This document shows, piece by piece, positions 1-64,000 of a stretch of DNA of 64,000 bases. The notes under the pieces are model-generated. The model saw nothing but the letters and a program-made list of their open reading frames with translations, was not told the origin of the DNA and did no database searches. Source of the stretch: a virus; the IMG/VR virus record IMGVR_UViG_3300049215_000771, positions 124,001-188,000 of that record. One strand, written 5' to 3'. The position numbers and the translations under genes were made by a program. Position 1 is the first letter of the stretch; the number at the start of each line of letters is the position of its first letter.

Positions 1-243
1 GAAGGAAAATTTCGGTTCTTCAATAACCAGGCTGCCTGGAGCGCCGGCCAACTCGAACGTGAGATTGAAGCGGGAGCGTGGGATGTAGTGGAAGCCGACA
101 TTGAGGCTGTCTTCGACCCGGCCAAGGCCGACAAAATCTGGTCTGAAAAATACAACTATCAGGCCAAAGATTTCATCAAGGACATGCTTCAAAATGACGA
201 CGACCTGCCCCCGTTCCGAATGCCGGAACCTTCTGACAATTGA
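1..243 (+). CDS. Hypothetical protein, 5' end outside the window
   Basis: Frame 1 is open from the first base to a TGA at 241-243, giving 80 C-terminal residues. The piece is mixed helical and acidic, rich in Asp, Glu and aromatic residues, with no family I recognise. The next gene starts 8 bases downstream, so the two are probably co-transcribed. Confidence 0.6.
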   Translation, partial: EGKFRFFNNQAAWSAGQLEREIEAGAWDVVEADIEAVFDPAKADKIWSEKYNYQAKDFIKDMLQNDDDLPPFRMPEPSDN

Positions 244-251
244 GGCGACCG

Positions 252-491
252 ATGACGATTGCTGAACTGGCTGATGCCTTGACTCGTCCGACCCTGCTGC
301 ATGAAATTTTGGGCGAGTACGAGGGCGACTTCTCGATTGGTGTGGCCGGTACTGTGGCGCAGCCGGCCATTTCTTTGCGTGTCCAGACAGGGAAACATTC
401 TTTCCCTGAAAGTGTGGAAATTGATGGTGAGATTTTCCCACTTCACGTTGAGGAAGGATTTGTCTCACCAACACCATTGGGGAAGTCATGA
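252..491 (+). CDS. Hypothetical protein, 79 aa
   Basis: I chose ATG 252 because GAGG lies 6 bases upstream; an in-frame TTG at 240 is the alternative. The product has a short N-terminal helix and then alternating hydrophobic residues that suggest beta strands. There is no signal peptide or known motif. Its stop overlaps the next start as ATGA, indicating coupled translation. Confidence 0.6.
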   Translation: MTIAELADALTRPTLLHEILGEYEGDFSIGVAGTVAQPAISLRVQTGKHSFPESVEIDGEIFPLHVEEGFVSPTPLGKS

Positions 492-1606
492 GTCACGACA
501 CCATCATCAAGAATTTTGCCGAACAAAAGGTCAACAGCCGCCGCAAGGAAGTTGCCTGGGGCAGCGGCAACGTCTTCTGTGAAGATGGCTTGATCTACAG
601 CTACGGGACGCATTTCCCGATGGCGAAGTTTCTTGGCCAACAGAAGGGCGAAAACTTCTTCATCAAGAACGGCGACAAGTACAGTTGCAGCACGGCCAGC
701 CACCAAAGCAGTGTCCAACACGCCTGCAAGGGACCGACTGTTTCCCGTACTGCTATCGCCGCAGCCGGCTTCAGTTTCTTCGATCTGACGCTGGACGACA
801 TCGTGTGCTACCGCCCGGACTACACGCATCATTGCTACTACGACCGGGACACGAAACGATATTTCGAGGAGCGCCATTACCGCCGTGGTGAAGGCTGGAG
901 CAGCGACGACGCTCCCCGCACCGACAGTGAAGATGAGTTCTACGTCGGCGCTCTGGAAGGTGAACTGGTTGACGACCCCTGGACGCCGCCGAAGCAGGGC
1001 ATGTTCATCTCACACTACCGCCGTGAGGGGGACGCCAAGGAGCGTATCGTCAGCGGCTACTGGCACATCCTTGGGGCCGTCGTGTTGAGGAAACGACTCT
1101 ATCCGAACGGCAAGCCCCCGGAAGTCGAGCAACACTACCTTTGTTCCCTGGATGAAGGAAGCTACTTCGTTTCGCAACTTCCCATTCAGGTCAAAACTGT
1201 CGAGCAAGCCTTCAGGTGCCTCAAGCCGAAGGCTGTGCTGGCTGCCGAACGGAAGGGGATCGAAGTCAAGCGTCAGGGCGAATGGTTCTTCGTGCCGACT
1301 GGACTGAACAACACTGCAATGGCGAAGCTGGTCGGTTGCACCATCACCCAATTGAAGGCCAAGGCGTCGGAAAGTCCGCTGCCCCGGCCCACCAACCAGA
1401 ACAGCAACCTGCATATGTGTCGTCAGGTCACTGTCGGCGATGCCTTATACGCCAGGGGCAACGTCTACCACCGTTGGGCTTCGCAGATCGGTGGAAAGTT
1501 TCATTCCACCGGCCAGCACAAGACCATTCACTTGGGCGATGAGTGGCATACCGTTCATCGCAATACCGAAGTGGCAGCGTGGAGTCAGGGCGGGAGTTTC
1601 GACTGA
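488..1606 (+). CDS. Hypothetical protein, 372 aa
   Basis: A long ORF whose ATG overlaps the previous stop. The product is soluble, rich in Trp, Tyr and His, and has scattered Cys residues. The region after about residue 270 (NNTAMAKLVGCTITQLKA) could be a small helix-turn-helix, but this is a guess. No family is recognised. It precedes a multi-pass membrane protein by 9 bases in the same operon. Confidence 0.65.
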   Translation: MSHDTIIKNFAEQKVNSRRKEVAWGSGNVFCEDGLIYSYGTHFPMAKFLGQQKGENFFIKNGDKYSCSTASHQSSVQHACKGPTVSRTAIAAAGFSFFDLTLDDIVCYRPDYTHHCYYDRDTKRYFEERHYRRGEGWSSDDAPRTDSEDEFYVGALEGELVDDPWTPPKQGMFISHYRREGDAKERIVSGYWHILGAVVLRKRLYPNGKPPEVEQHYLCSLDEGSYFVSQLPIQVKTVEQAFRCLKPKAVLAAERKGIEVKRQGEWFFVPTGLNNTAMAKLVGCTITQLKAKASESPLPRPTNQNSNLHMCRQVTVGDALYARGNVYHRWASQIGGKFHSTGQHKTIHLGDEWHTVHRNTEVAAWSQGGSFD

Positions 1607-1615
1607 GAGGGAGCG

Positions 1616-2836
1616 ATGAAGAAGGTTCTCGCATTACTGACCATGTTGATCTTGCCCGCCGTCACCTTGGCAGGGCAATTGACGCAGGATCAGGTTGATA
1701 GCCTGAAGGTCTACCAGGCCGGGATCAGGTCCATCAACCAACTTCAAAGTGATGGCCTGCTCAATGAAGAGCAGGCCAATCACTATCGTCAGGAACACCT
1801 GCAACTGGCCGGCGTGATCGCCAAACAGCCTGTGCCTTCGACCGATGTGTTGGATGAACTGATCCACCAGAACGATACCAGTCGGTTTTGGGGATTTTTT
1901 ACCTTCATCAACATCATGAAGGTGTTCGCTGGTATTTTGTTGGCAATTGCCATCACCTGGCTGTTCGTGATCTACATCGGCCCGATCCTGGTGAAGATGC
2001 CGATTAGTTTTTGGGAATTTGCCGCCTACATCTTCGTGTTGGCGGGCTTGTTCTCCGGGGCATTGTGGCCGGTGCTGGGCATCTGGCTCGTGTTTCCTGC
2101 TTGCCTCCTGCTGATTGGCGCACTGAGCCTGACAAAATTCTTGCACTTTGAGAAGTCTCACAACAAGGATGCCGCTGGCCTCAAGGCTGGCAAGCATATT
2201 GTCTGGTTCAGCTTCACGCAGTTTATCGCCGCAGCTTGTACCGTTGTGTGGGGCACAGCGGCGTTGTACTACGAAAGCTACTTGATTGGCTTCATGACCG
2301 TGGTGGCGTTGGACGCATTGTTGGGATTTTCCGTTCTGGTCATGCCAGGCTGTGTTGGCATCGGCTTCGAGGAAGATGACGCTGTGCCGAGGGCTACACT
2401 CGCTTCCTTCATCATCCTGGTTGTCTACATGCTGACAACCATCACGGGCGGATTCAACCCGACTTCGGGTGAAGTTTCGCCGCTGATCTACTTCAGAACA
2501 GGGGCAATCTTCATGGGGGCGTTTGTTTACTACCTGGGCTTGTTGATTCTGGCCAGCCGGTATTACAACGCCAAGCGTGGCAACTACATCTTGCTGCAAA
2601 TTCTCACCATCGTTTCCGGTGTGGCCGCTTTCTATTTTGGGGCGACCTTCGGCATCAATACCCTGTTGGGTATCGGCGGTACTTTCTTCGTGTTGTATCT
2701 TCTGGAGAAGTACACTGAACTGCCCTGGAGTGATATTGGTTGGGCCTGGGCGCTCCTGGGGGTTTCTGCCCTGCTGTATGGGGCGGGCTGGGTAGCGACT
2801 CAGTACCCGGAATACTTCTTGTTGGGATTGAAATGA
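1616..2836 (+). CDS. Multi-pass inner-membrane protein, 406 aa
   Basis: ATG 1616 follows GAGGGAG. Residues 1-19 are a hydrophobic signal-like segment (MKKVLALLTMLILPAVTLA). Residues 20-90 form a polar helical region containing a GLLNEEQA element. The rest holds about nine or ten hydrophobic segments. A polar N-terminal region followed by many membrane helices recalls the DUF2157 class, but I cannot confirm that. No transport or catalytic motif is visible. Confidence 0.65.
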   Translation: MKKVLALLTMLILPAVTLAGQLTQDQVDSLKVYQAGIRSINQLQSDGLLNEEQANHYRQEHLQLAGVIAKQPVPSTDVLDELIHQNDTSRFWGFFTFINIMKVFAGILLAIAITWLFVIYIGPILVKMPISFWEFAAYIFVLAGLFSGALWPVLGIWLVFPACLLLIGALSLTKFLHFEKSHNKDAAGLKAGKHIVWFSFTQFIAAACTVVWGTAALYYESYLIGFMTVVALDALLGFSVLVMPGCVGIGFEEDDAVPRATLASFIILVVYMLTTITGGFNPTSGEVSPLIYFRTGAIFMGAFVYYLGLLILASRYYNAKRGNYILLQILTIVSGVAAFYFGATFGINTLLGIGGTFFVLYLLEKYTELPWSDIGWAWALLGVSALLYGAGWVATQYPEYFLLGLK

Positions 2837-3036
2837 CCGATCTCGAACAAATCATCAGCATTTTGGACCGTGCCAAGCAGCCGCATTTCCGATACACTGA
2901 GATCGGCGAGGGCGGTAGCTTCACGGTCCTGGTGCTGGATGACCACCGTGATGGCGGCAGGGAAGTCGCCCTGATGTATTTCGACCTTGACACGAAGATG
3001 TTCGTTGAGGCCGGCACCAGATGGCTCGACCCATAA
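2833..3036 (+). CDS. Hypothetical protein, 67 aa
   Basis: The ATG at 2833 overlaps the membrane-protein stop as ATGA. The small acidic product appears to alternate helix and strand and contains no Cys. No family is recognised. Confidence 0.55.
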   Translation: MTDLEQIISILDRAKQPHFRYTEIGEGGSFTVLVLDDHRDGGREVALMYFDLDTKMFVEAGTRWLDP

Positions 3037-3046
3037 GGAGACTGCG

Positions 3047-3241
3047 ATGCTGTTGAAGAATACTGCGATTGGCGATGTTGAAGTTCAAGATGGCGACGAG
3101 AAGGAAGCCAGAGCCTTCATCGAAAGCCTGGCGGCACGAGGCCAGATCGCTATCGAGGGCCAGGAAGAAGGACGCCACACTACCCACAAGATCGTGGTGG
3201 AAGATGGCGTCCGCAAGCTGGAGAGAGTGAGGTTCTTCTGA
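3047..3241 (+). CDS. Hypothetical protein, 64 aa
   Basis: AAGGAG precedes ATG 3047 by 8 bases. The product is a small charged protein with no recognisable motif. Its TGA shares a base with the next ATG (TGATG). Confidence 0.55.
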   Translation: MLLKNTAIGDVEVQDGDEKEARAFIESLAARGQIAIEGQEEGRHTTHKIVVEDGVRKLERVRFF

Positions 3242-3537
3242 TGAAGATGATTTCTGAGCGAACCTACAAGTTCTTCCGTGAACAGTACGAACGGGTCGTT
3301 CACGACTGGTTTGACGACCCGGATGACCAGTTCACGGGCTGGACCCACGCCGATCTGTTGGATTGGTGGGAAACCCTTCAGGTTGCTGCCAAAGACCTGG
3401 ACCTGGACTTCTGGAAGATGGTCCGGGACGAAGAAGCGGCGGATTGCACCGAGTACGAGATCAACCGTGTCAAGGCCATGCTGAAGAAAGCGGGCCACCC
3501 GGAGTACATCAACTATGAGCCTGACCCCGATCAGTGA
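3241..3537 (+). CDS. Hypothetical protein, 98 aa
   Basis: The start overlaps the preceding stop (TGATG). The product is strongly helical, acidic and Trp-rich, with many DDP, WTH and DWW clusters, and looks like a small all-alpha soluble protein. No family is recognised. The next gene overlaps its end by 23 bases. Confidence 0.6.
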   Translation: MKMISERTYKFFREQYERVVHDWFDDPDDQFTGWTHADLLDWWETLQVAAKDLDLDFWKMVRDEEAADCTEYEINRVKAMLKKAGHPEYINYEPDPDQ

Positions 3538-3877
3538 AGCCGAGGCCCGCCGCCTCATTATCAGTGGGACGGCGGGCTACTGGTCCATTCATCCTCGCTC
3601 GGTTCCTGTGCCGAACGAACATCAAACGATTTTACGGTTGCAGGGCCAGTTGTTCATTGTTCCTGCTTCTCGTTTGGAAGTTGCTTTCGCCGGCGCTCTT
3701 GGCGAAATTGGTGGACGGCAGAAAGGTGCTTTCTACATTAAGTGCAGTGATGAAGAAATCACCGCCCTCGCCAAGCAGGAAATGGAAACAAAAAGTGCCT
3801 ACCACGATGGCGTGATGTATCATTGCCCGGAGAAACAACAAGAACCGCCTGAGAAGTTTTTTCTGTTCGAGGACTGA
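3515..3877 (+). CDS. Hypothetical protein, 120 aa
   Basis: The start is inside the previous gene. The segment around residues 22-75 (GYWSIHPRSVPVPN, then a beta-rich stretch) looks like a small beta domain. The C-terminus is polar with two Cys. No family is recognised. Confidence 0.55.
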   Translation: MSLTPISEAEARRLIISGTAGYWSIHPRSVPVPNEHQTILRLQGQLFIVPASRLEVAFAGALGEIGGRQKGAFYIKCSDEEITALAKQEMETKSAYHDGVMYHCPEKQQEPPEKFFLFED

Positions 3878-3878
3878 T

Positions 3879-4214
3879 ATGGAAGAAGAACAAGAACGGG
3901 CGTTGCTTTGCCTCCGTTGCGAGGATATGCCCGAACCGAATACGGACGGAACACTGAAGAATAAGTGTTCCGAATGCGGGGCTGCAATATGGGTCAGCGC
4001 CGCCGGCCAGAAGTTGATGGCCGATGGCGTCAAGCCCATCTGCAATCGCTGCGCTGAACCCGTTGTGAACGACGGCGAAACGAAGATGGAAGTGCCCGCC
4101 GAAGTCTTGAAGGAGATGTTCCAGCAAGTCGTTGTTGATGCTGGACGACACGGCGCAAAGCCCAAAGACATTTTCCGCATGGTCAAGGAAATTTACGAAC
4201 TTCCCAGGAAGTAG
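3879..4214 (+). CDS. Small zinc-ribbon protein, 111 aa
   Basis: Three CxxC pairs in the first 65 residues (CLRC, CSEC, CNRC) indicate one or two structural zinc sites. The C-terminal 40 residues form an amphipathic helix. Such proteins often bind nucleic acid or protein, but no specific role can be read. The stop codon is TAG. The second-class promoter for the next gene overlaps its last codons. Confidence 0.6.
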   Translation: MEEEQERALLCLRCEDMPEPNTDGTLKNKCSECGAAIWVSAAGQKLMADGVKPICNRCAEPVVNDGETKMEVPAEVLKEMFQQVVVDAGRHGAKPKDIFRMVKEIYELPRK

Positions 4215-4223
4215 ACGGTCTTC
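4193..4223 (+). promoter_or_regulatory. Second-class promoter, site 1
   Basis: TTACGAAC at 4193-4200, 16 bases, then GGTCTTC at 4217-4223. It matches the window's recurring element except for one substitution in the upstream box. The downstream gene starts 18 bases after it. Confidence 0.5.
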
Positions 4224-4241
4224 CTTGCAGGAGGAAATACC

Positions 4242-4613
4242 ATGCAAGACTACCTGCAAGATCGTGTTGAAACGCTGCAATCCCTGTCCGGCCTTCGAGT
4301 TACGGTGAGGGAAGAGAAGGGACAAAACGTCTTCGAGTTTTTCCACGGCAAGGAATCCGTGAAAACTTGCTTCACCTACGACAAGGCCAAACTGTTCGCT
4401 GAGGGCATCGAATTCGTCCACCGGGTCAAATTCACGCAGGAAACCCTGTTCGTGAATATGCCGCTCCGGGAGCTTGGTTATGTCTTCGAGTTGCCGACCT
4501 TCATCTACATGAGCCGGGATTCGGCGGCGCAAGATTTACTCAAGGGCGAGGAAACGCTGACGTTGGCTGAAGCCGTTGCCCGTGTGATTTTATCTCACAG
4601 GCAAGATGCCTAG
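4242..4613 (+). CDS. Hypothetical protein, 123 aa
   Basis: ATG 4242 has an excellent ribosome site (AGGAGG). The product is soluble with a helical C-terminal half and no known motif. It lies alone between a second-class promoter and a sigma70-like promoter, so it may be a single-gene unit. Confidence 0.6.
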   Translation: MQDYLQDRVETLQSLSGLRVTVREEKGQNVFEFFHGKESVKTCFTYDKAKLFAEGIEFVHRVKFTQETLFVNMPLRELGYVFELPTFIYMSRDSAAQDLLKGEETLTLAEAVARVILSHRQDA

Positions 4614-4643
4614 TTTACAAAGCTGGGCGGCTCGTGGTATAAT
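4614..4643 (+). promoter_or_regulatory. Sigma70-like promoter, site 1
   Basis: TTTACA at 4614-4619, an 18-base spacer ending CGTGG, then a perfect TATAAT at 4638-4643. It sits 24 bases before the next ATG. Confidence 0.75.
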
Positions 4644-4667
4644 CGGGCAGCCCGATAGGAGAATGGG

Positions 4668-5183
4668 ATGGCCCGGCACTACCTACCCTCGCTGAAGGAC
4701 ACCAAGGCTATCGCCCCTATGGGTGAGAAGCTGGCGGATATTTTCTTGAAGAGCGCCCTGATGGAACGACATCACGGCTTTCAGGAATGGACCACCAACG
4801 ACGCCAAAGAAATGGGGCCAGGCGCTCTGTTATTGTGGCGTCGAATGGCGATTTTTGGCGGGCATAACCCTGCCAAAGTCAGCATCGGTGCTGCCTTCGT
4901 TGTCGTAATGCAGATCGAGGTTCCTGGTGATGCTGTCCTGTGGGCTTTCACGCTCAACAGGTTGTGGAACCAGGGTGGGCCGGTTGATCTGGAAGCCTTG
5001 GCGACCGCTTTTCCTGATGGTTTCCCCACCGAGCGGGGTAAGGAAGAAATTTGGGACGCTCAGAAGTGTTCCGATTGGGGTGAAGAGCCAAGTAACGACA
5101 ATATGCTGGATCACCCCGAATTTTTGACCGATACGGAAAACTTCATCGAGAAGAAGGAATGGTGCAAATGGCTGGTAACTTGA
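4668..5183 (+). CDS. Hypothetical protein, 171 aa
   Basis: This is the first gene after a near-consensus promoter. The product is soluble and Trp-rich; residues 50-110 alternate hydrophobic segments. No family is recognised. Its last bases overlap the start of the thioredoxin gene, so both are probably made from one mRNA. Confidence 0.6.
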   Translation: MARHYLPSLKDTKAIAPMGEKLADIFLKSALMERHHGFQEWTTNDAKEMGPGALLLWRRMAIFGGHNPAKVSIGAAFVVVMQIEVPGDAVLWAFTLNRLWNQGGPVDLEALATAFPDGFPTERGKEEIWDAQKCSDWGEEPSNDNMLDHPEFLTDTENFIEKKEWCKWLVT

Positions 5184-5482
5184 CACACGCAACGGGAGAA
5201 ACTTTCAAGGCCGAGGTTTTGGACTCGGCTGAACCCGTCCTGGTTGATTTTTACGCCGACTGGTGTGGTCCTTGTCGGGCGCTCACTCCGACCCTGCAAG
5301 AACTTTCTGTCGAGGGCGTCAAGGTCGTGAAGGTGGACGCCGAGCAGGAGCGGGAATTGTGCAGCGAGTACGGTGTTAGCGCCCTGCCGACGCTGCTTGT
5401 GGTAAAGGGCGGCGAAGTAAAGGCGAAACTGGTCGGCCTCCAAAACAAGGCCCGGCTGGTGGAAGCCCTCAGTTTGGGATAA
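5168..5482 (+). CDS. trxA-like: Thioredoxin
   Basis: A 104-residue protein with the classic active site DWCGPC at residues 31-36, preceded by VLVDFYA, and the cis-proline segment SALPT later. The length matches single-domain thioredoxins, which reduce disulfides in the cytoplasm. Many large phages carry one, for ribonucleotide reductase or as polymerase factors; neither partner is visible here. ATG 5168 is preferred for its spacing from AAGGA, with ATG 5159 as the alternative. It overlaps the end of the preceding gene by 16 bases. Confidence 0.95.
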   Translation: MAGNLTHATGETFKAEVLDSAEPVLVDFYADWCGPCRALTPTLQELSVEGVKVVKVDAEQERELCSEYGVSALPTLLVVKGGEVKAKLVGLQNKARLVEALSLG

Positions 5483-5484
5483 CC

Positions 5485-5751
5485 ATGACCGATTTTTGGG
5501 ACGTACACGGCGTCTGGTTCATCATCTTCATGTGTTTCTTCCCCCGGCTGACCATGCTGTTTGCAACAGCCGGGGGCGGCGGCTTCTTCTACTGGTTGGG
5601 TTGGTTGTTCGCTCCGAGGCTTACCGTTGCTATTTTGGCAACGTACTTCTACGGACATACCAACACCGTCCTCGTTGTCTTCACCTGGCTTTGGGCTTTT
5701 GCCGGTGAAAGCACGGAAAAAACTGTTGTCAAGAAGGGGACCGTGGGATGA
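5485..5751 (+). CDS. Small membrane protein, 88 aa
   Basis: Three hydrophobic segments (about 10-28, 31-48 and 50-72) fill most of the protein, with a Gly-rich turn between the first two and a charged C-terminus. It starts 2 bases after the thioredoxin gene, and its stop overlaps the next start (ATGA). Function unknown. Confidence 0.6.
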   Translation: MTDFWDVHGVWFIIFMCFFPRLTMLFATAGGGGFFYWLGWLFAPRLTVAILATYFYGHTNTVLVVFTWLWAFAGESTEKTVVKKGTVG

Positions 5752-6005
5752 AACTCATCTACGTTTATACCGACGAACACGGGCGAGAGCGTGGCTTCGT
5801 CAACGAGAACGACGCCAGCCTCGCCAGGGGTTATGGCTCTGGTCTTGACCGACCTCCTGTTCGTGAGATCAAGGTGTTCGAGAACTACGGCGAATTTGCC
5901 GATGAACGCAACCAGGCCATTATCGACAATGCCCTCGCCAAACTGACGGCCCAGGAGAAGAAACTGCTGGGCTTGACGTTCCCGGAGAAGCCTGACGAAG
6001 AATAA
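5748..6005 (+). CDS. Hypothetical protein, 85 aa
   Basis: The ATG overlaps the preceding stop. It is a small acidic protein with a helical C-terminus and no motif I recognise. It is the last gene before a 325-base gene-free stretch with RNA structure. Confidence 0.55.
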   Translation: MKLIYVYTDEHGRERGFVNENDASLARGYGSGLDRPPVREIKVFENYGEFADERNQAIIDNALAKLTAQEKKLLGLTFPEKPDEE

Positions 6006-6089
6006 CGTCTTGGTACGCAACTACTCGAACGTCGTCCCGCATGTAGGAGGCGGCGAGTGTGTACGGCCCAGGGCGGGAAGGAGTTGCAA

Positions 6090-6110
6090 ATGCCTCGTGG
6101 ACCCCCGTAG
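6090..6110 (+). CDS. Mini-ORF 1, hexapeptide ending Arg-Gly-Pro-Pro-stop
   Basis: AAGGAG lies 6 bases before an ATG that encodes only MPRGPP and a TAG. The strong ribosome site and the Pro-Pro before the stop suggest a leader peptide that stalls ribosomes. See the second mini-ORF, which ends in the same way. Confidence 0.4.
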   Translation: MPRGPP

Positions 6111-6134
6111 GAACCAACAAGAACTTCATACTGA

Positions 6135-6179
6135 GGGGCATCTGATGGCTCTGTATTGCAATCGTGCCAGAGCCGCCCC
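6135..6179 (+). promoter_or_regulatory. Compound RNA hairpin between the mini-ORFs
   Basis: GGGGC (6135-6139) pairs with GCCCC (6175-6179), and GGCTCTG (6147-6153) pairs with CAGAGCC (6168-6174) around a 14-base loop. A 7-base internal loop separates the two stems on the 5' side. Confidence 0.5.
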
Positions 6180-6232
6180 ATTTTCCGCATGACTGATTGA
6201 AGAAGGCTCTTGGTTCCAACCTGGAGGGCGTC

Positions 6233-6256
6233 ATGCACGCACGAGAACCCCCGTAA
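6233..6256 (+). CDS. Mini-ORF 2, heptapeptide ending Arg-Glu-Pro-Pro-stop
   Basis: GGAGGG lies about 5 bases before an ATG encoding MHAREPP and a TAA. Its end (CCC CCG stop) repeats that of mini-ORF 1. It lies just upstream of a terminator hairpin, the position expected of a leader peptide. Confidence 0.4.
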   Translation: MHAREPP

Positions 6257-6275
6257 GATCATACACCCATGCTGT

Positions 6276-6303
6276 GGGGCCAGGGACGGCTATCCCTGGC
6301 CCC
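6276..6303 (+). terminator. Terminator or attenuator hairpin
   Basis: GGGGCCAGGGA and TCCCTGGCCCC form an 11-pair stem around a 6-base loop, followed by TGTATTTTTC. It lies 27 bases before the ATG at 6331. Confidence 0.7.
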
Positions 6304-6330
6304 TGTATTTTTCACCTTCAGGAATTCAAC

Positions 6331-6624
6331 ATGGCTGAAATCATTGTCCGAGTCCATCATCACTGGAAAGACAACGAAGAAAGTTTGGTCAAGCGCATCG
6401 CCCGTGTCGTCTGCCATGACGATTCGATGTGTGAGCAGCAGAAAATGGGCTACAAGTGGGGGCTGAATACCAGCGGCAATGACTGGTGGGCCTCCGGGAT
6501 TGAGAAAAACGACAAACATTACTTCATCAAAGTGGCCTACCGTTACGGACACGGCGGGCGCAATGCCGCAATGATGGAGGCGCTGAAGATTTTCTTGGAG
6601 TGGGAACTTGGACCGCTCGAATAA
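6331..6624 (+). CDS. Hypothetical protein, 97 aa
   Basis: AGGA lies 7 bases upstream of ATG 6331. The protein is soluble, His- and Trp-rich, with mixed strands and a C-terminal helix. No family is recognised. It lies directly downstream of the attenuator-like leader and may be its target. Confidence 0.6.
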   Translation: MAEIIVRVHHHWKDNEESLVKRIARVVCHDDSMCEQQKMGYKWGLNTSGNDWWASGIEKNDKHYFIKVAYRYGHGGRNAAMMEALKIFLEWELGPLE

Positions 6625-7078
6625 CTTCTGGTTCGTGTACTACCGGAACGTCAACCTCATCAGCATAGATGAGATTACGAACGGCCTGGTGTGGAAACGT
6701 GTGCCTGAACTTCCGCATGGTTTCCTCACCAGGGAGGATGCGCTTGGCTGGCTCGAACTGCTGGCGGACGATAAGTTGGTGGAAATTCCACAACGCACAA
6801 CAACCTGGAGTGGAAGCCGGTATTCTTACAAGAAACCGGAGGAACCAATCTATCGTTTCGCCAAGTTCCCTGCGTATTTCTACAAGGTATTTCCAGCCGG
6901 GATCATATACACCGAAGTATCCGCTCCCGACACAAATAGCCCTTGGAACGTCGGGGTGCTGCGAGAAATGGTTGGACACCCCAGGCCGGAAAGCATTCAC
7001 CCGCCCAGGCGGTCCAAACTCCGAATCGCAATTGATTCTCCCTTAGCCAGTTGTGGCGGCGGCATCGTGGAAATTTGA
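6608..7078 (+). CDS. Hypothetical protein, 156 aa
   Basis: The best start is TTG 6608, with GGAG about 7 bases upstream and a 17-base overlap with the previous gene. The protein is aromatic-rich with a middle segment of basic and Pro residues. No family is recognised. Confidence 0.5.
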   Translation: MDRSNNFWFVYYRNVNLISIDEITNGLVWKRVPELPHGFLTREDALGWLELLADDKLVEIPQRTTTWSGSRYSYKKPEEPIYRFAKFPAYFYKVFPAGIIYTEVSAPDTNSPWNVGVLREMVGHPRPESIHPPRRSKLRIAIDSPLASCGGGIVEI

Positions 7079-7096
7079 TGATTCTTGCCTAACTAC

Positions 7097-7125
7097 TTGA
7101 CAACCGCCAAAAACCGAAGTAGTAT
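7097..7125 (+). promoter_or_regulatory. Sigma70-like promoter, site 2
   Basis: TTGACA at 7097-7102, a 17-base spacer, TAGTAT at 7120-7125. The start expected near 7132 leaves a leader of about 33 bases before the PTH2-like gene. Confidence 0.65.
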
Positions 7126-7164
7126 AGGCGTGTGGAAACGAGAAACCTCAAACCGGAGAAAACC

Positions 7165-7512
7165 ATGAGTCACTAGGGCACGCAAACTGAGAGTCACGTC
7201 TACATCTTTGTCCGCAAGGACTTGCCCTTCGAGCAGATCGTCGTCCAGACGGCGCACGCCGGCATGGAGATGATTCGCCGGGGTTTCCTCCCCACCCATC
7301 TCGATCATCCGAATCTCGTGGTTGTTGGTATCGACCACGAAGACAAACTTCACCGCACCCTGCACAAAATCAAGCAGAGTGGCGTGGAGTGTATCCCCTT
7401 TATCGAACCCGACCGCAACGACGAACTGACTGCCTTCGCCACGGAGCCGATCCAGGGCGAGCGCCGGCATCTGTTCCGTCGCTACAACTGCCTCCGGGTT
7501 CCCTTCCTCTAG
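7165..7512 (+). pseudogene. PTH2-like peptidyl-tRNA hydrolase with in-frame amber codon 4
   Basis: A promoter and GGAG precede ATG 7165, which reads Met-Ser-His and then TAG before the frame stays open for 111 codons. After the TAG the sequence resembles the PTH2 fold: a first strand VYIFVRKDLP, then VVQTAHAGMEM, a central strand NLVVVGID, and a C-terminal ELTAFATEP segment. PTH2 enzymes release peptides from stalled peptidyl-tRNA. The downstream TTG at 7222 would delete the first strand. Readthrough, a point mutation or a sequencing error are all possible. Many neighbouring genes end in TAG, so TAG is not generally reassigned. Confidence 0.6.
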
Positions 7513-7532
7513 GGGAAATCTACAACTAACCC

Positions 7533-7565
7533 AATCACCGAAGGACCGGCTGTTTCGACAGTCGC
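7533..7565 (+). promoter_or_regulatory. UUCG-loop hairpin after the PTH2-like gene
   Basis: GGCTGT and ACAGTC pair around TTCG (one G-T pair). No T tract follows, so it is more likely a processing or stability element than a terminator. Confidence 0.3.
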
Positions 7566-7598
7566 CGTCCCCGGAGATACTACGCATATGGAGCAACA

Positions 7599-8147
7599 AT
7601 GTCTGAATACAAGCCAATGAATGTACGGTCTGAAGAAGACTTCAACACTGAAGAGCGCAAACACGATGAATGGTGTCAGCAGCATTGGGACGAGAAGACT
7701 CGCCAGGGCCGGCTCGAATCCCACAAGCGAAGGGAGGAAAAACGACAAGAACTCCGTGAGAAGTTCCCATTCACCTGCATTGTGCAGGGCAGCTACCCGG
7801 AAGTGGACAACGCCAATAGTTGGTGCTGGGATCACTTCGGGCCTCGTGATGGAAAGTGTGAGTATGAACATACCAGCGAATACCCTGGGTGTCCGCTGGT
7901 GAGGGCAACAATGTACATCCAGGAGGGTTCGTACAAGGACAAGGAAGGTAACGAACACCACTGGAAGGAGAAAGCCTACAAGGAAGTGCCTGCCCACGAA
8001 CATGAAGGTGTGTGGGCGGAATACTGGCTGGGTAAAACCGGCTATGACTATGGCAACGCAGAGTTTTATTTCAAGAATGAGGCCGACAGGGACGCTTTTG
8101 TGAGCGCTGTTCCCGCCATCGGCTTCGGTGACAGGTACGACAACTAG
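7599..8147 (+). CDS. Hypothetical protein, 182 aa
   Basis: The N-terminal 60 residues are a highly charged helix (HDEWCQQHWDEK, then RREEKRQELREK). The remainder is Trp-, Tyr- and Gly-rich with several Cys. No family is recognised. The stop is TAG; the next gene begins 15 bases later. Confidence 0.6.
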   Translation: MSEYKPMNVRSEEDFNTEERKHDEWCQQHWDEKTRQGRLESHKRREEKRQELREKFPFTCIVQGSYPEVDNANSWCWDHFGPRDGKCEYEHTSEYPGCPLVRATMYIQEGSYKDKEGNEHHWKEKAYKEVPAHEHEGVWAEYWLGKTGYDYGNAEFYFKNEADRDAFVSAVPAIGFGDRYDN

Positions 8148-8162
8148 AAGGAGAAATGTCCA

Positions 8163-8666
8163 ATGAACGCAACTGTGAATGTCGGCACGCTGCTTCCCGC
8201 CAACGTGTTCCAAAGCCGGTGGGGTTTCCATCCGGTCAGCCGGGAGATCGACAAGAAACTTCGCTTCCTCAACACTGTTTATCAGCGTGCCCTTCGCATG
8301 GCGGCGACGTGGCGGCGATGGGAACGGAAGGCTCCGCACAACCGGGTCACTCGGCCCAAGGTGAAGGATTCGTCCGGCCAGGTGATTGGCTACGGTGAGC
8401 CGACGCCGTGGAACGAGCCGGCGATCTGCCCGATCTTCACCAGCAAGATCACCAAGAAGGTGCAGTGGCACCCGACGCTGGGCTACCACAAGGATGGGAT
8501 TGACTACACCTACGTCGAGACGCATGGTGAGGAAATCCTGGCGGCGGCTCGACAGGCTCGGACGCCTTGCCCGACCCCGGAGGCGGTTCGCCCGCTTTCG
8601 CTCACTGTTGAGGAAATCAACAGCCTCTACGACCGTGCTGTGGAGTGGATGGCGACCAGGAAGTAA
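8163..8666 (+). CDS. Hypothetical protein, 167 aa
   Basis: GGAG lies upstream of ATG 8163. The basic N-terminal half (MAATWRRWERKAPHNR) could bind nucleic acid. The C-terminal third is helical. No family is recognised. It ends at a shared bidirectional terminator facing the minus-strand gene. Confidence 0.6.
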   Translation: MNATVNVGTLLPANVFQSRWGFHPVSREIDKKLRFLNTVYQRALRMAATWRRWERKAPHNRVTRPKVKDSSGQVIGYGEPTPWNEPAICPIFTSKITKKVQWHPTLGYHKDGIDYTYVETHGEEILAAARQARTPCPTPEAVRPLSLTVEEINSLYDRAVEWMATRK

Positions 8667-8673
8667 CCTAAAC

Positions 8674-8713
8674 AAAATGGGCCACTTGACTTTTTGTTCA
8701 AGTGGCCCATTTT
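8674..8713. terminator. Bidirectional terminator
   Basis: A perfect 16-pair stem (8674-8689 with 8698-8713) around an 8-base T-rich loop has A4 on one side and T4 on the other, so it serves both converging genes. Confidence 0.9.
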
Positions 8714-8720
8714 AGTCAGG

Positions 8721-9587
8721 TTAGTCTTGTCCCCGCAACTGTTCGTTGATGGCTTCATGTTCCGCCATCTTCTGCTCGAAAAACTCCTGCTCGCTGGGCA
8801 CGTCGGGCAGTTTTTTCTTCAACTTCCCAAGCAGTCCTTGCTTCATGAAGTTTTCCATGATTGGCTCGTCAGGCAATCCGGCTTTCTGGCGAACTTCCTT
8901 CTCAGAAGCAGTCGCCGCTGTTGCCGTTTTCCTCAGCTTCTCACACTCAATCGACAGGCGCATGTTCCTGGCTTCCAGGATTTTCATCTGTGCCTTGAGT
9001 TCGTCGATCTCATCTTGTTGTTTCTTGAACTTGGGCGTGGCGTTCTCGGCGGCGATGGCACGGGATTTCTCCCAATTGCCTTCGATGGCTTCTTCGACCA
9101 TATAGGTGCTGGGAATCATCAACCGCCAGCGTTCCAGCAGCTTCTCCGAGATGCCTCCTTCTTCGGCTTCATGGAGTTCCTGCCATTTGTGAGTGAGGTA
9201 CTGGTCCACCTTGTTGACGATGTATTCTTTGATTTCTTTCAGCTTGACTTCGTATTCTTCGTACAGCGTCACTTCCAAGGTGTTGTTCTTCTCACGCTCG
9301 GCCTGAAGCATCTGGTAGGCTTCTTCGTAGCCTTCTTCCAGCGTAGCCTCGAACTCTTGCTTCTGTGATTCGAGTCGGTTCCGAAGGTCCGTGATGATTT
9401 GATACGCTTCTTCGTAGCCCTGATATGCCACTTTCTCGTTGGCATTCAGTTCTTCAGACAGGGCAGCGTAGGCTTGTTCCAGTTTGGCGTTATATTCCGC
9501 CTCCAGTTCAGCCTTGATCTCGGCCCTCATTTGGTCGAGGTTGTTCTGCTCCCGCCTGTTTTTTCTATCGGTCCATTCATTTCTCAA
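8721..9587 (-). CDS. Coiled-coil protein, 288 aa
   Basis: I chose TTG 9587 because AAGGAG lies 7 bases upstream; a longer in-frame ORF begins at 9668. Nearly the whole protein is charged helix with many Glu, Lys and Gln heptads, including an imperfect repeat YEEAYQII / YEEAYQML / YEEYEVKL. It has no membrane segment. Likely a scaffold or filament-forming protein; no family recognised. It is transcribed divergently from the gene at 9671. Confidence 0.7.
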   Translation of the reverse strand: MRNEWTDRKNRREQNNLDQMRAEIKAELEAEYNAKLEQAYAALSEELNANEKVAYQGYEEAYQIITDLRNRLESQKQEFEATLEEGYEEAYQMLQAEREKNNTLEVTLYEEYEVKLKEIKEYIVNKVDQYLTHKWQELHEAEEGGISEKLLERWRLMIPSTYMVEEAIEGNWEKSRAIAAENATPKFKKQQDEIDELKAQMKILEARNMRLSIECEKLRKTATAATASEKEVRQKAGLPDEPIMENFMKQGLLGKLKKKLPDVPSEQEFFEQKMAEHEAINEQLRGQD

Positions 9588-9670
9588 GGCAATTCTCCTT
9601 CTTGCTAGGGACATATAGGAAGGATACCATTTTGGTCCCAGGAGAACAAGATTGCTTGCTATATACAATC

Positions 9671-10216
9671 ATGGAAACAATGACATTCCGCAACTTTCTG
9701 TTGGAACAGGAGAGCGAGCAACAAGCGCAGCAGCTACAGGCCAAGGTCAAGGAATTGAGCCAGCCGCAGACCGTCCAGCGCATGATACAGATGGTGGGGG
9801 CCAAAAACCTCGACGATCTGATTGCCAAATTGCGTGTCAACCCAAAGGTCCAGGCTGTTATTCAACAATATCAGCAACTCAAAGTAAATGAGGCATATTC
9901 AGAAGGGATGATGGGCACCATATTCGGGGGTATATGGAAAGCCCTCACTGGTGTATTTCGTTGGGCTTTATCGTCAATAGGAAAGACTATTGCTCATGTT
10001 TTTGCCCCTTTCGGCGATAGCAGTGAGGGTGTAGGAGCCAAGATGGAATACGCATCCATGTTGCTTCTTACCTTCGGGTTGTCGGGAACCCTTCTTGCTG
10101 CCGGGGCACCTGTAGCTGTCGCCGCAGCCGCTATGCCCTTTACAGCAACAATGTGGGGGTTGATGTGGTTCGGAAAGAACTTCCTGGAGCCTGTATTGAA
10201 AATGACAGATGGATAA
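9671..10216 (+). CDS. Membrane protein with N-terminal FxxFL tag, 181 aa
   Basis: Residues 4-14 (MTFRNFLLEQE) match a short N-terminal motif on three other proteins in the window. A Gln-rich helical region follows (15-75), then an amphipathic stretch and one or two hydrophobic helices near 135-170 (LLLTFGLSGTLLAAG onward). ATG 9671 and ATG 9680 are both possible and neither has a strong ribosome site. It could be a virion or membrane-active protein; this is inference. Confidence 0.6.
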   Translation: METMTFRNFLLEQESEQQAQQLQAKVKELSQPQTVQRMIQMVGAKNLDDLIAKLRVNPKVQAVIQQYQQLKVNEAYSEGMMGTIFGGIWKALTGVFRWALSSIGKTIAHVFAPFGDSSEGVGAKMEYASMLLLTFGLSGTLLAAGAPVAVAAAAMPFTATMWGLMWFGKNFLEPVLKMTDG

Positions 10217-10261
10217 TTGTTTCATATTGATCGACAGCCCCGTATAGGATATACATTCAGT

Positions 10262-10543
10262 ATGCCCTATATGGAGGTTCCAGCCTTGTACTTGCCAGTT
10301 GTAAATCCCGATGTCGGAAAATCTGTCGCTATCGCCGTTGAGCGTAGCGGCGATCAGATGCGATATACTGAAGACCAACTTGAACGACTCGACGAAGAAA
10401 ATCCAGCCGTGGCTTGCTTCATTAGGGAGTGGGCCGAGCGTTCAGAGGAGCCTTTGAGCGCCGTTGGAATGGTCTGTTTGTATAGAATACTAGAGAGTCA
10501 GGCCGAGGCCGACGCCATGATGGAAGAAATTCCGATTGGCTAA
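10262..10543 (+). CDS. Hypothetical protein, 93 aa
   Basis: A small acidic soluble protein with an N-terminal beta segment and helices rich in Glu. The start is uncertain (ATG 10262 or 10271, or TTG 10217). No family is recognised. A terminator-like inverted repeat follows. Confidence 0.5.
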   Translation: MPYMEVPALYLPVVNPDVGKSVAIAVERSGDQMRYTEDQLERLDEENPAVACFIREWAERSEEPLSAVGMVCLYRILESQAEADAMMEEIPIG

Positions 10544-10561
10544 AATCCTGCGGGCGGATTG

Positions 10562-10605
10562 GTTGTTGATGCCGTAAATACGGCATGTAAAACAACAACT
10601 TTTTC
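10562..10605 (+). terminator. Terminator or operator inverted repeat
   Basis: ATGCCGTA and TACGGCAT form a perfect palindrome around AA at 10569-10586. It is enclosed by GTTGTT and AACAAC, and TTTTT follows. It could stop transcription, or be a repressor site for the DUF1003 gene 16 bases downstream. Confidence 0.55.
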
Positions 10606-10621
10606 GCTTGTAGGAGGCCAG

Positions 10622-11053
10622 ATGGACACGGTGGATGAGCGCACATTTGGAGAAAGGGTAAGCGATGCCGTCGCTAAATTTGGTGGTTCCTGGAGATTTA
10701 TCTTCATTGGCATTGGAATCATCATCTTCTGGATGGGTTTGCAACTCCTACCCTTCGCCTGGGATCATTACCCGTACATCCTCCTCAACCTTGTCCTGTC
10801 ACTCGTCGCCGCCTTCCAAGCACCATTCATTATGATGTCGCAGCGGCGTTGCGAAATTAAACAAGACCTGATCTACCGCAGCCTTTTCCGGGAGATCAAG
10901 GAACTGATCGAAACCGATCTCAGTGTGGAACAAGAAGTTGTGGCACAAAACAAGCTACTTGCCGAGGAACTGGCCTCGCTAAAGAAAATCGTCCAGGAGT
11001 TAGTGGAGGAGAGAAAATCCCAGGCACTTTACAACCAAGGGGAAATGAAGTAG
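10622..11053 (+). CDS. DUF1003 family membrane protein
   Basis: ATG 10622 follows GGAGG. The 143-residue product has the DUF1003 layout: a short N-terminal region, two membrane helices (about residues 22-42 and 50-75) with WDHYPYILLNLVLS between them and QAPFIMMSQRR after them, then a cytoplasmic coiled coil. The family is widespread and its function unknown. Confidence 0.8.
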   Translation: MDTVDERTFGERVSDAVAKFGGSWRFIFIGIGIIIFWMGLQLLPFAWDHYPYILLNLVLSLVAAFQAPFIMMSQRRCEIKQDLIYRSLFREIKELIETDLSVEQEVVAQNKLLAEELASLKKIVQELVEERKSQALYNQGEMK

Positions 11054-11060
11054 GATAGAC

Positions 11061-11975
11061 ATGACGAAATACCGAGCCACGGCGACTGTGGTGTGGGACT
11101 TTGAGTCCGACAAGCCGCAAGACCAGGCTCTCGAACAGGCTAAGGCGCAAATCGAAGCGCTTCCTCCGCAGCAGGGCATGGCGGACCTTCGCATGGTGGT
11201 CCGCCTTGACAAGTTGAAAGAGAAGGTGCAGAAAGTTCGACTTGGTGAGTTCGAGATTGCCGACGTGATGCCTTATATCACCAAGGACGACACGAAACGT
11301 GAGTATGAATATAACGGCGTTAAGCACGCCGTCAAGATGAACAGCCATCGCTATTTCCTGTTCCGGGAATGTATGCAGTGTGTGGCTTGCGGCCTGAAAG
11401 GGACGAAGATGCTGCTTGAGCATCACCCGGCTGACAAGTCGCCTCACTTCAACCTTTACGGTGAGGAAGATGGCAAGTTGATCTTGCTCACGAAAGATCA
11501 TATTCTTGCGAAATCGTGTGGTGGGGAGGATCGCCACTCCAACTACCAAACGATGTGTATAATCTGCAACAATCTCAAAGGCCATGCGAATTTGACGCTC
11601 GATGCCATTGCGGAATTGCGGCAGATATATGACGAGAATAAGAATCGAGTAACGAAGAAGAAACTGCACTTGCTGATCGAGGAGGCAAAGACTAGACTGG
11701 CGAAGCCTTGGCCGAAGATCAAAACTCCCAAGAAAATCAAAGTAAGTGCCGACGCCGTTCATACCGCCTGCGACCTTAACGTATGGAGGAATGGGAACGA
11801 TCTTGTTGCTCGCCCTGTATATGATCCGCTGGATGCGGCTCAGGAGCATATTGCCTGTATTCGCAAGGGAGTATGCCTAGAACCATTGATCGCCATCGGC
11901 AGCAAGCTGGTGTGCAAGTTGGAAGATGACGTGTTCACTGTCAACCAGGTTCATGTCCTTCCTAGAAAGACGTGA
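11061..11975 (+). CDS. HNH endonuclease-like protein, 304 aa
   Basis: The N-terminal 95 residues are unrecognised. The middle carries a zinc-supported HNH module: C107 and C110, then KDHILAKS (D146, H147), N161, and C166/C169 with NNLKG. HNH proteins cut or nick DNA using one metal ion. The C-terminal 120 residues are unrecognised. It may be a homing-type or host-attack nuclease, or a phage nuclease used in packaging. Confidence 0.75.
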   Translation: MTKYRATATVVWDFESDKPQDQALEQAKAQIEALPPQQGMADLRMVVRLDKLKEKVQKVRLGEFEIADVMPYITKDDTKREYEYNGVKHAVKMNSHRYFLFRECMQCVACGLKGTKMLLEHHPADKSPHFNLYGEEDGKLILLTKDHILAKSCGGEDRHSNYQTMCIICNNLKGHANLTLDAIAELRQIYDENKNRVTKKKLHLLIEEAKTRLAKPWPKIKTPKKIKVSADAVHTACDLNVWRNGNDLVARPVYDPLDAAQEHIACIRKGVCLEPLIAIGSKLVCKLEDDVFTVNQVHVLPRKT

Positions 11976-11976
11976 A

Positions 11977-12504
11977 ATGCTTCAACTCGAAGACTTGTTC
12001 GTGATGCAGGACGATCTTCGTCACTGGAGCAACCTCGCAGAAATGGTTGAATACGTCCAGGGCGGCGGGTTCTGGACGCCCACCTATCTTGTCGAATTTG
12101 CTGCCAGCAAGGGCTTGAAGGTTTCTCCTATCATTCAAATTTCGCACTTCGAGGACGACTTCCACTACCTCCACGACGGCCATCATCGCTGTGTTGCTAC
12201 ATGGCTCGGCGGAAGAAATTACCTCCGTGAAGACGAGTACCGGCTGAAGGAATGGAAATACGATCAGTATCTCGAAATCAGTCACGCCAACGGCTGGTAC
12301 ACGCCATTTGATCCACGACTGCATGTAAGGACAGCAGACTTTGCCGATTTCAAACGTAAAGCCAAGGAGCGTTTCCTGGCGGACCCGGTGAAGGCCGAGA
12401 AATGGGTTCGAGATCATGGTCGATGTTACCGGCGTGACAGAACCTTCGGCGTGGTGCCTGAATTAGCATCGGCGATAAGTTGTCGCCTTGCCCTGAAAAC
12501 GTGA
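11977..12504 (+). CDS. ParB/sulfiredoxin-fold-like protein, 175 aa
   Basis: It starts one base after the HNH stop. The segment FHYLHDGHHRCVATWLGG (near residues 62-79) matches the conserved box of the ParB/Srx nucleotide-binding fold (DGHHR followed by a helix). The C-terminal half is basic. Members bind CTP or ATP, or cut DNA; which applies here cannot be read. It lacks the helix-turn-helix region of a partition ParB. Confidence 0.6.
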   Translation: MLQLEDLFVMQDDLRHWSNLAEMVEYVQGGGFWTPTYLVEFAASKGLKVSPIIQISHFEDDFHYLHDGHHRCVATWLGGRNYLREDEYRLKEWKYDQYLEISHANGWYTPFDPRLHVRTADFADFKRKAKERFLADPVKAEKWVRDHGRCYRRDRTFGVVPELASAISCRLALKT

Positions 12505-12515
12505 AGGAGTTCAAC

Positions 12516-13490
12516 ATGGGAGTCTACTCGAACGTGCTGGCCCCGCCCAATCCGGGCTTCTGGTTCGTGGTCGTCGTGGGCGCATTGCTCACGTTCGGCC
12601 CGATCATCATTACCCTCATCAAAGAAGCAAACGAACACTCCAGCTATGGGGAAAAGTCCAAAAAGCGTGACAAGAAGGGAGCCATTTCCCTGGGTCTGTT
12701 CAGCGCTATCGCCACCATCCTCCTGATTCACTTCTTCGGTGACAGCCGGGTGCTGGGCTGGGTGTACGACACGCCGGATCGCTCCGACCCCCAGGGATTA
12801 CAAGCCCTCATCGTCCCGTTCGGCGTCGTGTTCTGGATGTTCGTGGTGATCGAAACTGTTGTTGCCTTCTGTGCCCTTCGCTACCGCAGCGGCGGCTGGG
12901 CGACGGTTTCCCTCATCGTGACCATCTTCCTCGTCCAGTTCGTGACGGGCGTTCCTGTCATTCCCTGGATAATCCATCACTATATTCTCACGCCGGTTTT
13001 GTTCGGTCTGTGGGTCGTTGTTGGCGTGGCCTGGTCCTTCTTCTACAAGTGGGACAGCCTCGTGTCCAAACACCGTGAATGGTACGATCCCATCCGGGCG
13101 GATTGGCTGAAGTCGAAGGGCTTCAACGAGCAAACCGACTTCAGCCTCGAAGACAAGGCCGATTGGGAACTCTACTTTGAGAGCCACAAGGTTCGTGAAG
13201 ATGGCGAGGTAATCGAGGCCCGCCCGAAGTACCGTCATCACAAGGCCGAACTGCTGGGCTGGGCAACGCTGTGGCCTCTCAGCATGTTCGAGACGTTCCT
13301 GTACGACTGGCTGGCCCAAGTCTTCGTCAAGTTGTATCATCGGCTCGGCTCGGTCCTCAACTGGATCATGGCCCGTCGCTGGAAGGGCACGGAAGGGCAC
13401 ATGCTCACGCAGGAAGAGCGTGACATTCTCGCTCAGGAGCGTGCTAAGAAGGGCCAAGAAGAAATGCCAGACCTTCGGGGTCGCCGCTAA
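12516..13490 (+). CDS. Multi-pass membrane protein, 324 aa
   Basis: GGAG precedes ATG 12516. Five hydrophobic segments lie in the first 180 residues. They are followed by a soluble region, a further partly hydrophobic stretch (residues 240-275) and a basic C-terminus. No family is recognised. Confidence 0.65.
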   Translation: MGVYSNVLAPPNPGFWFVVVVGALLTFGPIIITLIKEANEHSSYGEKSKKRDKKGAISLGLFSAIATILLIHFFGDSRVLGWVYDTPDRSDPQGLQALIVPFGVVFWMFVVIETVVAFCALRYRSGGWATVSLIVTIFLVQFVTGVPVIPWIIHHYILTPVLFGLWVVVGVAWSFFYKWDSLVSKHREWYDPIRADWLKSKGFNEQTDFSLEDKADWELYFESHKVREDGEVIEARPKYRHHKAELLGWATLWPLSMFETFLYDWLAQVFVKLYHRLGSVLNWIMARRWKGTEGHMLTQEERDILAQERAKKGQEEMPDLRGRR

Positions 13491-13500
13491 CCACAAACAC

Positions 13501-13533
13501 ACCATCAGGCGCTCGCCCCGCCTGGTGGTTTGA
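13501..13533 (+). terminator. Terminator-like hairpin
   Basis: ACCATCAGGCG and CGCCTGGTGGT pair over 11 positions (one T-G) around a 7-base loop, with only TTG after it. A weak terminator at best. Confidence 0.5.
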
Positions 13534-13543
13534 GGGTTTCGCC

Positions 13544-13768
13544 ATGACTACAATGCTTGCAGGTTTCTCGAACCAAAAAATGGCGCAAGATTTGTTGGGT
13601 GTTCTCCAACAAACCTTCCCACAAAATGAATTCGTCCTTGACGGGAACAGCATCGGCATCAAGGCCCATGAAGTCCTTTGTCTCCCCATCAAGAATTTCG
13701 TCCTGGGCTACACCCTGGGAATGCAGAAAGGCATGTCGGTGATGTTGCATGAACCTTCGACCAATTAA
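13544..13768 (+). CDS. Hypothetical protein, 74 aa
   Basis: A small protein with an N-terminal helix and beta-strand-like segments, no motif recognised. Its last 20 bases overlap the arginyl-tRNA synthetase gene, suggesting coupling. Confidence 0.5.
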   Translation: MTTMLAGFSNQKMAQDLLGVLQQTFPQNEFVLDGNSIGIKAHEVLCLPIKNFVLGYTLGMQKGMSVMLHEPSTN

Positions 13769-15044
13769 CCCGGCTCACGGTGTCGGCTTCTACTCGATGG
13801 AACAACTGCCGCAGTTTGCTGGCAAGTACGTTGAGAAGAACGTGGGCCGCTATTGGAATTATCTTTTCACACCCACCAACTACGATTGGCCCGAACCGTG
13901 GCTGGAAGTGGCGAAAGATCATATCAACGCCGAGTACATCATTGACGGTTTTAGCCCAAACCTCAACAAATCCCTTCATGTTGGGCATCTACGCCAGCTT
14001 GCCCTCGCAAAAAGCCTGTCGGCTATCTTTCGCAAGGCGAAGTTTGTGGCCTTCCTTGGCGCAAGCCTGGGTGTCTACAGCTATGCCATGAAGGAACTCA
14101 ACGAGTGGTTTGAGTTTGTTGGTTATAAGCCGGAACTCTACTACGACGTGCTGATGCCCCGTGACCTGGTGGAACATCACAAAGTCATCGAACACGAAGC
14201 CCATGTGTGGGATGGTCCCAATGGGCCGGTGATCGTTGTTCGCAGCGATGGTCGCCCTACCTACGCCTTCCACGATCTTGCCTTTGCCAAGATGGTCGGC
14301 CCCACTCATTACATCACTGGAGCCGAGCAGAAGGAACATTTCGAGCGCCTGGGCCTGGGTGACAAGCATCTCATCATGGGGCTTGTGCTGGGCAAAGATG
14401 GCAAGAAGATGAAGTCTCGTGAGAGTGATCTTGAAGATGCCAAGGCTGCTGCTGTCATGGATGAAATCATCAGCAAGCTGGACGATTCCTGTACCGAGAA
14501 GAAGAAATTGGCCTGGAACATCCTGGCCTGGAACTTTCTCGTGGCCGGTCGCCAGCAAAACGTCAAGTACAACCTGGAGGAATGGACCAACCCGGATCAG
14601 GCTGGCCTCTACATCACCTACACCTATGCCCGTGTTCGCAAGGCGTTGAAGGGCATTGAGTGGGCGCACATTCCTCCCGCCAACATGAAAGCCATCAAGA
14701 AGCACTTCCAGTGGGATGGGCTGGGCGCAGAACATTGGGATGAGGCGTGTGAGAAGTGGTCCCCAACCGACCCGGACCCGCAGTACGATCTCACCCAGGC
14801 TGATGTTGACCTGTTGGGTTTCTCGGAATACTACCGCTACTATCTGAAGCGTTGCACCGACACAATGGACCCGACGCATATGGCCAACTACGCCCACGAC
14901 CTGGCACGTCGCCTGGGCAAAGCCTACCACGCCGAGAAGATTCAGGGCGGTCGCTACGGGTTCCAATACGCTATGGAGCGAGCGAAAAGTATGCTTCGCC
15001 AGTGCATGTGGTATTTGGGCATGTTCGATTTGGAGCAGGTTTAA
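13749..15044 (+). CDS. argS-like: Arginyl-tRNA synthetase-like protein, shortened
   Basis: The class I signature HVGHLR sits in SPNLNKSLHVGHLR near residues 66-79, as in bacterial ArgRS. The THYITGAEQKEHF segment follows, then the KMSKS-equivalent GKDGKKMKSRES, and the YTYARVRKAL element that opens the anticodon-binding domain. ArgRS charges tRNA-Arg with arginine. At 431 residues it is well short of the usual 550 or more: only about 60 residues precede the catalytic core, so the N-terminal tRNA-binding domain is missing, and the C-terminal domain is compact. It may charge a modified tRNA set or act without the D-loop contact. Confidence 0.9.
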   Translation: MNLRPINPAHGVGFYSMEQLPQFAGKYVEKNVGRYWNYLFTPTNYDWPEPWLEVAKDHINAEYIIDGFSPNLNKSLHVGHLRQLALAKSLSAIFRKAKFVAFLGASLGVYSYAMKELNEWFEFVGYKPELYYDVLMPRDLVEHHKVIEHEAHVWDGPNGPVIVVRSDGRPTYAFHDLAFAKMVGPTHYITGAEQKEHFERLGLGDKHLIMGLVLGKDGKKMKSRESDLEDAKAAAVMDEIISKLDDSCTEKKKLAWNILAWNFLVAGRQQNVKYNLEEWTNPDQAGLYITYTYARVRKALKGIEWAHIPPANMKAIKKHFQWDGLGAEHWDEACEKWSPTDPDPQYDLTQADVDLLGFSEYYRYYLKRCTDTMDPTHMANYAHDLARRLGKAYHAEKIQGGRYGFQYAMERAKSMLRQCMWYLGMFDLEQV

Positions 15045-15053
15045 GGAGTTGAA

Positions 15054-15419
15054 ATGAACGAGGAAGTTCAGTACGGCGATCATTCTGTCTCGATGAGGGT
15101 GAACATTAACCAACTCATCGCCAAGATGCAAGCGCCGAAGCCGGATGGTATCAGTTTCATCATGCGAAGCGATGGAACCTTCACTGCCATCTGCAAGCGT
15201 GACCAGATGAAGTTGTTGACCGGAAACACGACTTACGGCGATACCGATCTCATCTGGCATCGTTGTCCCAAGTGTGAGAGGGTTTCTTTCAGCGTCAGAC
15301 AGAACCTCGAACGGGATGCTCAGATCGCCGAGAGCATGGGTGGTATCTTCCCATCGGAATGCTACTTCATGAACCTGCCTGATGAAATTCCTCGCCCCGC
15401 TGAATGGAGAATGATATGA
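15054..15419 (+). CDS. Hypothetical protein, 121 aa
   Basis: AAGGAG precedes ATG 15054. A CPKC pair near residue 76 could bind zinc together with another Cys. The N-terminal half is beta-rich. No family is recognised. Confidence 0.55.
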   Translation: MNEEVQYGDHSVSMRVNINQLIAKMQAPKPDGISFIMRSDGTFTAICKRDQMKLLTGNTTYGDTDLIWHRCPKCERVSFSVRQNLERDAQIAESMGGIFPSECYFMNLPDEIPRPAEWRMI

Positions 15420-15910
15420 TCGAACTCAAATGCCCCAATGAATGGAACCCGGCCTTGGTTGCCCAGCGTGGCTATGGGAACTTGTGGGATGTCGGCTCGT
15501 TGTTCCTGGGCGGCGGCATCACAAGCTGCCCGCAGTGGCAGCCTATTATGGTGGACTTGTTGAAAGACACTGAACTGGTTCTTGTCAACCCTCGCCGTGA
15601 TAACTTCGACGTGACGCAGAAAGGCATCCAGGAAGAACAGATCAGTTGGGAGTACAAATACCTTCGGGCTGTGACCGGGCGAATGTTCTGGTTCCCGAAG
15701 GAAACTTTGTGCCCCATCACGTTGTTCGAGTTGGGCAAGTACATCGAAAAAACCGATGCCTTGTTCGTTGGCTGTGACATCGACTACGGGCGGCGTGAAG
15801 ATTTGTTGATTCAGATGGGCCTGGCTCGACCCTGGGCACCACAAGTTCACTACACACTCGACGGCCTGGCTGAATCCATCAGGAATTGGGCAAAAAGAGT
15901 GTGTAGATAA
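15416..15910 (+). CDS. Nucleoside 2-deoxyribosyltransferase-like protein
   Basis: The ATG overlaps the previous stop. The 164-residue product matches the deoxyribosyltransferase-like fold: a first strand LFLGGGITSCPQWQ, then VLVNPRRDNFD, EEQISWEYKYL, FWFPKETLCPITLFELG and LFVGCDIDYGRREDL. Relatives cleave or exchange the base of nucleosides, or degrade (deoxy)nucleoside monophosphates. A role in nucleotide salvage during replication fits, but the substrate is unknown. Confidence 0.8.
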   Translation: MIELKCPNEWNPALVAQRGYGNLWDVGSLFLGGGITSCPQWQPIMVDLLKDTELVLVNPRRDNFDVTQKGIQEEQISWEYKYLRAVTGRMFWFPKETLCPITLFELGKYIEKTDALFVGCDIDYGRREDLLIQMGLARPWAPQVHYTLDGLAESIRNWAKRVCR

Positions 15911-15929
15911 AATCTCACCAGACTACTAT

Positions 15930-15961
15930 AACGGCACAGGAACACTTCTTGTGCCGTTTTT
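15930..15961 (+). terminator. Rho-independent terminator
   Basis: A 13-pair hairpin (15930-15942 with 15946-15958, one G-T pair, loop CAC), followed by further T residues. It closes the ArgRS operon. Confidence 0.85.
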
Positions 15962-16008
15962 GTTTCCAGAGTTCTATATACCACGGAAGCCTTTTCAAAG
16001 GAGTGGCC

Positions 16009-16647
16009 GTGGCAAAACACCTTGAACAATGGGAAATTGATTTCAGACAACAACTGCAAGATGCGTCATATGACGTTCCCAAGGGAAAAACCTGGGAGGA
16101 CAAGTTGAGAGAAGAAATCAGCAACATTCAGCCGGCCCCGCCGAGGCCGCACCACCCACCCAAGCAAAACAACACCTGGATGTTCGCTGTTGTCATCATT
16201 TTGTTGTTGGGTGCTGTAGTGTTTGCTTACAACATGAAAACTGGTGCAATCAGCAATTGGTACAATAGCCATTTCCGTAGCGCACCAGCTTGTACAGAAC
16301 CGCCCTGCGACAACCCTTTCGAGGGACCATCAGGACCGACGCCACCGCATAATCCTCACAATGAGCTTGCAATGCAAGTTCATCAGCTTCGCATTGATCT
16401 CGACAAGATGAAGGCAGAAAACGCCACCAAGTACGAAGAAATGCAGAAGAAGCTGAAATGGAATGGCGACCGTATCACGTTACTTGGTATGCTAAACAAC
16501 GAGAACTGGTTGGTCATTCGTAACGAAGGGCCGAACAGCAGCAACTACATTTATTTCAACGCAGACTGGACTCTCTCCAGGCAGCCTCAGTATTTACAAC
16601 TGACGCAGGCCGACCGAGACTTCCTTGAAAGATTCAGAAAGAAGTAA
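16009..16647 (+). CDS. Single-pass membrane protein with helical periplasmic domain
   Basis: GTG 16009 is preferred because AAAGGAG lies 5 bases upstream; ATG 15949 has no such site. About 50 charged residues and a Pro/His-rich linker precede one membrane helix (WMFAVVIILLLGAVVFAY). A Pro-rich stretch, a short coiled coil and a mixed C-terminal domain follow. Orientation and function unknown. Confidence 0.6.
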   Translation: MAKHLEQWEIDFRQQLQDASYDVPKGKTWEDKLREEISNIQPAPPRPHHPPKQNNTWMFAVVIILLLGAVVFAYNMKTGAISNWYNSHFRSAPACTEPPCDNPFEGPSGPTPPHNPHNELAMQVHQLRIDLDKMKAENATKYEEMQKKLKWNGDRITLLGMLNNENWLVIRNEGPNSSNYIYFNADWTLSRQPQYLQLTQADRDFLERFRKK

Positions 16648-16649
16648 CA

Positions 16650-17444
16650 ATGTACAAGAGCAGGTTCACGAAATTGAAACCCGTTTACCTTCCACCATTC
16701 AGCGGCACCAGGGTCTTGATGATGCCCTTCCTGCTCGAAGACATTGACTCTTTGCCTGATGCTCTTGCTCATTACAGACAAACTGTACAAGAGTTGGTTG
16801 CGATCTGCCCGCCATGTAGGTTGCGACTGTCTACAGATAAAAACAAGTACCGTAGCATTGATGCCCCGTGGAACAAGGAACCGCCACCCGAAGGTGTGGC
16901 ATACTTGACAATCGACGAGAAGGTTGTTGAAGAAGGAAAAACGCAACGCCAGCGTGGGCTGCATGTCGATGGAATTGGGGCTGATGGTCAGTTGGATACT
17001 GGTATTTGGGCCATTCACAGCTACAGGAATTTTGTTGCTTCTATGTGGCAGGAAGGCGCTCAAAAGTGGCAACACAGCGCTTCGGGTATCGGCGGGATGA
17101 TTACTGTTTCCAATCCGGCAGGTTGTCGGGCGTGGTACAAAGACTTTGAAGGAAAGATCGACAACAATGGCGATTGTGAAGCCCTGAGAGCTAAATTTCC
17201 TGAATCTGAATCTACTGTGTTCGAGGCTGGTGTGGCATACTGGTGTGGGGCGACCTGCGTTCACGAGTCCCTGCCAATGCAGGAAAACACACAAAGGACG
17301 TTCGTTCGTTTGTCAATGCCTTCAGATGCTCCTTGGCACGAAGGCTACACTCGTAATCCCAAAGGCATCAAGCCTACTGGCGTCATTATTCCTCGTGGCG
17401 CATGGGATCGGGTCAAAGAACCAGAGGTTATCTTGAAGGGGTAA
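16650..17444 (+). CDS. 2-oxoglutarate/Fe(II) oxygenase-like protein with internal YRSID motif
   Basis: Residues 104-108 (LHVDG) give H105 and D107. Residues 205 (His) and 216 or 220 (Arg, in QRTFVRLSMPS) would complete the HxD...H...R set of Fe(II)/2OG dioxygenases on a cupin-like core. Such enzymes hydroxylate proteins, nucleic acids or small molecules. The spacing and the flanking strands fit, but the overall similarity is weak. Residues 67-74 (YRSIDAPW) carry the tag otherwise found at protein C-termini in this window. Confidence 0.5.
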   Translation: MYKSRFTKLKPVYLPPFSGTRVLMMPFLLEDIDSLPDALAHYRQTVQELVAICPPCRLRLSTDKNKYRSIDAPWNKEPPPEGVAYLTIDEKVVEEGKTQRQRGLHVDGIGADGQLDTGIWAIHSYRNFVASMWQEGAQKWQHSASGIGGMITVSNPAGCRAWYKDFEGKIDNNGDCEALRAKFPESESTVFEAGVAYWCGATCVHESLPMQENTQRTFVRLSMPSDAPWHEGYTRNPKGIKPTGVIIPRGAWDRVKEPEVILKG

Positions 17445-17445
17445 T

Positions 17446-17769
17446 ATGAAATACACGATACTACTTGTCTTGTCAGGATTGCTGTTCTTTGCCGGGTGCA
17501 AACAACAGCCACCAGCAGCGGACCAGCCACCCCCTGCTCAAGTTCCCCCGGTTGCGCCCCCGCCTCAGATGGATGCACCGCCAGCAATTCCACAAACACC
17601 ACCACCCCCACCGCCAGTGGTCACGAATTCCTACTTGAAGGGATACCACGATGGGTATTTCGGAACATGGCTACGGCCTGCTGCGTGGGTTGTTGTAGGT
17701 GAATACCGACATGGTTGGAGTGCCGGCTCGTATGACCGTCAGCACGGTCTGCCAAATGCACATCCTTAG
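17446..17769 (+). CDS. Small Pro-rich lipoprotein
   Basis: An N-terminal signal ends in the lipobox LFFAGC (Cys near residue 18). It is followed by a long Pro/Gln/Ala-rich linker and a C-terminal region with KGYHDGYFGTW and GWSAGSYD. It would be lipid-anchored outside the inner membrane. It begins one base after the oxygenase-like gene. Phage lipoproteins often act in superinfection exclusion or lysis; that is only a possibility here. Confidence 0.75.
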   Translation: MKYTILLVLSGLLFFAGCKQQPPAADQPPPAQVPPVAPPPQMDAPPAIPQTPPPPPPVVTNSYLKGYHDGYFGTWLRPAAWVVVGEYRHGWSAGSYDRQHGLPNAHP

Positions 17770-18458
17770 TATTTCTTGCTGTTTGTCGGCCCATTGTACT
17801 TTGATTTGCCCAACATATCGTCCATCGCACTAGCGAGGTATTCGGCGGTAAGTTGGGCAATATCTTTGTCGGCCCGCAGTTCGTGAATGATTTCAATTTG
17901 CATGGATTGCACAGAAGGGTCGGCATACCATTTCCGCCATAGCTGGTTCATGTTTTGCCTGGCCCAGCCACTCATCGCCCCGCCTTTCTTCCCTTCGTAC
18001 ACGTTGATGCCCGCCTCGCCGAGCAGATGAATGAAACATTCCTTCCTCCAGGTGTCGCAGGTGAAGGAATCAGGCGAGCCGGCTCCGAAACCAATTACCA
18101 TGTCGAGTTTGGAATCGCCGCATAAGGTGCGATGTTTGTTCGACATGCCATGAATCATGTACATATAGAGCAGGGTGTGGTTCTTGCGCAGGCGATTGCG
18201 AAAGCGAATGATCGGGTCCAGGAATTCATCTTTCACTACATCTTCGTGGCAGTGTTCCACATTGTTGCAATCAGCTTTGTCGTTGAAAACATCTACTTTG
18301 TCGGCACGTTCCCAGCCACGATTGATGACAGCATAACAGCCGAGTATGTTGGCAATAGCTTCGGCAACGATGGAGGTATTTTCATCGTCGCCATCGTGTC
18401 CGTGCGGGGCTACGATGATAATAGGTTTCTTGCCTTCAATGATGCTGACTCGTTCCAT
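17766..18458 (-). CDS. N-formylglutamate amidohydrolase-like protein
   Basis: The N-terminus IIIVAPHGHDGDDENT, followed by VAEAIANILGCYAVINRGW, resembles the opening of N-formylglutamate amidohydrolases and related zinc amidases, where the early His and Asp/Glu bind metal. A later IHGM motif fits a second His. The 230 residues are near the family size. The substrate could be a formyl-amino acid or poly-glutamate. It converges with the lipoprotein gene with a 4-base overlap. Confidence 0.6.
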   Translation of the reverse strand: MERVSIIEGKKPIIIVAPHGHDGDDENTSIVAEAIANILGCYAVINRGWERADKVDVFNDKADCNNVEHCHEDVVKDEFLDPIIRFRNRLRKNHTLLYMYMIHGMSNKHRTLCGDSKLDMVIGFGAGSPDSFTCDTWRKECFIHLLGEAGINVYEGKKGGAMSGWARQNMNQLWRKWYADPSVQSMQIEIIHELRADKDIAQLTAEYLASAMDDMLGKSKYNGPTNSKKY

Positions 18459-18459
18459 G

Positions 18460-18651
18460 CTATTCCTTCTTCCCCTTCTCGAAGTCGTTGAAAACCTGTT
18501 TCACAATAGTAGAGCTTGTATCAACCAAACAATTCGGAAACACAGCATGAATGACGAGGGCGATGCCTGCCATCAAAAGTTTCATGGCGTTGCGTAGGGC
18601 GAATGCCATGTGTTGACGGTACGTCATCCGAACATCTTTCAAGTGGTCCAT
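18460..18651 (-). CDS. DUF6356 family protein, 63 aa
   Basis: ATG 18651 has GGAG 4 bases upstream and overlaps the previous stop (TAATG). The pattern DHLKDVRMTYRQHMAFA, then a hydrophobic LLMAGIALVIHAVFPN and a C-terminal T..TIVKQVFNDF, matches DUF6356, a small one-helix membrane family of unknown function. The match is from memory of the family pattern. Confidence 0.65.
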   Translation of the reverse strand: MDHLKDVRMTYRQHMAFALRNAMKLLMAGIALVIHAVFPNCLVDTSSTIVKQVFNDFEKGKKE

Positions 18652-18878
18652 TATGCTCCTATTGCAACATGATGGTTGCCATCCCATGTTGTTTTTCCCC
18701 AGCATAGAAAATGCCATTTCAAACCAGCACCGGGCACTTCTTCTTCATGCGTAGTGCAGGGAATGCTGATATGAACTTGATGGGCGAGAGTTTCTATTCC
18801 ATTTTCCAGGACTCGCCATTTGCGTTTTAGTTCGTCTTCTTGCCATTTTGTGTTGAAGCGAATCAGAATCCTATTCAT
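18651..18878 (-). CDS. Hypothetical protein, 75 aa
   Basis: Coupled to the DUF6356 gene by TAATG. A small basic protein with Trp-rich segments; no family recognised. Confidence 0.5.
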   Translation of the reverse strand: MNRILIRFNTKWQEDELKRKWRVLENGIETLAHQVHISIPCTTHEEEVPGAGLKWHFLCWGKTTWDGNHHVAIGA

Positions 18879-18895
18879 GGTGCCCTTTCATTCTA

Positions 18896-19291
18896 TCAAT
18901 CAGCCTCGATATTGGTATCTCGGATTGGATGCAATACTTCAATGCCATGTTCTTGGCAGGAGCGATGGTGTTCTGGTTTGTCGTCGTAGTGAAGGGAAGC
19001 GCCGATATTCCACAACACTGGACCTTTTAGTTCATGGTTTGTGAAATGGCATTGTTTGATGGGAAGATCGTAGTCTTTGACGAAATCTTTGACACGCACC
19101 CGCCCCGGTTGATTTTTTTGAATCCAACCGGGAGTCTCGTGGGACTTATTGCGGGCGGTGACAATGTAGCATTTACACCCTTCAGCCGCATGTTTGCGAA
19201 CCACGTCAAGCATGGCGTGATTAGGGGTTCCATCATGGTTGCAAAGGGTGTTGTCGAAATCAAACGTCACAATACGTTGCTTTCTACCCAT
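18896..19291 (-). CDS. HAD-superfamily phosphatase-like protein
   Basis: ATG 19291 follows GAGGAAGG. The 131-residue product has HAD motif I (TFDFDNTL, nucleophile D11 and D13), a motif II-like strand YIVTARN, and a DD pair (LHYDDKPEH) at the motif IV position. Small HADs of this type in phages include 5'-nucleotidases and polynucleotide phosphatases. It lacks a cap domain. Confidence 0.75.
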   Translation of the reverse strand: MGRKQRIVTFDFDNTLCNHDGTPNHAMLDVVRKHAAEGCKCYIVTARNKSHETPGWIQKNQPGRVRVKDFVKDYDLPIKQCHFTNHELKGPVLWNIGASLHYDDKPEHHRSCQEHGIEVLHPIRDTNIEAD

Positions 19292-19298
19292 ACCTTCC

Positions 19299-19757
19299 TC
19301 ATATTTGTGCTTTTGTAGCACCAACCCCTGCGGCCTCCCGCTCGCCCGAATGGTCGCCCAGGGCTGGCTTTATCAGATTGTAGTCAGTATCCATCAGTTC
19401 GGCCCGCTCGAACCAGTAATCTGGTACTTGCGGGTAGCCTGTTGCTTTTGCTTTCTCTTCAAACATTACCTGCGCAGGCGGGTGTCCGCCATGATACACA
19501 AGGTATTGAGCCGGGACTCCATGCCCCGGCAACTTCGCAATGAACTTCGAGAAGTTGCCGAACCGATTGAATGGCGGGTCATAAGGTGGCGGTCCCTCGA
19601 ATCGCATGTCGATAGCGCCAATAATACCATCCTTACATGGCAAACCAGGGACACGAATCATGCCACAGGGCACCGCAGCCTTCTCTTGTGGAGGCACAGA
19701 AAAACTCGCCATCTCTGCGAGAATCAACCATTCTCGAAAATTCATCGAAGTCTTCAT
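19299..19757 (-). CDS. Hypothetical protein with N-terminal FREWL tag, 152 aa
   Basis: Residues 5-15 (MNFREWLILAE) carry the N-terminal motif shared with the genes at 9671, 33336 and 33757. The rest is Pro/Gly-rich and soluble, with no family recognised. ATG 19757 or ATG 19745 may be the start. It heads the minus-strand block. Confidence 0.6.
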   Translation of the reverse strand: MKTSMNFREWLILAEMASFSVPPQEKAAVPCGMIRVPGLPCKDGIIGAIDMRFEGPPPYDPPFNRFGNFSKFIAKLPGHGVPAQYLVYHGGHPPAQVMFEEKAKATGYPQVPDYWFERAELMDTDYNLIKPALGDHSGEREAAGVGATKAQI

Positions 19758-19839
19758 GTCGGTATGTACTGGTAATAGTTACAGAAAACCATCACCCTCT
19801 CTCTAAATAATGGACCTTACCCCTAATAACTGAGGCTTG

Positions 19840-20016
19840 ATGAAAAAAGATGTTCTCTCCATAGACCTGTCGAAAAAAACCCCGCAAGAAATAGCGGAGT
19901 TCCTGTCCGCCCTTCTATATGCCAAGCGCATATTGTTCCACCAGCATGGACTCAATATCCGCCTCCTCCCCAAGACCAGAAAAATATCTCTGAACAAGAG
20001 TACAGTAGAAAACTGA
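19840..20016 (+). CDS. Small hypothetical protein, 58 aa
   Basis: GAGG lies 4 bases before ATG 19840. The product is a well-formed basic helical protein (IAEFLSALLYAKRILF, then a Lys/Arg-rich end). It lies between the minus-strand block and the parB promoters. The antisense frame is less convincing. Confidence 0.5.
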   Translation: MKKDVLSIDLSKKTPQEIAEFLSALLYAKRILFHQHGLNIRLLPKTRKISLNKSTVEN

Positions 20017-20017
20017 C

Positions 20018-20046
20018 TTTACAACCTCAAACTATCGTGGTAAAAT
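20018..20046 (+). promoter_or_regulatory. Sigma70-like promoter of parB, site 3
   Basis: TTTACA at 20018-20023, 17 bases ending ATCGTGG, TAAAAT at 20041-20046. It stands upstream of a second-class promoter, so parB has tandem promoters. Confidence 0.75.
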
Positions 20047-20103
20047 CCGACCAGGCTTTCAGTCGCCGTCTTCATGCGTGAGGTTTGGGAAAATCCGAGA
20101 AAG

Positions 20104-20134
20104 TTCCGAACCTCTTCCAGAATCGTGGGTCTTC
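20104..20134 (+). promoter_or_regulatory. Second-class promoter of parB, site 2
   Basis: TTCCGAAC at 20104-20111, 16 bases, GGTCTTC at 20128-20134, both boxes perfect, 42 bases before the parB ATG. Confidence 0.65.
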
Positions 20135-20176
20135 CTGTTGTAGCGAAGAACCACAACCCCCTGTAAGGAGTCGGAG

Positions 20177-21322
20177 ATGGCACGAGTTGTCAACTACAGC
20201 CAGGGCGAGAAGCTGGAGCAGCAGATCGAACTCTCGCTCATCACGAAGTCCCACAACCCCCGGCACAGCCACCGGCACCTGCTGACCCTGTTTCACGAGA
20301 AGGGCAGCCACATTCACCCGCCCGAAGTCCGGGCCGAGTATATCCGAGAGATCGACGCCAACTTCCCGCATATCCGTCAGCGGGCCGAGAGTATCAAGAC
20401 GCTCGGTCAGCTTGAGGCCGTGACGCTTCGCTACTTCAACGCCAAGATCGCCGGCTCCGACGAATATACGCAGCGCTACGGCATCTGCCAGGGCGAATGC
20501 CGCACCCTCGCCTGGGCGCTTATCGAGGCCGAGACGGGCGAGCCGCAGACCGTTCGTGCCGTTATCGAGCGGCTGACGGTGGACCAGGCGTTCGAGCGGG
20601 CGCTGGCCGAGAATATCGAGCGTGAGGATATGTCGCCGAACGACCTGGCGGCATCCTTCAATGAGATGCTGACCGTCCGCATCAATCCCCGGACCACCGA
20701 CCCGACCCTGGAAGACGGCCAGCCCAACCCGTTGTACGATCCGGCCCACCCGAAGGGTCGTCCTTACACCCTGAAGGAAGTCGCCGAGAAGGTCAAGAAG
20801 GACTACCATTGGGTCCGCAGCCGGGCCAGCCTCGTCTACCTCCCGGAGAAGGACAAGGCGCAGATCGAGGCCGACCACCGGGCCGGCAAGCGTGACCTGA
20901 CCCGCTACTGCAAGAAGGCGGGCAAGCTGGCGACCCAACTCAAGGCCAAGGCCAAGGAAACCGGCCAGCCCGTCGAGGCTCTGCTTGAGCAGTGTGCCGC
21001 CCCGGAAAATTCCCCGGCTTCCGGGACGAATATCTCTGGACAAGCCGTTGCCGATCAGGTACAACCTGATATTCTGACTGTACAGCCAGAGCAGCGCCGG
21101 CGAGTCAAGAGCCTCAAGGAAGTCGTGGCGCTGTTCGACGCCACGTCCCTGGACAATTTGGCCCGACTCCAGGCGTTGGCCGAGGTCATGAACCTGGCTG
21201 ATGACCCTGCAACGTCGCTTCGACTTGCTTTGGATGAGCGAGAGAAGCGGGCAACGGAGGCCGAGCTTCGGTCTGGCCGGGAAGCCGACCGTGAAGCCCG
21301 CCGCAGTCAAAAGTCTGCCTGA
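20177..21322 (+). CDS. parB-like: ParB-like partition/DNA-binding protein
   Basis: AAGGAG precedes ATG 20177. GECRTLAWALIEAET near residues 106-120 and ENIEREDMSPNDLA at 145-158 are the ParB nuclease/CTP-binding boxes. A helix-turn-helix (YTLKEVAEKVKKDYHWVRSR) lies near 185-205, and a long charged C-terminal helix follows. ParB proteins load on parS and drive segregation, or act as transcription factors. No ParA is in the window and no obvious parS array, so partition is not proven. Tandem promoters precede it and the sigma gene follows it. Confidence 0.85.
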   Translation: MARVVNYSQGEKLEQQIELSLITKSHNPRHSHRHLLTLFHEKGSHIHPPEVRAEYIREIDANFPHIRQRAESIKTLGQLEAVTLRYFNAKIAGSDEYTQRYGICQGECRTLAWALIEAETGEPQTVRAVIERLTVDQAFERALAENIEREDMSPNDLAASFNEMLTVRINPRTTDPTLEDGQPNPLYDPAHPKGRPYTLKEVAEKVKKDYHWVRSRASLVYLPEKDKAQIEADHRAGKRDLTRYCKKAGKLATQLKAKAKETGQPVEALLEQCAAPENSPASGTNISGQAVADQVQPDILTVQPEQRRRVKSLKEVVALFDATSLDNLARLQALAEVMNLADDPATSLRLALDEREKRATEAELRSGREADREARRSQKSA

Positions 21323-21328
21323 CATTCC

Positions 21329-21372
21329 GCCAACCACAGCGTATTCTTAGCGAACCTTCGCTGTGGTTGGCG
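21329..21372 (+). promoter_or_regulatory. Long hairpin between parB and the sigma gene
   Basis: GCCAACCACAGCG and CGCTGTGGTTGGC form a 13-pair stem around an 18-base loop. There is no T tract directly after it. It overlaps the weak second-class promoter, so it might block or expose it, or act as an attenuator. Confidence 0.5.
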
Positions 21373-21379
21373 TGTCTTC
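21348..21379 (+). promoter_or_regulatory. Weak second-class promoter upstream of the sigma gene
   Basis: TAGCGAAC, 17 bases, TGTCTTC: a degenerate copy of the recurring element, 61 bases before the sigma ATG. If real it would allow autoregulation. Confidence 0.3.
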
Positions 21380-21440
21380 TCAGCGAGGGCAGCAAACGTG
21401 CGTCGGAAAACCCTGTACGGGCCTGGTATGGAGTCTAGTT

Positions 21441-22442
21441 ATGACGGACACGGTTCCCTACATCAAGCTGACCAAGAAGGCTGAGGAGAAGTGCCTGGAC
21501 CTGTTGGTTCAGGCGAACGTGCTGCTCAAGAAGTGGGCGGAATGCTTCGGCGCTCGCAAAAGCCGAGAGTTTCGCAAGCTGTTGTTCAAGGGGCATCGAG
21601 ACAAGGCAGCGATGGCGGAAGTGGAGCAATCCATCCCGGTCACGCTACTCGACGAGTTCCGCCAGGAACGGCAGTTCATCATCGCCATTCACGTCACCAA
21701 GTACCCCGATCTCGACAACAGGACGGTCGAATTCGCCATGCTGTGTGGCTACAGCGGGCTGGGTCGCAAGCACGCCAAGCGCTGGTTCGCTCAGAACGGC
21801 GAAGGCAACGGCATGTCGCTGGATGACTACAAGAACGAGGCATACCTCGCCATCTTGGACAGCATCTACGGCTACACCGACCGTACCATCAGCTTCTCCA
21901 GCTTCGCCTGGGCCTCGCTGAAGAACCGGATGATCGCCTGCACCAACAAGTGCAACCTGTTGTGCCCGCTCACCAACCCCGACCTGGAGTTGCTGGCCCG
22001 GTACGAAGACACTCGGAAGACCTTCAACGATCACGTCACCTTCGATCAGGTGGTGGCGGCGATGGGTCTGGACGAGGAACAGTACAAGGCGCTCGGTGCC
22101 ATCATGACGAAGGTGTACGCCGAGTCGCAGATCGCCGTGGACCACACTGGCCACGACGACACGCCCAACGACTACACGTCGCTCCGCAGCGGCATCGACA
22201 ACGACGGCGAGGATCGCATCATTCGCCTCCAGGTCCGCCAGGCTATCGACGAGGCGGACCTGACCGACTTCGAGCGTATTGTGTTGGAAACTTCCATGAA
22301 TCCGTACTACGGATGGCAGTCGGACGTGGCCCGGAACAACATCAATCCGTCAACCAAGAAACCGTACACCCGCATGTGGGTCGGCCTGGCGCTCAAGAAC
22401 GCCCATGAGAAGGTTCGCCAGGCCATTCAGCGGGTCGCATGA
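21441..22442 (+). CDS. Sigma-70-family RNA polymerase sigma factor, divergent
   Basis: ATG 21441 has GGAG 7 bases upstream. In the 333-residue protein, residues 118-162 (DDYKNEAYLAILDSIYGY, then ISFSSFAWASLKNRMIAC) read as sigma region 2, which binds core polymerase and melts the -10 box. Residues 266-332 (LTDFERIVLET, then a helix-turn-helix up to VRQAIQ) read as region 4. The 115-residue N-terminal part is not a standard region. It is the obvious candidate to recognise the TTCCGAAC/GGTCTTC promoter class. Confidence 0.8.
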   Translation: MTDTVPYIKLTKKAEEKCLDLLVQANVLLKKWAECFGARKSREFRKLLFKGHRDKAAMAEVEQSIPVTLLDEFRQERQFIIAIHVTKYPDLDNRTVEFAMLCGYSGLGRKHAKRWFAQNGEGNGMSLDDYKNEAYLAILDSIYGYTDRTISFSSFAWASLKNRMIACTNKCNLLCPLTNPDLELLARYEDTRKTFNDHVTFDQVVAAMGLDEEQYKALGAIMTKVYAESQIAVDHTGHDDTPNDYTSLRSGIDNDGEDRIIRLQVRQAIDEADLTDFERIVLETSMNPYYGWQSDVARNNINPSTKKPYTRMWVGLALKNAHEKVRQAIQRVA

Positions 22443-22453
22443 AGGGATGAATC

Positions 22454-22801
22454 ATGAAGGCACAAGCACCGCCAATCGGTTCAGTTGAACTGTTCGATTT
22501 CGCCCGCATCATCGGGGCGCATATCTGTGGCAGTTTCAGCTACAGCCCCGACAACACCTATGCCAACGCATACCTCAAGCTGGGGTATCACGACATTGGC
22601 CCCCGGTCCTTGTTCGGAAGAAGCGACAAGGCCGATCTCGACGAGGCTTTGGCCGACCTGGTAGCTGGGTTGGTGGATCGTGGTCAGATTAGCTTCATGG
22701 ACGACAAGCGGACTACGTTCCATGTTCCGCCCCTCAAGCACACGCCAGGCTACAGGGGCAAGAAGATCAAGAAGAAACCCGTGATGAGGGCGACAGCCTG
22801 A
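22454..22801 (+). CDS. Hypothetical protein, 115 aa
   Basis: It starts 11 bases after the sigma gene. The N-terminal 90 residues look like a compact alpha/beta domain; the C-terminus is very basic (GKKIKKKPVMR). No family is recognised. Confidence 0.55.
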   Translation: MKAQAPPIGSVELFDFARIIGAHICGSFSYSPDNTYANAYLKLGYHDIGPRSLFGRSDKADLDEALADLVAGLVDRGQISFMDDKRTTFHVPPLKHTPGYRGKKIKKKPVMRATA

Positions 22802-22802
22802 C

Positions 22803-23108
22803 ATGGCGAGCATCGAACAACTTGAAGCTGTCACTGAGGCGTGGGACAGGGTGGGGCAGCAAGCCGCTTCATCGCAAGCCGCACTGAGGCGGAAGGCAGA
22901 AGCAGTGCTGTTGTTTCGCAAAATGGCGGATTCCTTCAAGGGCGTACTGGATGCAATTGAACCGAAATACTGGAAGACTGACGGGGAAGGCATGATGCGC
23001 CTTGCTGCGGATTTTGACGAGTTGACGAGTAAAATCCGTCAAGCCATCCGTATTTCGGGAGAACAGTTCGATGGACCCGCTGCAACTGAAGGAAGTTACC
23101 AAACCTAA
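22803..23108 (+). CDS. Helical hypothetical protein, 101 aa
   Basis: Almost all helix, Ala-, Gln- and Glu-rich, probably a small coiled coil. It overlaps the next gene by 38 bases. Confidence 0.55.
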   Translation: MASIEQLEAVTEAWDRVGQQAASSQAALRRKAEAVLLFRKMADSFKGVLDAIEPKYWKTDGEGMMRLAADFDELTSKIRQAIRISGEQFDGPAATEGSYQT

Positions 23109-23490
23109 CGATCAAGTTCCCTACACGGACATACTTGATCCGAACGGCAAGCCATATCTCGTTCTCGACCAGAACAGCGGTACATATTACATCTTGTACT
23201 GGAAGGCGTGGTTCAACAACCGCACGCCGAAGCCGGGCCTTTGGTCCGGTTCTGACTGGTACGATCACCCCAAAGCCAAACGATACGAAAAACCCGCACG
23301 CACGGCCAATTCCTGGCCGAAGCGTATTCGTGTTTGGGAACTGCCTGGCATCAAGTACGCCAAACCCAAAGTCTACACACACTTGGAGGAAGAAGATGGG
23401 ATTCAACACGACGGTCGTGGTTCTCAACGACGCCCTGGGGGAGATCGAAAACGATCCAAAATTCGGACAACGGCTCGCAAGCGCCGTTAA
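23071..23490 (+). CDS. Hypothetical protein, 139 aa, long overlap
   Basis: Residues 1-105 look like ordinary protein (Trp/Tyr/Pro-rich, DWYDHPKAKRYEKP). The last 32 are Arg-rich and are read from the first 95 bases of the next gene in another frame. Either the tail is real or a frameshift joins the two. No family is recognised. Confidence 0.45.
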   Translation: MDPLQLKEVTKPNDQVPYTDILDPNGKPYLVLDQNSGTYYILYWKAWFNNRTPKPGLWSGSDWYDHPKAKRYEKPARTANSWPKRIRVWELPGIKYAKPKVYTHLEEEDGIQHDGRGSQRRPGGDRKRSKIRTTARKRR

Positions 23491-23770
23491 AGAACTGAGT
23501 GTTCGCAAGGGACGCATCGACGTGCCGGCTGGCAACCACGCCAACGCTGCCAGTGTCGTTGAAACCCATCACGCCAGCGAGAACGCTGTTGTGGTTGTCG
23601 GCGGCAACTTCGGGAGTGTCCTGGGCAATGTGTACGCAGGCAACAGCATCGTTGTCGCCCGGCATCATGAGGAAGCCGGCCAGGTGGAAATCCTGAAGTC
23701 GCTGGCCGAGAAATTCGGCTACAGGTTGTCGAAAATTCCGAACAAGAAACCCGAACGGCGGTCTTCCTGA
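23396..23770 (+). CDS. Hypothetical protein, 124 aa
   Basis: GGAGG lies upstream of ATG 23396. The protein has an N-terminal helix, a His-rich middle and a Val/Gly-rich strand region (VVVVGGNFGSVLGNVYAGN), then a helix and a basic tail. No family is recognised. A perfect second-class promoter lies within its last codons. Confidence 0.6.
   Translation: MGFNTTVVVLNDALGEIENDPKFGQRLASAVKELSVRKGRIDVPAGNHANAASVVETHHASENAVVVVGGNFGSVLGNVYAGNSIVVARHHEEAGQVEILKSLAEKFGYRLSKIPNKKPERRSS
23736..23766 (+). promoter_or_regulatory. Second-class promoter, site 3
   Basis: TTCCGAAC at 23736-23743, 16 bases, GGTCTTC at 23760-23766. The next ATG is only 3 bases away, so a transcript from here might begin at or after the ATG (leaderless) or serve later genes. 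Confidence 0.5.
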
Positions 23771-24030
23771 TGTCAGATGGTTTCGCTGAAAATGGTATTT
23801 TCTACTACGGGGCCAGGGAGCCGAAATCCTTCCCCGATGTCGAGGAAGTGAAGCCGGAAATTGGCAGTTACGATCCCGATGAGTCGGATAGCATCAACGC
23901 CCGGCGATATTTCGGGTTCACGGACTACGAGGAAATTGACATCTTCGTGCTTCGCTCCAGGCGACATGATCGCCGTGGACAGTGGCGCACGGAGTTTTAC
24001 TTCCGAGTTCTTGTGTTGGAGGCAAAGTGA
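23770..24030 (+). CDS. Hypothetical protein, 86 aa
   Basis: The start shares a base with the previous stop (TGATG). A small acidic protein whose C-terminal half looks like beta strands. Its stop overlaps the next start (GTGA). Confidence 0.55.
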   Translation: MSDGFAENGIFYYGAREPKSFPDVEEVKPEIGSYDPDESDSINARRYFGFTDYEEIDIFVLRSRRHDRRGQWRTEFYFRVLVLEAK

Positions 24031-24650
24031 ACATTCATATCACCAACTTCGTTCGCCGGCAGACCAAGGAAAGTGGCTACTCCCATTGGGAGATTCCCGA
24101 CTCCTCGCTGCTGGAACGGGTGCATCGTAACTTCCATCGCCAGAAGCCTGGCTACAGGGAAGGCGTCATCCTCGTCCCGGTCGAGCCTGAAGGTTTCTTC
24201 AGCAGCATCGTGGAGTTGAAGGAAGGCGACGTGTTGGTGGGCGAATACAAGGCCCGCCGACCGGGTGAGACGCCAAGAAAGTCTACCGGCGCACTGGCGG
24301 GCCAGAAAATCCCTGCCAAAAGCGTGGACATCGTTCTGTACGCCCATCACGTCCTGGCCGAAAAGAACGAGCAGGAGTCCGATGCCGATTGGGAGATCGT
24401 CAGCGTCAACGCCTCCCCGACCAAGGAAGAAACGCCGATCCCGACCGGGGCGCTAATCGCCAACCACCTGGAGTTGTCGGGCGGCACGGCCACGAAGATG
24501 ACGGACGAGCAATTCGTACAATTGCTCAGGAAGTCGGTTCTCTTCTGGTCAAACAAGGCGAACATCGCCCCGGACCATCTTCGCAATTTGTACGTCCTGG
24601 ATGACCAGGGTGATGCCCACAAATTGTCCAACATCGCCCCGCTGGAGTGA
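24027..24650 (+). CDS. DUF3228 family protein, 207 aa
   Basis: GTG 24027 overlaps the preceding stop. The sequence follows the DUF3228 pattern: KPGYREGVILVPVEPEGFFS, EGDVLVGEYKARRPGE, AKSVDIVLYAHHVLAE and DWEIVSVNASPT, then ANHLELSGGTATKMT. The family is small, widespread and of unknown function. The match is from memory of the family. Confidence 0.75.
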   Translation: MNIHITNFVRRQTKESGYSHWEIPDSSLLERVHRNFHRQKPGYREGVILVPVEPEGFFSSIVELKEGDVLVGEYKARRPGETPRKSTGALAGQKIPAKSVDIVLYAHHVLAEKNEQESDADWEIVSVNASPTKEETPIPTGALIANHLELSGGTATKMTDEQFVQLLRKSVLFWSNKANIAPDHLRNLYVLDDQGDAHKLSNIAPLE

Positions 24651-24653
24651 TGT

Positions 24654-24947
24654 ATGGCCGGCAAACAAACCAGGACTGTGACCTACGATACCTACAAGAT
24701 TTCGATAGGTCACTATCCCCTGCTCCATGCCGAGCGTGACGAACAAGGGAACATTCGCATTCTGGTATTTCCGAAGCTGTTGACCATCGAGAACGTGATG
24801 GAATTCAACGAGTGGGTCCAATCACCACCACTGCCGCCCGAACCTGCCATTGGTGCTGGCTGGGTCGGTAAATGGAACCCCAAGGTCAAGACGTTCACCC
24901 ATGTACGAACCGGCAAGGTGTTCGAGTTGAAGGAAGAAGAAACATGA
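24654..24947 (+). CDS. Hypothetical protein, 97 aa
   Basis: A soluble protein with alternating strands, a Pro-rich middle and a C-terminal GAGWVGKWNPKVKTF segment. No family recognised. Its stop overlaps the next start. Confidence 0.55.
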   Translation: MAGKQTRTVTYDTYKISIGHYPLLHAERDEQGNIRILVFPKLLTIENVMEFNEWVQSPPLPPEPAIGAGWVGKWNPKVKTFTHVRTGKVFELKEEET

Positions 24948-25150
24948 CCTTCTACGACGTATTTTTCAACGACGGCGGCAAAGAACGCATCACTGTTGCC
25001 GCCATGTCCACCGAACAGTTCCGCCTGGCAAACGGCGGCAAGTCCAACGCTGACCTGGCGCTGGACCAGGTGAGGGAGAAGTTCCCAAATCGTTACCCGG
25101 TCAAGATCGTCCGTGTCACGACGGGAGCGGTCGTTTGGGAAAAACGCTGA
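24944..25150 (+). CDS. Hypothetical protein, 68 aa
   Basis: ATGA overlap with the preceding gene. A small alpha/beta protein, no family recognised. It is the last gene of the parB-sigma operon; a sigma70-like promoter starts immediately after it. Confidence 0.55.
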   Translation: MTFYDVFFNDGGKERITVAAMSTEQFRLANGGKSNADLALDQVREKFPNRYPVKIVRVTTGAVVWEKR

Positions 25151-25151
25151 C

Positions 25152-25180
25152 TTTACAACCCGACAAAATCGTAGTACCAT
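25152..25180 (+). promoter_or_regulatory. Sigma70-like promoter, site 4
   Basis: TTTACA at 25152-25157, 17 bases ending ATCGTAG, TACCAT at 25175-25180. No convincing gene follows directly, so it may drive an untranslated RNA. Confidence 0.6.
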
Positions 25181-25186
25181 TGGGTA

Positions 25187-25321
25187 GGCCAACAGTAGCG
25201 ATACCAGCCAGTGACGGTGTACAACGGCAGGGGCCAGGTCGCTGCTGGCGAGCGGGAGAATATCCGTCCGCAAGGGGAAAGTTGCTCGTTCGCATGGAGG
25301 GCGAGGCCAAAAGCCTCGCCC
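25187..25321 (+). ncRNA. Candidate small RNA of about 135 nt
   Basis: The start is predicted from the promoter at 25152-25180. The end is set by a 9-pair GC hairpin at 25299-25321 (GGGCGAGGC, loop CAAAA, GCCTCGCCC). The weak point is the lack of a T tract after the hairpin. A poor 77-codon frame runs through it, but its composition is unlike the neighbouring genes. Confidence 0.35.
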
Positions 25322-25351
25322 TTCGCCTTCCTATGTTTTGGAGGAACGGAA

Positions 25352-25444
25352 ATTAAAATTCATGGTTTGTGGGCGGTTTACATCAGCGCCATCGGCATGG
25401 CGATTTGCTACACGCTGCATATTGTTCGCCATGCCCACCCCTGA
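25352..25444 (+). CDS. Possible 30-aa single-helix membrane peptide
   Basis: GGAGGA lies 6 bases before an in-frame ATT (25352), which opens a frame ending in a clean hydrophobic helix (LWAVYISAIGMAICYTL) and a short basic end. ATT is a rare start; TTG 25367 is the alternative. Its stop abuts the minus-strand gene. Confidence 0.3.
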   Translation: MKIHGLWAVYISAIGMAICYTLHIVRHAHP

Positions 25445-25645
25445 TTACCAGCCCTCCGGGTTGTCTTCGGCGTCAGGGTCTTCGTAAGCCCCGGAGACGG
25501 CTTCCCAGCCTGGCATCCGGGCCTCAGCCCAATTGCAGGCATAGATGAAACCCATCTCCGTGGGCAGGATGAAGGTAATCCAGCTATCCGTGGAAGCACG
25601 TTCCATCCGAAGGTAGCGGACCATGTACAATCGCTTGTTCTTCAT
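25445..25645 (-). CDS. Hypothetical protein, 66 aa
   Basis: The start overlaps the stop of the upstream minus gene (ATGA). A small protein with aromatic-rich strands and an acidic C-terminus. No family recognised. Confidence 0.5.
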   Translation of the reverse strand: MKNKRLYMVRYLRMERASTDSWITFILPTEMGFIYACNWAEARMPGWEAVSGAYEDPDAEDNPEGW

Positions 25646-25944
25646 ACGTCGTCAATGCTCCTGTAGCGTCGGGTACGGCGAAGGCGGCGTTCTTCGTCTT
25701 GCTTCGCCCACTGTGCCAGCTTCCGGGTTTCAGCGGCTTTACGAGCCGCCTCACGGCGTTTCTTCGCCTTACGCTCACGGCGGCGATCTTCCTGATATTC
25801 CTTGTGGGTTTTTTCGAGTTCTTCCTTCCACTCGAATTCCATCAGGCTCATATCAGGGCCATCGTCGTACCCCTGATCGGCACTTTGTTCGAGAGGCGGG
25901 TCGTCATGATCGTCGTAGAACCAGTCGTCGCCCATGTCGTTCAT
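25642..25944 (-). CDS. Charged helical protein with C-terminal YRSIDDV tag, 100 aa
   Basis: ATG 25944 follows GGAGG; the longer upstream frame is not needed. The acidic N-terminus (DDWFYDDHDDPP) leads into a very basic helix rich in Arg/Lys, ending in RRYRSIDDV. The same tag ends three other proteins in the window. Function unknown. Confidence 0.6.
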   Translation of the reverse strand: MNDMGDDWFYDDHDDPPLEQSADQGYDDGPDMSLMEFEWKEELEKTHKEYQEDRRRERKAKKRREAARKAAETRKLAQWAKQDEERRLRRTRRYRSIDDV

Positions 25945-26017
25945 GGTTGCCTCCGTTGTCGTATCGTCCAGGCGTCTGTTCTCACTTAACTGTGCTACGG
26001 CGGTTTTGTCCGGTTTT

Positions 26018-26048
26018 TTCCGAACCCAAGCAAAAAATCCCGGTCTTC
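26018..26048 (+). promoter_or_regulatory. Second-class promoter, site 4
   Basis: TTCCGAAC at 26018-26025, 16 bases, GGTCTTC at 26042-26048, both perfect. It lies in a 136-base intergenic region, 32 bases before ATG 26081. Confidence 0.65.
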
Positions 26049-26080
26049 CTGACGTAACAAAGGCACACAGGAGATAAGAC

Positions 26081-26686
26081 ATGAGTTTTCGGACGCAACG
26101 TGGCCGGCGCAAGACCAGGAAGCCCGACCAGATCATCGTGGGCGCTGTCCAGTTGGATTACGACCACTTCCACGAGGAACCGGAGCGGGGCCGGCAGGAC
26201 CATTACTACAAGGGCCAGGTGTACGTCAACAACAAGCTGCTGCCCTTCGAGTTGCACCTGATGCACCACCCCGAATACGACAAGAAGGCGCTCCAGGACG
26301 GCAACAAGCTGTACACTGCCATCATCGAGATCAACGGCGGCGGCATCTACGACGGTCACAAGCTGGTGAAGCACGACTGCAATCGTTGCACCGGCAATAC
26401 GGGCGGCAATGGTGATGCTGACGGCCCCCTGGCCCTGGCTCTGTGGCAGCCCATCATCAACATGGTCTGCCTGGACGTGTGCAAGCGGGACGGCGTGAAG
26501 CTGTTCCCTGCCGTCTACAAGTCCAACAAGGAAAGCGGCTGGTATTCCTTCTACCACTACGTTCCCATCGTGGGCGAGGAAACCCGCAAGCCGGCTCGCC
26601 AGCACTTCTACCACAAAAGCCTGGTCCCTGTGGACTGCCCGATCCACGGCCAGGTCGTGAACGAGGATGTCGAAACGGATTTGTAA
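26081..26686 (+). CDS. Hypothetical protein, 201 aa
   Basis: AGGAG precedes ATG 26081. A basic N-terminus (RTQRGRRKTRKP) leads into a soluble His/Tyr-rich domain with Cys residues at CNRC, CLDVC and CPIH that could bind metal. No family recognised. It has second-class promoters before and after it. Confidence 0.6.
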   Translation: MSFRTQRGRRKTRKPDQIIVGAVQLDYDHFHEEPERGRQDHYYKGQVYVNNKLLPFELHLMHHPEYDKKALQDGNKLYTAIIEINGGGIYDGHKLVKHDCNRCTGNTGGNGDADGPLALALWQPIINMVCLDVCKRDGVKLFPAVYKSNKESGWYSFYHYVPIVGEETRKPARQHFYHKSLVPVDCPIHGQVVNEDVETDL

Positions 26687-26691
26687 AAAGT

Positions 26692-26722
26692 TTCCGAACC
26701 TCGCCCGCCCAGCGAGGTCTTC
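26692..26722 (+). promoter_or_regulatory. Second-class promoter, site 5
   Basis: TTCCGAAC at 26692-26699, 16 bases, GGTCTTC at 26716-26722, 37 bases before ATG 26760. Confidence 0.65.
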
Positions 26723-26759
26723 TATGCGGAGATCGAACAACCCATAAGGGAGCAGAACA

Positions 26760-27590
26760 ATGGCTCATCTGACCAAGGAATTCGTGACCGCTGGCCGGGC
26801 TGTCTTCACCCTCGAAGTCCCGGACACCTTCAAGACCAAGTACGAGGCCGACCACCGTGGCGCTGTGGTCAAGCCGCACTACACCTTCCGTGTCAACTTC
26901 AAGAAGGGCGAGGGCAACTACAAGGACACCTACTTCCTCCAGTTGCTCACCGGCCCCGACAACACCCGTTCCTACAGCTACCTGGGCATTCTCAACAAGG
27001 ACGAGGGGACGATCCGCCTCACGGCCAAGTCGTGCCGGGGCGAGGGCGATGTCGCCGTCCTGCTGGTTCGCCGGGCACTGGCCCGTGTGTGGCGCAACGA
27101 AGTCGCCGAGATCGAGAAGGCCGGCTTCCAACTGCACCACGAGGGTCGCTGTGGGCGCTGTGGGCGGGCGCTGACCGTCCCGGAGTCCATCGAGTGTGGC
27201 ATCGGCCCGGAGTGCATCAAGCAGATGGGCGGGGGCAACTACCCCCACCTGGTCGCCCAGGACGAGATCGACAAGGCCGAGGCTCGTCGGGAGCAGGCCG
27301 GGGCTGTCATCAAGCCCAACAACCTGAAGGATGCCGCTGCCGAGGCGATGGAACTGGCACGCCTTCAGAAGAAGGGGCTTCTGAGTGACGACGACCTGGA
27401 ACTGGAGCGGGCCATCGCCGAGTCCGAGGCGGCTGATGCCCGTGATGATTTCGAGGACGAGGAGCCGGAACCCGACGAGCCGGACCCCGCCAACGAAGCA
27501 GAAGATCGTGCCCTCCTGGGCATCTACCGGGGCAATCACGACCTGTTCGGGCGTCGGCCTGGCTATGGTCCCTACAGCGAGGGGTACTAA
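26760..27590 (+). CDS. DUF6011-type zinc protein, 276 aa
   Basis: Residues 1-120 are an unrecognised beta-rich domain. Near residues 128-158 CGRCGRALTVPESIECGIGP, then EC, matches the DUF6011 zinc element (two Cys pairs around a CGRxLT turn). The C-terminus is a long acidic helix. DUF6011 modules are common in phage proteins of unknown function. Confidence 0.65.
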   Translation: MAHLTKEFVTAGRAVFTLEVPDTFKTKYEADHRGAVVKPHYTFRVNFKKGEGNYKDTYFLQLLTGPDNTRSYSYLGILNKDEGTIRLTAKSCRGEGDVAVLLVRRALARVWRNEVAEIEKAGFQLHHEGRCGRCGRALTVPESIECGIGPECIKQMGGGNYPHLVAQDEIDKAEARREQAGAVIKPNNLKDAAAEAMELARLQKKGLLSDDDLELERAIAESEAADARDDFEDEEPEPDEPDPANEAEDRALLGIYRGNHDLFGRRPGYGPYSEGY

Positions 27591-27769
27591 TGTCGGAAGA
27601 AAGCCGCAAACGCCTGATGGAAGAGATCGCAGGGCGGGCCGAAAACTTGGCCCGCCTTATGAGGGAGCCACAAGAAGGTTTGGCGTCCTGGTCTGACCTG
27701 GTTGCCGAGAACGCCAGGTTTCTTTCTGACTGGTGGGGCGGGAAGTTCGCCGGGAAGGAATTTCCATGA
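27590..27769 (+). CDS. Small hypothetical protein, 59 aa
   Basis: The ATG shares a base with the preceding TAA (TAATG), and the TGA overlaps the next ATG. The product is helical (MEEIAGRAENLARLM) with a Trp-rich end. Both overlaps support it as real. Confidence 0.6.
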   Translation: MSEESRKRLMEEIAGRAENLARLMREPQEGLASWSDLVAENARFLSDWWGGKFAGKEFP

Positions 27770-28080
27770 GCATGGCCAAACGAGCGCTCGACGAAGCGCT
27801 GTGTCGTCAATATCCTGAACCACCGGAGGATTTCATGCTTTTTCGCAATTTGCCAACTGACAAGTTTGCTGTGATCTTCCGTGATCCCAACGGTGGGACG
27901 TGGACTGTGACCAGCAACTACGACACGCCCGAACGGGCGCTGGAGGCGCAGGAAGCCTTCAAGAAGAACTACAACACCGAGGCTTACGCCGTCAACCTTC
28001 GCCTGCTGATCGAGAACGTCCCCAGCTTCGTTCTCAGCCAGGTGGAGCGGTCAGTGCAACCCGCAAAGGAACCAACATGA
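27766..28080 (+). CDS. Hypothetical protein, 104 aa
   Basis: ATG 27766 overlaps the previous stop; GAAGGAA lies upstream. A mixed alpha/beta protein with DPNGGTWTVTSNYD strands, no family recognised. Confidence 0.55.
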   Translation: MSMAKRALDEALCRQYPEPPEDFMLFRNLPTDKFAVIFRDPNGGTWTVTSNYDTPERALEAQEAFKKNYNTEAYAVNLRLLIENVPSFVLSQVERSVQPAKEPT

Positions 28081-28322
28081 CCTTCGAGTACACCCTGAAG
28101 CGTGAAGGTGGCGAAATCGAAGTCACCGTCCACGGTGATTACCATCGTGCCAGTCGTGGCTACCGGGACAGCCTGGGCGTCCCGGAAGAGCCTGACGAGC
28201 CTTCCTGTTTCGAGATCGACACCGTGACCGACTCCGATGGGAACGAAGTGGAAGTTTCCGACCACGAACTCGACATCCTGGCCGAGCGGGGCGTGGCTGT
28301 GTGTGAGAGCGGCTGGGATTAA
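28077..28322 (+). CDS. Hypothetical protein, 81 aa
   Basis: ATGA overlap at its start. A very acidic protein with paired strands at the N-terminus and an acidic helical end. No family recognised. Confidence 0.55.
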   Translation: MTFEYTLKREGGEIEVTVHGDYHRASRGYRDSLGVPEEPDEPSCFEIDTVTDSDGNEVEVSDHELDILAERGVAVCESGWD

Positions 28323-28335
28323 CGAGGATTCCTTC

Positions 28336-28590
28336 ATGTTCGTCGCAGAGTATTGGTGGCTGTTCTTGATCCTTGGTGTTGTGTTCGTCGGCATGGCTTT
28401 CTACCGGCAGGTTCGGGCCATGAACGACTTGACAGGCGGCAACACCTTCGACCCTCGACTGGAGGGCAAGGCTGACCCACGGGGCGGCTTCTTCGCCGGG
28501 TTCGCCTTGACCGCAGTGCTGGCCCTCCTGGGAGCTATCGGATTGCTCTTGGGTTTCATCGGGCTGATTGTTACACTGGTGAGAGGATAA
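28336..28590 (+). CDS. Small membrane protein, 84 aa
   Basis: One N-terminal membrane helix (about 6-24), a polar loop of 25 residues, and a C-terminal hydrophobic hairpin (about 50-82, Gly/Leu-rich). Function unknown. Confidence 0.6.
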   Translation: MFVAEYWWLFLILGVVFVGMAFYRQVRAMNDLTGGNTFDPRLEGKADPRGGFFAGFALTAVLALLGAIGLLLGFIGLIVTLVRG

Positions 28591-28592
28591 AA

Positions 28593-28624
28593 TTCCGAAC
28601 CGGGGGACCGCCAACCCGGTCTTT
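28593..28624 (+). promoter_or_regulatory. Second-class promoter, site 6
   Basis: TTCCGAAC at 28593-28600, 17 bases, GGTCTTT at 28618-28624 (last base differs), 41 bases before ATG 28666. Confidence 0.6.
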
Positions 28625-28665
28625 CTTGCGAAGCGTTTGAAACCTGACCATGAAGGGAGATTACC

Positions 28666-28899
28666 ATGAGGGATGAATCGTTCGTCCGCAAGCCGTATCA
28701 GGCCACTGACTTCGCCGCTGCTGTGGCCCAGGTGAATCGCCAGCGCTGCCAGCGTTGTGAGGGCAAGGTCCGGTTCAATAACCAGACCAGCAAGCCCGAC
28801 AACGAAGGTATCGTGACGCTGGCCGGCATCTGCACCGAATGCCATCAGACCCACAGCATCATCTTCAACATCAACAACTTCGTGGTCCGGGAAGTCTAA
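28666..28899 (+). CDS. Small zinc-binding protein, 77 aa
   Basis: CQRC and CTEC pairs (near residues 28-31 and 60-63) make a zinc ribbon with strands between them (GIVTLAGICTEC). No specific family. GGAG precedes the ATG. Confidence 0.6.
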   Translation: MRDESFVRKPYQATDFAAAVAQVNRQRCQRCEGKVRFNNQTSKPDNEGIVTLAGICTECHQTHSIIFNINNFVVREV

Positions 28900-28901
28900 C
28901 T

Positions 28902-29120
28902 ATGAATGAAGAAGTCGTCATCAACCTGCCCGTCGATCAGGCCAAGCTGCTTGTTGTCAGCATCCGGGCGGCGGCGGCACTGAGCCGCAATCACCGGCAC
29001 AACAAGCAGGCTGATGAATTCAGCGAATTGGCTGACATCATCCAGCGCCAGGTGGATGACCACGAAGAAGCAGAAGCGTTCGATGATCCCGGCGAGAATC
29101 GAACCTTCCTGGACGATTAA
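28902..29120 (+). CDS. Helical hypothetical protein, 72 aa
   Basis: Two helices with an acidic C-terminus; contains LPVDQAKLLVVSIRAAAAL. No family recognised. It starts 2 bases after the zinc protein and ends 2 bases before the ArdC-like gene. Confidence 0.55.
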   Translation: MNEEVVINLPVDQAKLLVVSIRAAAALSRNHRHNKQADEFSELADIIQRQVDDHEEAEAFDDPGENRTFLDD

Positions 29121-29122
29121 CC

Positions 29123-29971
29123 ATGAGCAGGATCAAGCAAACGAGCGACGTAATCGGCAACGCCATGAGGGAGGGGACTCCCCCGTGGCGTATGCCGTTT
29201 GTTGCCCACAAAAACAGCGGATTCCCCACCAACGCCTATACAAACCGGCAATATGGTGGTATAAATCCATTACTGCTCAATATCGCCGCCCTCAAGAATG
29301 GACACACCAGCAAGTATTGGGCGACGTACAAGCAGTGGGCCGGCATGGGCTGCCAGGTCAAGCGCCGTCCCGACGACGTGCCAGAAGGCGAATGGGCTGC
29401 CAAGATTGTCCGCCGAACCTACAACGAGGAAGATGACAAGGTTTCGTGGTCGCCGATCTTGGTTTTCAACGCCTCCCAGGTGTTTGGAAATTTCCATGTC
29501 GTTCCGGCGACGGCGTACCAGGTGTTGAAGGCAGAGATTTCCGACACCCCACCTGACTATAGTAACACGGATCGTTTGCTGGCCCAGGCGGTTTTCAAGG
29601 AAGGTGGCTACAGCAGGCCACGCTACGAGCGCCCGCCCAAAGACTTCATCTGTATGCCTTGGCGGAAGCGGTTTGTTGATGATGCTCACTGGTATGGTTC
29701 GTGTCTGCATGAGCTAATCCATTGGGCTGAATGGCGCACGGGATGGAAAGGCAGTGAAGAACAAGGCGAATTGATCGCTGAGATCGGCCAGGCGTATCTG
29801 GAAACACTTCTCGGCGTGCCGCATTGCAACGACTTGACCAACTACAACAAATGGTTGGACGACTGGCTCCGGGCGATGGACGAAGACCCACGATACATCT
29901 ACGAAGCCACCGCACAGGCCGAAAAAGCAGTCGATTTTGTCATGGGTCGTCGCCCCAACCGTGACGAATAG
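29123..29971 (+). CDS. ardC-like: ArdC-like antirestriction protein with zincin domain
   Basis: The N-terminal half matches the ArdC/DUF1738 domain: GTPPWRMPFVAHK, NAYTNRQYGGINPLLL, YWATYKQWAGMGCQVK and PILVFNASQVFG. The C-terminal half is a metallopeptidase-like domain with HELIHW at 196-201 (HExxH zinc site) and a downstream ELIAEIG glutamate. ArdC proteins bind single-stranded DNA and protect incoming DNA from restriction. The 282 residues fit the family. Confidence 0.85.
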   Translation: MSRIKQTSDVIGNAMREGTPPWRMPFVAHKNSGFPTNAYTNRQYGGINPLLLNIAALKNGHTSKYWATYKQWAGMGCQVKRRPDDVPEGEWAAKIVRRTYNEEDDKVSWSPILVFNASQVFGNFHVVPATAYQVLKAEISDTPPDYSNTDRLLAQAVFKEGGYSRPRYERPPKDFICMPWRKRFVDDAHWYGSCLHELIHWAEWRTGWKGSEEQGELIAEIGQAYLETLLGVPHCNDLTNYNKWLDDWLRAMDEDPRYIYEATAQAEKAVDFVMGRRPNRDE

Positions 29972-29991
29972 GCTGGGGCAGGAGGAATATC

Positions 29992-30378
29992 ATGTGCCTG
30001 AAATGCACACACGCTCACCTGGAACAACTCCGGTGGGAACTTCTGATCCAAGAACACGAACTCCAGGGCATCAAGCCCAGCCCGGAAATCATCGACACGG
30101 TGAAGGATCGCATCAAGGAAAGCGGCGGCAAGGCCATGTTGCCTCGCATCAAGTTGCAGCGCACGGATGACATGAACGACCAGCAGTACGGCGAAGCAGT
30201 CTATCTGTTCAAGGAAGGAATGCTACAGCGCCGACGCATGGAAATCATGGCAATCGACATCGTACAAAACCTCCTGACCAGTGAGGTTTTCCAACCCTAT
30301 CAGGTTCTCACCGTGCCGGCCAACGTCGTCCTCAACGGCGATGACGACGAAACCGACTCCATCGGAGATTCACCATGA
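29992..30378 (+). CDS. Hypothetical protein, 128 aa
   Basis: AGGAGG precedes ATG 29992. A CLKC pair opens a helical, charged protein; the C-terminus is acidic. No family recognised. ATGA overlap with the next gene. Confidence 0.55.
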   Translation: MCLKCTHAHLEQLRWELLIQEHELQGIKPSPEIIDTVKDRIKESGGKAMLPRIKLQRTDDMNDQQYGEAVYLFKEGMLQRRRMEIMAIDIVQNLLTSEVFQPYQVLTVPANVVLNGDDDETDSIGDSP

Positions 30379-30644
30379 TCCGGTTTCTTGCAGTGCTGGT
30401 GTTGGCCCTCGTCGCCTCGACAGCGCAGGCTCAATACCCGAATCCCTACAACCCGTATTACCACCCGAACGCCTACTACTACCAACGGCTGGCCCAGCAG
30501 CGACAACTGGCGGTCCAGCAATGGAATTACCGCCAGGCAATTGCCCAACAGCGAGCCTATCAGAACTGGCTGGCCCAGCAGCGGTTCTACGGCTACCAGA
30601 ACTTCCTCGCCCAGCGGCGACTCATGATGCTGGGCCACCCGTAA
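30375..30644 (+). CDS. Secreted Tyr/Gln-rich protein, 89 aa
   Basis: A clear signal peptide (MIRFLAVLVLALVASTAQA) precedes a Tyr/Asn/Pro-rich region and then four loosely repeated units around LAQQR, IAQQR, LAQQR and LAQRR. It would be exported and is likely a fibrous or surface-binding protein. Confidence 0.7.
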   Translation: MIRFLAVLVLALVASTAQAQYPNPYNPYYHPNAYYYQRLAQQRQLAVQQWNYRQAIAQQRAYQNWLAQQRFYGYQNFLAQRRLMMLGHP

Positions 30645-30663
30645 ATCCAACAAGGGAGAAGCG

Positions 30664-31164
30664 ATGGATATTGCCGAGCATCCTATCTTCGATGAAGTCC
30701 TCAAAGCCTACGCCGATTGTGGGCCTGTGGACGAGCAATTCGAGCGTGGCGAGGGCGATACCAGCCTCAGCGATGAGGCCAGGTTTGAAGCCCTGGTCGA
30801 TGAGGCCATGACGCATCGCAACCTTTCCTTCCGGGCCAGCCAAGCGGTTGACCCAAAAACAGCACAAGCCATCATGGAGAAGGCTTGTCCGGGCTATAAC
30901 GCCTTCAGGCCGAAGTTCCTGGGCCTGCTCCCGGATGATTGCCAGGTGACGCTGGCCCGTGAAGGAAGTGTGTGCATCTACGTCAGGCCGGGCAAGTCGA
31001 AAATTCCCACCAGGAGCAAGCTGAAGGCTGACGAGTACAGCGTGTTGAAGGAAGACACTTTCGCCATTGGCTATCACAAGGGCGACCCCAGCCGGGCCGG
31101 TTGTGACCACGGCAGCACGGATTACGGCGGCTACAAGGGCGAAATTCGCATCTGGTGGGACTAA
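30664..31164 (+). CDS. Hypothetical protein, 166 aa
   Basis: GGGAG precedes ATG 30664. An acidic helical N-terminal half and a more basic C-terminal half with strands and several Gly/Trp residues. No family recognised. Confidence 0.55.
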   Translation: MDIAEHPIFDEVLKAYADCGPVDEQFERGEGDTSLSDEARFEALVDEAMTHRNLSFRASQAVDPKTAQAIMEKACPGYNAFRPKFLGLLPDDCQVTLAREGSVCIYVRPGKSKIPTRSKLKADEYSVLKEDTFAIGYHKGDPSRAGCDHGSTDYGGYKGEIRIWWD

Positions 31165-31165
31165 T

Positions 31166-31196
31166 TTCCGAACCTTACACCTTCATGGCGGTCTTC
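31166..31196 (+). promoter_or_regulatory. Second-class promoter, site 7
   Basis: TTCCGAAC at 31166-31173, 16 bases, GGTCTTC at 31190-31196, 20 bases before ATG 31217. Confidence 0.65.
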
Positions 31197-31216
31197 CTGG
31201 TAGAAGGGAGATTACC

Positions 31217-31441
31217 ATGAAGGTTCGTGTTGGTTCCAAGTACGTTTACAACCCGGCAGGGTTCGACATTTTCGACCCCAAGTGCCACATCGAGCCGGGA
31301 ACCATCGTCAAAGTCGGCAATCTGCCGAGCGCCCCACCCGCAAACACAATGGGTCAGTGCTACGTTTTCGACGTGGCAAGTGGCAAGTTCATCGGCATGG
31401 TTTCGACGGCCAGCCTCACGCCAGCCCCGAAGGGAAAGTGA
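31217..31441 (+). CDS. Hypothetical protein, 74 aa
   Basis: GGGAG precedes ATG 31217. A small beta-rich protein (KVRVGSKYVYN, GTIVKVGN) that could be an SH3-like barrel. TGATG overlap with the next gene. Confidence 0.55.
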   Translation: MKVRVGSKYVYNPAGFDIFDPKCHIEPGTIVKVGNLPSAPPANTMGQCYVFDVASGKFIGMVSTASLTPAPKGK

Positions 31442-31881
31442 TGAAACTTACTCTGCTGCAACAGAAGAACAGGCCGATCCACAAGCTACGGCCTCGTGGC
31501 AAGTCGGTGGTCGCATTCACCTACTGTGGCGTGGAACCCTGTCGCAAGGGCGTCCGCACCGAGGGTGTGAACGTCGGCCAGATGAAGGCCACCTGCAAAC
31601 ACTGCCTCGCTATCGAGGCGAAGGAGAAACCCAAGATGAAAGTTACACTCGCTGGCCCGGACGACCTGGGCGTGTGGGTGTTGCACGATGAGAACGGCAA
31701 CGCCTTCGAGATCGTCAACGACCCCCACAACTTCGTGTCGCAAGTCCTCAAGGCCGCTTCGTTGTTCGGCTACAAGGGCAACGACCCCGACGCCGCCCTG
31801 GGCGTGTTGATGGAAAACCGTGGTGAAGAAATCGACGCCCCGGCTGATGCCGAGGCGTACTTCAAGGAACTGGACGAGTAA
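31441..31881 (+). CDS. Hypothetical protein, 146 aa
   Basis: The N-terminal 60 residues carry C-x4-C and C-x2-C pairs (CGVEPC, CKHC) suggesting zinc. The rest is alpha/beta with a helical acidic C-terminus. No family recognised. It converges with the minus-strand gene at its stop. Confidence 0.55.
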   Translation: MKLTLLQQKNRPIHKLRPRGKSVVAFTYCGVEPCRKGVRTEGVNVGQMKATCKHCLAIEAKEKPKMKVTLAGPDDLGVWVLHDENGNAFEIVNDPHNFVSQVLKAASLFGYKGNDPDAALGVLMENRGEEIDAPADAEAYFKELDE

Positions 31882-33336
31882 TTACGCCACACCGCCGAAG
31901 AGATCGGGCTGCATGGCCGCTTGCCTTGCAGCCCTTGCTTTTTTGCCACCCCCACCAGCAAGCCTCGACTTGATGATCGACTTGATATGTTCGGGGTCCA
32001 CTTCTCCACCAGAAACAGCCGGGCCGAAATAGTGTAGAGATGTAGGTTCGTGGCCCAAGTTCTGGTCCAAGCGCTTGCCCCTATCATCTGTACGGAACGC
32101 AACGGCTCTCGCTGCGTCCGATCCTCGCTTGCCCTGCCTGTAGATTTGATGGAATTGCTTCAAAGCATCATCCGGGTCCATTGGCAAGTGCGTGGCCGAT
32201 GCACCCATGCCGAGCCTGCCCTGGGCCAGCGGGACCATCACGCCGCCCTTGTCCTTGCCGATACCGACCTTTGGAATGGATTTGCCTTGCAGGGCATCGT
32301 ATTCAGGAGCCTTGGGGTCCAAAGCGCCGCCCTGGAAGTCGTAGTAACCCTTGCCATGCGATGTAATCATAACGTACATCGTTTCAACAAAGTCTACCCA
32401 TACATCCCATAGCTGCTGGGTGCCGATTCCACGACTCTTCAGTTTGTCGAGTGTGGCGACATATTTCTCAGCGCCGCCCTTCTTCCGGCCCCACTGTTTC
32501 TCCTCGAAATCGCCAGCTTTGTCCATGTCCGGGAATACTTTGGAATAAATGTCGATGTTGTGCGTGTCAATACACCCAGCACGGCCCCACAACAATTGAG
32601 CAATAAAACCAGCCTTGACCGGCTGCACACCTTTAATTTGTGACAAACGCTTGATGATTTGTACGTCATCGCCGCCTTTCGCCAGACCATTCAATTCGTG
32701 GAACAATCCTTCCTTGTTGGACCAAATATCAGCAATCGTGTCCAGCTTGAAGCCGCCGATGGAGTGGGCCAGGGCGTGATATTTGTCGCCGAATGAATCT
32801 ACGGCATGTTCGAGTTCTTGCCTAGTGACTTTGTTGGGGTAATAGTGCTTCAATATCGCCATCAATGCTTGATAATTGTCCCAATGCTTGGCGAAGGGCA
32901 CGTTGGCCGAGAGGGGGCTGAACATCAAAACCTGAGCAAAGTTTTGAGGCGAGGACTTGGCGAACGCTTGAATTGCACCGATATGGTTGGCATATCCCGA
33001 CAAAGGAGTAACAGCGCAGGAATCCCCACCCTTCATTGGTTGCCCATCAGGACCGAGGACTTGTGGTCCGCCACGTTTCTCTAGGCCGGGTTTCTCCGAG
33101 GAGATGAAGCGGTCGAGTTTGCCGGCTGGGTCTTCGCCAACTTCTACGTCGCCGAACAAGGTTTTATCTACTTTCGGCTTGTAGGTGAAGTCGGAGCCGG
33201 CCAGTTTCCTACGGTCTTTACGACCCTCGCTGACAGGTTCATCATTCAGCCATGCAGATACCTCAGTCATCACAGAAGATAGAACATATCCGCTGTACGC
33301 TTCGTCCAGGTCTACGAATTCTTTGAAATTGCTCAT
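31882..33336 (-). CDS. Large tagged protein with HhH-like segment, 484 aa
   Basis: ATG 33336 opens MSNFKEFVDLDEA, the N-terminal tag shared with three other proteins. The middle has SQIKGVQPVKAGFIAQLL, then GCIDTHNIDIY, which looks like the helix-hairpin-helix core of base-excision glycosylase-like proteins. I recall this element in uncharacterised proteins of large marine myoviruses. The C-terminal 150 residues are Gly/Lys-rich and basic. A packaged virion protein is plausible, catalysis uncertain. The ribosome site is weak. Confidence 0.6.
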   Translation of the reverse strand: MSNFKEFVDLDEAYSGYVLSSVMTEVSAWLNDEPVSEGRKDRRKLAGSDFTYKPKVDKTLFGDVEVGEDPAGKLDRFISSEKPGLEKRGGPQVLGPDGQPMKGGDSCAVTPLSGYANHIGAIQAFAKSSPQNFAQVLMFSPLSANVPFAKHWDNYQALMAILKHYYPNKVTRQELEHAVDSFGDKYHALAHSIGGFKLDTIADIWSNKEGLFHELNGLAKGGDDVQIIKRLSQIKGVQPVKAGFIAQLLWGRAGCIDTHNIDIYSKVFPDMDKAGDFEEKQWGRKKGGAEKYVATLDKLKSRGIGTQQLWDVWVDFVETMYVMITSHGKGYYDFQGGALDPKAPEYDALQGKSIPKVGIGKDKGGVMVPLAQGRLGMGASATHLPMDPDDALKQFHQIYRQGKRGSDAARAVAFRTDDRGKRLDQNLGHEPTSLHYFGPAVSGGEVDPEHIKSIIKSRLAGGGGKKARAARQAAMQPDLFGGVA

Positions 33337-33340
33337 GTTG

Positions 33341-33757
33341 TTATTTAGCCAGCACTGCGGCAATCTCCTTTGCAACATATGGAACAAATTGGTAATGGTT
33401 TAATTCTGATTTCGACACCCAGGCGAAAGCATCATTTTCATGGTCCAGTCGTGGTGTTTTCTGGTTAGCCCGGCCAGTGAATAAGTACAAGGTGAAGGAA
33501 GGATCGCTGATTTTCTTATGGAATTTGATGTCGGCGGGAGCGATTCCTGTTTCTTCCATACATTCTCGTCTCATTGCTTCCTGTGGGTTTTCTCCTTCAT
33601 CTATCAAGCCGCCTGGTAAATTCCAAGCACCAGGCATCCAGGGCGCACTCATGCCACGGCGAAGGATTAGGGCTTTTCCTTCATCATTGACGATGATTAT
33701 GGCGGCGGTTGGGTGGGGTTCAGTCGCCTCCAGCCATTCTCTAAAACTGCTTGTCAT
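33341..33757 (-). CDS. Nudix hydrolase with N-terminal FREWL tag
   Basis: The full Nudix box G-x5-E-x7-REUxEExGU is present (GLIDEGE, then RECMEETGI) at about residues 49-71 of 138. Nudix enzymes hydrolyse nucleoside diphosphate derivatives using Mg2+. Residues 1-11 (MTSSFREWLEA) repeat the tag of neighbouring minus-strand genes, an unusual extension for a Nudix protein. It lies 4 bases upstream of the HhH-like gene in an operon. Confidence 0.9.
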   Translation of the reverse strand: MTSSFREWLEATEPHPTAAIIIVNDEGKALILRRGMSAPWMPGAWNLPGGLIDEGENPQEAMRRECMEETGIAPADIKFHKKISDPSFTLYLFTGRANQKTPRLDHENDAFAWVSKSELNHYQFVPYVAKEIAAVLAK

Positions 33758-33772
33758 GGTTGATTATCTAGC

Positions 33773-33801
33773 TTTACGTTGGGGCATTTTTGGGGTAGTA
33801 T
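33773..33801 (+). promoter_or_regulatory. Sigma70-like promoter of the coaD operon, site 5
   Basis: TTTACG at 33773-33778, 17 bases ending TGGGG, TAGTAT at 33796-33801, 20 bases before ATG 33822. Confidence 0.65.
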
Positions 33802-33821
33802 AGCCACAAAGGGAGCGAGCG

Positions 33822-34358
33822 ATGAAAAGGGCGATGAAAAAAGCTGTCTACGCTGGAACCTTCGACATTTTTACCAGCGGTCATTGGTGGATGGTAGAGC
33901 AGGGTTTAATGCTATTCGACCACCTGGACATCGCCATCGGTGTGAATGCCGGCAAACGTGAACCTTACTTTACAACCGAAGAGCGCCGTGGTATGATCCA
34001 GGGTTGCCTGGACTTCTATTTGGTGCCGCCGCACAGGGCATCGGTGGGGGTTTTCGAGTCCCAATACCTGGTCAATTACGCCCGCTCGGTAGGGGCGAAC
34101 TACCTCATTCGTGGCCTCCGTAGCGAGGCTGATTTCGATTATGAGCGTGTGCTTCGCAATATCAACGGCGACATCGACAAGGGCATCACCACGGTTTTCT
34201 TGATGCCTCCCAGGGAGATCGCAGAAGTCAGTTCCAGCGTCGTGAAAAGTTTGATCGGGCCAGATGGCTGGGAAGATATTGTGTACAAGTACCTTCCTGG
34301 GCCGGTTTTGGAACGAGTTCTGGAGAAAGAACGTGGCAAACGAAGACCTGATGGCTAA
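33822..34358 (+). CDS. coaD-like: Pantetheine-phosphate adenylyltransferase
   Basis: AVYAGTFDIFTSGHWWMVE gives the nucleotidyltransferase (H/T)xGH motif at residues 18-21. RGLRSEADFDYE at 97-108 and the SSSVVKS end motif at 127-133 are the CoaD boxes. The 178 residues are close to the family's 160-170. The enzyme makes dephospho-CoA from phosphopantetheine and ATP. ATG 33834 is an alternative start. It heads an operon whose last gene is an acyl carrier protein, which needs phosphopantetheine. The key His is followed by WW rather than the usual hydrophobic pair. Confidence 0.85.
   Translation: MKRAMKKAVYAGTFDIFTSGHWWMVEQGLMLFDHLDIAIGVNAGKREPYFTTEERRGMIQGCLDFYLVPPHRASVGVFESQYLVNYARSVGANYLIRGLRSEADFDYERVLRNINGDIDKGITTVFLMPPREIAEVSSSVVKSLIGPDGWEDIVYKYLPGPVLERVLEKERGKRRPDG
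33969..33997 (+). promoter_or_regulatory. Sigma70-like promoter inside coaD, site 6
   Basis: TTTACA at 33969-33974, 17 bases ending GCCGTGG, TATGAT at 33992-33997. It matches the intergenic sites well but lies within codons 50-59 of coaD, so it may be coincidence or give extra expression of downstream genes. Confidence 0.4.
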
Positions 34359-34596
34359 AAGCCAACAACTCATCAATAACCTGGGGCTGAAACAACCTGA
34401 TTCTGACGGCCCAACGGTCGCCACCATCGAGGCCACGTTGAAAGAAGCGGCACGGCAATATACGGAAGAAACCATCAATAACCCGTCCCCTTCTGACCAT
34501 CTCCTGATTCACAACGCCATGTTGAAGGGATGGGAAATGGGGATTAGGCACGCCATCGCCCATATGAGGGAGAAGGGGATTACCTTTTCTGGTTGA
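34333..34596 (+). CDS. Hypothetical protein, 87 aa
   Basis: GTG 34333 has GGAG 7 bases upstream and overlaps coaD by 26 bases; ATG 34351 is the alternative. A helical protein, no family recognised. Confidence 0.55.
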   Translation: MANEDLMAKSQQLINNLGLKQPDSDGPTVATIEATLKEAARQYTEETINNPSPSDHLLIHNAMLKGWEMGIRHAIAHMREKGITFSG

Positions 34597-34890
34597 ATGG
34601 ACAAAACTTTGCTTGCGATTATTCAATGGGTGGGGATTGGTTTTTCTGGCTTGTTTGTTTACCTTTCCTTCAAAGCGGTAGCAAGAAGTCAGAAGTACCT
34701 TGCCGAATCGAAAGCCTCACTGGAGAAGATGAAGCAAATCAACAAAGAACTCAGCAACCTGAACGCTGGGATTTGTTGTAAATGTAAACTTCCCAAGGAA
34801 CTGGTTTGCAACGATTGCTTGGGCGTTGGCGAACCACAACCAGTACCACCCAAGTATCGTTCCATCGACGAACCGTGGGAGAAAAAATGA
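34597..34890 (+). CDS. Membrane-anchored zinc protein with C-terminal YRSID tag, 97 aa
   Basis: One membrane helix (about 4-27), a short coiled coil, then CCKC and CNDC pairs (zinc ribbon), a Pro-rich linker and the tail YRSIDEPWEKK. The tag would face the cytoplasm if the N-terminus is outside. ATGA overlap with the next gene. Confidence 0.65.
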   Translation: MDKTLLAIIQWVGIGFSGLFVYLSFKAVARSQKYLAESKASLEKMKQINKELSNLNAGICCKCKLPKELVCNDCLGVGEPQPVPPKYRSIDEPWEKK

Positions 34891-36305
34891 ACGAGTACAT
34901 CAGCCCCGACAACCCCAACATTGAAAGTGACAAGCCCATCGACCAGATGACCAACTTCGAGAAGGTCGTCGAGATCGCCAAGAAGGTCAAGCTGGATTGG
35001 GTCGAGAAAACCGACCGGGGCGACATGCCTCCCACTGTATTCGTTGAGCGTGGCAACGACGTTGTTGCCATCGTCATGGCCCCACAAGTGGACAGGGACG
35101 CCGCCCTTATCGCCGCTGCTCACTGTCGGAAGGGATTCAAGGCTACTGCCATGACCCTCATCATGGACGCCCATGTTCGCATGGAGAAGATGCCGGAAGG
35201 CGTCAAGGACTTGGAGGAAGCCGAAAAAATGAGCGACTTCCTCAAGAAGTACAAGCACGGCGACATGCAGAAGGCGTGTGACGAGGAGGGAGCCTGTGAG
35301 CGTGGCGACATCGCCGACTGCCTCATCTGCACCCGTATCGACGACCAGGACAACAAGAAGTGCTGGATCATGCCGTATTCCTACCACGGCAAGAAGGAAG
35401 GCAAGCCGGTTGGCGGTCCCTTCAAGTGGATGCCCGAACATCCGGCCACTGAACTCTACAACAAGGATGACGGCAAATCTCAATGGAGCGGCTACGTTTT
35501 CGAGTCTCTACAAGAGATCATGAAGATGCCGGCGCTCCTGGACGAAGATCACCAACTCATCAACCTGCTCAAGAAGGCCGGCGAAGACCTGGGAGGCGAC
35601 AAGCAGCAGTACCATGTTGGTCGGGCTATTCTTCGTGTCCTCCAGGAGAAAGGGTACTCCGTCCTGGATTTGCAGAAGCACCCGGACACCGGAGAAGTCG
35701 AGCCAATCATGCCTCTCGAACCTACTGTCTCGCTTCGTGACCTGATCCCGGAGGACGCCGGGCGTGCCATCGGCAAACTCCTCAAGGAAATCGACGAACC
35801 GGAAGAACTGAAGGTGAAGATCGTCGAAGTCCTCAAGCCGCATCAAGAAGCCATCAACGCCGCCGCCGAGAAGCATGAGATCGACCTGAAATCGGTCGAT
35901 GCCGACTTCATCGCCGAGCAAATCGCCGCCTCGCTGAAAGCCTTCAAGAAGCACAAGGCCGGGCGTCCGAAGCCGCCATTCAAGGTGAAGGTCTGGAACG
36001 GCGACCAAAGCAAGTACCTGGGTGAAGGAACCTACGTCGGCGACGTGCCGGTGTATTTCATCGCCATGCCGGATGGCTCGATTCGCTCCGCTGCCAATGC
36101 CGAGGAACGCCCCAGCGACCAGATGATCGCCGAAATGGGCGGCGAACTGATTGAGGCCGGCGACAACCCCAAGATCGTCATGGACGAACCCATCGACGAA
36201 GATGGCCGCAATGTCGTCTACGGCTGCCAGGTGTGGTGGCAACCCGCTGACGAGCCGGCCCATCACGAACATCACGAGGGCTGTGGCTGTGGGCACGACC
36301 ACTAA
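34887..36305 (+). CDS. Hypothetical protein with His/Cys-rich C-terminus, 472 aa
   Basis: The protein begins with an acidic helical domain. A Cys cluster (C-x5-C, DCLIC) and a long helical region follow, then a C-terminal domain (KVKVWNGDQSKYLG onward). It ends HHEHHEGCGCGHDH, a likely metal-binding tail. No family recognised. It shares an operon with CoaD and ACP. Confidence 0.6.
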   Translation: MNEYISPDNPNIESDKPIDQMTNFEKVVEIAKKVKLDWVEKTDRGDMPPTVFVERGNDVVAIVMAPQVDRDAALIAAAHCRKGFKATAMTLIMDAHVRMEKMPEGVKDLEEAEKMSDFLKKYKHGDMQKACDEEGACERGDIADCLICTRIDDQDNKKCWIMPYSYHGKKEGKPVGGPFKWMPEHPATELYNKDDGKSQWSGYVFESLQEIMKMPALLDEDHQLINLLKKAGEDLGGDKQQYHVGRAILRVLQEKGYSVLDLQKHPDTGEVEPIMPLEPTVSLRDLIPEDAGRAIGKLLKEIDEPEELKVKIVEVLKPHQEAINAAAEKHEIDLKSVDADFIAEQIAASLKAFKKHKAGRPKPPFKVKVWNGDQSKYLGEGTYVGDVPVYFIAMPDGSIRSAANAEERPSDQMIAEMGGELIEAGDNPKIVMDEPIDEDGRNVVYGCQVWWQPADEPAHHEHHEGCGCGHDH

Positions 36306-36573
36306 GAAGAAGGTGTGGGTGAAGGAAACCCCACTGGAAGAAGGCTTGTACTGGATCAAGTACAAGAAAGGCGGCAACCGTGGCATTTGTGTTACGGTTG
36401 CCGATGTCACCCGTGTCAAACAGGAAGTGTTGGTCAAAACCTTCCGCAATGATGAGTTCTTCGAGGGGCCAGGTCACGGCGGACCTGGCCTCAAATGGGT
36501 GGATCGTTACTCTGGTAAGGTGAAGTATGACCGTTCCATCAGGTTCGGTCCCAAACTGGAGCCGCCAGAATGA
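36283..36573 (+). CDS. Hypothetical protein, 96 aa
   Basis: The start is uncertain: GTG 36283 or 36289, both overlapping the previous gene. A beta-rich basic protein with a YWIKYKKGGNRGICVTVADV core. ATGA overlap with the next gene. Confidence 0.5.
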   Translation: MAVGTTTKKKVWVKETPLEEGLYWIKYKKGGNRGICVTVADVTRVKQEVLVKTFRNDEFFEGPGHGGPGLKWVDRYSGKVKYDRSIRFGPKLEPPE

Positions 36574-36806
36574 CGAGAAAGACCGATCAGGAGATACTGA
36601 GGGAGTATCTGGAACTTTACGAGCGCCCGTATCCAACCGACAAAGGGATTGAGCAGGCACTTCTTAGTTTGGTTGAAGGGTGTCGGAAAGACGAGCCGAG
36701 GATTAACTGCGGTGCCCATCTTATCGACTACACAATGATTTGTGACGAGGACGATACGATGGACACATTCTATGGCCCCGACTACTTCGAGAAGTATCCA
36801 TGTTGA
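36570..36806 (+). CDS. Hypothetical protein, 78 aa
   Basis: A helical N-terminal half (TDQEILREYLELYE) and an acidic C-terminus. No family recognised. Confidence 0.55.
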   Translation: MTRKTDQEILREYLELYERPYPTDKGIEQALLSLVEGCRKDEPRINCGAHLIDYTMICDEDDTMDTFYGPDYFEKYPC

Positions 36807-37129
36807 TGAACAGTGCAATCATCGGTAAAGACCCCAACGGTCGATACTGGTTCAAGTCCGACCACGCCCTCACCGACATCACCGACGCCAAGGATTTCTA
36901 CGTTGAGCAGGAGGGTATCTGGCGATGGAAACGCTGGCGGCTTACTGCCGTGTTCGTCAAGCGAGAATCCTACTACCGTGATGCCGACAATCAGCGTGGG
37001 TATGTTCCCGCCATCGAGGAGCATGAAGTGTTGGGATATTACGACCGGCCCAACGCTGCAAGCATGGCCCTCGAACAACTCATGAGGATCAGGGAAATCC
37101 ACGAAATCGACCCCCTGACAGGCAAATGA
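36800..37129 (+). CDS. Hypothetical protein, 109 aa
   Basis: Overlaps the previous gene by 7 bases. A beta-rich first half (DPNGRYWFKSDHAL) and a helical end. No family recognised. ATGA overlap with the next gene. Confidence 0.55.
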   Translation: MLMNSAIIGKDPNGRYWFKSDHALTDITDAKDFYVEQEGIWRWKRWRLTAVFVKRESYYRDADNQRGYVPAIEEHEVLGYYDRPNAASMALEQLMRIREIHEIDPLTGK

Positions 37130-37368
37130 ATCAGCCATGCAACTTCGACCACAATGGCGAATGCCTGATTTGTGATTGCTGGATCGGTCAATGTGCTTGG
37201 GAGAGGTTGCTGAAAGCGGATTACACCTACGAGTCATATCGTGAACTATTGGAAATGTTCCAATATCATATGGCTCGTGCTGACATGCAACAACTTGTGG
37301 ATGCTCGTGACAATAAAGGCAATCCCAAGTTGTGGCGGTCAATAGATGCTGATTGGGACATGACATGA
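37126..37368 (+). CDS. Small Cys-rich protein with C-terminal WRSID tag, 80 aa
   Basis: Cys residues at CNF, CLICDC and C-A-W suggest a zinc site. Two helices follow, then the tail LWRSIDADWDMT, a variant of the YRSID tag. ATGA overlap with the next gene. Confidence 0.6.
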   Translation: MNQPCNFDHNGECLICDCWIGQCAWERLLKADYTYESYRELLEMFQYHMARADMQQLVDARDNKGNPKLWRSIDADWDMT

Positions 37369-37649
37369 AAATCACCCCCAAACCTTCGCACATCACCGAG
37401 CGGGCGGCTGTGGACCCCGCCGTTGCCGAACAGGTGTGGCTGAAGGTTCTGCACGAGGAAGGTGAGATGCCGCCGATTCCCTGGGCGGCAGAAACCGACA
37501 TCCTGGGCCAGCGTTTCGTTGTTGGAATGGGCGTGCCTGAGTTTTACACTGTTTTCCCCTTGCCCTTTAGCGGACATATGGAAGAATGGCAGGTTATTCC
37601 GCCCATCAACTCGGCGGCAGATTTGCTCAAGGTGCTGAAGGGTGAATAA
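37365..37649 (+). CDS. Hypothetical protein, 94 aa
   Basis: ATGA overlap at the start. A Pro-rich alpha/beta protein, no family recognised. Confidence 0.5.
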   Translation: MKITPKPSHITERAAVDPAVAEQVWLKVLHEEGEMPPIPWAAETDILGQRFVVGMGVPEFYTVFPLPFSGHMEEWQVIPPINSAADLLKVLKGE

Positions 37650-37866
37650 AACATTAAAACAATACGCCATTTACGACCATCCCAAGGATCACCCCCATTT
37701 CTTTGTGGTGCGTGAATGGATCATTGGACCTGGTACTTGCACGCCTGGTCCAATGATTGCGCTGTGTGATACGCTTGAACAAGCACGTCGCAAAGTCCCG
37801 GAAGGATATTCATGTTTGCCTCGTTTCACCGAGGATGACCCGGTGATTGTGGAAGTTTGGATATAG
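37642..37866 (+). CDS. Hypothetical protein, 74 aa
   Basis: GTG 37642 overlaps the previous stop region. A small protein with strand-like N-terminus (YAIYDHPKDHPHFFVVREW). No family recognised. Confidence 0.5.
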   Translation: MNKTLKQYAIYDHPKDHPHFFVVREWIIGPGTCTPGPMIALCDTLEQARRKVPEGYSCLPRFTEDDPVIVEVWI

Positions 37867-37876
37867 GAGAGCTACC

Positions 37877-38140
37877 ATGAAAGTTTCAAAGGATTTGATC
37901 TGGCCCAGGGTGCTGAGGATCATGGAGGAAGGACTCGGTATCGACGAAGTGAACATGCACGGGGACATGACTCAAAATGGCATGGATTCTCTCGACGTGA
38001 TTGACTTGCAGTTTCGGGTCGAGAGGGAATTTGGCGTCACTATTCCCGATGAGGCCATGATGGAAATGAGGACGCCTGCCGATCTGGTGGACTGGCTGGA
38101 GAAATCTGAAAAAAAATCACCGGATTACTTTACAAATTAG
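37877..38140 (+). CDS. acpP-like: Acyl carrier protein-like
   Basis: AGGAGA precedes ATG 37877. The 87-residue helical protein has NGMDSLDVIDLQFRVEREFG, then VTIPDE: the Asp-Ser-Leu site that receives 4'-phosphopantetheine, in the usual second-helix context. Acyl carrier proteins hold growing acyl chains as thioesters. It is the last gene of the operon headed by coaD. No acyl enzyme or phosphopantetheinyl transferase is visible, so host enzymes would be needed. Confidence 0.85.
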   Translation: MKVSKDLIWPRVLRIMEEGLGIDEVNMHGDMTQNGMDSLDVIDLQFRVEREFGVTIPDEAMMEMRTPADLVDWLEKSEKKSPDYFTN

Positions 38141-38157
38141 GTTCGGCGACGTATTAT
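38129..38157 (+). promoter_or_regulatory. Sigma70-like promoter, site 7
   Basis: TTTACA at 38129-38134, overlapping the acp stop, 17 bases, TATTAT at 38152-38157; precedes GTG 38237. Confidence 0.7.
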
Positions 38158-38236
38158 ACCTGTGACGGCATGGCGCTGCCGGGTCAACGTGACCGAAAGC
38201 ACCGAAGATAGAAGTTTAGAAGAAGGAAGGTGTCAA

Positions 38237-39238
38237 GTGACCTACCAAGACCGTGTTGATGCTGCGCTCGCAGTCATCAGCGAACACAATGAAGCCCTGG
38301 GCGGCAAAGACAAGCCTGGTTTCATTGATCCCGATCAGTTCATCTCCTGCGTGAAGGCCAGTGGCGGAACCTCCGCTGACCGGCTGTCTCAACTGTCCCA
38401 CGAAGACATTCTCGAATGTCTGCCTGCTGTTCCTGGGCCTGGTGGCGCACAGGTGAAGCCTCGCATTCTGGCGAAGGCTATCGCTGGCGTGTTCCGTGCC
38501 AAGGAAAACGACCCCGAAGACCCCACCAAGAAGGAAGAGAAGCGCCCTGTGTCGGCGAAGAAAGCCGACCGCATGACGCCTCGTGAACTCGTTGAAGCCT
38601 TCGACCCCGAAGACTTCAACAACGCTGTGGGAACCCGTTTGGCCGTCGTCAGCAAGGGCGAACCCTTCATCGTCTACGCCAACGCTCGTGCCGTGGACGT
38701 GGAGACGACCCTGAAGCTGCTGATGGAAGTCAAGCAGGGCTACAAGGGCCGTGAAGACGTGGACGTGGGTGGGGCCGTGAAGAAGGTGTACAAGATCGGG
38801 CAACTCCCTGAGAACTACGCCGACGAGAACCCGCTCTACCGTGGCCGTCCGCTCCGTCCTGACGGAACGTGCGACCAACTCGGTCGTAGCTGGGAAGGTG
38901 TCGATCTCAACGTCCGGCAACTCATCCGTGTGGCGATGGACGAGGGCGAACTGCACGTCACGCACGAGCAGGCGCACAACATCCTCGACATGGTGATGGA
39001 GCCGAACGCCCTCGACAAGCTGCGCAAGCGCTATCGCAAGTCTGCCATCAAGTTCGACGAACTGGCGAAGACTGGCGACCTTCCGACGCTCAAGATCGAG
39101 TTGGGAGGAAGCGAAGGCAACGGCCCTTTCGCCGAGGGTAAGCGTGTGGTGTGGGCGCAGTCCCCTGCGGTCCCCAACGCTTACCTGAACCGTCCGCAGC
39201 GTCCGGGTGGAACGATGTCGTGGCACATCGCCAAGTAA
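38237..39238 (+). CDS. Hypothetical protein, 333 aa
   Basis: GTG 38237 follows GAAGGAAGG. An N-terminal helical domain with a charged linker (ENDPEDPTKKEEKRP) precedes a second domain. The stretch from ENPLYRGRPLRPDGTCD to GRSWEGV recurs, as I recall, in planctomycete proteins of unknown role. The protein ends in a Pro/Arg-rich tail. A terminator follows. Abundant codon-biased sequence suggests high expression. Confidence 0.6.
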   Translation: MTYQDRVDAALAVISEHNEALGGKDKPGFIDPDQFISCVKASGGTSADRLSQLSHEDILECLPAVPGPGGAQVKPRILAKAIAGVFRAKENDPEDPTKKEEKRPVSAKKADRMTPRELVEAFDPEDFNNAVGTRLAVVSKGEPFIVYANARAVDVETTLKLLMEVKQGYKGREDVDVGGAVKKVYKIGQLPENYADENPLYRGRPLRPDGTCDQLGRSWEGVDLNVRQLIRVAMDEGELHVTHEQAHNILDMVMEPNALDKLRKRYRKSAIKFDELAKTGDLPTLKIELGGSEGNGPFAEGKRVVWAQSPAVPNAYLNRPQRPGGTMSWHIAK

Positions 39239-39248
39239 ACACCCAACA

Positions 39249-39286
39249 AATCCCAGCCGGTCAATCGTGTTGCCGGCTGGGATTTT
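39249..39286 (+). terminator. Rho-independent terminator
   Basis: AATCCCAGCCGG and CCGGCTGGGATT form a 12-pair stem, loop of 12, ending in TTTTC. Confidence 0.85.
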
Positions 39287-39334
39287 CTTCCCATCAGGCG
39301 TAGAATTCAACAGTCTCAGAGAGGAATAACGGAA

Positions 39335-40384
39335 ATGAGCAAGCCGAAGACCAGAATCGCCATCATTCTCGACAAGTCGGGTTCGATGGCTGGAACGAAG
39401 CAACAGACCATCGAGGGGCTGAACGAGCAGATTCAGCAAGCCAAGCAGCGTGCCAAAGACCAAGACCTGCGCTGCTGTCTCGTCACCTTCGACGGTGAAG
39501 TGTACGAACATCTGTGGGACGTGCCCGCCGAGAAGCTGGTTGAAGCCAGCCCGGAAGACTACATCCCCAACGGCAGCACCAACTGGCACGATGCTGTCGG
39601 CTACACCATCCAGAAGTTGTTGGCTACGGCCACTCCCGACGACAAGGACACCGCCTACCTGGTGTATGTCATCTCGGATGGGCAGGCCAATGTTTTCACC
39701 GGCCATTGCACGCCGGATGCTGTGTCGGAACTGATCGAAGGAACCCAGGGCACCGGCAAGTGGACCTACACCTACATGGGCCACAACAAGGCATACCTGG
39801 AGCAACTGGCCCGCCAGACTGGTGTTCCTGTCAGCAATACCGCTGCCTGGGAGAACAAAACCAGGGGCGGCACGAAGCGAGCCTTCCAGCATCAGAACAT
39901 GCGTCTCAACAAGTTCCTGGATGAACGGGCGCTGGGCAAGGCTCAGTCGGCCAGCTACTCGGCCCCTGTGGGCGCTGCGTGTGCCGACTACACTGATGCC
40001 GCTGCTGCCCCGCCGTTGGAGGCTGCGGCTCCCGACTTGGCGGAAGTCAAGATCGGCAACGCCGCCATCAACCTGTGCGATGTTGTCAGCAAGATGGCGA
40101 AATACCAAAACGTCAACATTGAGGGTCGCACGCAACAGTACGACCCCAGCATGGGCGAAGTGGCGCTGTTCTCGAACACGGTCGGTGTCAAGTGGGGAGG
40201 CCAGGATGAACCTGCCGTCGCTGGCCTGGGTGTTCAGAACATGATGTTCGCCCAAGGCGCTCCCGCTGTCACTCCCACCCGCAATGTGGTCGGACTGACG
40301 CAAGCGCCCGCCGTGACGCCCACTGTGAAGCGTGGGAACCGTGGCAAGGTCACGCACAAGGTTACTCCACGCAAGAAGAAGTAA
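39335..40384 (+). CDS. von Willebrand factor A domain protein, 349 aa
   Basis: IAIILDKSGSMAG gives the metal-binding DxSxS (D13, S15, S17). GSTNWHDAVG and YVISDGQANVF supply the later metal ligands of the vWA fold. The C-terminal half is Ala/Pro-rich with a basic end. vWA domains mediate metal-dependent protein contacts. A single-gene unit between two terminators; it could be a structural or scaffold protein. Confidence 0.85.
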   Translation: MSKPKTRIAIILDKSGSMAGTKQQTIEGLNEQIQQAKQRAKDQDLRCCLVTFDGEVYEHLWDVPAEKLVEASPEDYIPNGSTNWHDAVGYTIQKLLATATPDDKDTAYLVYVISDGQANVFTGHCTPDAVSELIEGTQGTGKWTYTYMGHNKAYLEQLARQTGVPVSNTAAWENKTRGGTKRAFQHQNMRLNKFLDERALGKAQSASYSAPVGAACADYTDAAAAPPLEAAAPDLAEVKIGNAAINLCDVVSKMAKYQNVNIEGRTQQYDPSMGEVALFSNTVGVKWGGQDEPAVAGLGVQNMMFAQGAPAVTPTRNVVGLTQAPAVTPTVKRGNRGKVTHKVTPRKKK

Positions 40385-40404
40385 CCTACCGCATTCCCCA
40401 ATGA

Positions 40405-40439
40405 GGGCTTGATGGGAAATTCCCATCAAGCCCTTTTTT
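40405..40439 (+). terminator. Rho-independent terminator
   Basis: GGGCTTGATGGG and CCCATCAAGCCC form a perfect 12-pair stem around AAATT, followed by six T residues. Confidence 0.95.
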
Positions 40440-40494
40440 GTTGCGAATTGCGTAGATAGTGTAGGATTACCAACAAGTCCAAGAATGGAGGAAA

Positions 40495-41220
40495 ATGTAC
40501 GCTCGACTCATCACAATAGCAACGTGCCTTATGTTGTTTCCCTTCCTGATTTTGACAGGATGTACAAACAAGGCACCCGAATGTAAACAACCCGGATGCA
40601 AGTACGTTTTTGAGCGTAAGGTGGAAAGTAATATCCCACCTGCACCGGAGCGGGTCGATTACGTTATGTTGTTGATTTCAGCAACAAGTCGCAATGACTC
40701 GCACTGTGCCGCCTTGTTTTGCAAAGTGAAGAATGACAAGGCAATCGAGTCCACTGCCATCAGTTGGATGCCAGCTACAAGAAGGACGGCAACTGGATTC
40801 AGGGCCGGCAATGTAGTTGAAGATGGTGTGAATCTCGATATTGCCTCAACAATGGCCTGGGCCAAGTCGAAAAATTGCACGATTGAACGGCATGGACCAT
40901 ATTACATCAAGGAAGAATTGTATACCCGTGCCAAGAAGCAAGAACAAAAACTGTGTCAGGGCAGCGTAAAATTCAAAAGCGCCGATACACCACAATCTCG
41001 CCAGGCTAACGCAGTCAACAATATCCACGCCATCAGCGATATGCTGTGCAATGGCGATCAGTTCGACAAGTATCTTGTTACCGGCAGAAGCCGGGGCCGG
41101 GACGCATCAGCCATCCTCAAGGTGTATTTCGACAAACGGGGTTATATCGAGGGCAAGTACAACAACGAGGCAGAACTGCTACGGGAATTTGATCTTACAG
41201 CAGTTCGCCGGCTCGATTAA
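40495..41220 (+). CDS. Lipoprotein, 241 aa
   Basis: GGAGG lies upstream of ATG 40495. The signal ends in lipobox LILTGC (Cys near residue 23). The mature part holds several Cys and a mixed alpha/beta domain without known motifs. It would be lipid-anchored. A terminator follows. Confidence 0.75.
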   Translation: MYARLITIATCLMLFPFLILTGCTNKAPECKQPGCKYVFERKVESNIPPAPERVDYVMLLISATSRNDSHCAALFCKVKNDKAIESTAISWMPATRRTATGFRAGNVVEDGVNLDIASTMAWAKSKNCTIERHGPYYIKEELYTRAKKQEQKLCQGSVKFKSADTPQSRQANAVNNIHAISDMLCNGDQFDKYLVTGRSRGRDASAILKVYFDKRGYIEGKYNNEAELLREFDLTAVRRLD

Positions 41221-41233
41221 CCAATCACTTTCA

Positions 41234-41259
41234 GAAGGCAGCATCTCGCTGCCTTCTTT
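41234..41259 (+). terminator. Terminator
   Basis: GAAGGCAGC and GCTGCCTTC form a 9-pair stem around ATCTC, then TTTA. Confidence 0.75.
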
Positions 41260-41261
41260 AC

Positions 41262-41290
41262 TTTACAGCCTCAAAGAAACGTGGTATCAT
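41262..41290 (+). promoter_or_regulatory. Sigma70-like promoter of the NADAR operon, site 8
   Basis: TTTACA at 41262-41267, 17 bases ending AACGTGG, TATCAT at 41285-41290, 20 bases before ATG 41311. Confidence 0.75.
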
Positions 41291-41310
41291 CGTAGGCACG
41301 GAGGTTATCC

Positions 41311-41814
41311 ATGCCCGTGTCGTTTACGAAAGTGAAGCTGCCTTTTGGCTGGCTCGGCAATATGGCCGGGTTCAAGCTGGAGTACGGCGGCAAGGAATGG
41401 CGCACTTCCGAGGCTCTTTTTCAAGCTCTTCGATTCGCTGATGAGGCGATCCGTGAGGAGATTCGCCTTGCAATCTCGCCCATGACGGCTAAGATGATTG
41501 CCAAGAAGCACGCCGATAAAATGGCGATTACGCCTATGTCGGCTGGCGATGTGGCGATCATGGAGCTAGTGCTTCGTCTCAAGCTGGATCAACACCCGCA
41601 CCTGAAGGCTGAACTCCTGGCAACTGGCGATGAAGTCATCATTGAAGATGTTACTAATCGTCCGAGCGGAGGTCGCCATATTTTTTGGGGGATGTCCAAA
41701 GCGTCTGGCGAGTGGGTCGGAGACAACACGCTGGGCAAACTGTGGATGAAAATAAGGAAGGAGTTGCAAGATGGAATCCGGTCTGATACTGGTTCCTCAG
41801 CCGGCGCAGTATAG
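41311..41814 (+). CDS. NADAR-family ADP-ribose glycosidase-like protein
   Basis: The YbiA/NADAR pattern is present through the protein: FGWLGNMAGFKL, EWRTSEALFQALRF, IREEI, KLDQHPHLKAELLATGD, then HIFWGM and GDNTLGKLWMKIRKEL. NADAR enzymes cleave N-glycosidic bonds of ADP-ribose derivatives; some remove ADP-ribose from guanine in DNA and oppose DarT-type toxins. The 167 residues fit the family. It is the first gene of an operon that later holds a macrodomain protein. Confidence 0.85.
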   Translation: MPVSFTKVKLPFGWLGNMAGFKLEYGGKEWRTSEALFQALRFADEAIREEIRLAISPMTAKMIAKKHADKMAITPMSAGDVAIMELVLRLKLDQHPHLKAELLATGDEVIIEDVTNRPSGGRHIFWGMSKASGEWVGDNTLGKLWMKIRKELQDGIRSDTGSSAGAV

Positions 41815-42322
41815 GACTGTGTTCCTGGGGACGAAGCGACGCAGGCTTTTCTTTCCGCACAGCCTTTTCGCCATTCATTACATCAAGGGGGCGGGTCGGC
41901 GATACACTATGCAGCGCCTCCAGGTTGCCTTCTCGCAACAGCCGATTACCGGCAAGAACGATAAGGCTAAGTTGTACGGAATCCCTCTCAGCAATGCGGA
42001 CGGTGGATTCAACATCTGCCTTTATACCGGAGCAGAAGCCGACAGCCTGAAGGAATTGGCCCGTGAAGCGATCAAGGTTTACTGGTCCACTTCCTTCCAG
42101 AAGTGCTACGACGACTACTACTATTGGGTTCGCCGGTATACCAGGTCCGGCGTGGCGAAGAAGTGGTACGCCGATCCAGAATTCATCATGACCGCTGAGT
42201 TGCGACAGGCCGATTACATCATGGATGTCGGCAAATTGAAGTCTGCGGTCAGGGCCAAGGTCACAGTAATACCAAGCGTGACTGAGAAGGTCAAGTTGAA
42301 GCTACCCAAGGTCAAGAAGTGA
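41771..42322 (+). CDS. Hypothetical protein, paralogue A, 183 aa
   Basis: AAGGAG precedes ATG 41771 inside the NADAR gene (44-base overlap). It shares a block with the gene at 42615: FFPHSLFAIHYI, LQVAFSQQPI, KNDKAKLYGIPLSNADGG and ICLY. The block faintly recalls the PRTRC/E2-like family D pattern, not enough to assign. The C-terminus is basic. Confidence 0.6.
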   Translation: MESGLILVPQPAQYRTVFLGTKRRRLFFPHSLFAIHYIKGAGRRYTMQRLQVAFSQQPITGKNDKAKLYGIPLSNADGGFNICLYTGAEADSLKELAREAIKVYWSTSFQKCYDDYYYWVRRYTRSGVAKKWYADPEFIMTAELRQADYIMDVGKLKSAVRAKVTVIPSVTEKVKLKLPKVKK

Positions 42323-42612
42323 AAGTTCACATAATTCAACTTCTGTGCCCTCAACGCCATGCGATCTTTGCTGTCGCTTACGAACACCCTGACTTGAGCG
42401 ACGAAGATGGCATGAAATCGGCTGAGGCAACATGGAAGTTGATGTTGGAATCGGGGTTCAATCCCTGGTGTGCGTTGTGTGATAGCAGGGAGTTGAAGTT
42501 TGAGATAGGGATCAGTAAGTTTGTCACGATGAAGGAAGCGTTCCCTCATCTGAAGCAAACCGAAATCGACAACATGCGGACCCGAATGCGTCTTCTGGCA
42601 GAGAGGAACTAG
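42319..42612 (+). CDS. Hypothetical protein, 97 aa
   Basis: GTGA overlap. Contains a CALC pair after a helical stretch; between the two paralogues. No family recognised. Confidence 0.5.
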   Translation: MKVHIIQLLCPQRHAIFAVAYEHPDLSDEDGMKSAEATWKLMLESGFNPWCALCDSRELKFEIGISKFVTMKEAFPHLKQTEIDNMRTRMRLLAERN

Positions 42613-42614
42613 CA

Positions 42615-43352
42615 ATGGGCGGACTTCGTTCCAATTTCCAACACCACGGCAAGGTCATTGCCTCCACGCCGCCGCAGGTGCGGACAATCTTCTGGAATGG
42701 CAACAGCAGGGGAGAGCAGTTCATCTTCCCGCACACACTGTTCGTGGCGTACTACACCCGCAATGAAGGCGGGCATAAAGCCAAATACTGGCTCAACCGG
42801 CTGCATGTCGGTTTCAGCCTCAATCCCATCGACCTGAAGAACGATCAGCAGCCCATTTACGGGTTGCCGCTCGCCAACACCGATGTCGGAAACGCCATCT
42901 GTTTCTACCAGTGGCCGGTCAGCGAAGACCCCCTGGACTTCATGAAACAGGTGATCTCGCAATACTGGCTCTCTCCGTTCACCGACTACGGAGACAGCTT
43001 CTCGCACTGGCTCAACACCTACAACGTCACTTCCGACAGGGTGAGTCGTCCCGGCACTTTCCGGGAAGACTGGAAGCGGGCTACGGCCCGTCGTGACTGG
43101 CAGTGGTTGTGGAAACAGAACCTCTACCAAGCACCCTACTGCGTCAACCTGCGTCAGACGTTGCTTTCCAACAAGACGCAAACGGACGAGACGGATTGGT
43201 TCCCGAACCTGGGCGTGCCAGTGCCGAGGGAACTGATCCAACGGCTCGCCGAGCAGAAGTGGAACGAGGCCGGCTGTCCCGATGGCGACGACAATCGTTT
43301 TTGGCTCGCTGCCGAGAAGGAGTTGAAAGAACAACTCCACGCCTTCAAATGA
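42615..43352 (+). CDS. Hypothetical protein, paralogue B, 245 aa
   Basis: It shares with the gene at 41771 the run FIFPHTLFVAYYT, LHVGFSLNPI, KNDQQPIYGLPLANTDVG and ICFY. It has an additional C-terminal region of about 100 residues that is Trp-rich and charged. The pair probably arose by duplication with one gene between. Function unknown. Confidence 0.6.
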   Translation: MGGLRSNFQHHGKVIASTPPQVRTIFWNGNSRGEQFIFPHTLFVAYYTRNEGGHKAKYWLNRLHVGFSLNPIDLKNDQQPIYGLPLANTDVGNAICFYQWPVSEDPLDFMKQVISQYWLSPFTDYGDSFSHWLNTYNVTSDRVSRPGTFREDWKRATARRDWQWLWKQNLYQAPYCVNLRQTLLSNKTQTDETDWFPNLGVPVPRELIQRLAEQKWNEAGCPDGDDNRFWLAAEKELKEQLHAFK

Positions 43353-43359
43353 GGGTCCA

Positions 43360-43686
43360 ATGAAAACCAAAGTCCCGGATGATGTTGTCCACCTGGAACT
43401 GTATGCCTGGGTGGGCGAGGATGAACATGGGTCTGGCAAGATCGGTCTGAAGCAGGCTGTTGTGCCGGCTGGTTGTGTGCCCCTGGTCGCTGTTGATGAT
43501 TTCAAGATCGACCAGGAATACGTCAAGCAAGCGTTGCAACATCAAGCCAACGTGTACGGCAAAACCATCAGGCTGTGCCGGTTCGTTTTCGTCCAGGAGT
43601 TGGTGAAGATCGACCCGGAACCACCTGAGAAAAATCCGTTTGCCCCCAAAGAGCCGGCTCATGAAGACGCAGATGAGCGTTCTTGA
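43360..43686 (+). CDS. Hypothetical protein, 108 aa
   Basis: A beta-rich N-terminal domain and a Pro/acidic tail (DPEPPEKNPFAPKEP). No family recognised. The next gene overlaps its end. Confidence 0.55.
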   Translation: MKTKVPDDVVHLELYAWVGEDEHGSGKIGLKQAVVPAGCVPLVAVDDFKIDQEYVKQALQHQANVYGKTIRLCRFVFVQELVKIDPEPPEKNPFAPKEPAHEDADERS

Positions 43687-43855
43687 ATCCATCAACCTCG
43701 CCGTCGAGCAACAATTGTTGGATCGCAACAAGGAAGTTGTCGAGTATGTGCAAACCCATCGGTACAAAGACACCGATGGGTTTGCCGTCAATGATGTGGT
43801 ATTTTACGAGGAAAGTGACGACTGGTTCGACAACCTCATCTGGCAAAGGGAGTGA
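43673..43855 (+). CDS. Small hypothetical protein, 60 aa
   Basis: ATG 43673 or 43661; overlaps the previous gene. A helix followed by an acidic aromatic-rich end. No family recognised. Confidence 0.5.
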   Translation: MSVLESINLAVEQQLLDRNKEVVEYVQTHRYKDTDGFAVNDVVFYEESDDWFDNLIWQRE

Positions 43856-43857
43856 AC

Positions 43858-44217
43858 ATGCTTCGTGAACCTGTTACCGGCGAGATCGAGCGAGAAGCAC
43901 AAACTCTCGCCAATAGCGACCCGGAGGGTGTTCGTCAAAAAATCATCAGGGCCAGGGCTGATGAAATTATCGCTCAACGTAAAGCCCTGGGTCTGCAAGC
44001 CATCGCCAAGATCGAAACTTACCAAAAGAACCTGGCCGGCATCAAACAAGCTGCCATGTTCGATGCTGACGGTAAGCCCATCGTCGTCGGTTTCACCGAG
44101 GGGCAGAACGCCCAGCGACAACAACTGAAAGACAACATCAGCAAACTCGAAGATGCTCTCCGGGAGGCTTTCGGCGAGAAGGCAAACTGGAAAGCCCTCG
44201 AAGACGCTATGGCGTGA
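43858..44217 (+). CDS. Helical hypothetical protein, 119 aa
   Basis: GGGAG lies 5 bases before ATG 43858. Strongly helical with Gln/Lys-rich coiled-coil character. No family recognised. Confidence 0.6.
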   Translation: MLREPVTGEIEREAQTLANSDPEGVRQKIIRARADEIIAQRKALGLQAIAKIETYQKNLAGIKQAAMFDADGKPIVVGFTEGQNAQRQQLKDNISKLEDALREAFGEKANWKALEDAMA

Positions 44218-44225
44218 GGCGCACG

Positions 44226-44828
44226 ATGATCGTCACACTTGTCCGCATCAAAGATAACTTCTCCCCTTATGGGGGCCAGAAATATGGCAAATCCCCTGTG
44301 GGCGAGGTTGGCTATTTGATTGATGGGTTTGGGCGATTGTCGGGCCATCTGATGAGTCAGAATGGTGAAGTCGCCATCGAAACCTTCAAGTTGGATGGCG
44401 CTATCGGCGCAACCTACTACCACGTTCCCGCAACCTGCATCGAGATCGTGCAAGACCGGGACTGGTACAGTGCATTCGAGCGATATTATGACAAGCATCC
44501 CTACATCGAGATCAACTGTGAGTTTGTGGTCAACGATCCGATGTTTGGCGTGTGGTTGCATGTCGGCAAGCCAGGCAGTGGTGGTTGGCTGAACTACAAA
44601 CATCGTCTGCTGGGGTCGGAAGACGTGAAAGACCCCAACGATCTCGTCAAGTATTGGGAGACAGTGTGCAATCGCTTCGGCGGCACCCTGTTGTTGGTTG
44701 ATCCCTACGTTCAGGCGTTGTGTCTGGACTTTGACGAAGGCGACAAGAAGTTCACTCATTACCATACCATGTGGGCCAAAAATGTCCACAAGGCAATGGA
44801 GCAGAATCGTGCCACGAAGCCGCAATGA
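44226..44828 (+). CDS. Hypothetical protein, 200 aa
   Basis: GAGG lies 6 bases before ATG 44226. A soluble alpha/beta protein with a Gly-rich N-terminus and many aromatic residues. No family recognised. Confidence 0.55.
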   Translation: MIVTLVRIKDNFSPYGGQKYGKSPVGEVGYLIDGFGRLSGHLMSQNGEVAIETFKLDGAIGATYYHVPATCIEIVQDRDWYSAFERYYDKHPYIEINCEFVVNDPMFGVWLHVGKPGSGGWLNYKHRLLGSEDVKDPNDLVKYWETVCNRFGGTLLLVDPYVQALCLDFDEGDKKFTHYHTMWAKNVHKAMEQNRATKPQ

Positions 44829-44849
44829 CCTGGGCAAACAGAGAACCAT

Positions 44850-45155
44850 ATGAAGGAACCACTGAGCAACATCGGGATGGTGTGTCCTGAACACTCGGCC
44901 AAACCCGATCCGCAATACTTCGAGAAACCCTATTGTTGGTTTTTCGGCAAGAACTGCAAACTGCGGTTCCCCACCGGCCTGCCTGAAGGGAAGCCGCAAT
45001 ATGAAGCCATGTGGGTTTATGTGCAAGGAATCCGGGAGATCGACGGCACAACCTGGTTGGTTGGCGTTTTGAACAACGATCCCATCATCGTGACCGAATA
45101 CAAGGATGGCGATGGTGTGGCATTTGAGCGAAATGAGATTTGTGCTGTATCATGA
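44850..45155 (+). CDS. Hypothetical protein, 101 aa
   Basis: The ATG follows a weak ribosome site. Several Cys residues (C-P-E-H, C-W-F, NCKLR) in the first half, strands in the second. ATGA overlap with the DUF3050 gene. Confidence 0.5.
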   Translation: MKEPLSNIGMVCPEHSAKPDPQYFEKPYCWFFGKNCKLRFPTGLPEGKPQYEAMWVYVQGIREIDGTTWLVGVLNNDPIIVTEYKDGDGVAFERNEICAVS

Positions 45156-45916
45156 AACTGACACTCTCGAACATGCTGGGTGAAGAAGGCAAACGTCTGG
45201 ATGCAGCGCTGGCATCCAAGGGCGATAGTCCCGTGTTGCGTGGCCTTGGCACGCCGGAAAACACGCTTCGCTTCATGAAGGCGTGCTTGCGTGGATCGTA
45301 CTTGTTTGGGCGACATCTGGTGCCTTCCTACGTTGCTCACGCATTCACCTGGCTGACCACACAAGGTCCGGTCGATGACAACATGGGGCCAGTGCTTCGC
45401 AAGGTCGTCGAGTTGTGCATTGGAGAACTTTGCACCAACAACATTTACAACAGGGATTGGCAATGCCACGCCCACTGGCACGATCTGTGGGAGGCATATG
45501 TTGAAACTGCTGGGGATGTAGCGTGCAACGAGTTTGCCAAATTCAACAACGATGCCCACGGTTACAGCACCATTTGTGCCATCGAGAACAATCGCAACCT
45601 GTGGAGTCCTGGGTCTGCTCGCTATGCCGGTCAGTTGTTGATTTGTTGTGATGATCCGTTGGCAACATTTATTGTCATGACATGCAATGAAATGTTGACA
45701 ACCATCATCTATCCCGTCGCCCTCAAATATCTTTGCACTGATGCAAAGTTTGACAAGTTCCGTCGCTTCTTGGAAGTTCATGTTCAACTCGATGGCGACG
45801 ACCACGGCTATGCTGCGCTGGAATGGCTGGAGTTGTACCTGCTGAAGAAGCATTTGCCAGAACAGCGTGTACAATCCGCTACCTCGATGGTACGGGCGCT
45901 CTACGAAAGGGACTGA
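45152..45916 (+). CDS. DUF3050-like (haem-oxygenase fold) protein, 254 aa
   Basis: Helical protein; the C-terminal part FLEVHVQLDGDDHGYAALEW and its RALYERD end match the DUF3050 pattern. That family has a haem-oxygenase-like helical fold, and some related families are di-iron oxidases. It would be cytoplasmic. No substrate can be inferred. It precedes a methyltransferase-like gene by 1 base. Confidence 0.65.
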   Translation: MKLTLSNMLGEEGKRLDAALASKGDSPVLRGLGTPENTLRFMKACLRGSYLFGRHLVPSYVAHAFTWLTTQGPVDDNMGPVLRKVVELCIGELCTNNIYNRDWQCHAHWHDLWEAYVETAGDVACNEFAKFNNDAHGYSTICAIENNRNLWSPGSARYAGQLLICCDDPLATFIVMTCNEMLTTIIYPVALKYLCTDAKFDKFRRFLEVHVQLDGDDHGYAALEWLELYLLKKHLPEQRVQSATSMVRALYERD

Positions 45917-45917
45917 C

Positions 45918-46568
45918 ATGAAAGCCTGGTTGCTGCCCAACGCCGACGTGAGCTACCTCGACGACATCCTTCTTGACGACAAAGGTTTGCTGAAGGTTTT
46001 GCCACACTCGATCTACACCAAGATCGACCTGGCCCATTTGCAAGCCTGGGCCGGCAAGAAGGGCGTGTATACATTTCCCACCACGGAACTGATCGACTGG
46101 ATTCATCAGCGCATCGCCGGGCGCAAGGCTATCGAAATTTGTGCCGGTATGGGTGTGATCGGTCGTGCCCTCAAAATCATCACCACAGATTCCTACAACC
46201 AGTGTATGCCTGAAATGAAGGCATATTACAAGGCGCTGGGACAGGAATGCACCGACCCGCCCGCTGACGTGTATCAATTCGAGGCCAATGAAGCTGTCAA
46301 TACGCTCAAGCCCAAGGTCGTAGTTGCTTCTTACGCCACACAGAAATACCAGCCTGGTGATGAGGGACCGCCACCCATTGGGTCTTCGGTGTATGGTGTG
46401 GATGAATTGGAGATGTTGCCGAAAATCCAAACCTATATCTTCATCGGCAGCGATATGAGCCACGGCGATAAGCGGATTCTCAAATTCCCACACGAGACAA
46501 TTCGGGAGCCGTGGATCGTCACACGAGGGTTGTACCAGGAGCAAAATTTCATCAAAGTTTGGGGTTGA
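45918..46568 (+). CDS. Methyltransferase-like protein, 216 aa
   Basis: The segment KAIEICAGMGVIGRALK resembles motif I of class I SAM methyltransferases, followed by ITTDSYNQ at the motif II position and VVVASYA at motif IV. The motif IV catalytic tetrad is not clear, so it may be a degenerate or small-molecule enzyme. Confidence 0.55.
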   Translation: MKAWLLPNADVSYLDDILLDDKGLLKVLPHSIYTKIDLAHLQAWAGKKGVYTFPTTELIDWIHQRIAGRKAIEICAGMGVIGRALKIITTDSYNQCMPEMKAYYKALGQECTDPPADVYQFEANEAVNTLKPKVVVASYATQKYQPGDEGPPPIGSSVYGVDELEMLPKIQTYIFIGSDMSHGDKRILKFPHETIREPWIVTRGLYQEQNFIKVWG

Positions 46569-46620
46569 TGTCATGGGAGAAATCCCTTACGCTGGGTCAT
46601 CGTCCTTAAAGGAGGAAGGT

Positions 46621-46830
46621 ATGAGAATGAACCCGCTTGCTGAGATCGCCCAACACCTGACCGAGCAAGAATTCGGCACAGGAGTCTACAAAGAAGGTTG
46701 GCATCAAGGCGATGATCCCCTTCTTCCGAGGCGATGGACGACCATTGCCTGTTCCCAATGTGGCAACCAAGTGTACTTCGACAAGGTGATGTACCGCCAC
46801 CGATGTTGTGAGTGTGGGCATGGATTCTGA
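46621..46830 (+). CDS. Small zinc-ribbon protein, 69 aa
   Basis: ATG 46621 has a perfect AAAGGAGG site; the longer frame from 46573 lacks one. CSQC and CCEC pairs near the C-terminus form a zinc ribbon. It immediately precedes the ART-like gene. Confidence 0.6.
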   Translation: MRMNPLAEIAQHLTEQEFGTGVYKEGWHQGDDPLLPRRWTTIACSQCGNQVYFDKVMYRHRCCECGHGF

Positions 46831-46842
46831 TAGGAGAGTGAC

Positions 46843-47523
46843 ATGGGCTGGTGGGGATATGGACTTTTTTCTGGAGACTCGCCCGCTGATTTCATCGGGA
46901 ACACCGAACACTGGTTCCGGCAGCAGATCGAAGAAGCGATGAAGGATGGCTGGAGGTTCGAGGACGTTCCAGCCATCATCTACCTCTACGCCGATTTCTG
47001 CCGGCGCTTTGGCTACCGCAGCAAGGATATGAACAAGTACGTCGAATGGCTCCGGGCCTACGACGCAAGCAAGAATGGCTGGAAAAGCGAGAAAGAACGC
47101 CAGGAAGCCATTGTTCGCCTTGGCAATGAACTCGAACAACTCTTCACCATGAAGGAGAAGGAAGGCTACAGACTCGATCCCAGCGAATACCCACGAGTCA
47201 ACGGCCTGTCTGGTGTCGAGGTTTACCATCTCACCAGGCGGGAGAACGTCACCAACATTCAGAAGGAAGGGTTGTTGCCCAAGAAGTGTTATGCGGGCTG
47301 GGCTGGTGAGAACAAGGAAGGTGTGTTCGTGTCCCGCTCAATGCTGGGTTGTTTGAAGTGGCAGCATCATGTTCTTGGGCACACTTTGATTGGTGAGCCG
47401 GCCATTGTGAAGTTTGCCATCAACGACGAGGATGAAGTCTACCAGGACCAGCGGGTTGACTTCCGTGACGACTTGATTGTTTGTAATCGCATCCGGCCTG
47501 GACGTTGTTGGATTCTGTCATGA
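46843..47523 (+). CDS. ADP-ribosyltransferase-like protein, DUF4259-like N-terminus
   Basis: Residues 1-100 open with MGWWGYGLFSGDSPADFI, like DUF4259 proteins, and stay helical. Residues 125-226 look like an ADP-ribosyltransferase or RNA 2'-phosphotransferase core: VYHLTRRENVTNIQKEGLLP (H129), GVFVSRS, then PAIVKFAI and a final strand. The catalytic Glu cannot be placed. It is translationally coupled, through one small gene, to a DarG-like macrodomain gene, a toxin-antitoxin-like order. Confidence 0.5.
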   Translation: MGWWGYGLFSGDSPADFIGNTEHWFRQQIEEAMKDGWRFEDVPAIIYLYADFCRRFGYRSKDMNKYVEWLRAYDASKNGWKSEKERQEAIVRLGNELEQLFTMKEKEGYRLDPSEYPRVNGLSGVEVYHLTRRENVTNIQKEGLLPKKCYAGWAGENKEGVFVSRSMLGCLKWQHHVLGHTLIGEPAIVKFAINDEDEVYQDQRVDFRDDLIVCNRIRPGRCWILS

Positions 47524-47762
47524 ACGAAGAAAAATACTGCGTTTATGCCAAATGGGGTGGGCTGTTTGGACTGTTCTTCCCCTGGGTTCTCATTGGCATC
47601 AGTGATGAAAATGTCGGCTTCGATGCCGGCTATGGCCCCGATGCTTACTACATGGGCTACAAGCTGATGTTGGTGAAGATGGAGATTCCGCTGGTGCGTG
47701 AGTTCTTCTTCGTTCCCAAGAAGGCGAAAGTAATCGGGCCTGTGATTCAGAGGTCGCAATGA
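47520..47762 (+). CDS. Small hypothetical protein, 80 aa
   Basis: ATGA overlaps at both ends join it to the ART-like and macrodomain genes. It has a hydrophobic segment (LFGLFFPWVLIGI) and strands. Possibly an accessory or membrane-linked partner of the module. Confidence 0.55.
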   Translation: MNEEKYCVYAKWGGLFGLFFPWVLIGISDENVGFDAGYGPDAYYMGYKLMLVKMEIPLVREFFFVPKKAKVIGPVIQRSQ

Positions 47763-48205
47763 TCGAATACGTCCAACAACAGAACGTCCTCGATTCCGAC
47801 TGTGAGGCTATTGTCAACACAGTTAATTGCTACGGCAAGATGGGCAAAGGGCTGGCTTTGTTGTACAAACGCAAGTTCCCTCAGATGTTCCTTGCCTACA
47901 AACGTGCTTGCGACGAAGGCAAGGTAAAAACGGGAACGATGCACTTGTGGAAGAATCCCAATGGCGGTTGGGTCATTAACTTCCCAACGAAAGATCACTG
48001 GCGCAATCCATCACAAATGGAATGGATCGTTCTCGGCCTCCAGAACCTTGTTGAAGTCATCAAGGACAAAGACATCAAATCTATCGCCATTCCACCACTC
48101 GGCTGTGGCCTGGGTGGGCTGGAATGGTACAGGGTGCGTGGCGAGATCAAACGAGTCCACGACCATCATTGGAAAGACATCAGGGTGGTGGTGTACGAGC
48201 CATGA
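47759..48205 (+). CDS. DarG/TARG1-type macrodomain protein
   Basis: EAIVNTVNCYGKMGKGLALLYKR covers the ADP-ribose-binding N20, N23 and MGKG loop. AIPPLGCGLGGLEW at about 110-123 is the second binding loop of the DarG/TARG1 branch. The protein is a lone macrodomain (148 residues) without a second domain. DarG macrodomains remove ADP-ribose from thymidine in DNA made by DarT toxins. It overlaps its neighbours by ATGA on both sides. Confidence 0.85.
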   Translation: MIEYVQQQNVLDSDCEAIVNTVNCYGKMGKGLALLYKRKFPQMFLAYKRACDEGKVKTGTMHLWKNPNGGWVINFPTKDHWRNPSQMEWIVLGLQNLVEVIKDKDIKSIAIPPLGCGLGGLEWYRVRGEIKRVHDHHWKDIRVVVYEP

Positions 48206-48591
48206 CTATCGAAGACCTGGCTGCCGAATTTACCCCAATGCCGAAGGGATTTCGGACTATCGGCGACAACGAAGTTGTGGTGAAGGGCGATATGTGTTGT
48301 TTGGTAGGTCAAGGCAATCAATGGACTGTCATCGACTCTCAGGAATGCTTGGGCATGACTGGCGAGGCGGCGAAGAAAAAATGGGCGAATTATATGTTCG
48401 CTACACCACGCCAGTCGCCAATCTTCAACACACGCATTCTGCCTCCCGACAAAATTGAAGAACTCTGCGACCCCTGGCCCGAAGTCCATGAGAGCTACTA
48501 TGGAGTAGAGATTAGCAGGGGCGAGGCGGCTATTCTCTACTACGACGCAGAAAAAAGACAACTGAAAATCGAGATTTTGGTGTCATACTGA
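48202..48591 (+). CDS. Hypothetical protein, 129 aa
   Basis: ATGA overlap with the macrodomain gene. A mixed alpha/beta protein with three Cys, no family recognised. TGATG overlap with the next gene. Confidence 0.55.
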   Translation: MTIEDLAAEFTPMPKGFRTIGDNEVVVKGDMCCLVGQGNQWTVIDSQECLGMTGEAAKKKWANYMFATPRQSPIFNTRILPPDKIEELCDPWPEVHESYYGVEISRGEAAILYYDAEKRQLKIEILVSY

Positions 48592-48905
48592 TGCTTCCTG
48601 ATTGGGCTAAAGAGTCACTGTTGACAAAGCCAGTCAAGCCTGGGCCAATCCCAACAGTTCTCCCTTCAACCTACAGGTTGTTGGGAAATAACGAAGAAAT
48701 CCAGCCTGGCGATCTTTCGTACTGCTGGAATGAGAAGCACACAGAAACAGCCTGGTATCCCGTTTTCAACGAGATTTATTTTGGTGAAACCGTGGAGGTC
48801 ATGAATCGCTATCGTGGCGTGGTGTTTTTCTTTGCCCGCTACGACCCGTTCAAGATCACGCCTATTTTGAGCAGGCAAGTCATTGAGTCCTTGCTTGACA
48901 AGTGA
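48591..48905 (+). CDS. Hypothetical protein, 104 aa
   Basis: TGATG start. A Pro-rich N-terminus and a beta-rich, aromatic-rich core. Last gene of the NADAR-macrodomain operon. Confidence 0.55.
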   Translation: MLPDWAKESLLTKPVKPGPIPTVLPSTYRLLGNNEEIQPGDLSYCWNEKHTETAWYPVFNEIYFGETVEVMNRYRGVVFFFARYDPFKITPILSRQVIESLLDK

Positions 48906-48906
48906 C

Positions 48907-48935
48907 TTTACATCCAGACTCACTCGTGGTACTAT
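48907..48935 (+). promoter_or_regulatory. Sigma70-like promoter, site 9
   Basis: TTTACA at 48907-48912, 17 bases ending CTCGTGG, TACTAT at 48930-48935, 21 bases before ATG 48957. Confidence 0.75.
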
Positions 48936-48956
48936 CCAAACCAAGGGGGAATTGAC

Positions 48957-49232
48957 ATGGCTTTTACGAATCTCTTCCGCTGCAAGTGGCTGGGCGATGG
49001 CAGCCGGACCCTGCCTGAAATGGCAGACAAACTGGAAGAAGCTGCCAAACGTCTGCGGGAGATGTCTGAGGCCGGCGTGCGGCTCGACGGCAAGGTGGAG
49101 GACGATTACGCCGAACTCATTTGCGATGATCCCCAGGTCGCCGAAAAGTACGGCCTCAAAGATGCTGAGGAAGACGAGGCCGGTGAGTATGACGAAGAAG
49201 ATTTCGACGACGAAGATGAAGGTTTTCAGTAA
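48957..49232 (+). CDS. Acidic hypothetical protein, 91 aa
   Basis: GGGGGA precedes ATG 48957. A helical middle (LPEMADKLEEAAKRLREM) and an extremely acidic tail. It could be a DNA mimic; no family recognised. Confidence 0.55.
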   Translation: MAFTNLFRCKWLGDGSRTLPEMADKLEEAAKRLREMSEAGVRLDGKVEDDYAELICDDPQVAEKYGLKDAEEDEAGEYDEEDFDDEDEGFQ

Positions 49233-49233
49233 C

Positions 49234-49482
49234 ATGGCAACAACCAAAGACGACATTCGGGGATGGTTCGAGGCTGGCGTCGAACAAGGTGCTACGCACA
49301 TGCTCGTCGTATGCGACACCTTCAGCTACGAAGATTATCCAGTGTATGTTCGGCCTGACCAGATCATGCAGGTCGTGTACGAAGAACACGATGGACCGAA
49401 CATGCAAAGGGTCATGGAAGTTTACGACCTTCGAGATGACATGGAGAGTCAGTTGAAGGAACGTCGAGCATTCTCGGTGTAA
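49234..49482 (+). CDS. Hypothetical protein, 82 aa
   Basis: It starts 1 base after the previous stop. A small alpha/beta protein (TKDDIRGWFEAGVEQGATHMLVV) of the type of minor phage proteins. No family assigned. Confidence 0.55.
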   Translation: MATTKDDIRGWFEAGVEQGATHMLVVCDTFSYEDYPVYVRPDQIMQVVYEEHDGPNMQRVMEVYDLRDDMESQLKERRAFSV

Positions 49483-49483
49483 C

Positions 49484-49792
49484 ATGGCGTGGTTCTACTA
49501 CGGCGACCAACCTGTTCGCAGATACCGCAAAGGCATATGGCTGCGAATCGCCAGCTTGCCCGAAGCCCTGGCCCAGCAGATCAAGGGCCGGATGAAGGAA
49601 GGCGAGTTGCTGGCCTGGGTGGTAGTGAAGGAACTTCATCCCGCCAACCGGGTGTTGCTTGAAGTTTGGTGCTACCAGGGTGTTTTCGACAAAGACACGA
49701 TGGAACGCTACACGGTGTTTCATGTGTTGGCGGACGAGAATCCCAAATGGGTTTGTGAGAGCGACGTGGGCCGAGGGCTAGTAAAGAAATGA
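49484..49792 (+). CDS. Hypothetical protein, 102 aa
   Basis: It starts 1 base after the previous stop. A Trp/Tyr-rich soluble protein, no family recognised. ATGA overlap with the next gene. Confidence 0.55.
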   Translation: MAWFYYGDQPVRRYRKGIWLRIASLPEALAQQIKGRMKEGELLAWVVVKELHPANRVLLEVWCYQGVFDKDTMERYTVFHVLADENPKWVCESDVGRGLVKK

Positions 49793-49989
49793 TCTACTGG
49801 CGCTTGGGCGTGTCGAGCAAGAAGCTGTGGGGCTACAACGTCTACTTCAAAACCAACAACCGATTCATCCCGGCGATGGTTGTTGATCTTGCTGTGCGGT
49901 CGGGTGACTTGCTTGATGTATTCGCTGAGGATGTCGATGAAGTAGTCGAAATATCCGAAGAGGAATACTTCAAGCATATGTGGGAGTGA
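49789..49989 (+). CDS. Hypothetical protein, 66 aa
   Basis: ATGA start. An alpha/beta N-terminus with an acidic C-terminus. No family recognised. Confidence 0.5.
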   Translation: MIYWRLGVSSKKLWGYNVYFKTNNRFIPAMVVDLAVRSGDLLDVFAEDVDEVVEISEEEYFKHMWE

Positions 49990-50044
49990 TATAATGATTC
50001 AACTGCCGAGGCGAGGCTGAAAGCCACGCTACACGTCGGTCGGC

Positions 50045-50254
50045 GTGAACGATCTGCTTGACAGACTCGATAAGCTGGGCAAGCAAGCCCAGGGAGAACA
50101 ATGCGAACTGGATCAACCTTTACCCAACCTGGAGAACGAACATGGACCCGAACAAACCGGGCTGTCTGCCGGGATATTCGTCGAAGGGGGTGTGGAACCT
50201 CCTCGACAAACTGGACCATCGGGTGAACAACCCTCCACCGAAAAACGAGGATGA
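50045..50254 (+). CDS. Hypothetical protein, 69 aa, long overlap
   Basis: GTG start. The first 33 residues (NDLLDRLDKLGKQAQG) look coding; the rest is read from the next gene in another frame. The LLDRLD element recurs as LLDKLD in the overlapping gene. Confidence 0.4.
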   Translation: MNDLLDRLDKLGKQAQGEQCELDQPLPNLENEHGPEQTGLSAGIFVEGGVEPPRQTGPSGEQPSTEKRG

Positions 50255-50327
50255 AGAACAACCTCAAGTGAGCCTGCCTGGTGGGTGTGCCGCCACAAAC
50301 ACCCCGCCACCGGACGAAGTGAAGTAA
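50142..50327 (+). CDS. Small Pro-rich protein, 61 aa
   Basis: GGAG lies 6 bases before ATG 50142. It contains WNLLDKLDHRV and Pro/Asn-rich flanks (NNPPPKNEDEEQPQ). No family recognised. Confidence 0.5.
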   Translation: MDPNKPGCLPGYSSKGVWNLLDKLDHRVNNPPPKNEDEEQPQVSLPGGCAATNTPPPDEVK

Positions 50328-50398
50328 GGAATGGCCGCAGGCGCTCTCGACGAGCTACCTGCGGCATTCTCGTTGATGGAGAAATTTTCTTGTAGCGA

Positions 50399-50429
50399 TT
50401 CCGAACCTTGCCTGGCCTGGACGGTCTTC
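50399..50429 (+). promoter_or_regulatory. Second-class promoter of the SNF2 gene, site 8
   Basis: TTCCGAAC at 50399-50406, 16 bases, GGTCTTC at 50423-50429, both perfect, 47 bases before ATG 50477. Confidence 0.65.
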
Positions 50430-50476
50430 ATGGTGGAGATACGGATCACATAGGCTACGAGAGAAGGAAGCGATTC

Positions 50477-52792
50477 ATGGCTACCTCGAACAAGTTTGCT
50501 GGTCGCTGCAACAATCCCGCCTGCCCCCTGGGTAAGAACCGCTACAACGGCGTTGCTGTGGGCGAGGGCTACATCACCAAGATCAACGACAAGTGGGTAA
50601 CGTGGTGCAAGGAGTGTGTCCCCGTCCAGAAGAGCGCCGGCGAAGCCGAGCGCCGTGTCCTGACGGCGGACGGCAAGATTTTCACGCCCTACGAGCCGCA
50701 GAACCTTCCGCTCATCAAGTCCCTGAAGGGGCCGGGCGGCGTTTTCGGCCCCCGCTGGAACAAGGAAGGCAAGTTTTGGGAGATTTCTCTCGAACAGGCC
50801 GACCGCCAGCGCCTCCTCGAAGTCGCCGAGCGCCTCCGCTTGGAAGTCGCCCCGCAGCTTCGTGAGGGCAATCTCGTCACCGAACAGGCGCAGAACGCCA
50901 CCCACGCCGGCTTGTATCCGTTCCAGGTCGTCGGCGTCAACTGGATGGCGAAGCGCAAGAAGGCGCTCCTGGCCGACGAGATGGGTCTTGGCAAGACGAT
51001 CCAAGCGCTCATCAGCATCCCAGCCCACGGCAAGGCGCTGGTGGTCTGCCCGGCCACGCTGAAGCTGAACTGGCGTAACGAGGCGTCCGTCTGGCGTCCC
51101 GACCTGAAGGTTGTCGTCCTGAAGGGCGGCGATTCCTTCCGGTTCCCCCAGGCCGGCGAAATCGTCATCACCAACTACGACATCCTCGCCGACTACCTCG
51201 ACCCCACACCGAAGGTGAAGGGCGCTCGCAAGGCTCCCAAGATCACCTGGGAAGCGCTGAAGGCGTGGCGTGTCAAGCTGAAGGAACAACACCCGGAAGC
51301 TGAAGGCACGACCGTCATCTTCGACGAGGCACACAAGGTCAAGAACTACAAGACCGAGCGTAGCCGCAAGGTCCGGGAACTGTCCCGCCTCAGCAGCAGC
51401 GTTTGGGGTCTGACCGGCACGCCGCTCGACAACGAGCCGAGCGACTTGTACGGCGTCCTGGACAGCCTGGACATGGCGTTCGACGTGTTCACGCCCCGCA
51501 AGGGCCAGTCGTCGTTCCGTCGCTTCCAGGAGTTGTTCGCCGTGTCGGAAGATCGCTGGGGCGCTTGTCGCTACGGCACGCCCGACCCGATGGTTCCCGA
51601 ACTGCTCCGTCGTGTCATGCTCCGTCGCACCCGTGGCGAAGTCATGCCCGACCTGCCGACGAAGACCTACACCAACCTCATTGTTGGTGACATGCCGGAA
51701 CGCATTCGTCAGCAGCTTGACGAGATGTGGGAAAGCGACGGCACGGCGCTGGAAGTCGATGGTTCGCTGCCCCCGTTCGAGCGGTTCAGCGAAATCCGGG
51801 CGGCGCTGGCGAAGTCCAACATCCCGGCGATGTTGGAATACATCGAGGAACAGGAAGAACAGGGCGTCCCGCTCGTCGTGTTCTCCAGCCACCTGGCCCC
51901 GCTGGACGAACTGCTCGGTCGTCCGGGTTGGGCGGTGATTTCTGGCGACACGAAGCTGGAGAAGCGCCAGGAGATCGTCGATGCTTTCCAGGCCGGACAC
52001 CTGAAGGGCATCGCCCTCACCATCCGTGCTGGTGGTGTTGGTTTGACCTTGACCCACGCCTGGAAGGTGCTGTTCGTGGACCTGGATTGGGTTCCGGGTT
52101 GGAACAGCCAGGCCGAGGATCGTGTTTGCCGTATCGGGCAGACTTCCAACAAGGTCGAGATCGTCCGCATGGTGAACGATCACCCGCTCACCCTGCATAT
52201 TCTCAACATCCTGGCCGAGAAGACCCGGCTGATTGAGAACGCCGTCATCAAGACGATGCCGGTCGCTGTCAGCGCTCCCGTCACCCCGTCGAAGGAAACC
52301 GAAACGGAGGAACAGTACCAGGCTCGCATGGCCCGCATCCAGCAGGCCCAGGAGGAACTGGAGAAGGCCAAGGCCGAATCCGATGCTTCCCAGGCCAAGG
52401 CCAAGGCCAAAAGCAAGGTGGACCTGATCCACAGCCGGGAGAAGGGTCGCAACCAGCGCCCGATCCTCCCGCTGACCGACAAGCGGGTTGCCGTGGTTCG
52501 GGAAGCCTTCAAGTTCATGCTGTCCGTTTGTGACGGAGCGCATCAGCGTGACGCCCAGGGTTTCAACAAGCCCGACGCCGTGATCGCCCACTACCTGCTC
52601 ACGGCGGGCCTGGAGACGCCGAAGGAAGTGGAAGCGGCCTACTACATGCTGGTCCGCTACCATCGCCAGTTGAGCAAGAGCTACCCGCTCCTGTTCAACG
52701 GTAGCCCGGAAGATCGGGCAGCCATCATCGCTGAGGCGCAGGCCGGCGAAGATTCGATCTACAGTATGGACCCGGATCGCCATACCATCTAA
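50477..52792 (+). CDS. SNF2-family DNA-dependent ATPase, 771 aa
   Basis: AAGGAAG precedes ATG 50477. Cys pairs at residues 11-16 and 44-47 suggest an N-terminal zinc site, and a WEISLEQADRQRL segment resembles a HARP-like element. The motor follows: DEMGLGKT at 167-174, DEAH at 283-286, the LTGTPLDN motif, and the second lobe with RAGGVGLTLTHA and RVCRIGQT. These are helicase motifs of the SMARCAL1/RapA-like SNF2 group, which remodel DNA or reanneal strands. A coiled coil and helical C-terminus (residues 600-771) complete it. A second-class promoter and a terminator make it a single-gene unit. Confidence 0.95.
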   Translation: MATSNKFAGRCNNPACPLGKNRYNGVAVGEGYITKINDKWVTWCKECVPVQKSAGEAERRVLTADGKIFTPYEPQNLPLIKSLKGPGGVFGPRWNKEGKFWEISLEQADRQRLLEVAERLRLEVAPQLREGNLVTEQAQNATHAGLYPFQVVGVNWMAKRKKALLADEMGLGKTIQALISIPAHGKALVVCPATLKLNWRNEASVWRPDLKVVVLKGGDSFRFPQAGEIVITNYDILADYLDPTPKVKGARKAPKITWEALKAWRVKLKEQHPEAEGTTVIFDEAHKVKNYKTERSRKVRELSRLSSSVWGLTGTPLDNEPSDLYGVLDSLDMAFDVFTPRKGQSSFRRFQELFAVSEDRWGACRYGTPDPMVPELLRRVMLRRTRGEVMPDLPTKTYTNLIVGDMPERIRQQLDEMWESDGTALEVDGSLPPFERFSEIRAALAKSNIPAMLEYIEEQEEQGVPLVVFSSHLAPLDELLGRPGWAVISGDTKLEKRQEIVDAFQAGHLKGIALTIRAGGVGLTLTHAWKVLFVDLDWVPGWNSQAEDRVCRIGQTSNKVEIVRMVNDHPLTLHILNILAEKTRLIENAVIKTMPVAVSAPVTPSKETETEEQYQARMARIQQAQEELEKAKAESDASQAKAKAKSKVDLIHSREKGRNQRPILPLTDKRVAVVREAFKFMLSVCDGAHQRDAQGFNKPDAVIAHYLLTAGLETPKEVEAAYYMLVRYHRQLSKSYPLLFNGSPEDRAAIIAEAQAGEDSIYSMDPDRHTI

Positions 52793-52801
52793 TCAACAAC
52801 G

Positions 52802-52827
52802 CCCACCAGGTTCGCCTGGTGGGTTTT
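52802..52827 (+). terminator. Rho-independent terminator
   Basis: CCCACCAGG, loop TTCG, CCTGGTGGG, then TTTTA. Confidence 0.95.
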
Positions 52828-52834
52828 ATGCGTA

Positions 52835-52905
52835 CAGGTCGTCCCACCGGGGGATGATGGCGGGAGCCATCCAATTAGCAGAAGGTTCGACTCCTTCCGG
52901 CCTGG
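52835..52905 (+). ncRNA. tRNA-like fold, not a normal tRNA
   Basis: A canonical T arm (GAAGG, loop TTCGACT, CCTTC at 52881-52897) is flanked on its 3' side by CGGCCTG. That pairs (one G-T) with CAGGTCG at 52835-52841, giving a 7-pair acceptor-like stem over 71 bases. A GATGGC-GGGA-GCCATC hairpin replaces the D and anticodon arms, and no CCA follows. No anticodon can be assigned. Confidence 0.35.
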
Positions 52906-52932
52906 CTGGACAACATTCAACAGGAGAACAAC

Positions 52933-53361
52933 ATGGCTGGGAAAGTTACCATCAATGGCCACACCTACAAAATCGGCCCGAACGATGTCGTGTTCGTCAT
53001 CGGCAAGAAGGTGCATTTCAACTACCAGGTTGTCGATGAAGGTCAACAGAACATTCCCGAAGTGAAGGTTGAAGGCGATGTTCTCGACCTTCACAGTGTC
53101 GGTGCTGTCAGCGTCACCGGCAACGTCCAAGGCAGCGTGGACACCACTGGCGCTGTCAAGTGTGGCAACGTCGGCAAGGATGTCAACACCAACGGCAAGG
53201 TCGAGTGTGGCACGGTCGGCGGCAACGTCGATACCAACGGCAGTGTCGAGGTTAGCGGTGACTGTGGCAAGATCAACACGATGGGCAGCGTCACCGTCAA
53301 GGGTAACTGCAAGGGCAGCATCGACACGATGGGCAGCGTCAAGGTGGGGAGCAGGGGATGA
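52933..53361 (+). CDS. Bactofilin-like beta-helix protein, 142 aa
   Basis: GGAG precedes ATG 52933. After 50 residues comes a run of short repeats of about 7-9 residues (VTGNVQGSVDTTG, VGGNVDTNGSV, CKGSIDTMGSV), the pattern of a right-handed beta helix as in bactofilins, which polymerise into filaments. It lacks the usual tail. Function in a phage is unknown; its stop overlaps the next gene. Confidence 0.65.
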   Translation: MAGKVTINGHTYKIGPNDVVFVIGKKVHFNYQVVDEGQQNIPEVKVEGDVLDLHSVGAVSVTGNVQGSVDTTGAVKCGNVGKDVNTNGKVECGTVGGNVDTNGSVEVSGDCGKINTMGSVTVKGNCKGSIDTMGSVKVGSRG

Positions 53362-53813
53362 TCGAACAATTTGGTCGCAAAGTCTACCTGGATGTCTGAA
53401 GGGACGGCACACTCAGCATCCGGTCGGATGACAACACGAAGGAAAGAGAAGCCGCTCTCCCTGTGTTCACGACGGATACCAGGGAGGAAGCGGAACACCT
53501 GCAAACACTGTTCACTTGCCTGGTGCATTCCGGCGCATTGAAGGGCAAGCATGTTGTTCGGGCCATCAACCAGGCCAAGAATGACCACGAAGCGTACAAC
53601 GAAATGACCCGCCTGGGCCGGCTGATGGCACTGGCCTACGAAACCTACAAAGAACGCAAAGGCGGCGTGCAGTCCCATCGCTGTGAGGAAATGACTTCGG
53701 AGTGGTATTATTCGTTCAAGGACGGCCAGCGCCGCCTATTCAAAGGCGATTACGAAGTGCAGGGCGTCCACAACTTCTGCATGTTCTGTGGGTCGGACCT
53801 ACGAGAGATTTGA
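53358..53813 (+). pseudogene. Hypothetical protein gene with in-frame TGA at codon 14
   Basis: ATG 53358 overlaps the previous stop (ATGA) and reads 13 codons ending YLDV before TGA at 53397-53399. The same frame then runs 137 more codons to a proper stop at 53813. The sequence after the TGA (RDGTLSIRSDD) continues naturally, as if a Trp were expected. The downstream part is helical with C-x2-C near the end (CMFC). Readthrough, a TGG-to-TGA mutation or an error are possible. GTG 53460 is the only late start. Confidence 0.6.
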
Positions 53814-53817
53814 GAAG

Positions 53818-53849
53818 TTCCGAACCTGACAGTTAGTTCACGGGTCTTC
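53818..53849 (+). promoter_or_regulatory. Second-class promoter, site 9
   Basis: TTCCGAAC at 53818-53825, 17 bases, GGTCTTC at 53843-53849. The ATG of the next gene is 5 bases away, suggesting a leaderless message. Confidence 0.6.
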
Positions 53850-53854
53850 TTTCC

Positions 53855-54136
53855 ATGAGCAAGGTAATTCTCAACAACGACGGCAGGCCGGATTCGATCA
53901 TCCCGAATTCGTACTACCCTCGTCTCCAGGTCAACGAGCGTGGTGAGATCGTGCTGGCAACGTACAAGCACGGCGTCCTCACCACTGGCATTCTCGTCGG
54001 CAAGCTGCCCCATTGCCAGTCGCCGTTCGAGATCGGCAAGAAGTTCAGCGATTGGGAAGTCGGCGGCGAGTTGAAAGACTACGACGGCGAAGTGACCATC
54101 ACGCTGACCAACAAGGTGAAGGGAAAATGGTCATGA
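53855..54136 (+). CDS. Hypothetical protein, 93 aa
   Basis: The start lies within 5 bases of the promoter. A soluble beta-rich protein, no family recognised. It overlaps the next start (ATGA). Confidence 0.55.
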   Translation: MSKVILNNDGRPDSIIPNSYYPRLQVNERGEIVLATYKHGVLTTGILVGKLPHCQSPFEIGKKFSDWEVGGELKDYDGEVTITLTNKVKGKWS

Positions 54137-54327
54137 CGCCAGAACAAGTCGCCGACCTGCAATGGCTTGTTGGGATGGCTTTCAGCGCCTATCCCGGCAT
54201 GTACAAGAAGGGCGATGGCAAGCGGTTCGACCGCATCCAGGAACTCTTCAACGAGTTGAGCAACGGCCAGTACCAACGTGTTCCGTCCCGGTTCGAGCAA
54301 CGCAGGCGTAAGGAAGTCCAGTCGTGA
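54133..54327 (+). CDS. Hypothetical protein, 64 aa
   Basis: ATG 54133 overlaps the preceding stop; ATG 54127 is possible. Helical with a basic C-terminus (RFEQRRRKEVQS). GTGA overlap with the next gene. Confidence 0.5.
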   Translation: MTPEQVADLQWLVGMAFSAYPGMYKKGDGKRFDRIQELFNELSNGQYQRVPSRFEQRRRKEVQS

Positions 54328-54833
54328 CCAAGAAGAAAAACCCTTCCGAACTCAAGCGACGTGGCGACATCGCTGGCGGCTACTACACCTACGCCGAGGC
54401 GAAGGTCATCGTCCAAGGTCTTGGCATTCGTGGCATCGCCGCCTACCGTGAGTACACTCGCCAGGAGGGGCGTGACGCCAAGTTGCCCACCGACCCCGCT
54501 CGCACCTACAAGGACGAGTTTGAGGGCTGGCCTGCCTTCTGTGGCAAAACGGCCCACGCCGGCCTGTCTGTTGACAAGTACGCCACGTTCATTGAGGCGA
54601 GCGAGGCGGCGCAGCGGCTCGGTATTACCGACAAGGCCGACTACGAAGCACGGCATCACCTGGACCCGAAGCTGCCGGCTGTTCCTTCACGCATCTACCC
54701 GGACTGGCCCGCCGACAAGCCCTGGTTCAAGTTCCTGGGCAAGTTGGTTCAGTACACCACGCTGGCCCAGGCGTCGGAATGGAGATCGACGCAGCCGGCC
54801 AGGTCATCGAATATGTCGATAACAAGCCGGTGA
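54324..54833 (+). CDS. Integrase-repeat-like protein, 169 aa
   Basis: GTGA overlap at its start. Two copies of a repeat (YYTYAEAKVIVQGLGIRG, then P-T-YKDEFEGWPAFCGK; and YATFIEASEAAQRLGITD, then P-S-IYPDWP) resemble the short repeat found in some phage integrase-related proteins. A third copy begins (YTTLAQASE) but ends abruptly in another frame. Whether the last part is natural is unclear. Confidence 0.55.
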   Translation: MTKKKNPSELKRRGDIAGGYYTYAEAKVIVQGLGIRGIAAYREYTRQEGRDAKLPTDPARTYKDEFEGWPAFCGKTAHAGLSVDKYATFIEASEAAQRLGITDKADYEARHHLDPKLPAVPSRIYPDWPADKPWFKFLGKLVQYTTLAQASEWRSTQPARSSNMSITSR

Positions 54834-54874
54834 TTCACCAGCTTCAGGAGTACGTCATTCCATGCCTCAAATGA
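54779..54874 (+). CDS. Tiny protein, 31 aa
   Basis: ATG 54779 opens a well-formed 31-residue frame (VIEYVDNKPVIHQL) overlapping the repeat gene by 55 bases. Its stop overlaps ATG 54871 (ATGA). It may instead be the real C-terminus of the repeat protein after a frameshift. Confidence 0.4.
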   Translation: MEIDAAGQVIEYVDNKPVIHQLQEYVIPCLK

Positions 54875-55088
54875 CCGATGCCTTCATTTGCCATGATTAT
54901 TGTGGCTTGATACGCTCGTTTGCCAGGGGTGGATGGGCCAGCGGGATTGGGACAAGGCCCAGCTTGAATACTTCAGGAAATACCCCGGCCTCGTTGTCTA
55001 CAAATGCCCCACTGGTCCCTACCGTCGCACCGAGGAAACCTTCGGCACGACGGAGGAAATTTGCCAACGCCTGGAAGCGAGGTTGTGA
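54871..55088 (+). pseudogene. Hypothetical protein gene split by a probable frameshift
   Basis: ATG 54871 opens a frame with normal residues (MTDAFICHDYCG) to about 54897. From about 54900 the coding signal lies in the next frame (LDTLVCQGWMGQRDWDKAQ onward) to TGA 55088. Joining them needs a shift of -1 near 54897. Either an indel or a real frameshift. Confidence 0.4.
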
Positions 55089-55288
55089 TGTTCAACTGGT
55101 TCTGGAAGCTGTTCAGGAAGAAGCCCAAGACATTGGTTTTGCTTTGCATCAGACAGTGTGATACTTTCTGGTGGCCCCCGCACCTTGACGAGAAGGTGTC
55201 GGGGTACTGCGATGAGTGTGGGGGAGCAATCTTCTACGAGAAGAAGAACGCTTTCTTCCCTCGCAAGATATGCAATAGGTGTGGTTGA
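55088..55288 (+). CDS. Small zinc protein, 66 aa
   Basis: TGATG start. A hydrophobic N-terminus and CDEC and CNRC pairs forming a zinc ribbon, with basic residues between. TGATG overlap with the next gene. Confidence 0.6.
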   Translation: MFNWFWKLFRKKPKTLVLLCIRQCDTFWWPPHLDEKVSGYCDECGGAIFYEKKNAFFPRKICNRCG

Positions 55289-55650
55289 TGATTCACGAAG
55301 AAAAAAAGATCACGATCTCGATGTCCCCTGAAGTGTATCGTGACCTTCGGAACATTGCCATCATTCGCTACATGACCGGGGCGATGGCGAATAGCGTTGG
55401 CGATGAGTTTCTGGTCAAATTGCTTCGTGTTATGGACAAGGGCGAGCAGGAATTCGTTTTTCGCTACAAAGACCCCAATTACGACGCATCCCTTCCTGAT
55501 GGGAAGGGCATCTCGATGAAGAAGGACAACACCGATGGGCAAACCCAAGGTGATCCAGTCAAGGTGGAAATTGAAGAAGTCTCCCGACCCGAAACCGATT
55601 GTTGCCCGCTTCCTGGACGATCTGGTGAAGCGAGCGGCGCAGTCGCCTGA
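55288..55650 (+). CDS. Hypothetical protein, 120 aa, long overlap
   Basis: Residues 1-80 look like a small alpha/beta domain (ITISMSPEVYRDLRNIAII). The last 38 are read from the next gene's start in another frame (116-base overlap). No family recognised. Confidence 0.45.
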   Translation: MIHEEKKITISMSPEVYRDLRNIAIIRYMTGAMANSVGDEFLVKLLRVMDKGEQEFVFRYKDPNYDASLPDGKGISMKKDNTDGQTQGDPVKVEIEEVSRPETDCCPLPGRSGEASGAVA

Positions 55651-55813
55651 AGATGTTCCCAACGTCTACCGTGACGTGTGCCTGGCGCTGCTTGAGTCGC
55701 TGGGACCGGGAGGCATGAAGAAGGCGATTTGTGATTTGGCTCAGTTGTATAAGCAGGACGTGCCAGAAATCAAACTGCCCGGCTGGGAGAAGGACGACGA
55801 GATTCCGTTCTAG
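55535..55813 (+). CDS. Hypothetical protein, 92 aa
   Basis: ATG 55535 starts inside the previous gene. A basic N-terminus and helical core (FLDDLVKRAAQSPEDVPNVY) with an acidic end. No family recognised. Confidence 0.55.
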   Translation: MGKPKVIQSRWKLKKSPDPKPIVARFLDDLVKRAAQSPEDVPNVYRDVCLALLESLGPGGMKKAICDLAQLYKQDVPEIKLPGWEKDDEIPF

Positions 55814-55842
55814 TTTACAAATCGCCCCACCTGTGGTATTAT
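55814..55842 (+). promoter_or_regulatory. Sigma70-like promoter, site 10
   Basis: TTTACA at 55814-55819, 17 bases ending CTGTGG, TATTAT at 55837-55842, 19 bases before ATG 55862. Confidence 0.75.
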
Positions 55843-55861
55843 CCGAGCAACGGAGACGAAC

Positions 55862-56251
55862 ATGGTTATGCCTGAGTTTCTGGAAGAAGCCTTGTTGAAG
55901 ACCCTGGCCGACCGGATGAAGGTTCAGGCCCACGAACACCCTTGCGACCCTCGACAGGTTGCTGCGGCAATGATGGAAGGAAAAATTCTTCCCTTCCCCG
56001 ACAACCTGAAGGGATTCATCGTCCTGGATGACGTGAAACATCAACTTCAGTTCAGCCATGATAGGCTTTCGGAAGGCAAGACGCTGATTCATCTTTCGTG
56101 TGCCAGGGAAGATCAGGCAGCAGTGACCGATAGCGTGAAGAACAAGCTAATTGCTGCGTTTTTTGGTGGCGAAGAAACTTTCGAGTTCCCTGGCAACGAA
56201 ATGATCGCCAGGCAATACGTCACACATATTGCTGCACTTAGGGTGGAGTAG
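55862..56251 (+). CDS. Hypothetical protein, 129 aa
   Basis: The first gene after the promoter. An N-terminal helix, then alternating strands, and a helix with FFGGEETFEFPG. No family recognised. Confidence 0.55.
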   Translation: MVMPEFLEEALLKTLADRMKVQAHEHPCDPRQVAAAMMEGKILPFPDNLKGFIVLDDVKHQLQFSHDRLSEGKTLIHLSCAREDQAAVTDSVKNKLIAAFFGGEETFEFPGNEMIARQYVTHIAALRVE

Positions 56252-56253
56252 TC

Positions 56254-56889
56254 GTGAACAAGCAACTGTTTGGCGGCAATCCGAAGTCAACTCATGAACT
56301 CTCCCAGGAATACCACACCTGGGTTGAGGAAACCGCAAAGAAAATCGTCCGTTCCTACGGAGAGGACACTGCCTGGGAGAAAATACCGGACCTGGAAAAA
56401 AAAGCCCAGCAGGAAGCTGAGTGGAGTAGCTGGGTCGTTTCGGCCTCCCGGCGCAACTTCGCCTGGCATTGTGCTTGCCACGCCGTCAATCCAAACCACA
56501 CAATGGGCGGCATTCGTCCGACCGCAACCACGGCGACCATTGCCATTGCCAAGCATGTTGTTCAGCGTGCCCATGAGTTGTACGAGAAGGTGAAGTGTTC
56601 ATTGTTCCGTCTTCGCTTCAAGCTGAATCAGCGTTTCCTGACCATCAGTGATGTTGATCCCAGGAGCGACGATGAAACGACGACATACCAGGCAACTGAC
56701 CGCCGCCAGGCCATGACCACCGTAAGCGATTTCTACCAGTCGTATCTCAAAATGCAGATCGACCCGCCCGTAATCGAACTGGTGGGCTACGACGACCAGC
56801 ATCGCATCCTGGAGGAAGCGGCGATTAGCTGCTCCATTTGCAACATTCAACTGCCAAAGGTTGGCATCAAGTCCGAGTATCAACAATGA
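56254..56889 (+). CDS. Hypothetical protein, 211 aa
   Basis: GTG 56254. A charged helical protein with a His/Cys-rich stretch (FAWHCACHAVNPNH) and a C-terminal CSIC pair. No family recognised. ATGA overlap with the next gene. Confidence 0.55.
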   Translation: MNKQLFGGNPKSTHELSQEYHTWVEETAKKIVRSYGEDTAWEKIPDLEKKAQQEAEWSSWVVSASRRNFAWHCACHAVNPNHTMGGIRPTATTATIAIAKHVVQRAHELYEKVKCSLFRLRFKLNQRFLTISDVDPRSDDETTTYQATDRRQAMTTVSDFYQSYLKMQIDPPVIELVGYDDQHRILEEAAISCSICNIQLPKVGIKSEYQQ

Positions 56890-57476
56890 ACACTTACCAA
56901 CAAAGTGTGTGGGATAATTATCGGAAGAAGCGAACCCTCCGTACCAGGTTGAGGCATTTTGCTTTCCAAACCATTGTCCTGGCAATCGCTGCCGGGCTTT
57001 ATTTCAACGTGTTGTTTGACTTCGCCTGGTGGTTGACGGTGCTTTACAACATCTGGAACTGGTTCGGTTTGTTTTGTGTCACCGGATTCTGGATTGCCAT
57101 AGTCGTCATCAAGGACGAATATCTGAAAACTCAACAGATTTCGCCCAAGCAGCAAAGCGCAATGGATACCGGCCTGGAGGCCGCTATCTCGGCTTATTCC
57201 AACAAATTCTTCATGGTCTACGACATCGCCACTGACTGGTGTTTGTTCGGCGCTTTGTACCATGCCGGATATACGACGTTCGCAACATTCCAAGGCATAT
57301 GCCTCCTTGGGCAATACGGCGTGATGTATGGCATGAAGCAGACGGCGAGGGAATATATTTCCAGCCTGAAACCAGTTGCAGGCCAGCCCGTTCCTGGCAG
57401 TAACGGTGATGACGACGGCGAAGAACAACAACCACAGGGAAAGAAACCAAAATACAGGTCGATTGACGACCAGTGA
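56886..57476 (+). CDS. Membrane protein with C-terminal YRSIDDQ tag, 196 aa
   Basis: ATGA start. A basic N-terminus, two or three membrane helices (about 28-90), a soluble loop with a further hydrophobic stretch (about 125-150), then a Gly/Asp/Gln-rich linker and KYRSIDDQ at the end. The tail is expected in the cytoplasm. Confidence 0.65.
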   Translation: MNTYQQSVWDNYRKKRTLRTRLRHFAFQTIVLAIAAGLYFNVLFDFAWWLTVLYNIWNWFGLFCVTGFWIAIVVIKDEYLKTQQISPKQQSAMDTGLEAAISAYSNKFFMVYDIATDWCLFGALYHAGYTTFATFQGICLLGQYGVMYGMKQTAREYISSLKPVAGQPVPGSNGDDDGEEQQPQGKKPKYRSIDDQ

Positions 57477-57483
57477 GGAACGA

Positions 57484-58368
57484 ATGCCGCACATGAACCC
57501 CGAATGGACCCGTTGGGCCAAGAATACGATCCGGTTGATCCGGGATGGCGGATTCATGGTATATCCGCTGGACGGCAAGGGCGTGGCCTACAAGGTGGAC
57601 AAGACCAACCACAAGCTGATTACCCTGGCCGAGCATCCCGAATACAACGACAGCGACACTGCCCGCACCAACGTCGCTGTGTTCGAGGCCATCGGCTATG
57701 AAGTGGTGAGAGACGAGCCGGTTTCTTACGACCTGGCCGAAGTTTGTCGGCGCATCCATGCTGAATCCGAAACTTCGCTCATCACTGGCGATGTCATCAT
57801 TGGCCTGAGCAAGTTGTTCAAGGTTGAGAAAACCGTGGTGGAAGACATGATCCACAAAGCCACAACGGGCAACAAGGAACCCATCAACCCCATCACCATT
57901 CGTGGGACTAATGGCGTCGGCGACCAGCCCAGGGCGCTCGCCATTGGCCGCATTTGGCTCTCCAGCACGGATGTCGGCGAGGGCCAGCACAAGTTCGACC
58001 CGCAGAAGCCAGGCCATGAGATGGACAAAACGATGCAATTCATCTCGTTCGACGAGCCGAACGTCCACGTTCATTGCTTCATGGTGGGCGACGAGAACGA
58101 TTTCATCAAGGGCATCAGGGAATTACGCCAGGAAGGGCAGCGTGCCTTCAAGATGACTGGCACGCCGAAGCGTGGTGATGCCGAGCAGCGTGACCTGATC
58201 TTCAGCAAGGCCAAGCGGGGCGATGATTGGGTGCTGATCGTCAATTTCTACAACAAAACCGTGGACGGCCCGGTGGCTTCGACTGTCATGTTGGACTACG
58301 CCAAGTTCAACAAGGGGCTGGACCATTTGTTCACCAGGGGCGAGTTGGTCTTCCCGGAGAATAACTGA
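57484..58368 (+). CDS. Hypothetical protein, 294 aa
   Basis: GAGG lies upstream of ATG 57484. A mixed alpha/beta protein. The middle has a helical dimer-like stretch (ITGDVIIGLSKLFKVEKTVVEDMIHKA is split by loops), and the C-terminal part is beta-rich. No family recognised. TGATG overlap with the next gene. Confidence 0.6.
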   Translation: MPHMNPEWTRWAKNTIRLIRDGGFMVYPLDGKGVAYKVDKTNHKLITLAEHPEYNDSDTARTNVAVFEAIGYEVVRDEPVSYDLAEVCRRIHAESETSLITGDVIIGLSKLFKVEKTVVEDMIHKATTGNKEPINPITIRGTNGVGDQPRALAIGRIWLSSTDVGEGQHKFDPQKPGHEMDKTMQFISFDEPNVHVHCFMVGDENDFIKGIRELRQEGQRAFKMTGTPKRGDAEQRDLIFSKAKRGDDWVLIVNFYNKTVDGPVASTVMLDYAKFNKGLDHLFTRGELVFPENN

Positions 58369-58538
58369 TGGATCAGATTAGCAGCATCGAGAACAACCTG
58401 GAATTACTCCGTGGGTGCATCAGCCGGATGGATACCAGTGAAGACCTACGGGGTCCGTCTCAAGAATACGAGCAGGCCAATGCCCTTTGTGACAGGATTC
58501 AGGAGTCATTGGACCAACTCAAGGCAATGAAACAATGA
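58368..58538 (+). CDS. Small helical protein, 56 aa
   Basis: Start and stop overlap both neighbours (TGATG and ATGA). The product is a helical hairpin-like protein (ISSIENNLELLRGCISRM, then IQESLDQLKAMKQ). Overlaps at both ends support it. Confidence 0.6.
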   Translation: MDQISSIENNLELLRGCISRMDTSEDLRGPSQEYEQANALCDRIQESLDQLKAMKQ

Positions 58539-58987
58539 AATATCAGGTGAAGGATATTGTACGAACGGTCCTCGAATATGGGGACCGTTTGTTTGCTATT
58601 GTTCGCCTTGATGTTGGTAGGTATTACGCCGTCGCTCTCACCAACAAGAAGCGCTATTGGTTGGAAGAATCCCAAATCAAATGCAAGGAAGGGACAATCC
58701 CGGACAATAGCCCTTTGTTGCTCCTTGATGACGCATACGATCACGCCGATGGAGCGTATTTTGCTCAACAGAAGGCGCTGTTCACTGCCAATGATACGGC
58801 AAAACGATGGAGCATATTGGCCGCTTTGAAGCCTGGCGATAAGGTGGATGTTGTGGTCAACAAATTCATTCATTCTGCCGAATTCATGCAGATAAACACC
58901 AGGAAACCTGTTAAGGTGTTTCGAGCGAGAGTCTTGGGGCGGGCGCTTGACTTGCCCCTGGAAGCGGTCTACCTTGGGGAAAAGTAG
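58535..58987 (+). CDS. Hypothetical protein, 150 aa
   Basis: ATGA start. Beta-rich N-terminal half (VRTVLEYGDRLFAIVRLDVG), then helix and strands. Looks like a small barrel with extension. No family recognised. Confidence 0.55.
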   Translation: MKYQVKDIVRTVLEYGDRLFAIVRLDVGRYYAVALTNKKRYWLEESQIKCKEGTIPDNSPLLLLDDAYDHADGAYFAQQKALFTANDTAKRWSILAALKPGDKVDVVVNKFIHSAEFMQINTRKPVKVFRARVLGRALDLPLEAVYLGEK

Positions 58988-58995
58988 ACCTGGGT

Positions 58996-59024
58996 TTACA
59001 ACCAGAGCAAATCGGGGTATCATA
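58996..59024 (+). promoter_or_regulatory. Sigma70-like promoter, site 11
   Basis: TTTACA at 58996-59001, 17 bases ending ATCGGGG, TATCAT at 59019-59024, 27 bases before ATG 59052. Confidence 0.7.
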
Positions 59025-59051
59025 AAGGCCGATGACGAAAGGGGAATCCTC

Positions 59052-59459
59052 ATGCCTATCGAATTTGAAGATGGCGGCGTGATTGACGCCAGTGATTGGC
59101 TTCAAATCAAGCGCCTGCTGGCCGAAAAAAGCCGTCAAGCCGCCGCCACTGGCGAAGAAATGCCCAAGATCAAAGAAATTCGCTCCAGTGATGGAGTGAC
59201 GATCAAGCTGGGCAACCTCGAACTTCGCAAGAAGGCAAAGATGCCTTTGGCGCAGCCCGATTATATCGAGGGCAGCTACAAGGGCTGGAGCATTCGGGTG
59301 TGGCGGCAGCGCCGGGAGGAAATCTACGGCTGCAACTACTTCCGCCCTGGCAGCGAGGATATTCGATATTTCGAGGTTCGCTGCATCGACGTGGCCGATG
59401 AGAACGCTGTGTTCAAAACGGCCAAGGCTTACATTGACGAGGCTATCTCCAATGAGTAG
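59052..59459 (+). CDS. Hypothetical protein, 135 aa
   Basis: GGGGAA precedes ATG 59052. An N-terminal helical region and a beta-rich C-terminal half (WSIRVWRQRREEIYG). No family recognised. It overlaps the next gene by 8 bases. Confidence 0.55.
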   Translation: MPIEFEDGGVIDASDWLQIKRLLAEKSRQAAATGEEMPKIKEIRSSDGVTIKLGNLELRKKAKMPLAQPDYIEGSYKGWSIRVWRQRREEIYGCNYFRPGSEDIRYFEVRCIDVADENAVFKTAKAYIDEAISNE

Positions 59460-59772
59460 CACTGTCTATCATGACAAAAAGCCACAATTCGGCTTCGCTG
59501 CTGAAGACCGTGTGTGGCCTGATGATTTCGACGTGGTTGCTACTGTTGAGAGTGAAGACCCCGACATCGTGTACGAAGCAACCAACACCATTGACCACCC
59601 CTGGTGGGACAATGAGATCGTCAGGTGTCTTGTGCCCGGAGGCACCCGTTCTACGTCGGTCGGCGACGTTGTGGTAAATTCCAACGATGAAGTTTTCATC
59701 GTCCGACCCGTTGGGTGGAAACAGATCGGAAAGGCCGACAGCAAGATCGTCATCCACCCCAACATGGAGTAG
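59452..59772 (+). CDS. Hypothetical protein, 106 aa
   Basis: ATG 59452 overlaps the preceding TAG. An acidic beta-rich protein, no family recognised. Confidence 0.55.
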   Translation: MSSTVYHDKKPQFGFAAEDRVWPDDFDVVATVESEDPDIVYEATNTIDHPWWDNEIVRCLVPGGTRSTSVGDVVVNSNDEVFIVRPVGWKQIGKADSKIVIHPNME

Positions 59773-59774
59773 GA

Positions 59775-60314
59775 ATGGCCGCTGAAAACAAACGACCGAA
59801 GTGGCACAAGCGCTTCTCTGAATTGGTGGAGTCGTGCTGGCAACATCACGGCCCGTGTGCCCATTTGACCTTCAAATGGGCCTGGGAGCCTGACAACAAC
59901 ACCTGGATGATCCTCGTTGCCCCGGTCTTCCAGGAAGTGCTGGGTGGCGAGGATGACGGCAAGCAAGTGTGGACCGGCTTCGTGTTCCACTCCGACAGGT
60001 TCGTTGCCGAAGAAGATGTCTTCGTGCAACATTTCGCAGCCAGCAGCGTTTGCAACGAATGTTCTCCCGTCCCCAGGATGATGTTCGTGGGCAAATACAG
60101 GGGTAAGAAATTCTACCTTCAGGTTTATCTGGAGCCGATCCCGGAAAGCCCGGTGGTGGAAATCATCGACACTCTCAACGCCAAGATCATTGATAAGGAG
60201 CAAGACGATGACGATGTTGGAACAAGTGAGAAGCCGCCTCAAGGAAGCGATGAAGAACCGCAGCCCGGAGAAAGACATTCTCCGGGTCTTCCTGGCGAAA
60301 CTCCAACAGATTGA
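59775..60314 (+). CDS. Hypothetical protein, 179 aa, long overlap with yqeY
   Basis: The first 140 residues look like a folded domain with Trp- and Cys-rich segments. The last 35 are a Pro/Glu/Asp tail read from the first 107 bases of the yqeY gene in another frame. No family recognised. Confidence 0.5.
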   Translation: MAAENKRPKWHKRFSELVESCWQHHGPCAHLTFKWAWEPDNNTWMILVAPVFQEVLGGEDDGKQVWTGFVFHSDRFVAEEDVFVQHFAASSVCNECSPVPRMMFVGKYRGKKFYLQVYLEPIPESPVVEIIDTLNAKIIDKEQDDDDVGTSEKPPQGSDEEPQPGERHSPGLPGETPTD

Positions 60315-60852
60315 AGCTGACGAGGGCACGGCCAAAGTCAACGACGACCGCTGTGCCTCCGTCGCCAAAAGTGTCATCAAGGGCAACAACGACGCCATCG
60401 CTGTTGTCAACAAGCAATTCGCCCTGGTGCAAGTCCGTCGCTGGGACGACAGCTTTGAAATGACCATCGACGGCAGCCAAACCCTCAACCGTGAGGCGGC
60501 GCTGAAAGAATTGGCGGCTGAGGAGATCACTCCGCTCGGCAAGAAGCTGATCGAGATTACGCTGAGGGAACACCCGCTGCCAAACGACCTGGCCGTGACG
60601 GAAGCCAAGCTGAAAGCCGAGAACGCCATCATGGAGTCGTTCCTGCCGACGTATCTCACGCCGGAACAGGTGACGGTGGCGCTGTCCGAGAACGCCGAGA
60701 CGCTGGAGAAGATCAAGAAGGCGAACAACGACGGGGCGGCAACGGGCGTGGCGATGAAATACCTGAAGGGACAAAACCTTCAGGTTGAAGGAAACATCGT
60801 CAAGGATGTTGTCAAAGCGATCTGGACCGAGGCCCGTACTGGAGGCCAATAA
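60208..60852 (+). CDS. yqeY-like: YqeY/GatB-like domain protein, 214 aa
   Basis: GGAG lies 7 bases before ATG 60208. The C-terminal half follows the YqeY pattern (AENAIMESFLPTYLTPEQV, then GAATGVAMKYLKG and GNIVKDVVKAIW). The N-terminal part LEQVRSRLKEAMKNR matches the start of YqeY. The middle has an insertion of about 60 residues compared with the 150-residue family. YqeY resembles the tRNA-binding tail of the GatB amidotransferase; its own role is unknown. It lies about 900 bases before the bL12 gene. Confidence 0.7.
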   Translation: MTMLEQVRSRLKEAMKNRSPEKDILRVFLAKLQQIEADEGTAKVNDDRCASVAKSVIKGNNDAIAVVNKQFALVQVRRWDDSFEMTIDGSQTLNREAALKELAAEEITPLGKKLIEITLREHPLPNDLAVTEAKLKAENAIMESFLPTYLTPEQVTVALSENAETLEKIKKANNDGAATGVAMKYLKGQNLQVEGNIVKDVVKAIWTEARTGGQ

Positions 60853-61518
60853 ATGGGAGAGATTGACCCCAGGGTATCGAACTACAACGACTACGACCAT
60901 CTTCAGGCCGCTGCCGAAGACAAAAACAAGGTGTTCTTTGTCGTTCAGACTGAACGGCTCGGCAGTCGCCTGTTCTGTGTCAAGCTGGAGTACACCTACT
61001 ACCGGCCCCGTAGTGGCAGGAACAAGCTGTTCGACTTCCATATGATCCAATGGCCTTACATCGACGGCAAACCCGTCATGATGTGGTTTGCCGTTGGCAT
61101 CCCGAAGGAAGAAATGGAGTACGCCGAAACGGTCTGCAAGGAAGTCGGCCTGGAAATGGTGAACGATCCCCAGGTCATGTGGACGCCTGGACAAGATGTT
61201 GAAGTCTTCCCGATGAAGGGAGATAATGTCTTCTTCCTGAAGAACAACCCCAACAGTGTCCAGTACACTCATGATGTTGAGGAAATTGAAACCAAACCAA
61301 ACATCATCGCCCAGCGCCGTGAGGCCGAGTTGAAGCAATGTGACGAGATCATCAAGGACGATGAGCGGCGCATGAGAGAGGAATTCCGAGCCAAGGGCTA
61401 CCACGACGAACAGATCGACCGCATTCTCGCCCATTGGAACCAGGGCAACGAGTGGTACATGGAAGAACCCCACTGTGAAATCACGGACGGGCAACACAGG
61501 ATGAAGAAGGAAGAATGA
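60853..61518 (+). CDS. Hypothetical protein, 221 aa
   Basis: It starts directly after the yqeY stop. A beta-rich N-terminal domain (FFVVQTERLGSRLFCVKLEY) and a long charged helical C-terminus (AELKQCDEIIKDDERR). No family recognised. ATGA overlap with the next gene. Confidence 0.55.
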   Translation: MGEIDPRVSNYNDYDHLQAAAEDKNKVFFVVQTERLGSRLFCVKLEYTYYRPRSGRNKLFDFHMIQWPYIDGKPVMMWFAVGIPKEEMEYAETVCKEVGLEMVNDPQVMWTPGQDVEVFPMKGDNVFFLKNNPNSVQYTHDVEEIETKPNIIAQRREAELKQCDEIIKDDERRMREEFRAKGYHDEQIDRILAHWNQGNEWYMEEPHCEITDGQHRMKKEE

Positions 61519-61733
61519 AAACCATCATCTTCAAAGGCCCGTTCTCCGACCAGGACGTGAAGGAACTCATGCAGGCATTGCGTGTCTGCGAGCAACGTCA
61601 ACCGGAACACAACTTCTCGATGTTGGTGGAGAGCCACGACGAAGAACAAGAAGTGGACCTGAAGCAGAAGTTGCTGGATATGTTTCCGGCGCTGAAAGAT
61701 GTCCCGGTCGAAGTCCGGGTGTTGAAGAAGTAA
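61515..61733 (+). CDS. Hypothetical protein, 72 aa
   Basis: ATGA start. Small alpha/beta protein (TIIFKGPFSDQDVKELMQAL). No family recognised. It lies 11 bases before the bL12 gene. Confidence 0.55.
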   Translation: MKTIIFKGPFSDQDVKELMQALRVCEQRQPEHNFSMLVESHDEEQEVDLKQKLLDMFPALKDVPVEVRVLKK

Positions 61734-61744
61734 AGGAGAAGAAC

Positions 61745-62212
61745 ATGGAACCCAAAACGCAAACGGATGGCGGCGGGGATAAGGCTGGTGGCGTTGCTAT
61801 TGCTACTGGAACGCCCGACGAGTGGAGCAATGATATTGTCGAGATTGGTGACGCCATCGCCAATCTGACGCTGGCTCAGGCCGTGCAACTTTCTACCTAC
61901 CTGGAAGAAGCACACGGCATCAAGCCAGCCACTTCCGGCTATGTCATGCCCGACCAAGGCCCGCAGCCACCGAAGGAAGAGAAGCCCCCGGAGCAGACCG
62001 AGTTCACGGTTGTCCTGGAAGGCGTGCCTGACGCTACGAAGAAGCTGGGCGTGGTCAAGCTGTGGCGGGAAGTCACGTCCCAGGGCTTGAAGGAATCGAA
62101 GGATTCGGTCGATCAAGCGCCCAAGGTGTTGAAGGAAAACATCCCGCTCGCCGAGGCCAATGCCTTGAAGGAAAAATTCGAGGCGGCTGGGGCGAAGATC
62201 ACGATCAAGTGA
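61745..62212 (+). CDS. rplL-like: Ribosomal protein bL12 (L7/L12) homologue
   Basis: AAAGGAG lies upstream of ATG 61745. The 155-residue product has the full bL12 plan: an N-terminal dimer-like helical region (residues 30-62, AIANLTLAQAVQLSTYLEE), a Pro/Glu hinge (63-83), and the C-terminal domain (84-155) with VVKLWREVTSQGLKESKDS, then APKVLKEN and EKFEAAGAKITIK. bL12 forms the ribosomal stalk and recruits translation GTPases. An extra 28 N-terminal residues and KLWRE in place of the usual KAVR are differences from the E. coli protein. Confidence 0.92.
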   Translation: MEPKTQTDGGGDKAGGVAIATGTPDEWSNDIVEIGDAIANLTLAQAVQLSTYLEEAHGIKPATSGYVMPDQGPQPPKEEKPPEQTEFTVVLEGVPDATKKLGVVKLWREVTSQGLKESKDSVDQAPKVLKENIPLAEANALKEKFEAAGAKITIK

Positions 62213-62797
62213 AGCCATTGATGGGGGCGGCGACTGCCTGTTGGCAACGAAAGTCGTTGGTTTGGTATGCACCACTTAGGAAGTTACACGGATAGCAACC
62301 GAGTAACGACTGATAGACGCATAACCCGTTCTGACATGCAGGGCAAGTATGTCCGGGTAAGGCTGGCCCGTTAGACCCGCAAGGTCGGCCCGCACCAACA
62401 GCGCAAAATGGCCCGTCCTTTGTAGGGAATACGAGGGCGACTAGCACAGGTCGAAAACGCCGTCCGTAGTTGACGCTAAACGACTCTTCTTGATACCGAA
62501 GTAAAACCCTATCGGCCTGGATACCGGCCTTAAACCGTATCGGTCCTGGTTTGACCTTAAACTAACCCTGTTTTAACCAAGTTTGTCGGTACAAACTGTA
62601 TCTTTCAGCAGGTTGAGGTTTCAACCGCCGTTTCTTGCCGAAGTCCCCGTGAAGGGAATCGGTCGTCTGGTAGAAGGCCGTGAAGCCGGGTTGCTAACCA
62701 CTCGTCCTGCGTGTGGTTCGCCATTGCAGGGAGATGCAACCCCTTGATATTGATCGGTCCATATCAGTCGCAATCATTCGTGGAGGGGAGGATAGCT
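62213..62797 (+). ncRNA. 585-base gene-free segment, probably structured
   Basis: No convincing ORF lies between the bL12 stop and the next gene. Visible features include a hairpin CAACGA-AAG-TCGTTG near 62246-62260 and a short stem GACC-CGCAA-GGTC near 62374. Two near-copies of a motif (CCTATCGGCCTGG and CCGTATCGGTCCTGG, with CTTAAAC between) lie near 62508-62565. Two CGTGAA loops (CCC-CGTGAA-GGG near 62646, GGC-CGTGAA-GCC near 62676) also occur. It could be a structured RNA of the bL12 transcript, or an origin or regulatory region. Confidence 0.4.
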
Positions 62798-63085
62798 GTG
62801 ACCGAGTTTCGCAAAGATGATGAAGGCTATCCTCCCCTTCCACGTTCCTGGATTCACCCTTTGGACGCCGCCCGCTATCACCGGGCCGCAAGAATGATCG
62901 AGGATGATGCCGAGCAAGCCTACTTCACGGTTAGAAGGTTGTTCGGCCCCGACGTGGCTGGCGTATTGTTGGTTATGTACATGCGGCAAAAACTCAACAA
63001 GCATCCCGACCAGTGGCCCCCGCCCGAAGACTTGATTGAAGAAGTCAACAACTTCCTTCGAGAGAAAGGACTGATGGAATCATGA
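62798..63085 (+). CDS. Hypothetical protein, 95 aa
   Basis: GTG 62798 follows GGGGAGGA. A helical protein with two long amphipathic helices; no family recognised. ATGA overlap with the next gene. Confidence 0.6.
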   Translation: MTEFRKDDEGYPPLPRSWIHPLDAARYHRAARMIEDDAEQAYFTVRRLFGPDVAGVLLVMYMRQKLNKHPDQWPPPEDLIEEVNNFLREKGLMES

Positions 63086-63522
63086 TTAACCAAGCACCCG
63101 AAGTGACTTCTTTCGTAATTTGCGACAACGCCTTCCGTTGTTGCACGAGTGGTAAGTACATGCTCCAGGGCATCTACAACGGATTCATGCTCCCCTGCAT
63201 TCCGTTCACCATCCCCGTTCCCGTCGTCATGTACATCGCCGTGACCGATGGACGGGGACAGATGACCTTCACCGTCAAGATCGTCGATGATGATGAGGAA
63301 ACCACACTCGTCGAATCCAACTGCCCCGCCGAGTTCGATAACCCCATGAACGTCGGCGAAATGATTTGTGCCATCGGCCCTATTACTTTTCAGCACGAAG
63401 GCGTCTACCGCTTCGAGTTGTGGGCCGGCGACGAACTGCTGAAGGTGCGGCGCATCCAGGCCAGTTTCTACAAACAGCCCAAGAACATCAACGACGAAGG
63501 CGAGGAGTGGAAGAAGAAATGA
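63082..63522 (+). CDS. DUF6941-like protein, 146 aa
   Basis: ATGA start. The pattern FVICDNAFRCCTSGKYMLQGIYNGF and IPVPVVMYIAVTDGRGQMTF are each read with a short gap; then a G-V-YRFELWAGDELL motif near the end. This fits DUF6941, a beta-sandwich-like family of unknown function. The match is from memory and moderate. ATGA overlap with the next gene. Confidence 0.5.
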   Translation: MINQAPEVTSFVICDNAFRCCTSGKYMLQGIYNGFMLPCIPFTIPVPVVMYIAVTDGRGQMTFTVKIVDDDEETTLVESNCPAEFDNPMNVGEMICAIGPITFQHEGVYRFELWAGDELLKVRRIQASFYKQPKNINDEGEEWKKK

Positions 63523-63980
63523 GCATCTTCGGCGAACAACAACCTGAAAAAACCGACTTCGAGAAGCTGGGCGTGAACGTGGTCCGGCCCTACAAGAAGG
63601 ACGGCAAGTGGTTGTTCAACAAGAACGGTGCTGCCTGGCCGATGGCCCCGGCTGGCATCACCGATGTTGCCCTCTCGCCCGTTGTTGTTGGTGCTGACCG
63701 TGCTATCAACATCGCCTGCCAGATGAAAGGAATCAGCAACCCGGAAGATGGTTTTTGTTTGTTGTTTTCCGAAACCTACTTCCCGACCTGCGACGTGAAA
63801 TTCACCTACCGGGAAAACAAATTCGATGGTTGGGTGTACGACGTGCATGAGGAAAACCTCAAGGGTTTGATGACCGACCAGCAGGCGTGGGTTTGTCCTT
63901 ACTTGGGGTTTTATTTCGACAAGCCGCCTCAGACACTCTATCTAAAGGTGGAACCCCATGACGGAAGAAGTGATTCCTGA
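63519..63980 (+). CDS. DUF6717-like protein, 153 aa
   Basis: ATGA start. NVVRPYKKDGKWLFNKNG opens the domain, GFCLLFSETYFPTCDV lies in the middle, and AWVCPYLGFYFDKPPQTLYL ends it. This is the DUF6717 pattern, which I know mainly from planctomycetes. Function unknown. Confidence 0.65.
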   Translation: MSIFGEQQPEKTDFEKLGVNVVRPYKKDGKWLFNKNGAAWPMAPAGITDVALSPVVVGADRAINIACQMKGISNPEDGFCLLFSETYFPTCDVKFTYRENKFDGWVYDVHEENLKGLMTDQQAWVCPYLGFYFDKPPQTLYLKVEPHDGRSDS

Positions 63981-64000
63981 TGGACAAACCCGGCACGAGC
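63958..64000 (+). CDS. Hypothetical protein, 3' end outside the window
   Basis: Two ATGs (63958 and 63980) open frames that run off the window. GGTGG lies upstream of 63958; the other shares a base with the preceding stop. Too short to identify. Confidence 0.3.
   Translation, partial: MTEEVIPDGQTRHE

What the first reader, a model, noticed from the sequence alone, without database searches (positions are those of the whole stretch)
41311..48205. Operon combining a NADAR enzyme, an ART-like protein and a DarG-type macrodomain
NADAR (41311-41814) and the DarG/TARG1-type macrodomain (47759-48205) both remove ADP-ribose: members are known to act on guanine- and thymine-linked ADP-ribose in DNA, the marks of DarT1 and DarT2 toxins. 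Between them, coupled by ATGA overlaps to the macrodomain gene, lies an ART-fold-like protein (46843-47523) plus one 80-residue protein (47520-47762). I infer either a phage-borne DarTG-like ADP-ribosylation module or a two-pronged shield against host DarTG defences. The arrangement ART-small gene-macrodomain with a DUF4259-like N-terminus is not one I know.
Basis: partly seen in the sequence, partly recalled or inferred. Interest (0 to 1): 0.82.

Follow-up and report, generated by a model that had tools for sequence, protein, structure and literature searches.

The report
Phage operon of ADP-ribose enzymes
A very large bacterial virus carries, in one gene string, two enzymes that probably strip the tag ADP-ribose from molecules and one protein with the fold of enzymes that attach it; each kind of part is known from large phages, but I found no description of this combination or of this attaching protein, and it may serve both attack on the host and self-protection.

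Summary
In a 532,729-bp phage record the window encodes a NADAR protein (41311-41814), a divergent protein with a C-terminal ADP-ribosyltransferase (ART) fold (46843-47523), an orphan 80-residue protein (47520-47762) and a stand-alone DarG-type macrodomain (47759-48205). A phage promoter motif before NADAR, the next one only after 48905, and a terminator-like stem upstream suggest one 17-gene transcription unit. The ART reading is now supported: a modelled C-terminal domain matches KptA, DarT1 and other ARTs, and a profile built around it hits KptA (6e-7) and DarT1 (0.0016). It is not a DarTG system: no DarT in the phage, and the macrodomain lacks DarG's DarT-binding part. The DUF4259 claim is not supported. 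The ATGA overlaps are ordinary here (6 of 16 junctions). A related ART sits next to a related NADAR in one other huge phage; ART-macro linkage was seen only here, and a related phage lacks that cassette. Most likely: a phage ART aimed at the host, co-expressed with erasers that remove ADP-ribose from nucleic acid, shielding the phage from host DarT-like defences and perhaps from its own ART. Catalytic activity of the ART is unproven.

The parts
41233..41257 (+). terminator-like stem (10 pairs) with T-tract upstream of the unit
41261..41290 (+). phage promoter motif CTTTACA-N14-TGGTATCAT in front of NADAR
   Evidence: 11 copies of the motif in the window, all +, 0.45 expected
41311..41814 (+). 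NADAR protein (167 aa): likely guanine-ADP-ribose hydrolase; E34 and K61 kept, R41 where E. coli C7 NADAR has K95, E112 at the P. nicotianae E125 position by alignment through YbiA
41771..46830 (+). eleven intervening small genes, mostly orphan, on the same strand with short gaps or overlaps
46843..47523 (+). ART-like protein (226 aa): helical N-terminal part (about 1-110) and ART-fold C-terminal domain (about 120-226); H129, T131, F162, D209/D210 at the motif positions
47520..47762 (+). 80-aa orphan protein, ATGA overlaps on both sides
47759..48205 (+). stand-alone DarG/TARG1-type macrodomain (148 aa), K78 equals DarG K80
48202..48591 (+). orphan protein, 4-bp overlap with the macrodomain gene; weakly similar to the next gene (26%)
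48591..48905 (+). orphan protein, last gene before the next promoter motif
48906..48935 (+). next copy of the promoter motif, marks the likely end of the unit

Best explanation
This is an ADP-ribose write-and-erase cassette of a huge phage. The ART-fold protein is most likely a phage effector that uses NAD+ to put ADP-ribose on a host molecule (inferred). The NADAR and the DarG-type macrodomain, made from the same transcription unit, remove ADP-ribose from nucleic acid, the NADAR from guanine and the macrodomain from thymine or phosphate ends (inferred from their families). They shield phage DNA and RNA from host DarT-like toxins and may also clear stray marks left by the phage's own ART. Shown here by computation: the identities of the two erasers, most of their key residues, the ART fold, the absence of DarT and KptA, a shared promoter arrangement. 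Inferred: substrates, direction of the ART, timing.
For: ART fold: the model of the C-terminal domain (pLDDT 72.5, pTM 0.67) matches KptA (best E 4.7e-5), DarT1 (6e-3), cholera toxin A, RES toxin and PARPs, ART-superfamily proteins taking nearly all of the top 50, and phage proteins named DarT, PARP and KptA. A profile of small YHxT proteins scores the protein 19.5 bits against at most 3.6 in 1000 shuffles, 16.2 without the seed sequences; with it included the profile hits KptA at 6e-7 and DarT1 at 0.0016. Erasers. Shield logic: the phage has 2 NADARs, 2 macrodomains and a PARG-type eraser but no DarT or KptA. In an independent 376-kb phage (L042) a member of the same ART family and an ART-bearing 1008-aa polyprotein lie directly upstream of a NADAR 50% identical to this one. 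Literature: phage ARTs mostly act on host macromolecules, and NADARs of several T4-like phages are early genes together with ARTs (PMC9503650).
Against: No assay. The ART motif is degenerate: Y to F (F162) and E to D (D209/D210), so it may be inactive. Only one other phage shows ART next to NADAR; none of the other family loci examined has an eraser nearby. ART-macro adjacency was found only here, and the relative L056 lacks that cassette. Phage NADAR of T4 hydrolyses guanine-ADP-ribose in vitro but does not rescue from E. coli C7 DarT1 (PMC11125620). Iyer et al. [quoted passage not shown]
Confidence: 0.45

Rival explanations
1. Pure shield: NADAR and macrodomain are counter-defence against host DarTG1 and DarTG2; the ART-like protein is an unrelated or catalytically dead neighbour, for instance a decoy or inhibitor.
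For: Both erasers co-occur without this ART in other huge phages (LR756511.1, macro 52% and NADAR 56% identical, about 374 kb apart; G001). Degenerate motif in the ART. The phage antitoxin mimic AdfB is a precedent for anti-DarT factors (PMC11481870).
Against: An ART family member lies next to NADAR in a second phage; ART fold and His/Thr are kept.
Confidence: 0.23
2. Toxin-antitoxin pair: the ART-like protein is a toxin and the macrodomain (with or without the 80-aa protein) its antitoxin, working like DarTG2.
For: Order ART, small gene, macrodomain with ATGA overlaps. Phage-borne DarTG exists, for example Thermus phage phiMa (PMC11437467). YarT-YbiA shows that non-DarT ARTs can pair with erasers (PMC11125620).
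Against: Overlaps are common in this string. No DarT, no DarG C-terminal domain. The order was not seen in any other genome; ART-type toxin-antitoxin pairs are rare in phages (PMC9503650). The genes lie in a long phage operon, not a free-standing pair.
Confidence: 0.18
3. RNA-end or small-molecule pathway: the ART works like KptA/Tpt1 on RNA ends and the macrodomain or NADAR clears the ADP-ribose products.
For: KptA is the best structural and profile match; macrodomains process ADP-ribose-1''-phosphate (PMC9503650).
Against: No PF01885 match in the phage and no Tpt1 N-terminal lobe recognised in the protein; the closest macrodomains are of DarG type; the sequence match to KptA covers mainly the beta1-helix element.
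Confidence: 0.1

Closest known systems
DarTG2 (DarT2-DarG) toxin-antitoxin system
   Same: Macrodomain of DarG type with catalytic lysine; an ART-fold protein two genes upstream.
   Different: No DarT; macrodomain lacks the C-terminal DarT-binding domain; extra 80-aa gene; inside a long phage operon.
DarTG1 / DarT1-NADAR
   Same: NADAR domain with E34 and K61 kept.
   Different: NADAR is stand-alone; its only PDB match is YbiA; R41 instead of K95; no DarT1.
ART, NADAR and Macro repertoire of large phages (Iyer et al. 2022, PMC9503650)
   Same: Large phages often carry each of these domains; NADARs are expressed with ARTs in several T4-like phages.
   Different: A NADAR, a DarG-type macrodomain and this divergent ART in one transcription unit is not described in the sections read.
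KptA/Tpt1 RNA 2'-phosphotransferase
   Same: Best structural match to the C-terminal domain.
   Different: No KptA profile match, no N-terminal lobe recognised, different motif.
YarT-YbiA (myxobacterial ART toxin with NADAR-type antitoxin, PMC11125620)
   Same: Non-DarT ART coupled with a NADAR-superfamily eraser.
   Different: Bacterial two-gene pair; sequence relation to this ART not tested; here eleven genes separate NADAR and ART.
AcrIF11 (phage ART that modifies Cas8/Csy1, PMC12421852)
   Same: Small phage-encoded ART; its mark can be removed by a macrodomain in lysate.
   Different: Sequence relation not tested; no linked eraser mentioned in the passages read.

Membership tests
NADAR (PF08719) | profile match above curated cut-off | tested here: met
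   71.6 bits, cut-off 35.1
NADAR (PF08719) | catalytic/ligand residues E88, K95, D171/E125 equivalents | tested here: inconclusive
   E34 kept, K95 replaced by R41, E112 aligned to the E125 position through YbiA but with a 6-residue insertion after it
NADAR (PF08719) | removes ADP-ribose from guanine | not testable with these tools
   needs an enzyme assay
DarG-type macrodomain | DarG/TARG1 macrodomain sequence with catalytic lysine K80 | tested here: met
   5m3i 2e-37, 5m31 2e-35; K78 in NFPTK; mapping K78 to K80 assumes a 10-residue offset in 5m31
DarG antitoxin | C-terminal DarT-binding domain | tested here: not met
   protein ends at profile position 145 of 329
DarTG system | DarT (PF14487) next to the antitoxin | tested here: not met
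   no PF14487 match in the 532,729-bp record; the same search rings in 10 of the 22 contigs fetched through their macrodomain
ART superfamily | ART fold | tested here: met
   Foldseek best hits KptA, DarT1, cholera toxin A, PARP; medium-confidence model
ART superfamily | H-Y-[EDQ] or H-H-h catalytic motif | tested here: inconclusive
   H129 kept; second position F162 (Y or H in relatives); third D209/D210 (E in most relatives)
KptA/Tpt1 (PF01885) | profile match | tested here: not met
   no match in the phage nor in the Pfam scan
DUF4259 (PF14078) | profile match | tested here: not met
   no match at E up to 10
Toxin-antitoxin pair | toxicity relieved by the partner | not testable with these tools
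   needs expression in E. coli
YarT or AcrIF11 | sequence or structural homology to these ARTs | not tested
   sequences not compared; neither appeared among the top 50 PDB fold matches listed

The most novel reading that the evidence does not exclude
A phage-encoded reversible ADP-ribosylation module in which one divergent KptA/DarT-like ART with its own helical N-terminal part is made together with two chemically different erasers, NADAR for guanine and a DarG-type macrodomain for thymine or phosphate ends, so that the phage can mark host nucleic acid while keeping its own clean.
Probability: 0.18. Interest if true: 0.78.

Novelty: new variant of a known kind. Interest (0 to 1): 0.5.

Why it matters
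Host defences such as DarTG block phages by ADP-ribosylating phage DNA. A huge phage with five ADP-ribose erasers and a divergent ART, three of these genes in one likely unit, would be a clear case for testing whether phages both use and undo this chemistry. It also links an undescribed family of small YHxT proteins on plasmids and phages to the ART fold.

Tried and rejected
Direct homologue searches of the ART-like protein in viral contigs, genome contigs, phages, plasmids and PDB found nothing usable; only a weak plasmid hit (E about 1) opened the family. A single-sequence model failed (pLDDT 46.7). The N-terminal MG-WG-YG-F pattern in viral contigs gave only an unrelated internal match. DUF4259 rejected. 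KptA membership rejected. The Persicobacter plasmid hit is a chance match. A last scan for L042-type ARTs found only itself. Searches for a paper on NADAR-type anti-DarT factors of phages found none in the library beyond those cited.
Full report
WHAT IS THERE. The window is bases 124001-188000 of a 532,729-bp virus record. The NADAR and the macrodomain are secure: PF08719 71.6 bits and PF01661 74.3 bits, both far above their cut-offs. The macrodomain is of DarG type: PADLOC DarG 219 bits, covering profile positions 1-145 of 329, and the closest solved structures are the DarG macrodomains 5m3i and 5m31, with human TARG1 far behind. Its lysine K78 in NFPTK aligns with the DarG catalytic lysine K80 (PMC11543638; the numbering assumes a 10-residue tag in 5m31). 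The protein ends where DarG's DarT-binding domain would begin.

THE ART-LIKE PROTEIN. By itself it is an orphan: no usable Pfam, PHROG or PDB match and no tblastn match in phages or plasmids at normal thresholds. A weak tblastn hit of its last 113 residues to Pseudomonas plasmid proteins (E about 1) led to a family of about 110-residue proteins on plasmids and in Bacillus phages, with invariant H-x-T, G-L, F and W. A profile of that family gives the window protein 19.5 bits over residues 125-219, against a best of 3.6 bits in 1000 shuffles; it is also the best of 373 window reading frames (19.5 against 5.0). Because the first members were chosen by resemblance to the query, I rebuilt the profile without them: 16.2 bits against 3.5. 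The family profile hits RNA 2'-phosphotransferase KptA (8e-4) and DarT1 (0.12) in the PDB; with viral members and the window protein included, KptA 6e-7 and DarT1 0.0016. The match covers mainly the first strand and helix.

STRUCTURE. A model of residues 103-226 from a ten-sequence alignment has pLDDT 72.5 and pTM 0.67, compared with pLDDT 46.7 for the whole protein without an alignment. Foldseek against the PDB gives KptA/Tpt1 first (E 4.7e-5), then DarT1, cholera toxin A, RES toxin and PARPs; against viral models it gives phage proteins named DarT, PARP or KptA and many unnamed ones. TM-scores are modest (about 0.45-0.56 by query length for the best PDB hits), as may be expected for a small divergent domain. 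I take the ART fold as supported. The catalytic motif is uncertain: H129 is kept, the second position is F162 where relatives have Y or H, and the third is D209/D210 where most relatives have E.

TRANSCRIPTION UNIT. A motif CTTTACA-N14-TGnTAnnAT occurs 11 times in the window with up to two mismatches, all on the + strand, against 0.45 expected; several copies are followed by a ribosome-binding site and start codon. One copy is at 41261 directly before NADAR, the next at 48906, and none lies between. A 10-pair terminator-like stem ends 3 bases before the first. This suggests one unit of 17 genes, from NADAR to 48905. Internal promoters are not excluded.

WHOLE PHAGE AND RELATIVES. The record has a second NADAR (55682-56125), a second macrodomain (523771-524190) and, beside it, a PARG-type eraser (524815-525138), but no DarT and no KptA. 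The closest named relatives of both NADAR (56%) and macrodomain (52%) lie in the 595-kb phage LR756511.1, about 374 kb apart, with no convincing ART of this family (best 0.042). The 368-kb phage G001 has this NADAR type next to a Nudix gene, and two macrodomains. Macrodomains similar to this one occur in at least 275 phage records. A 340-kb relative sharing the SNF2 helicase (57%) and two other genes lacks the ART, the 80-aa gene and the macrodomain at that place, and no ART or macrodomain was found elsewhere in it, so this cassette is accessory.

RECURRENCE. When all fetched loci were scanned with the ART-family profile, an unexpected 80-bit hit appeared in a 376-kb phage that had been fetched through its NADAR. 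There a 118-aa ART-family gene starts inside the end of a gene for a 1008-aa protein with a sub-threshold ART-PolyVal match, and the NADAR follows 62 bases later. So ART-family and NADAR genes are neighbours in that phage and share a likely unit in this one. I found no other such case in the remaining family loci, and no second case of this ART family beside a macrodomain.

MECHANISM. NADARs, including phage T4's, hydrolyse guanine-linked ADP-ribose in vitro, though YbiA and T4-type NADARs did not rescue cells from E. coli C7 DarT1 (PMC11125620). In E. coli C7 NADAR the K95R change keeps activity in vitro but loses rescue (PMC11543638); this NADAR has R41 there, which argues for an active enzyme that may not be a good DarT1 antitoxin. 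DarG macrodomains hydrolyse thymine-ADP-ribose (PMC11543638). Phage ARTs mostly act on host macromolecules, and NADARs of several T4-like phages are early genes alongside ARTs (PMC9503650). The simplest reading that uses all parts is an ART effector aimed at the host, made with erasers that keep phage nucleic acid clean. The main rivals are a pure shield with an inert ART, a toxin-antitoxin pair, and a KptA-like RNA-end pathway.

COMPARISON. It is not a DarTG system by two tested features (no DarT; no DarT-binding domain). It works like parts of both DarTG1 and DarTG2. Phage-borne DarTG is already known (Thermus phage phiMa; PMC11437467), as are phage anti-DarT factors (AdfB, PMC11481870). The new element is the combination and the divergent ART. 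I rate it a new variant of a known kind.

LIMITS. No experiment; one medium-confidence model; homology of the ART rests on remote matches; host unknown; co-expression is inferred from motifs; collections are incomplete, so absence of the ART-macro order elsewhere is weak evidence.

Noticed in passing
G000:C1:523771-525138 (L053, outside the window): Second macrodomain (227 aa) followed by a gene with a microbial-type PARG domain (PF10021, 60.7 bits): more ADP-ribose erasers in the same phage.
   Followed up: partly
G000:C1:55682-56125 (L034, outside the window): A second, more typical NADAR (186 bits), unlike the window's NADAR subtype.
   Followed up: partly
window 11027, 20017, 25151, 29236, 33772, 33968, 38128, 41261, 48906, 55813, 58994 (+): Repeated promoter-like motif CTTTACAnCC...CGTGGTAnnAT, 11 copies on one strand against 0.45 expected; probably a class of promoter of this phage and useful for cutting the genome into units.
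   Followed up: partly
L042:4559-8459: In another huge phage a 1008-aa protein with a weak ART-PolyVal match and a YHVT element near its end, a 118-aa ART-like gene overlapping it, and a NADAR follow one another.
   Followed up: partly
L059-L091 (plasmids, Bacillus phages, viral contigs): Family of about 110-residue YHxT-GLxP-IGxRS-VYxF-NWLG-YE proteins without a Pfam model, related by profile to KptA/DarT; on several Pseudomonas plasmids it lies next to an integrase gene.
   Followed up: partly
window 41771-42322 and 42615-43352: Two paralogous genes (33% identical) in the unit; the second ends in a DUF2934 domain.
   Followed up: no
window 13749-15044: Protein with above-cut-off matches to class I arginyl-tRNA synthetase and (barely) DALR anticodon-binding domains.
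   Followed up: no
window 37847-38140: Small protein that looks by eye like an acyl carrier protein (GMDSLD motif); not searched.
   Followed up: no
window 29123-29971: Match to a PHROG of anti-restriction proteins (117.6 bits).
   Followed up: no
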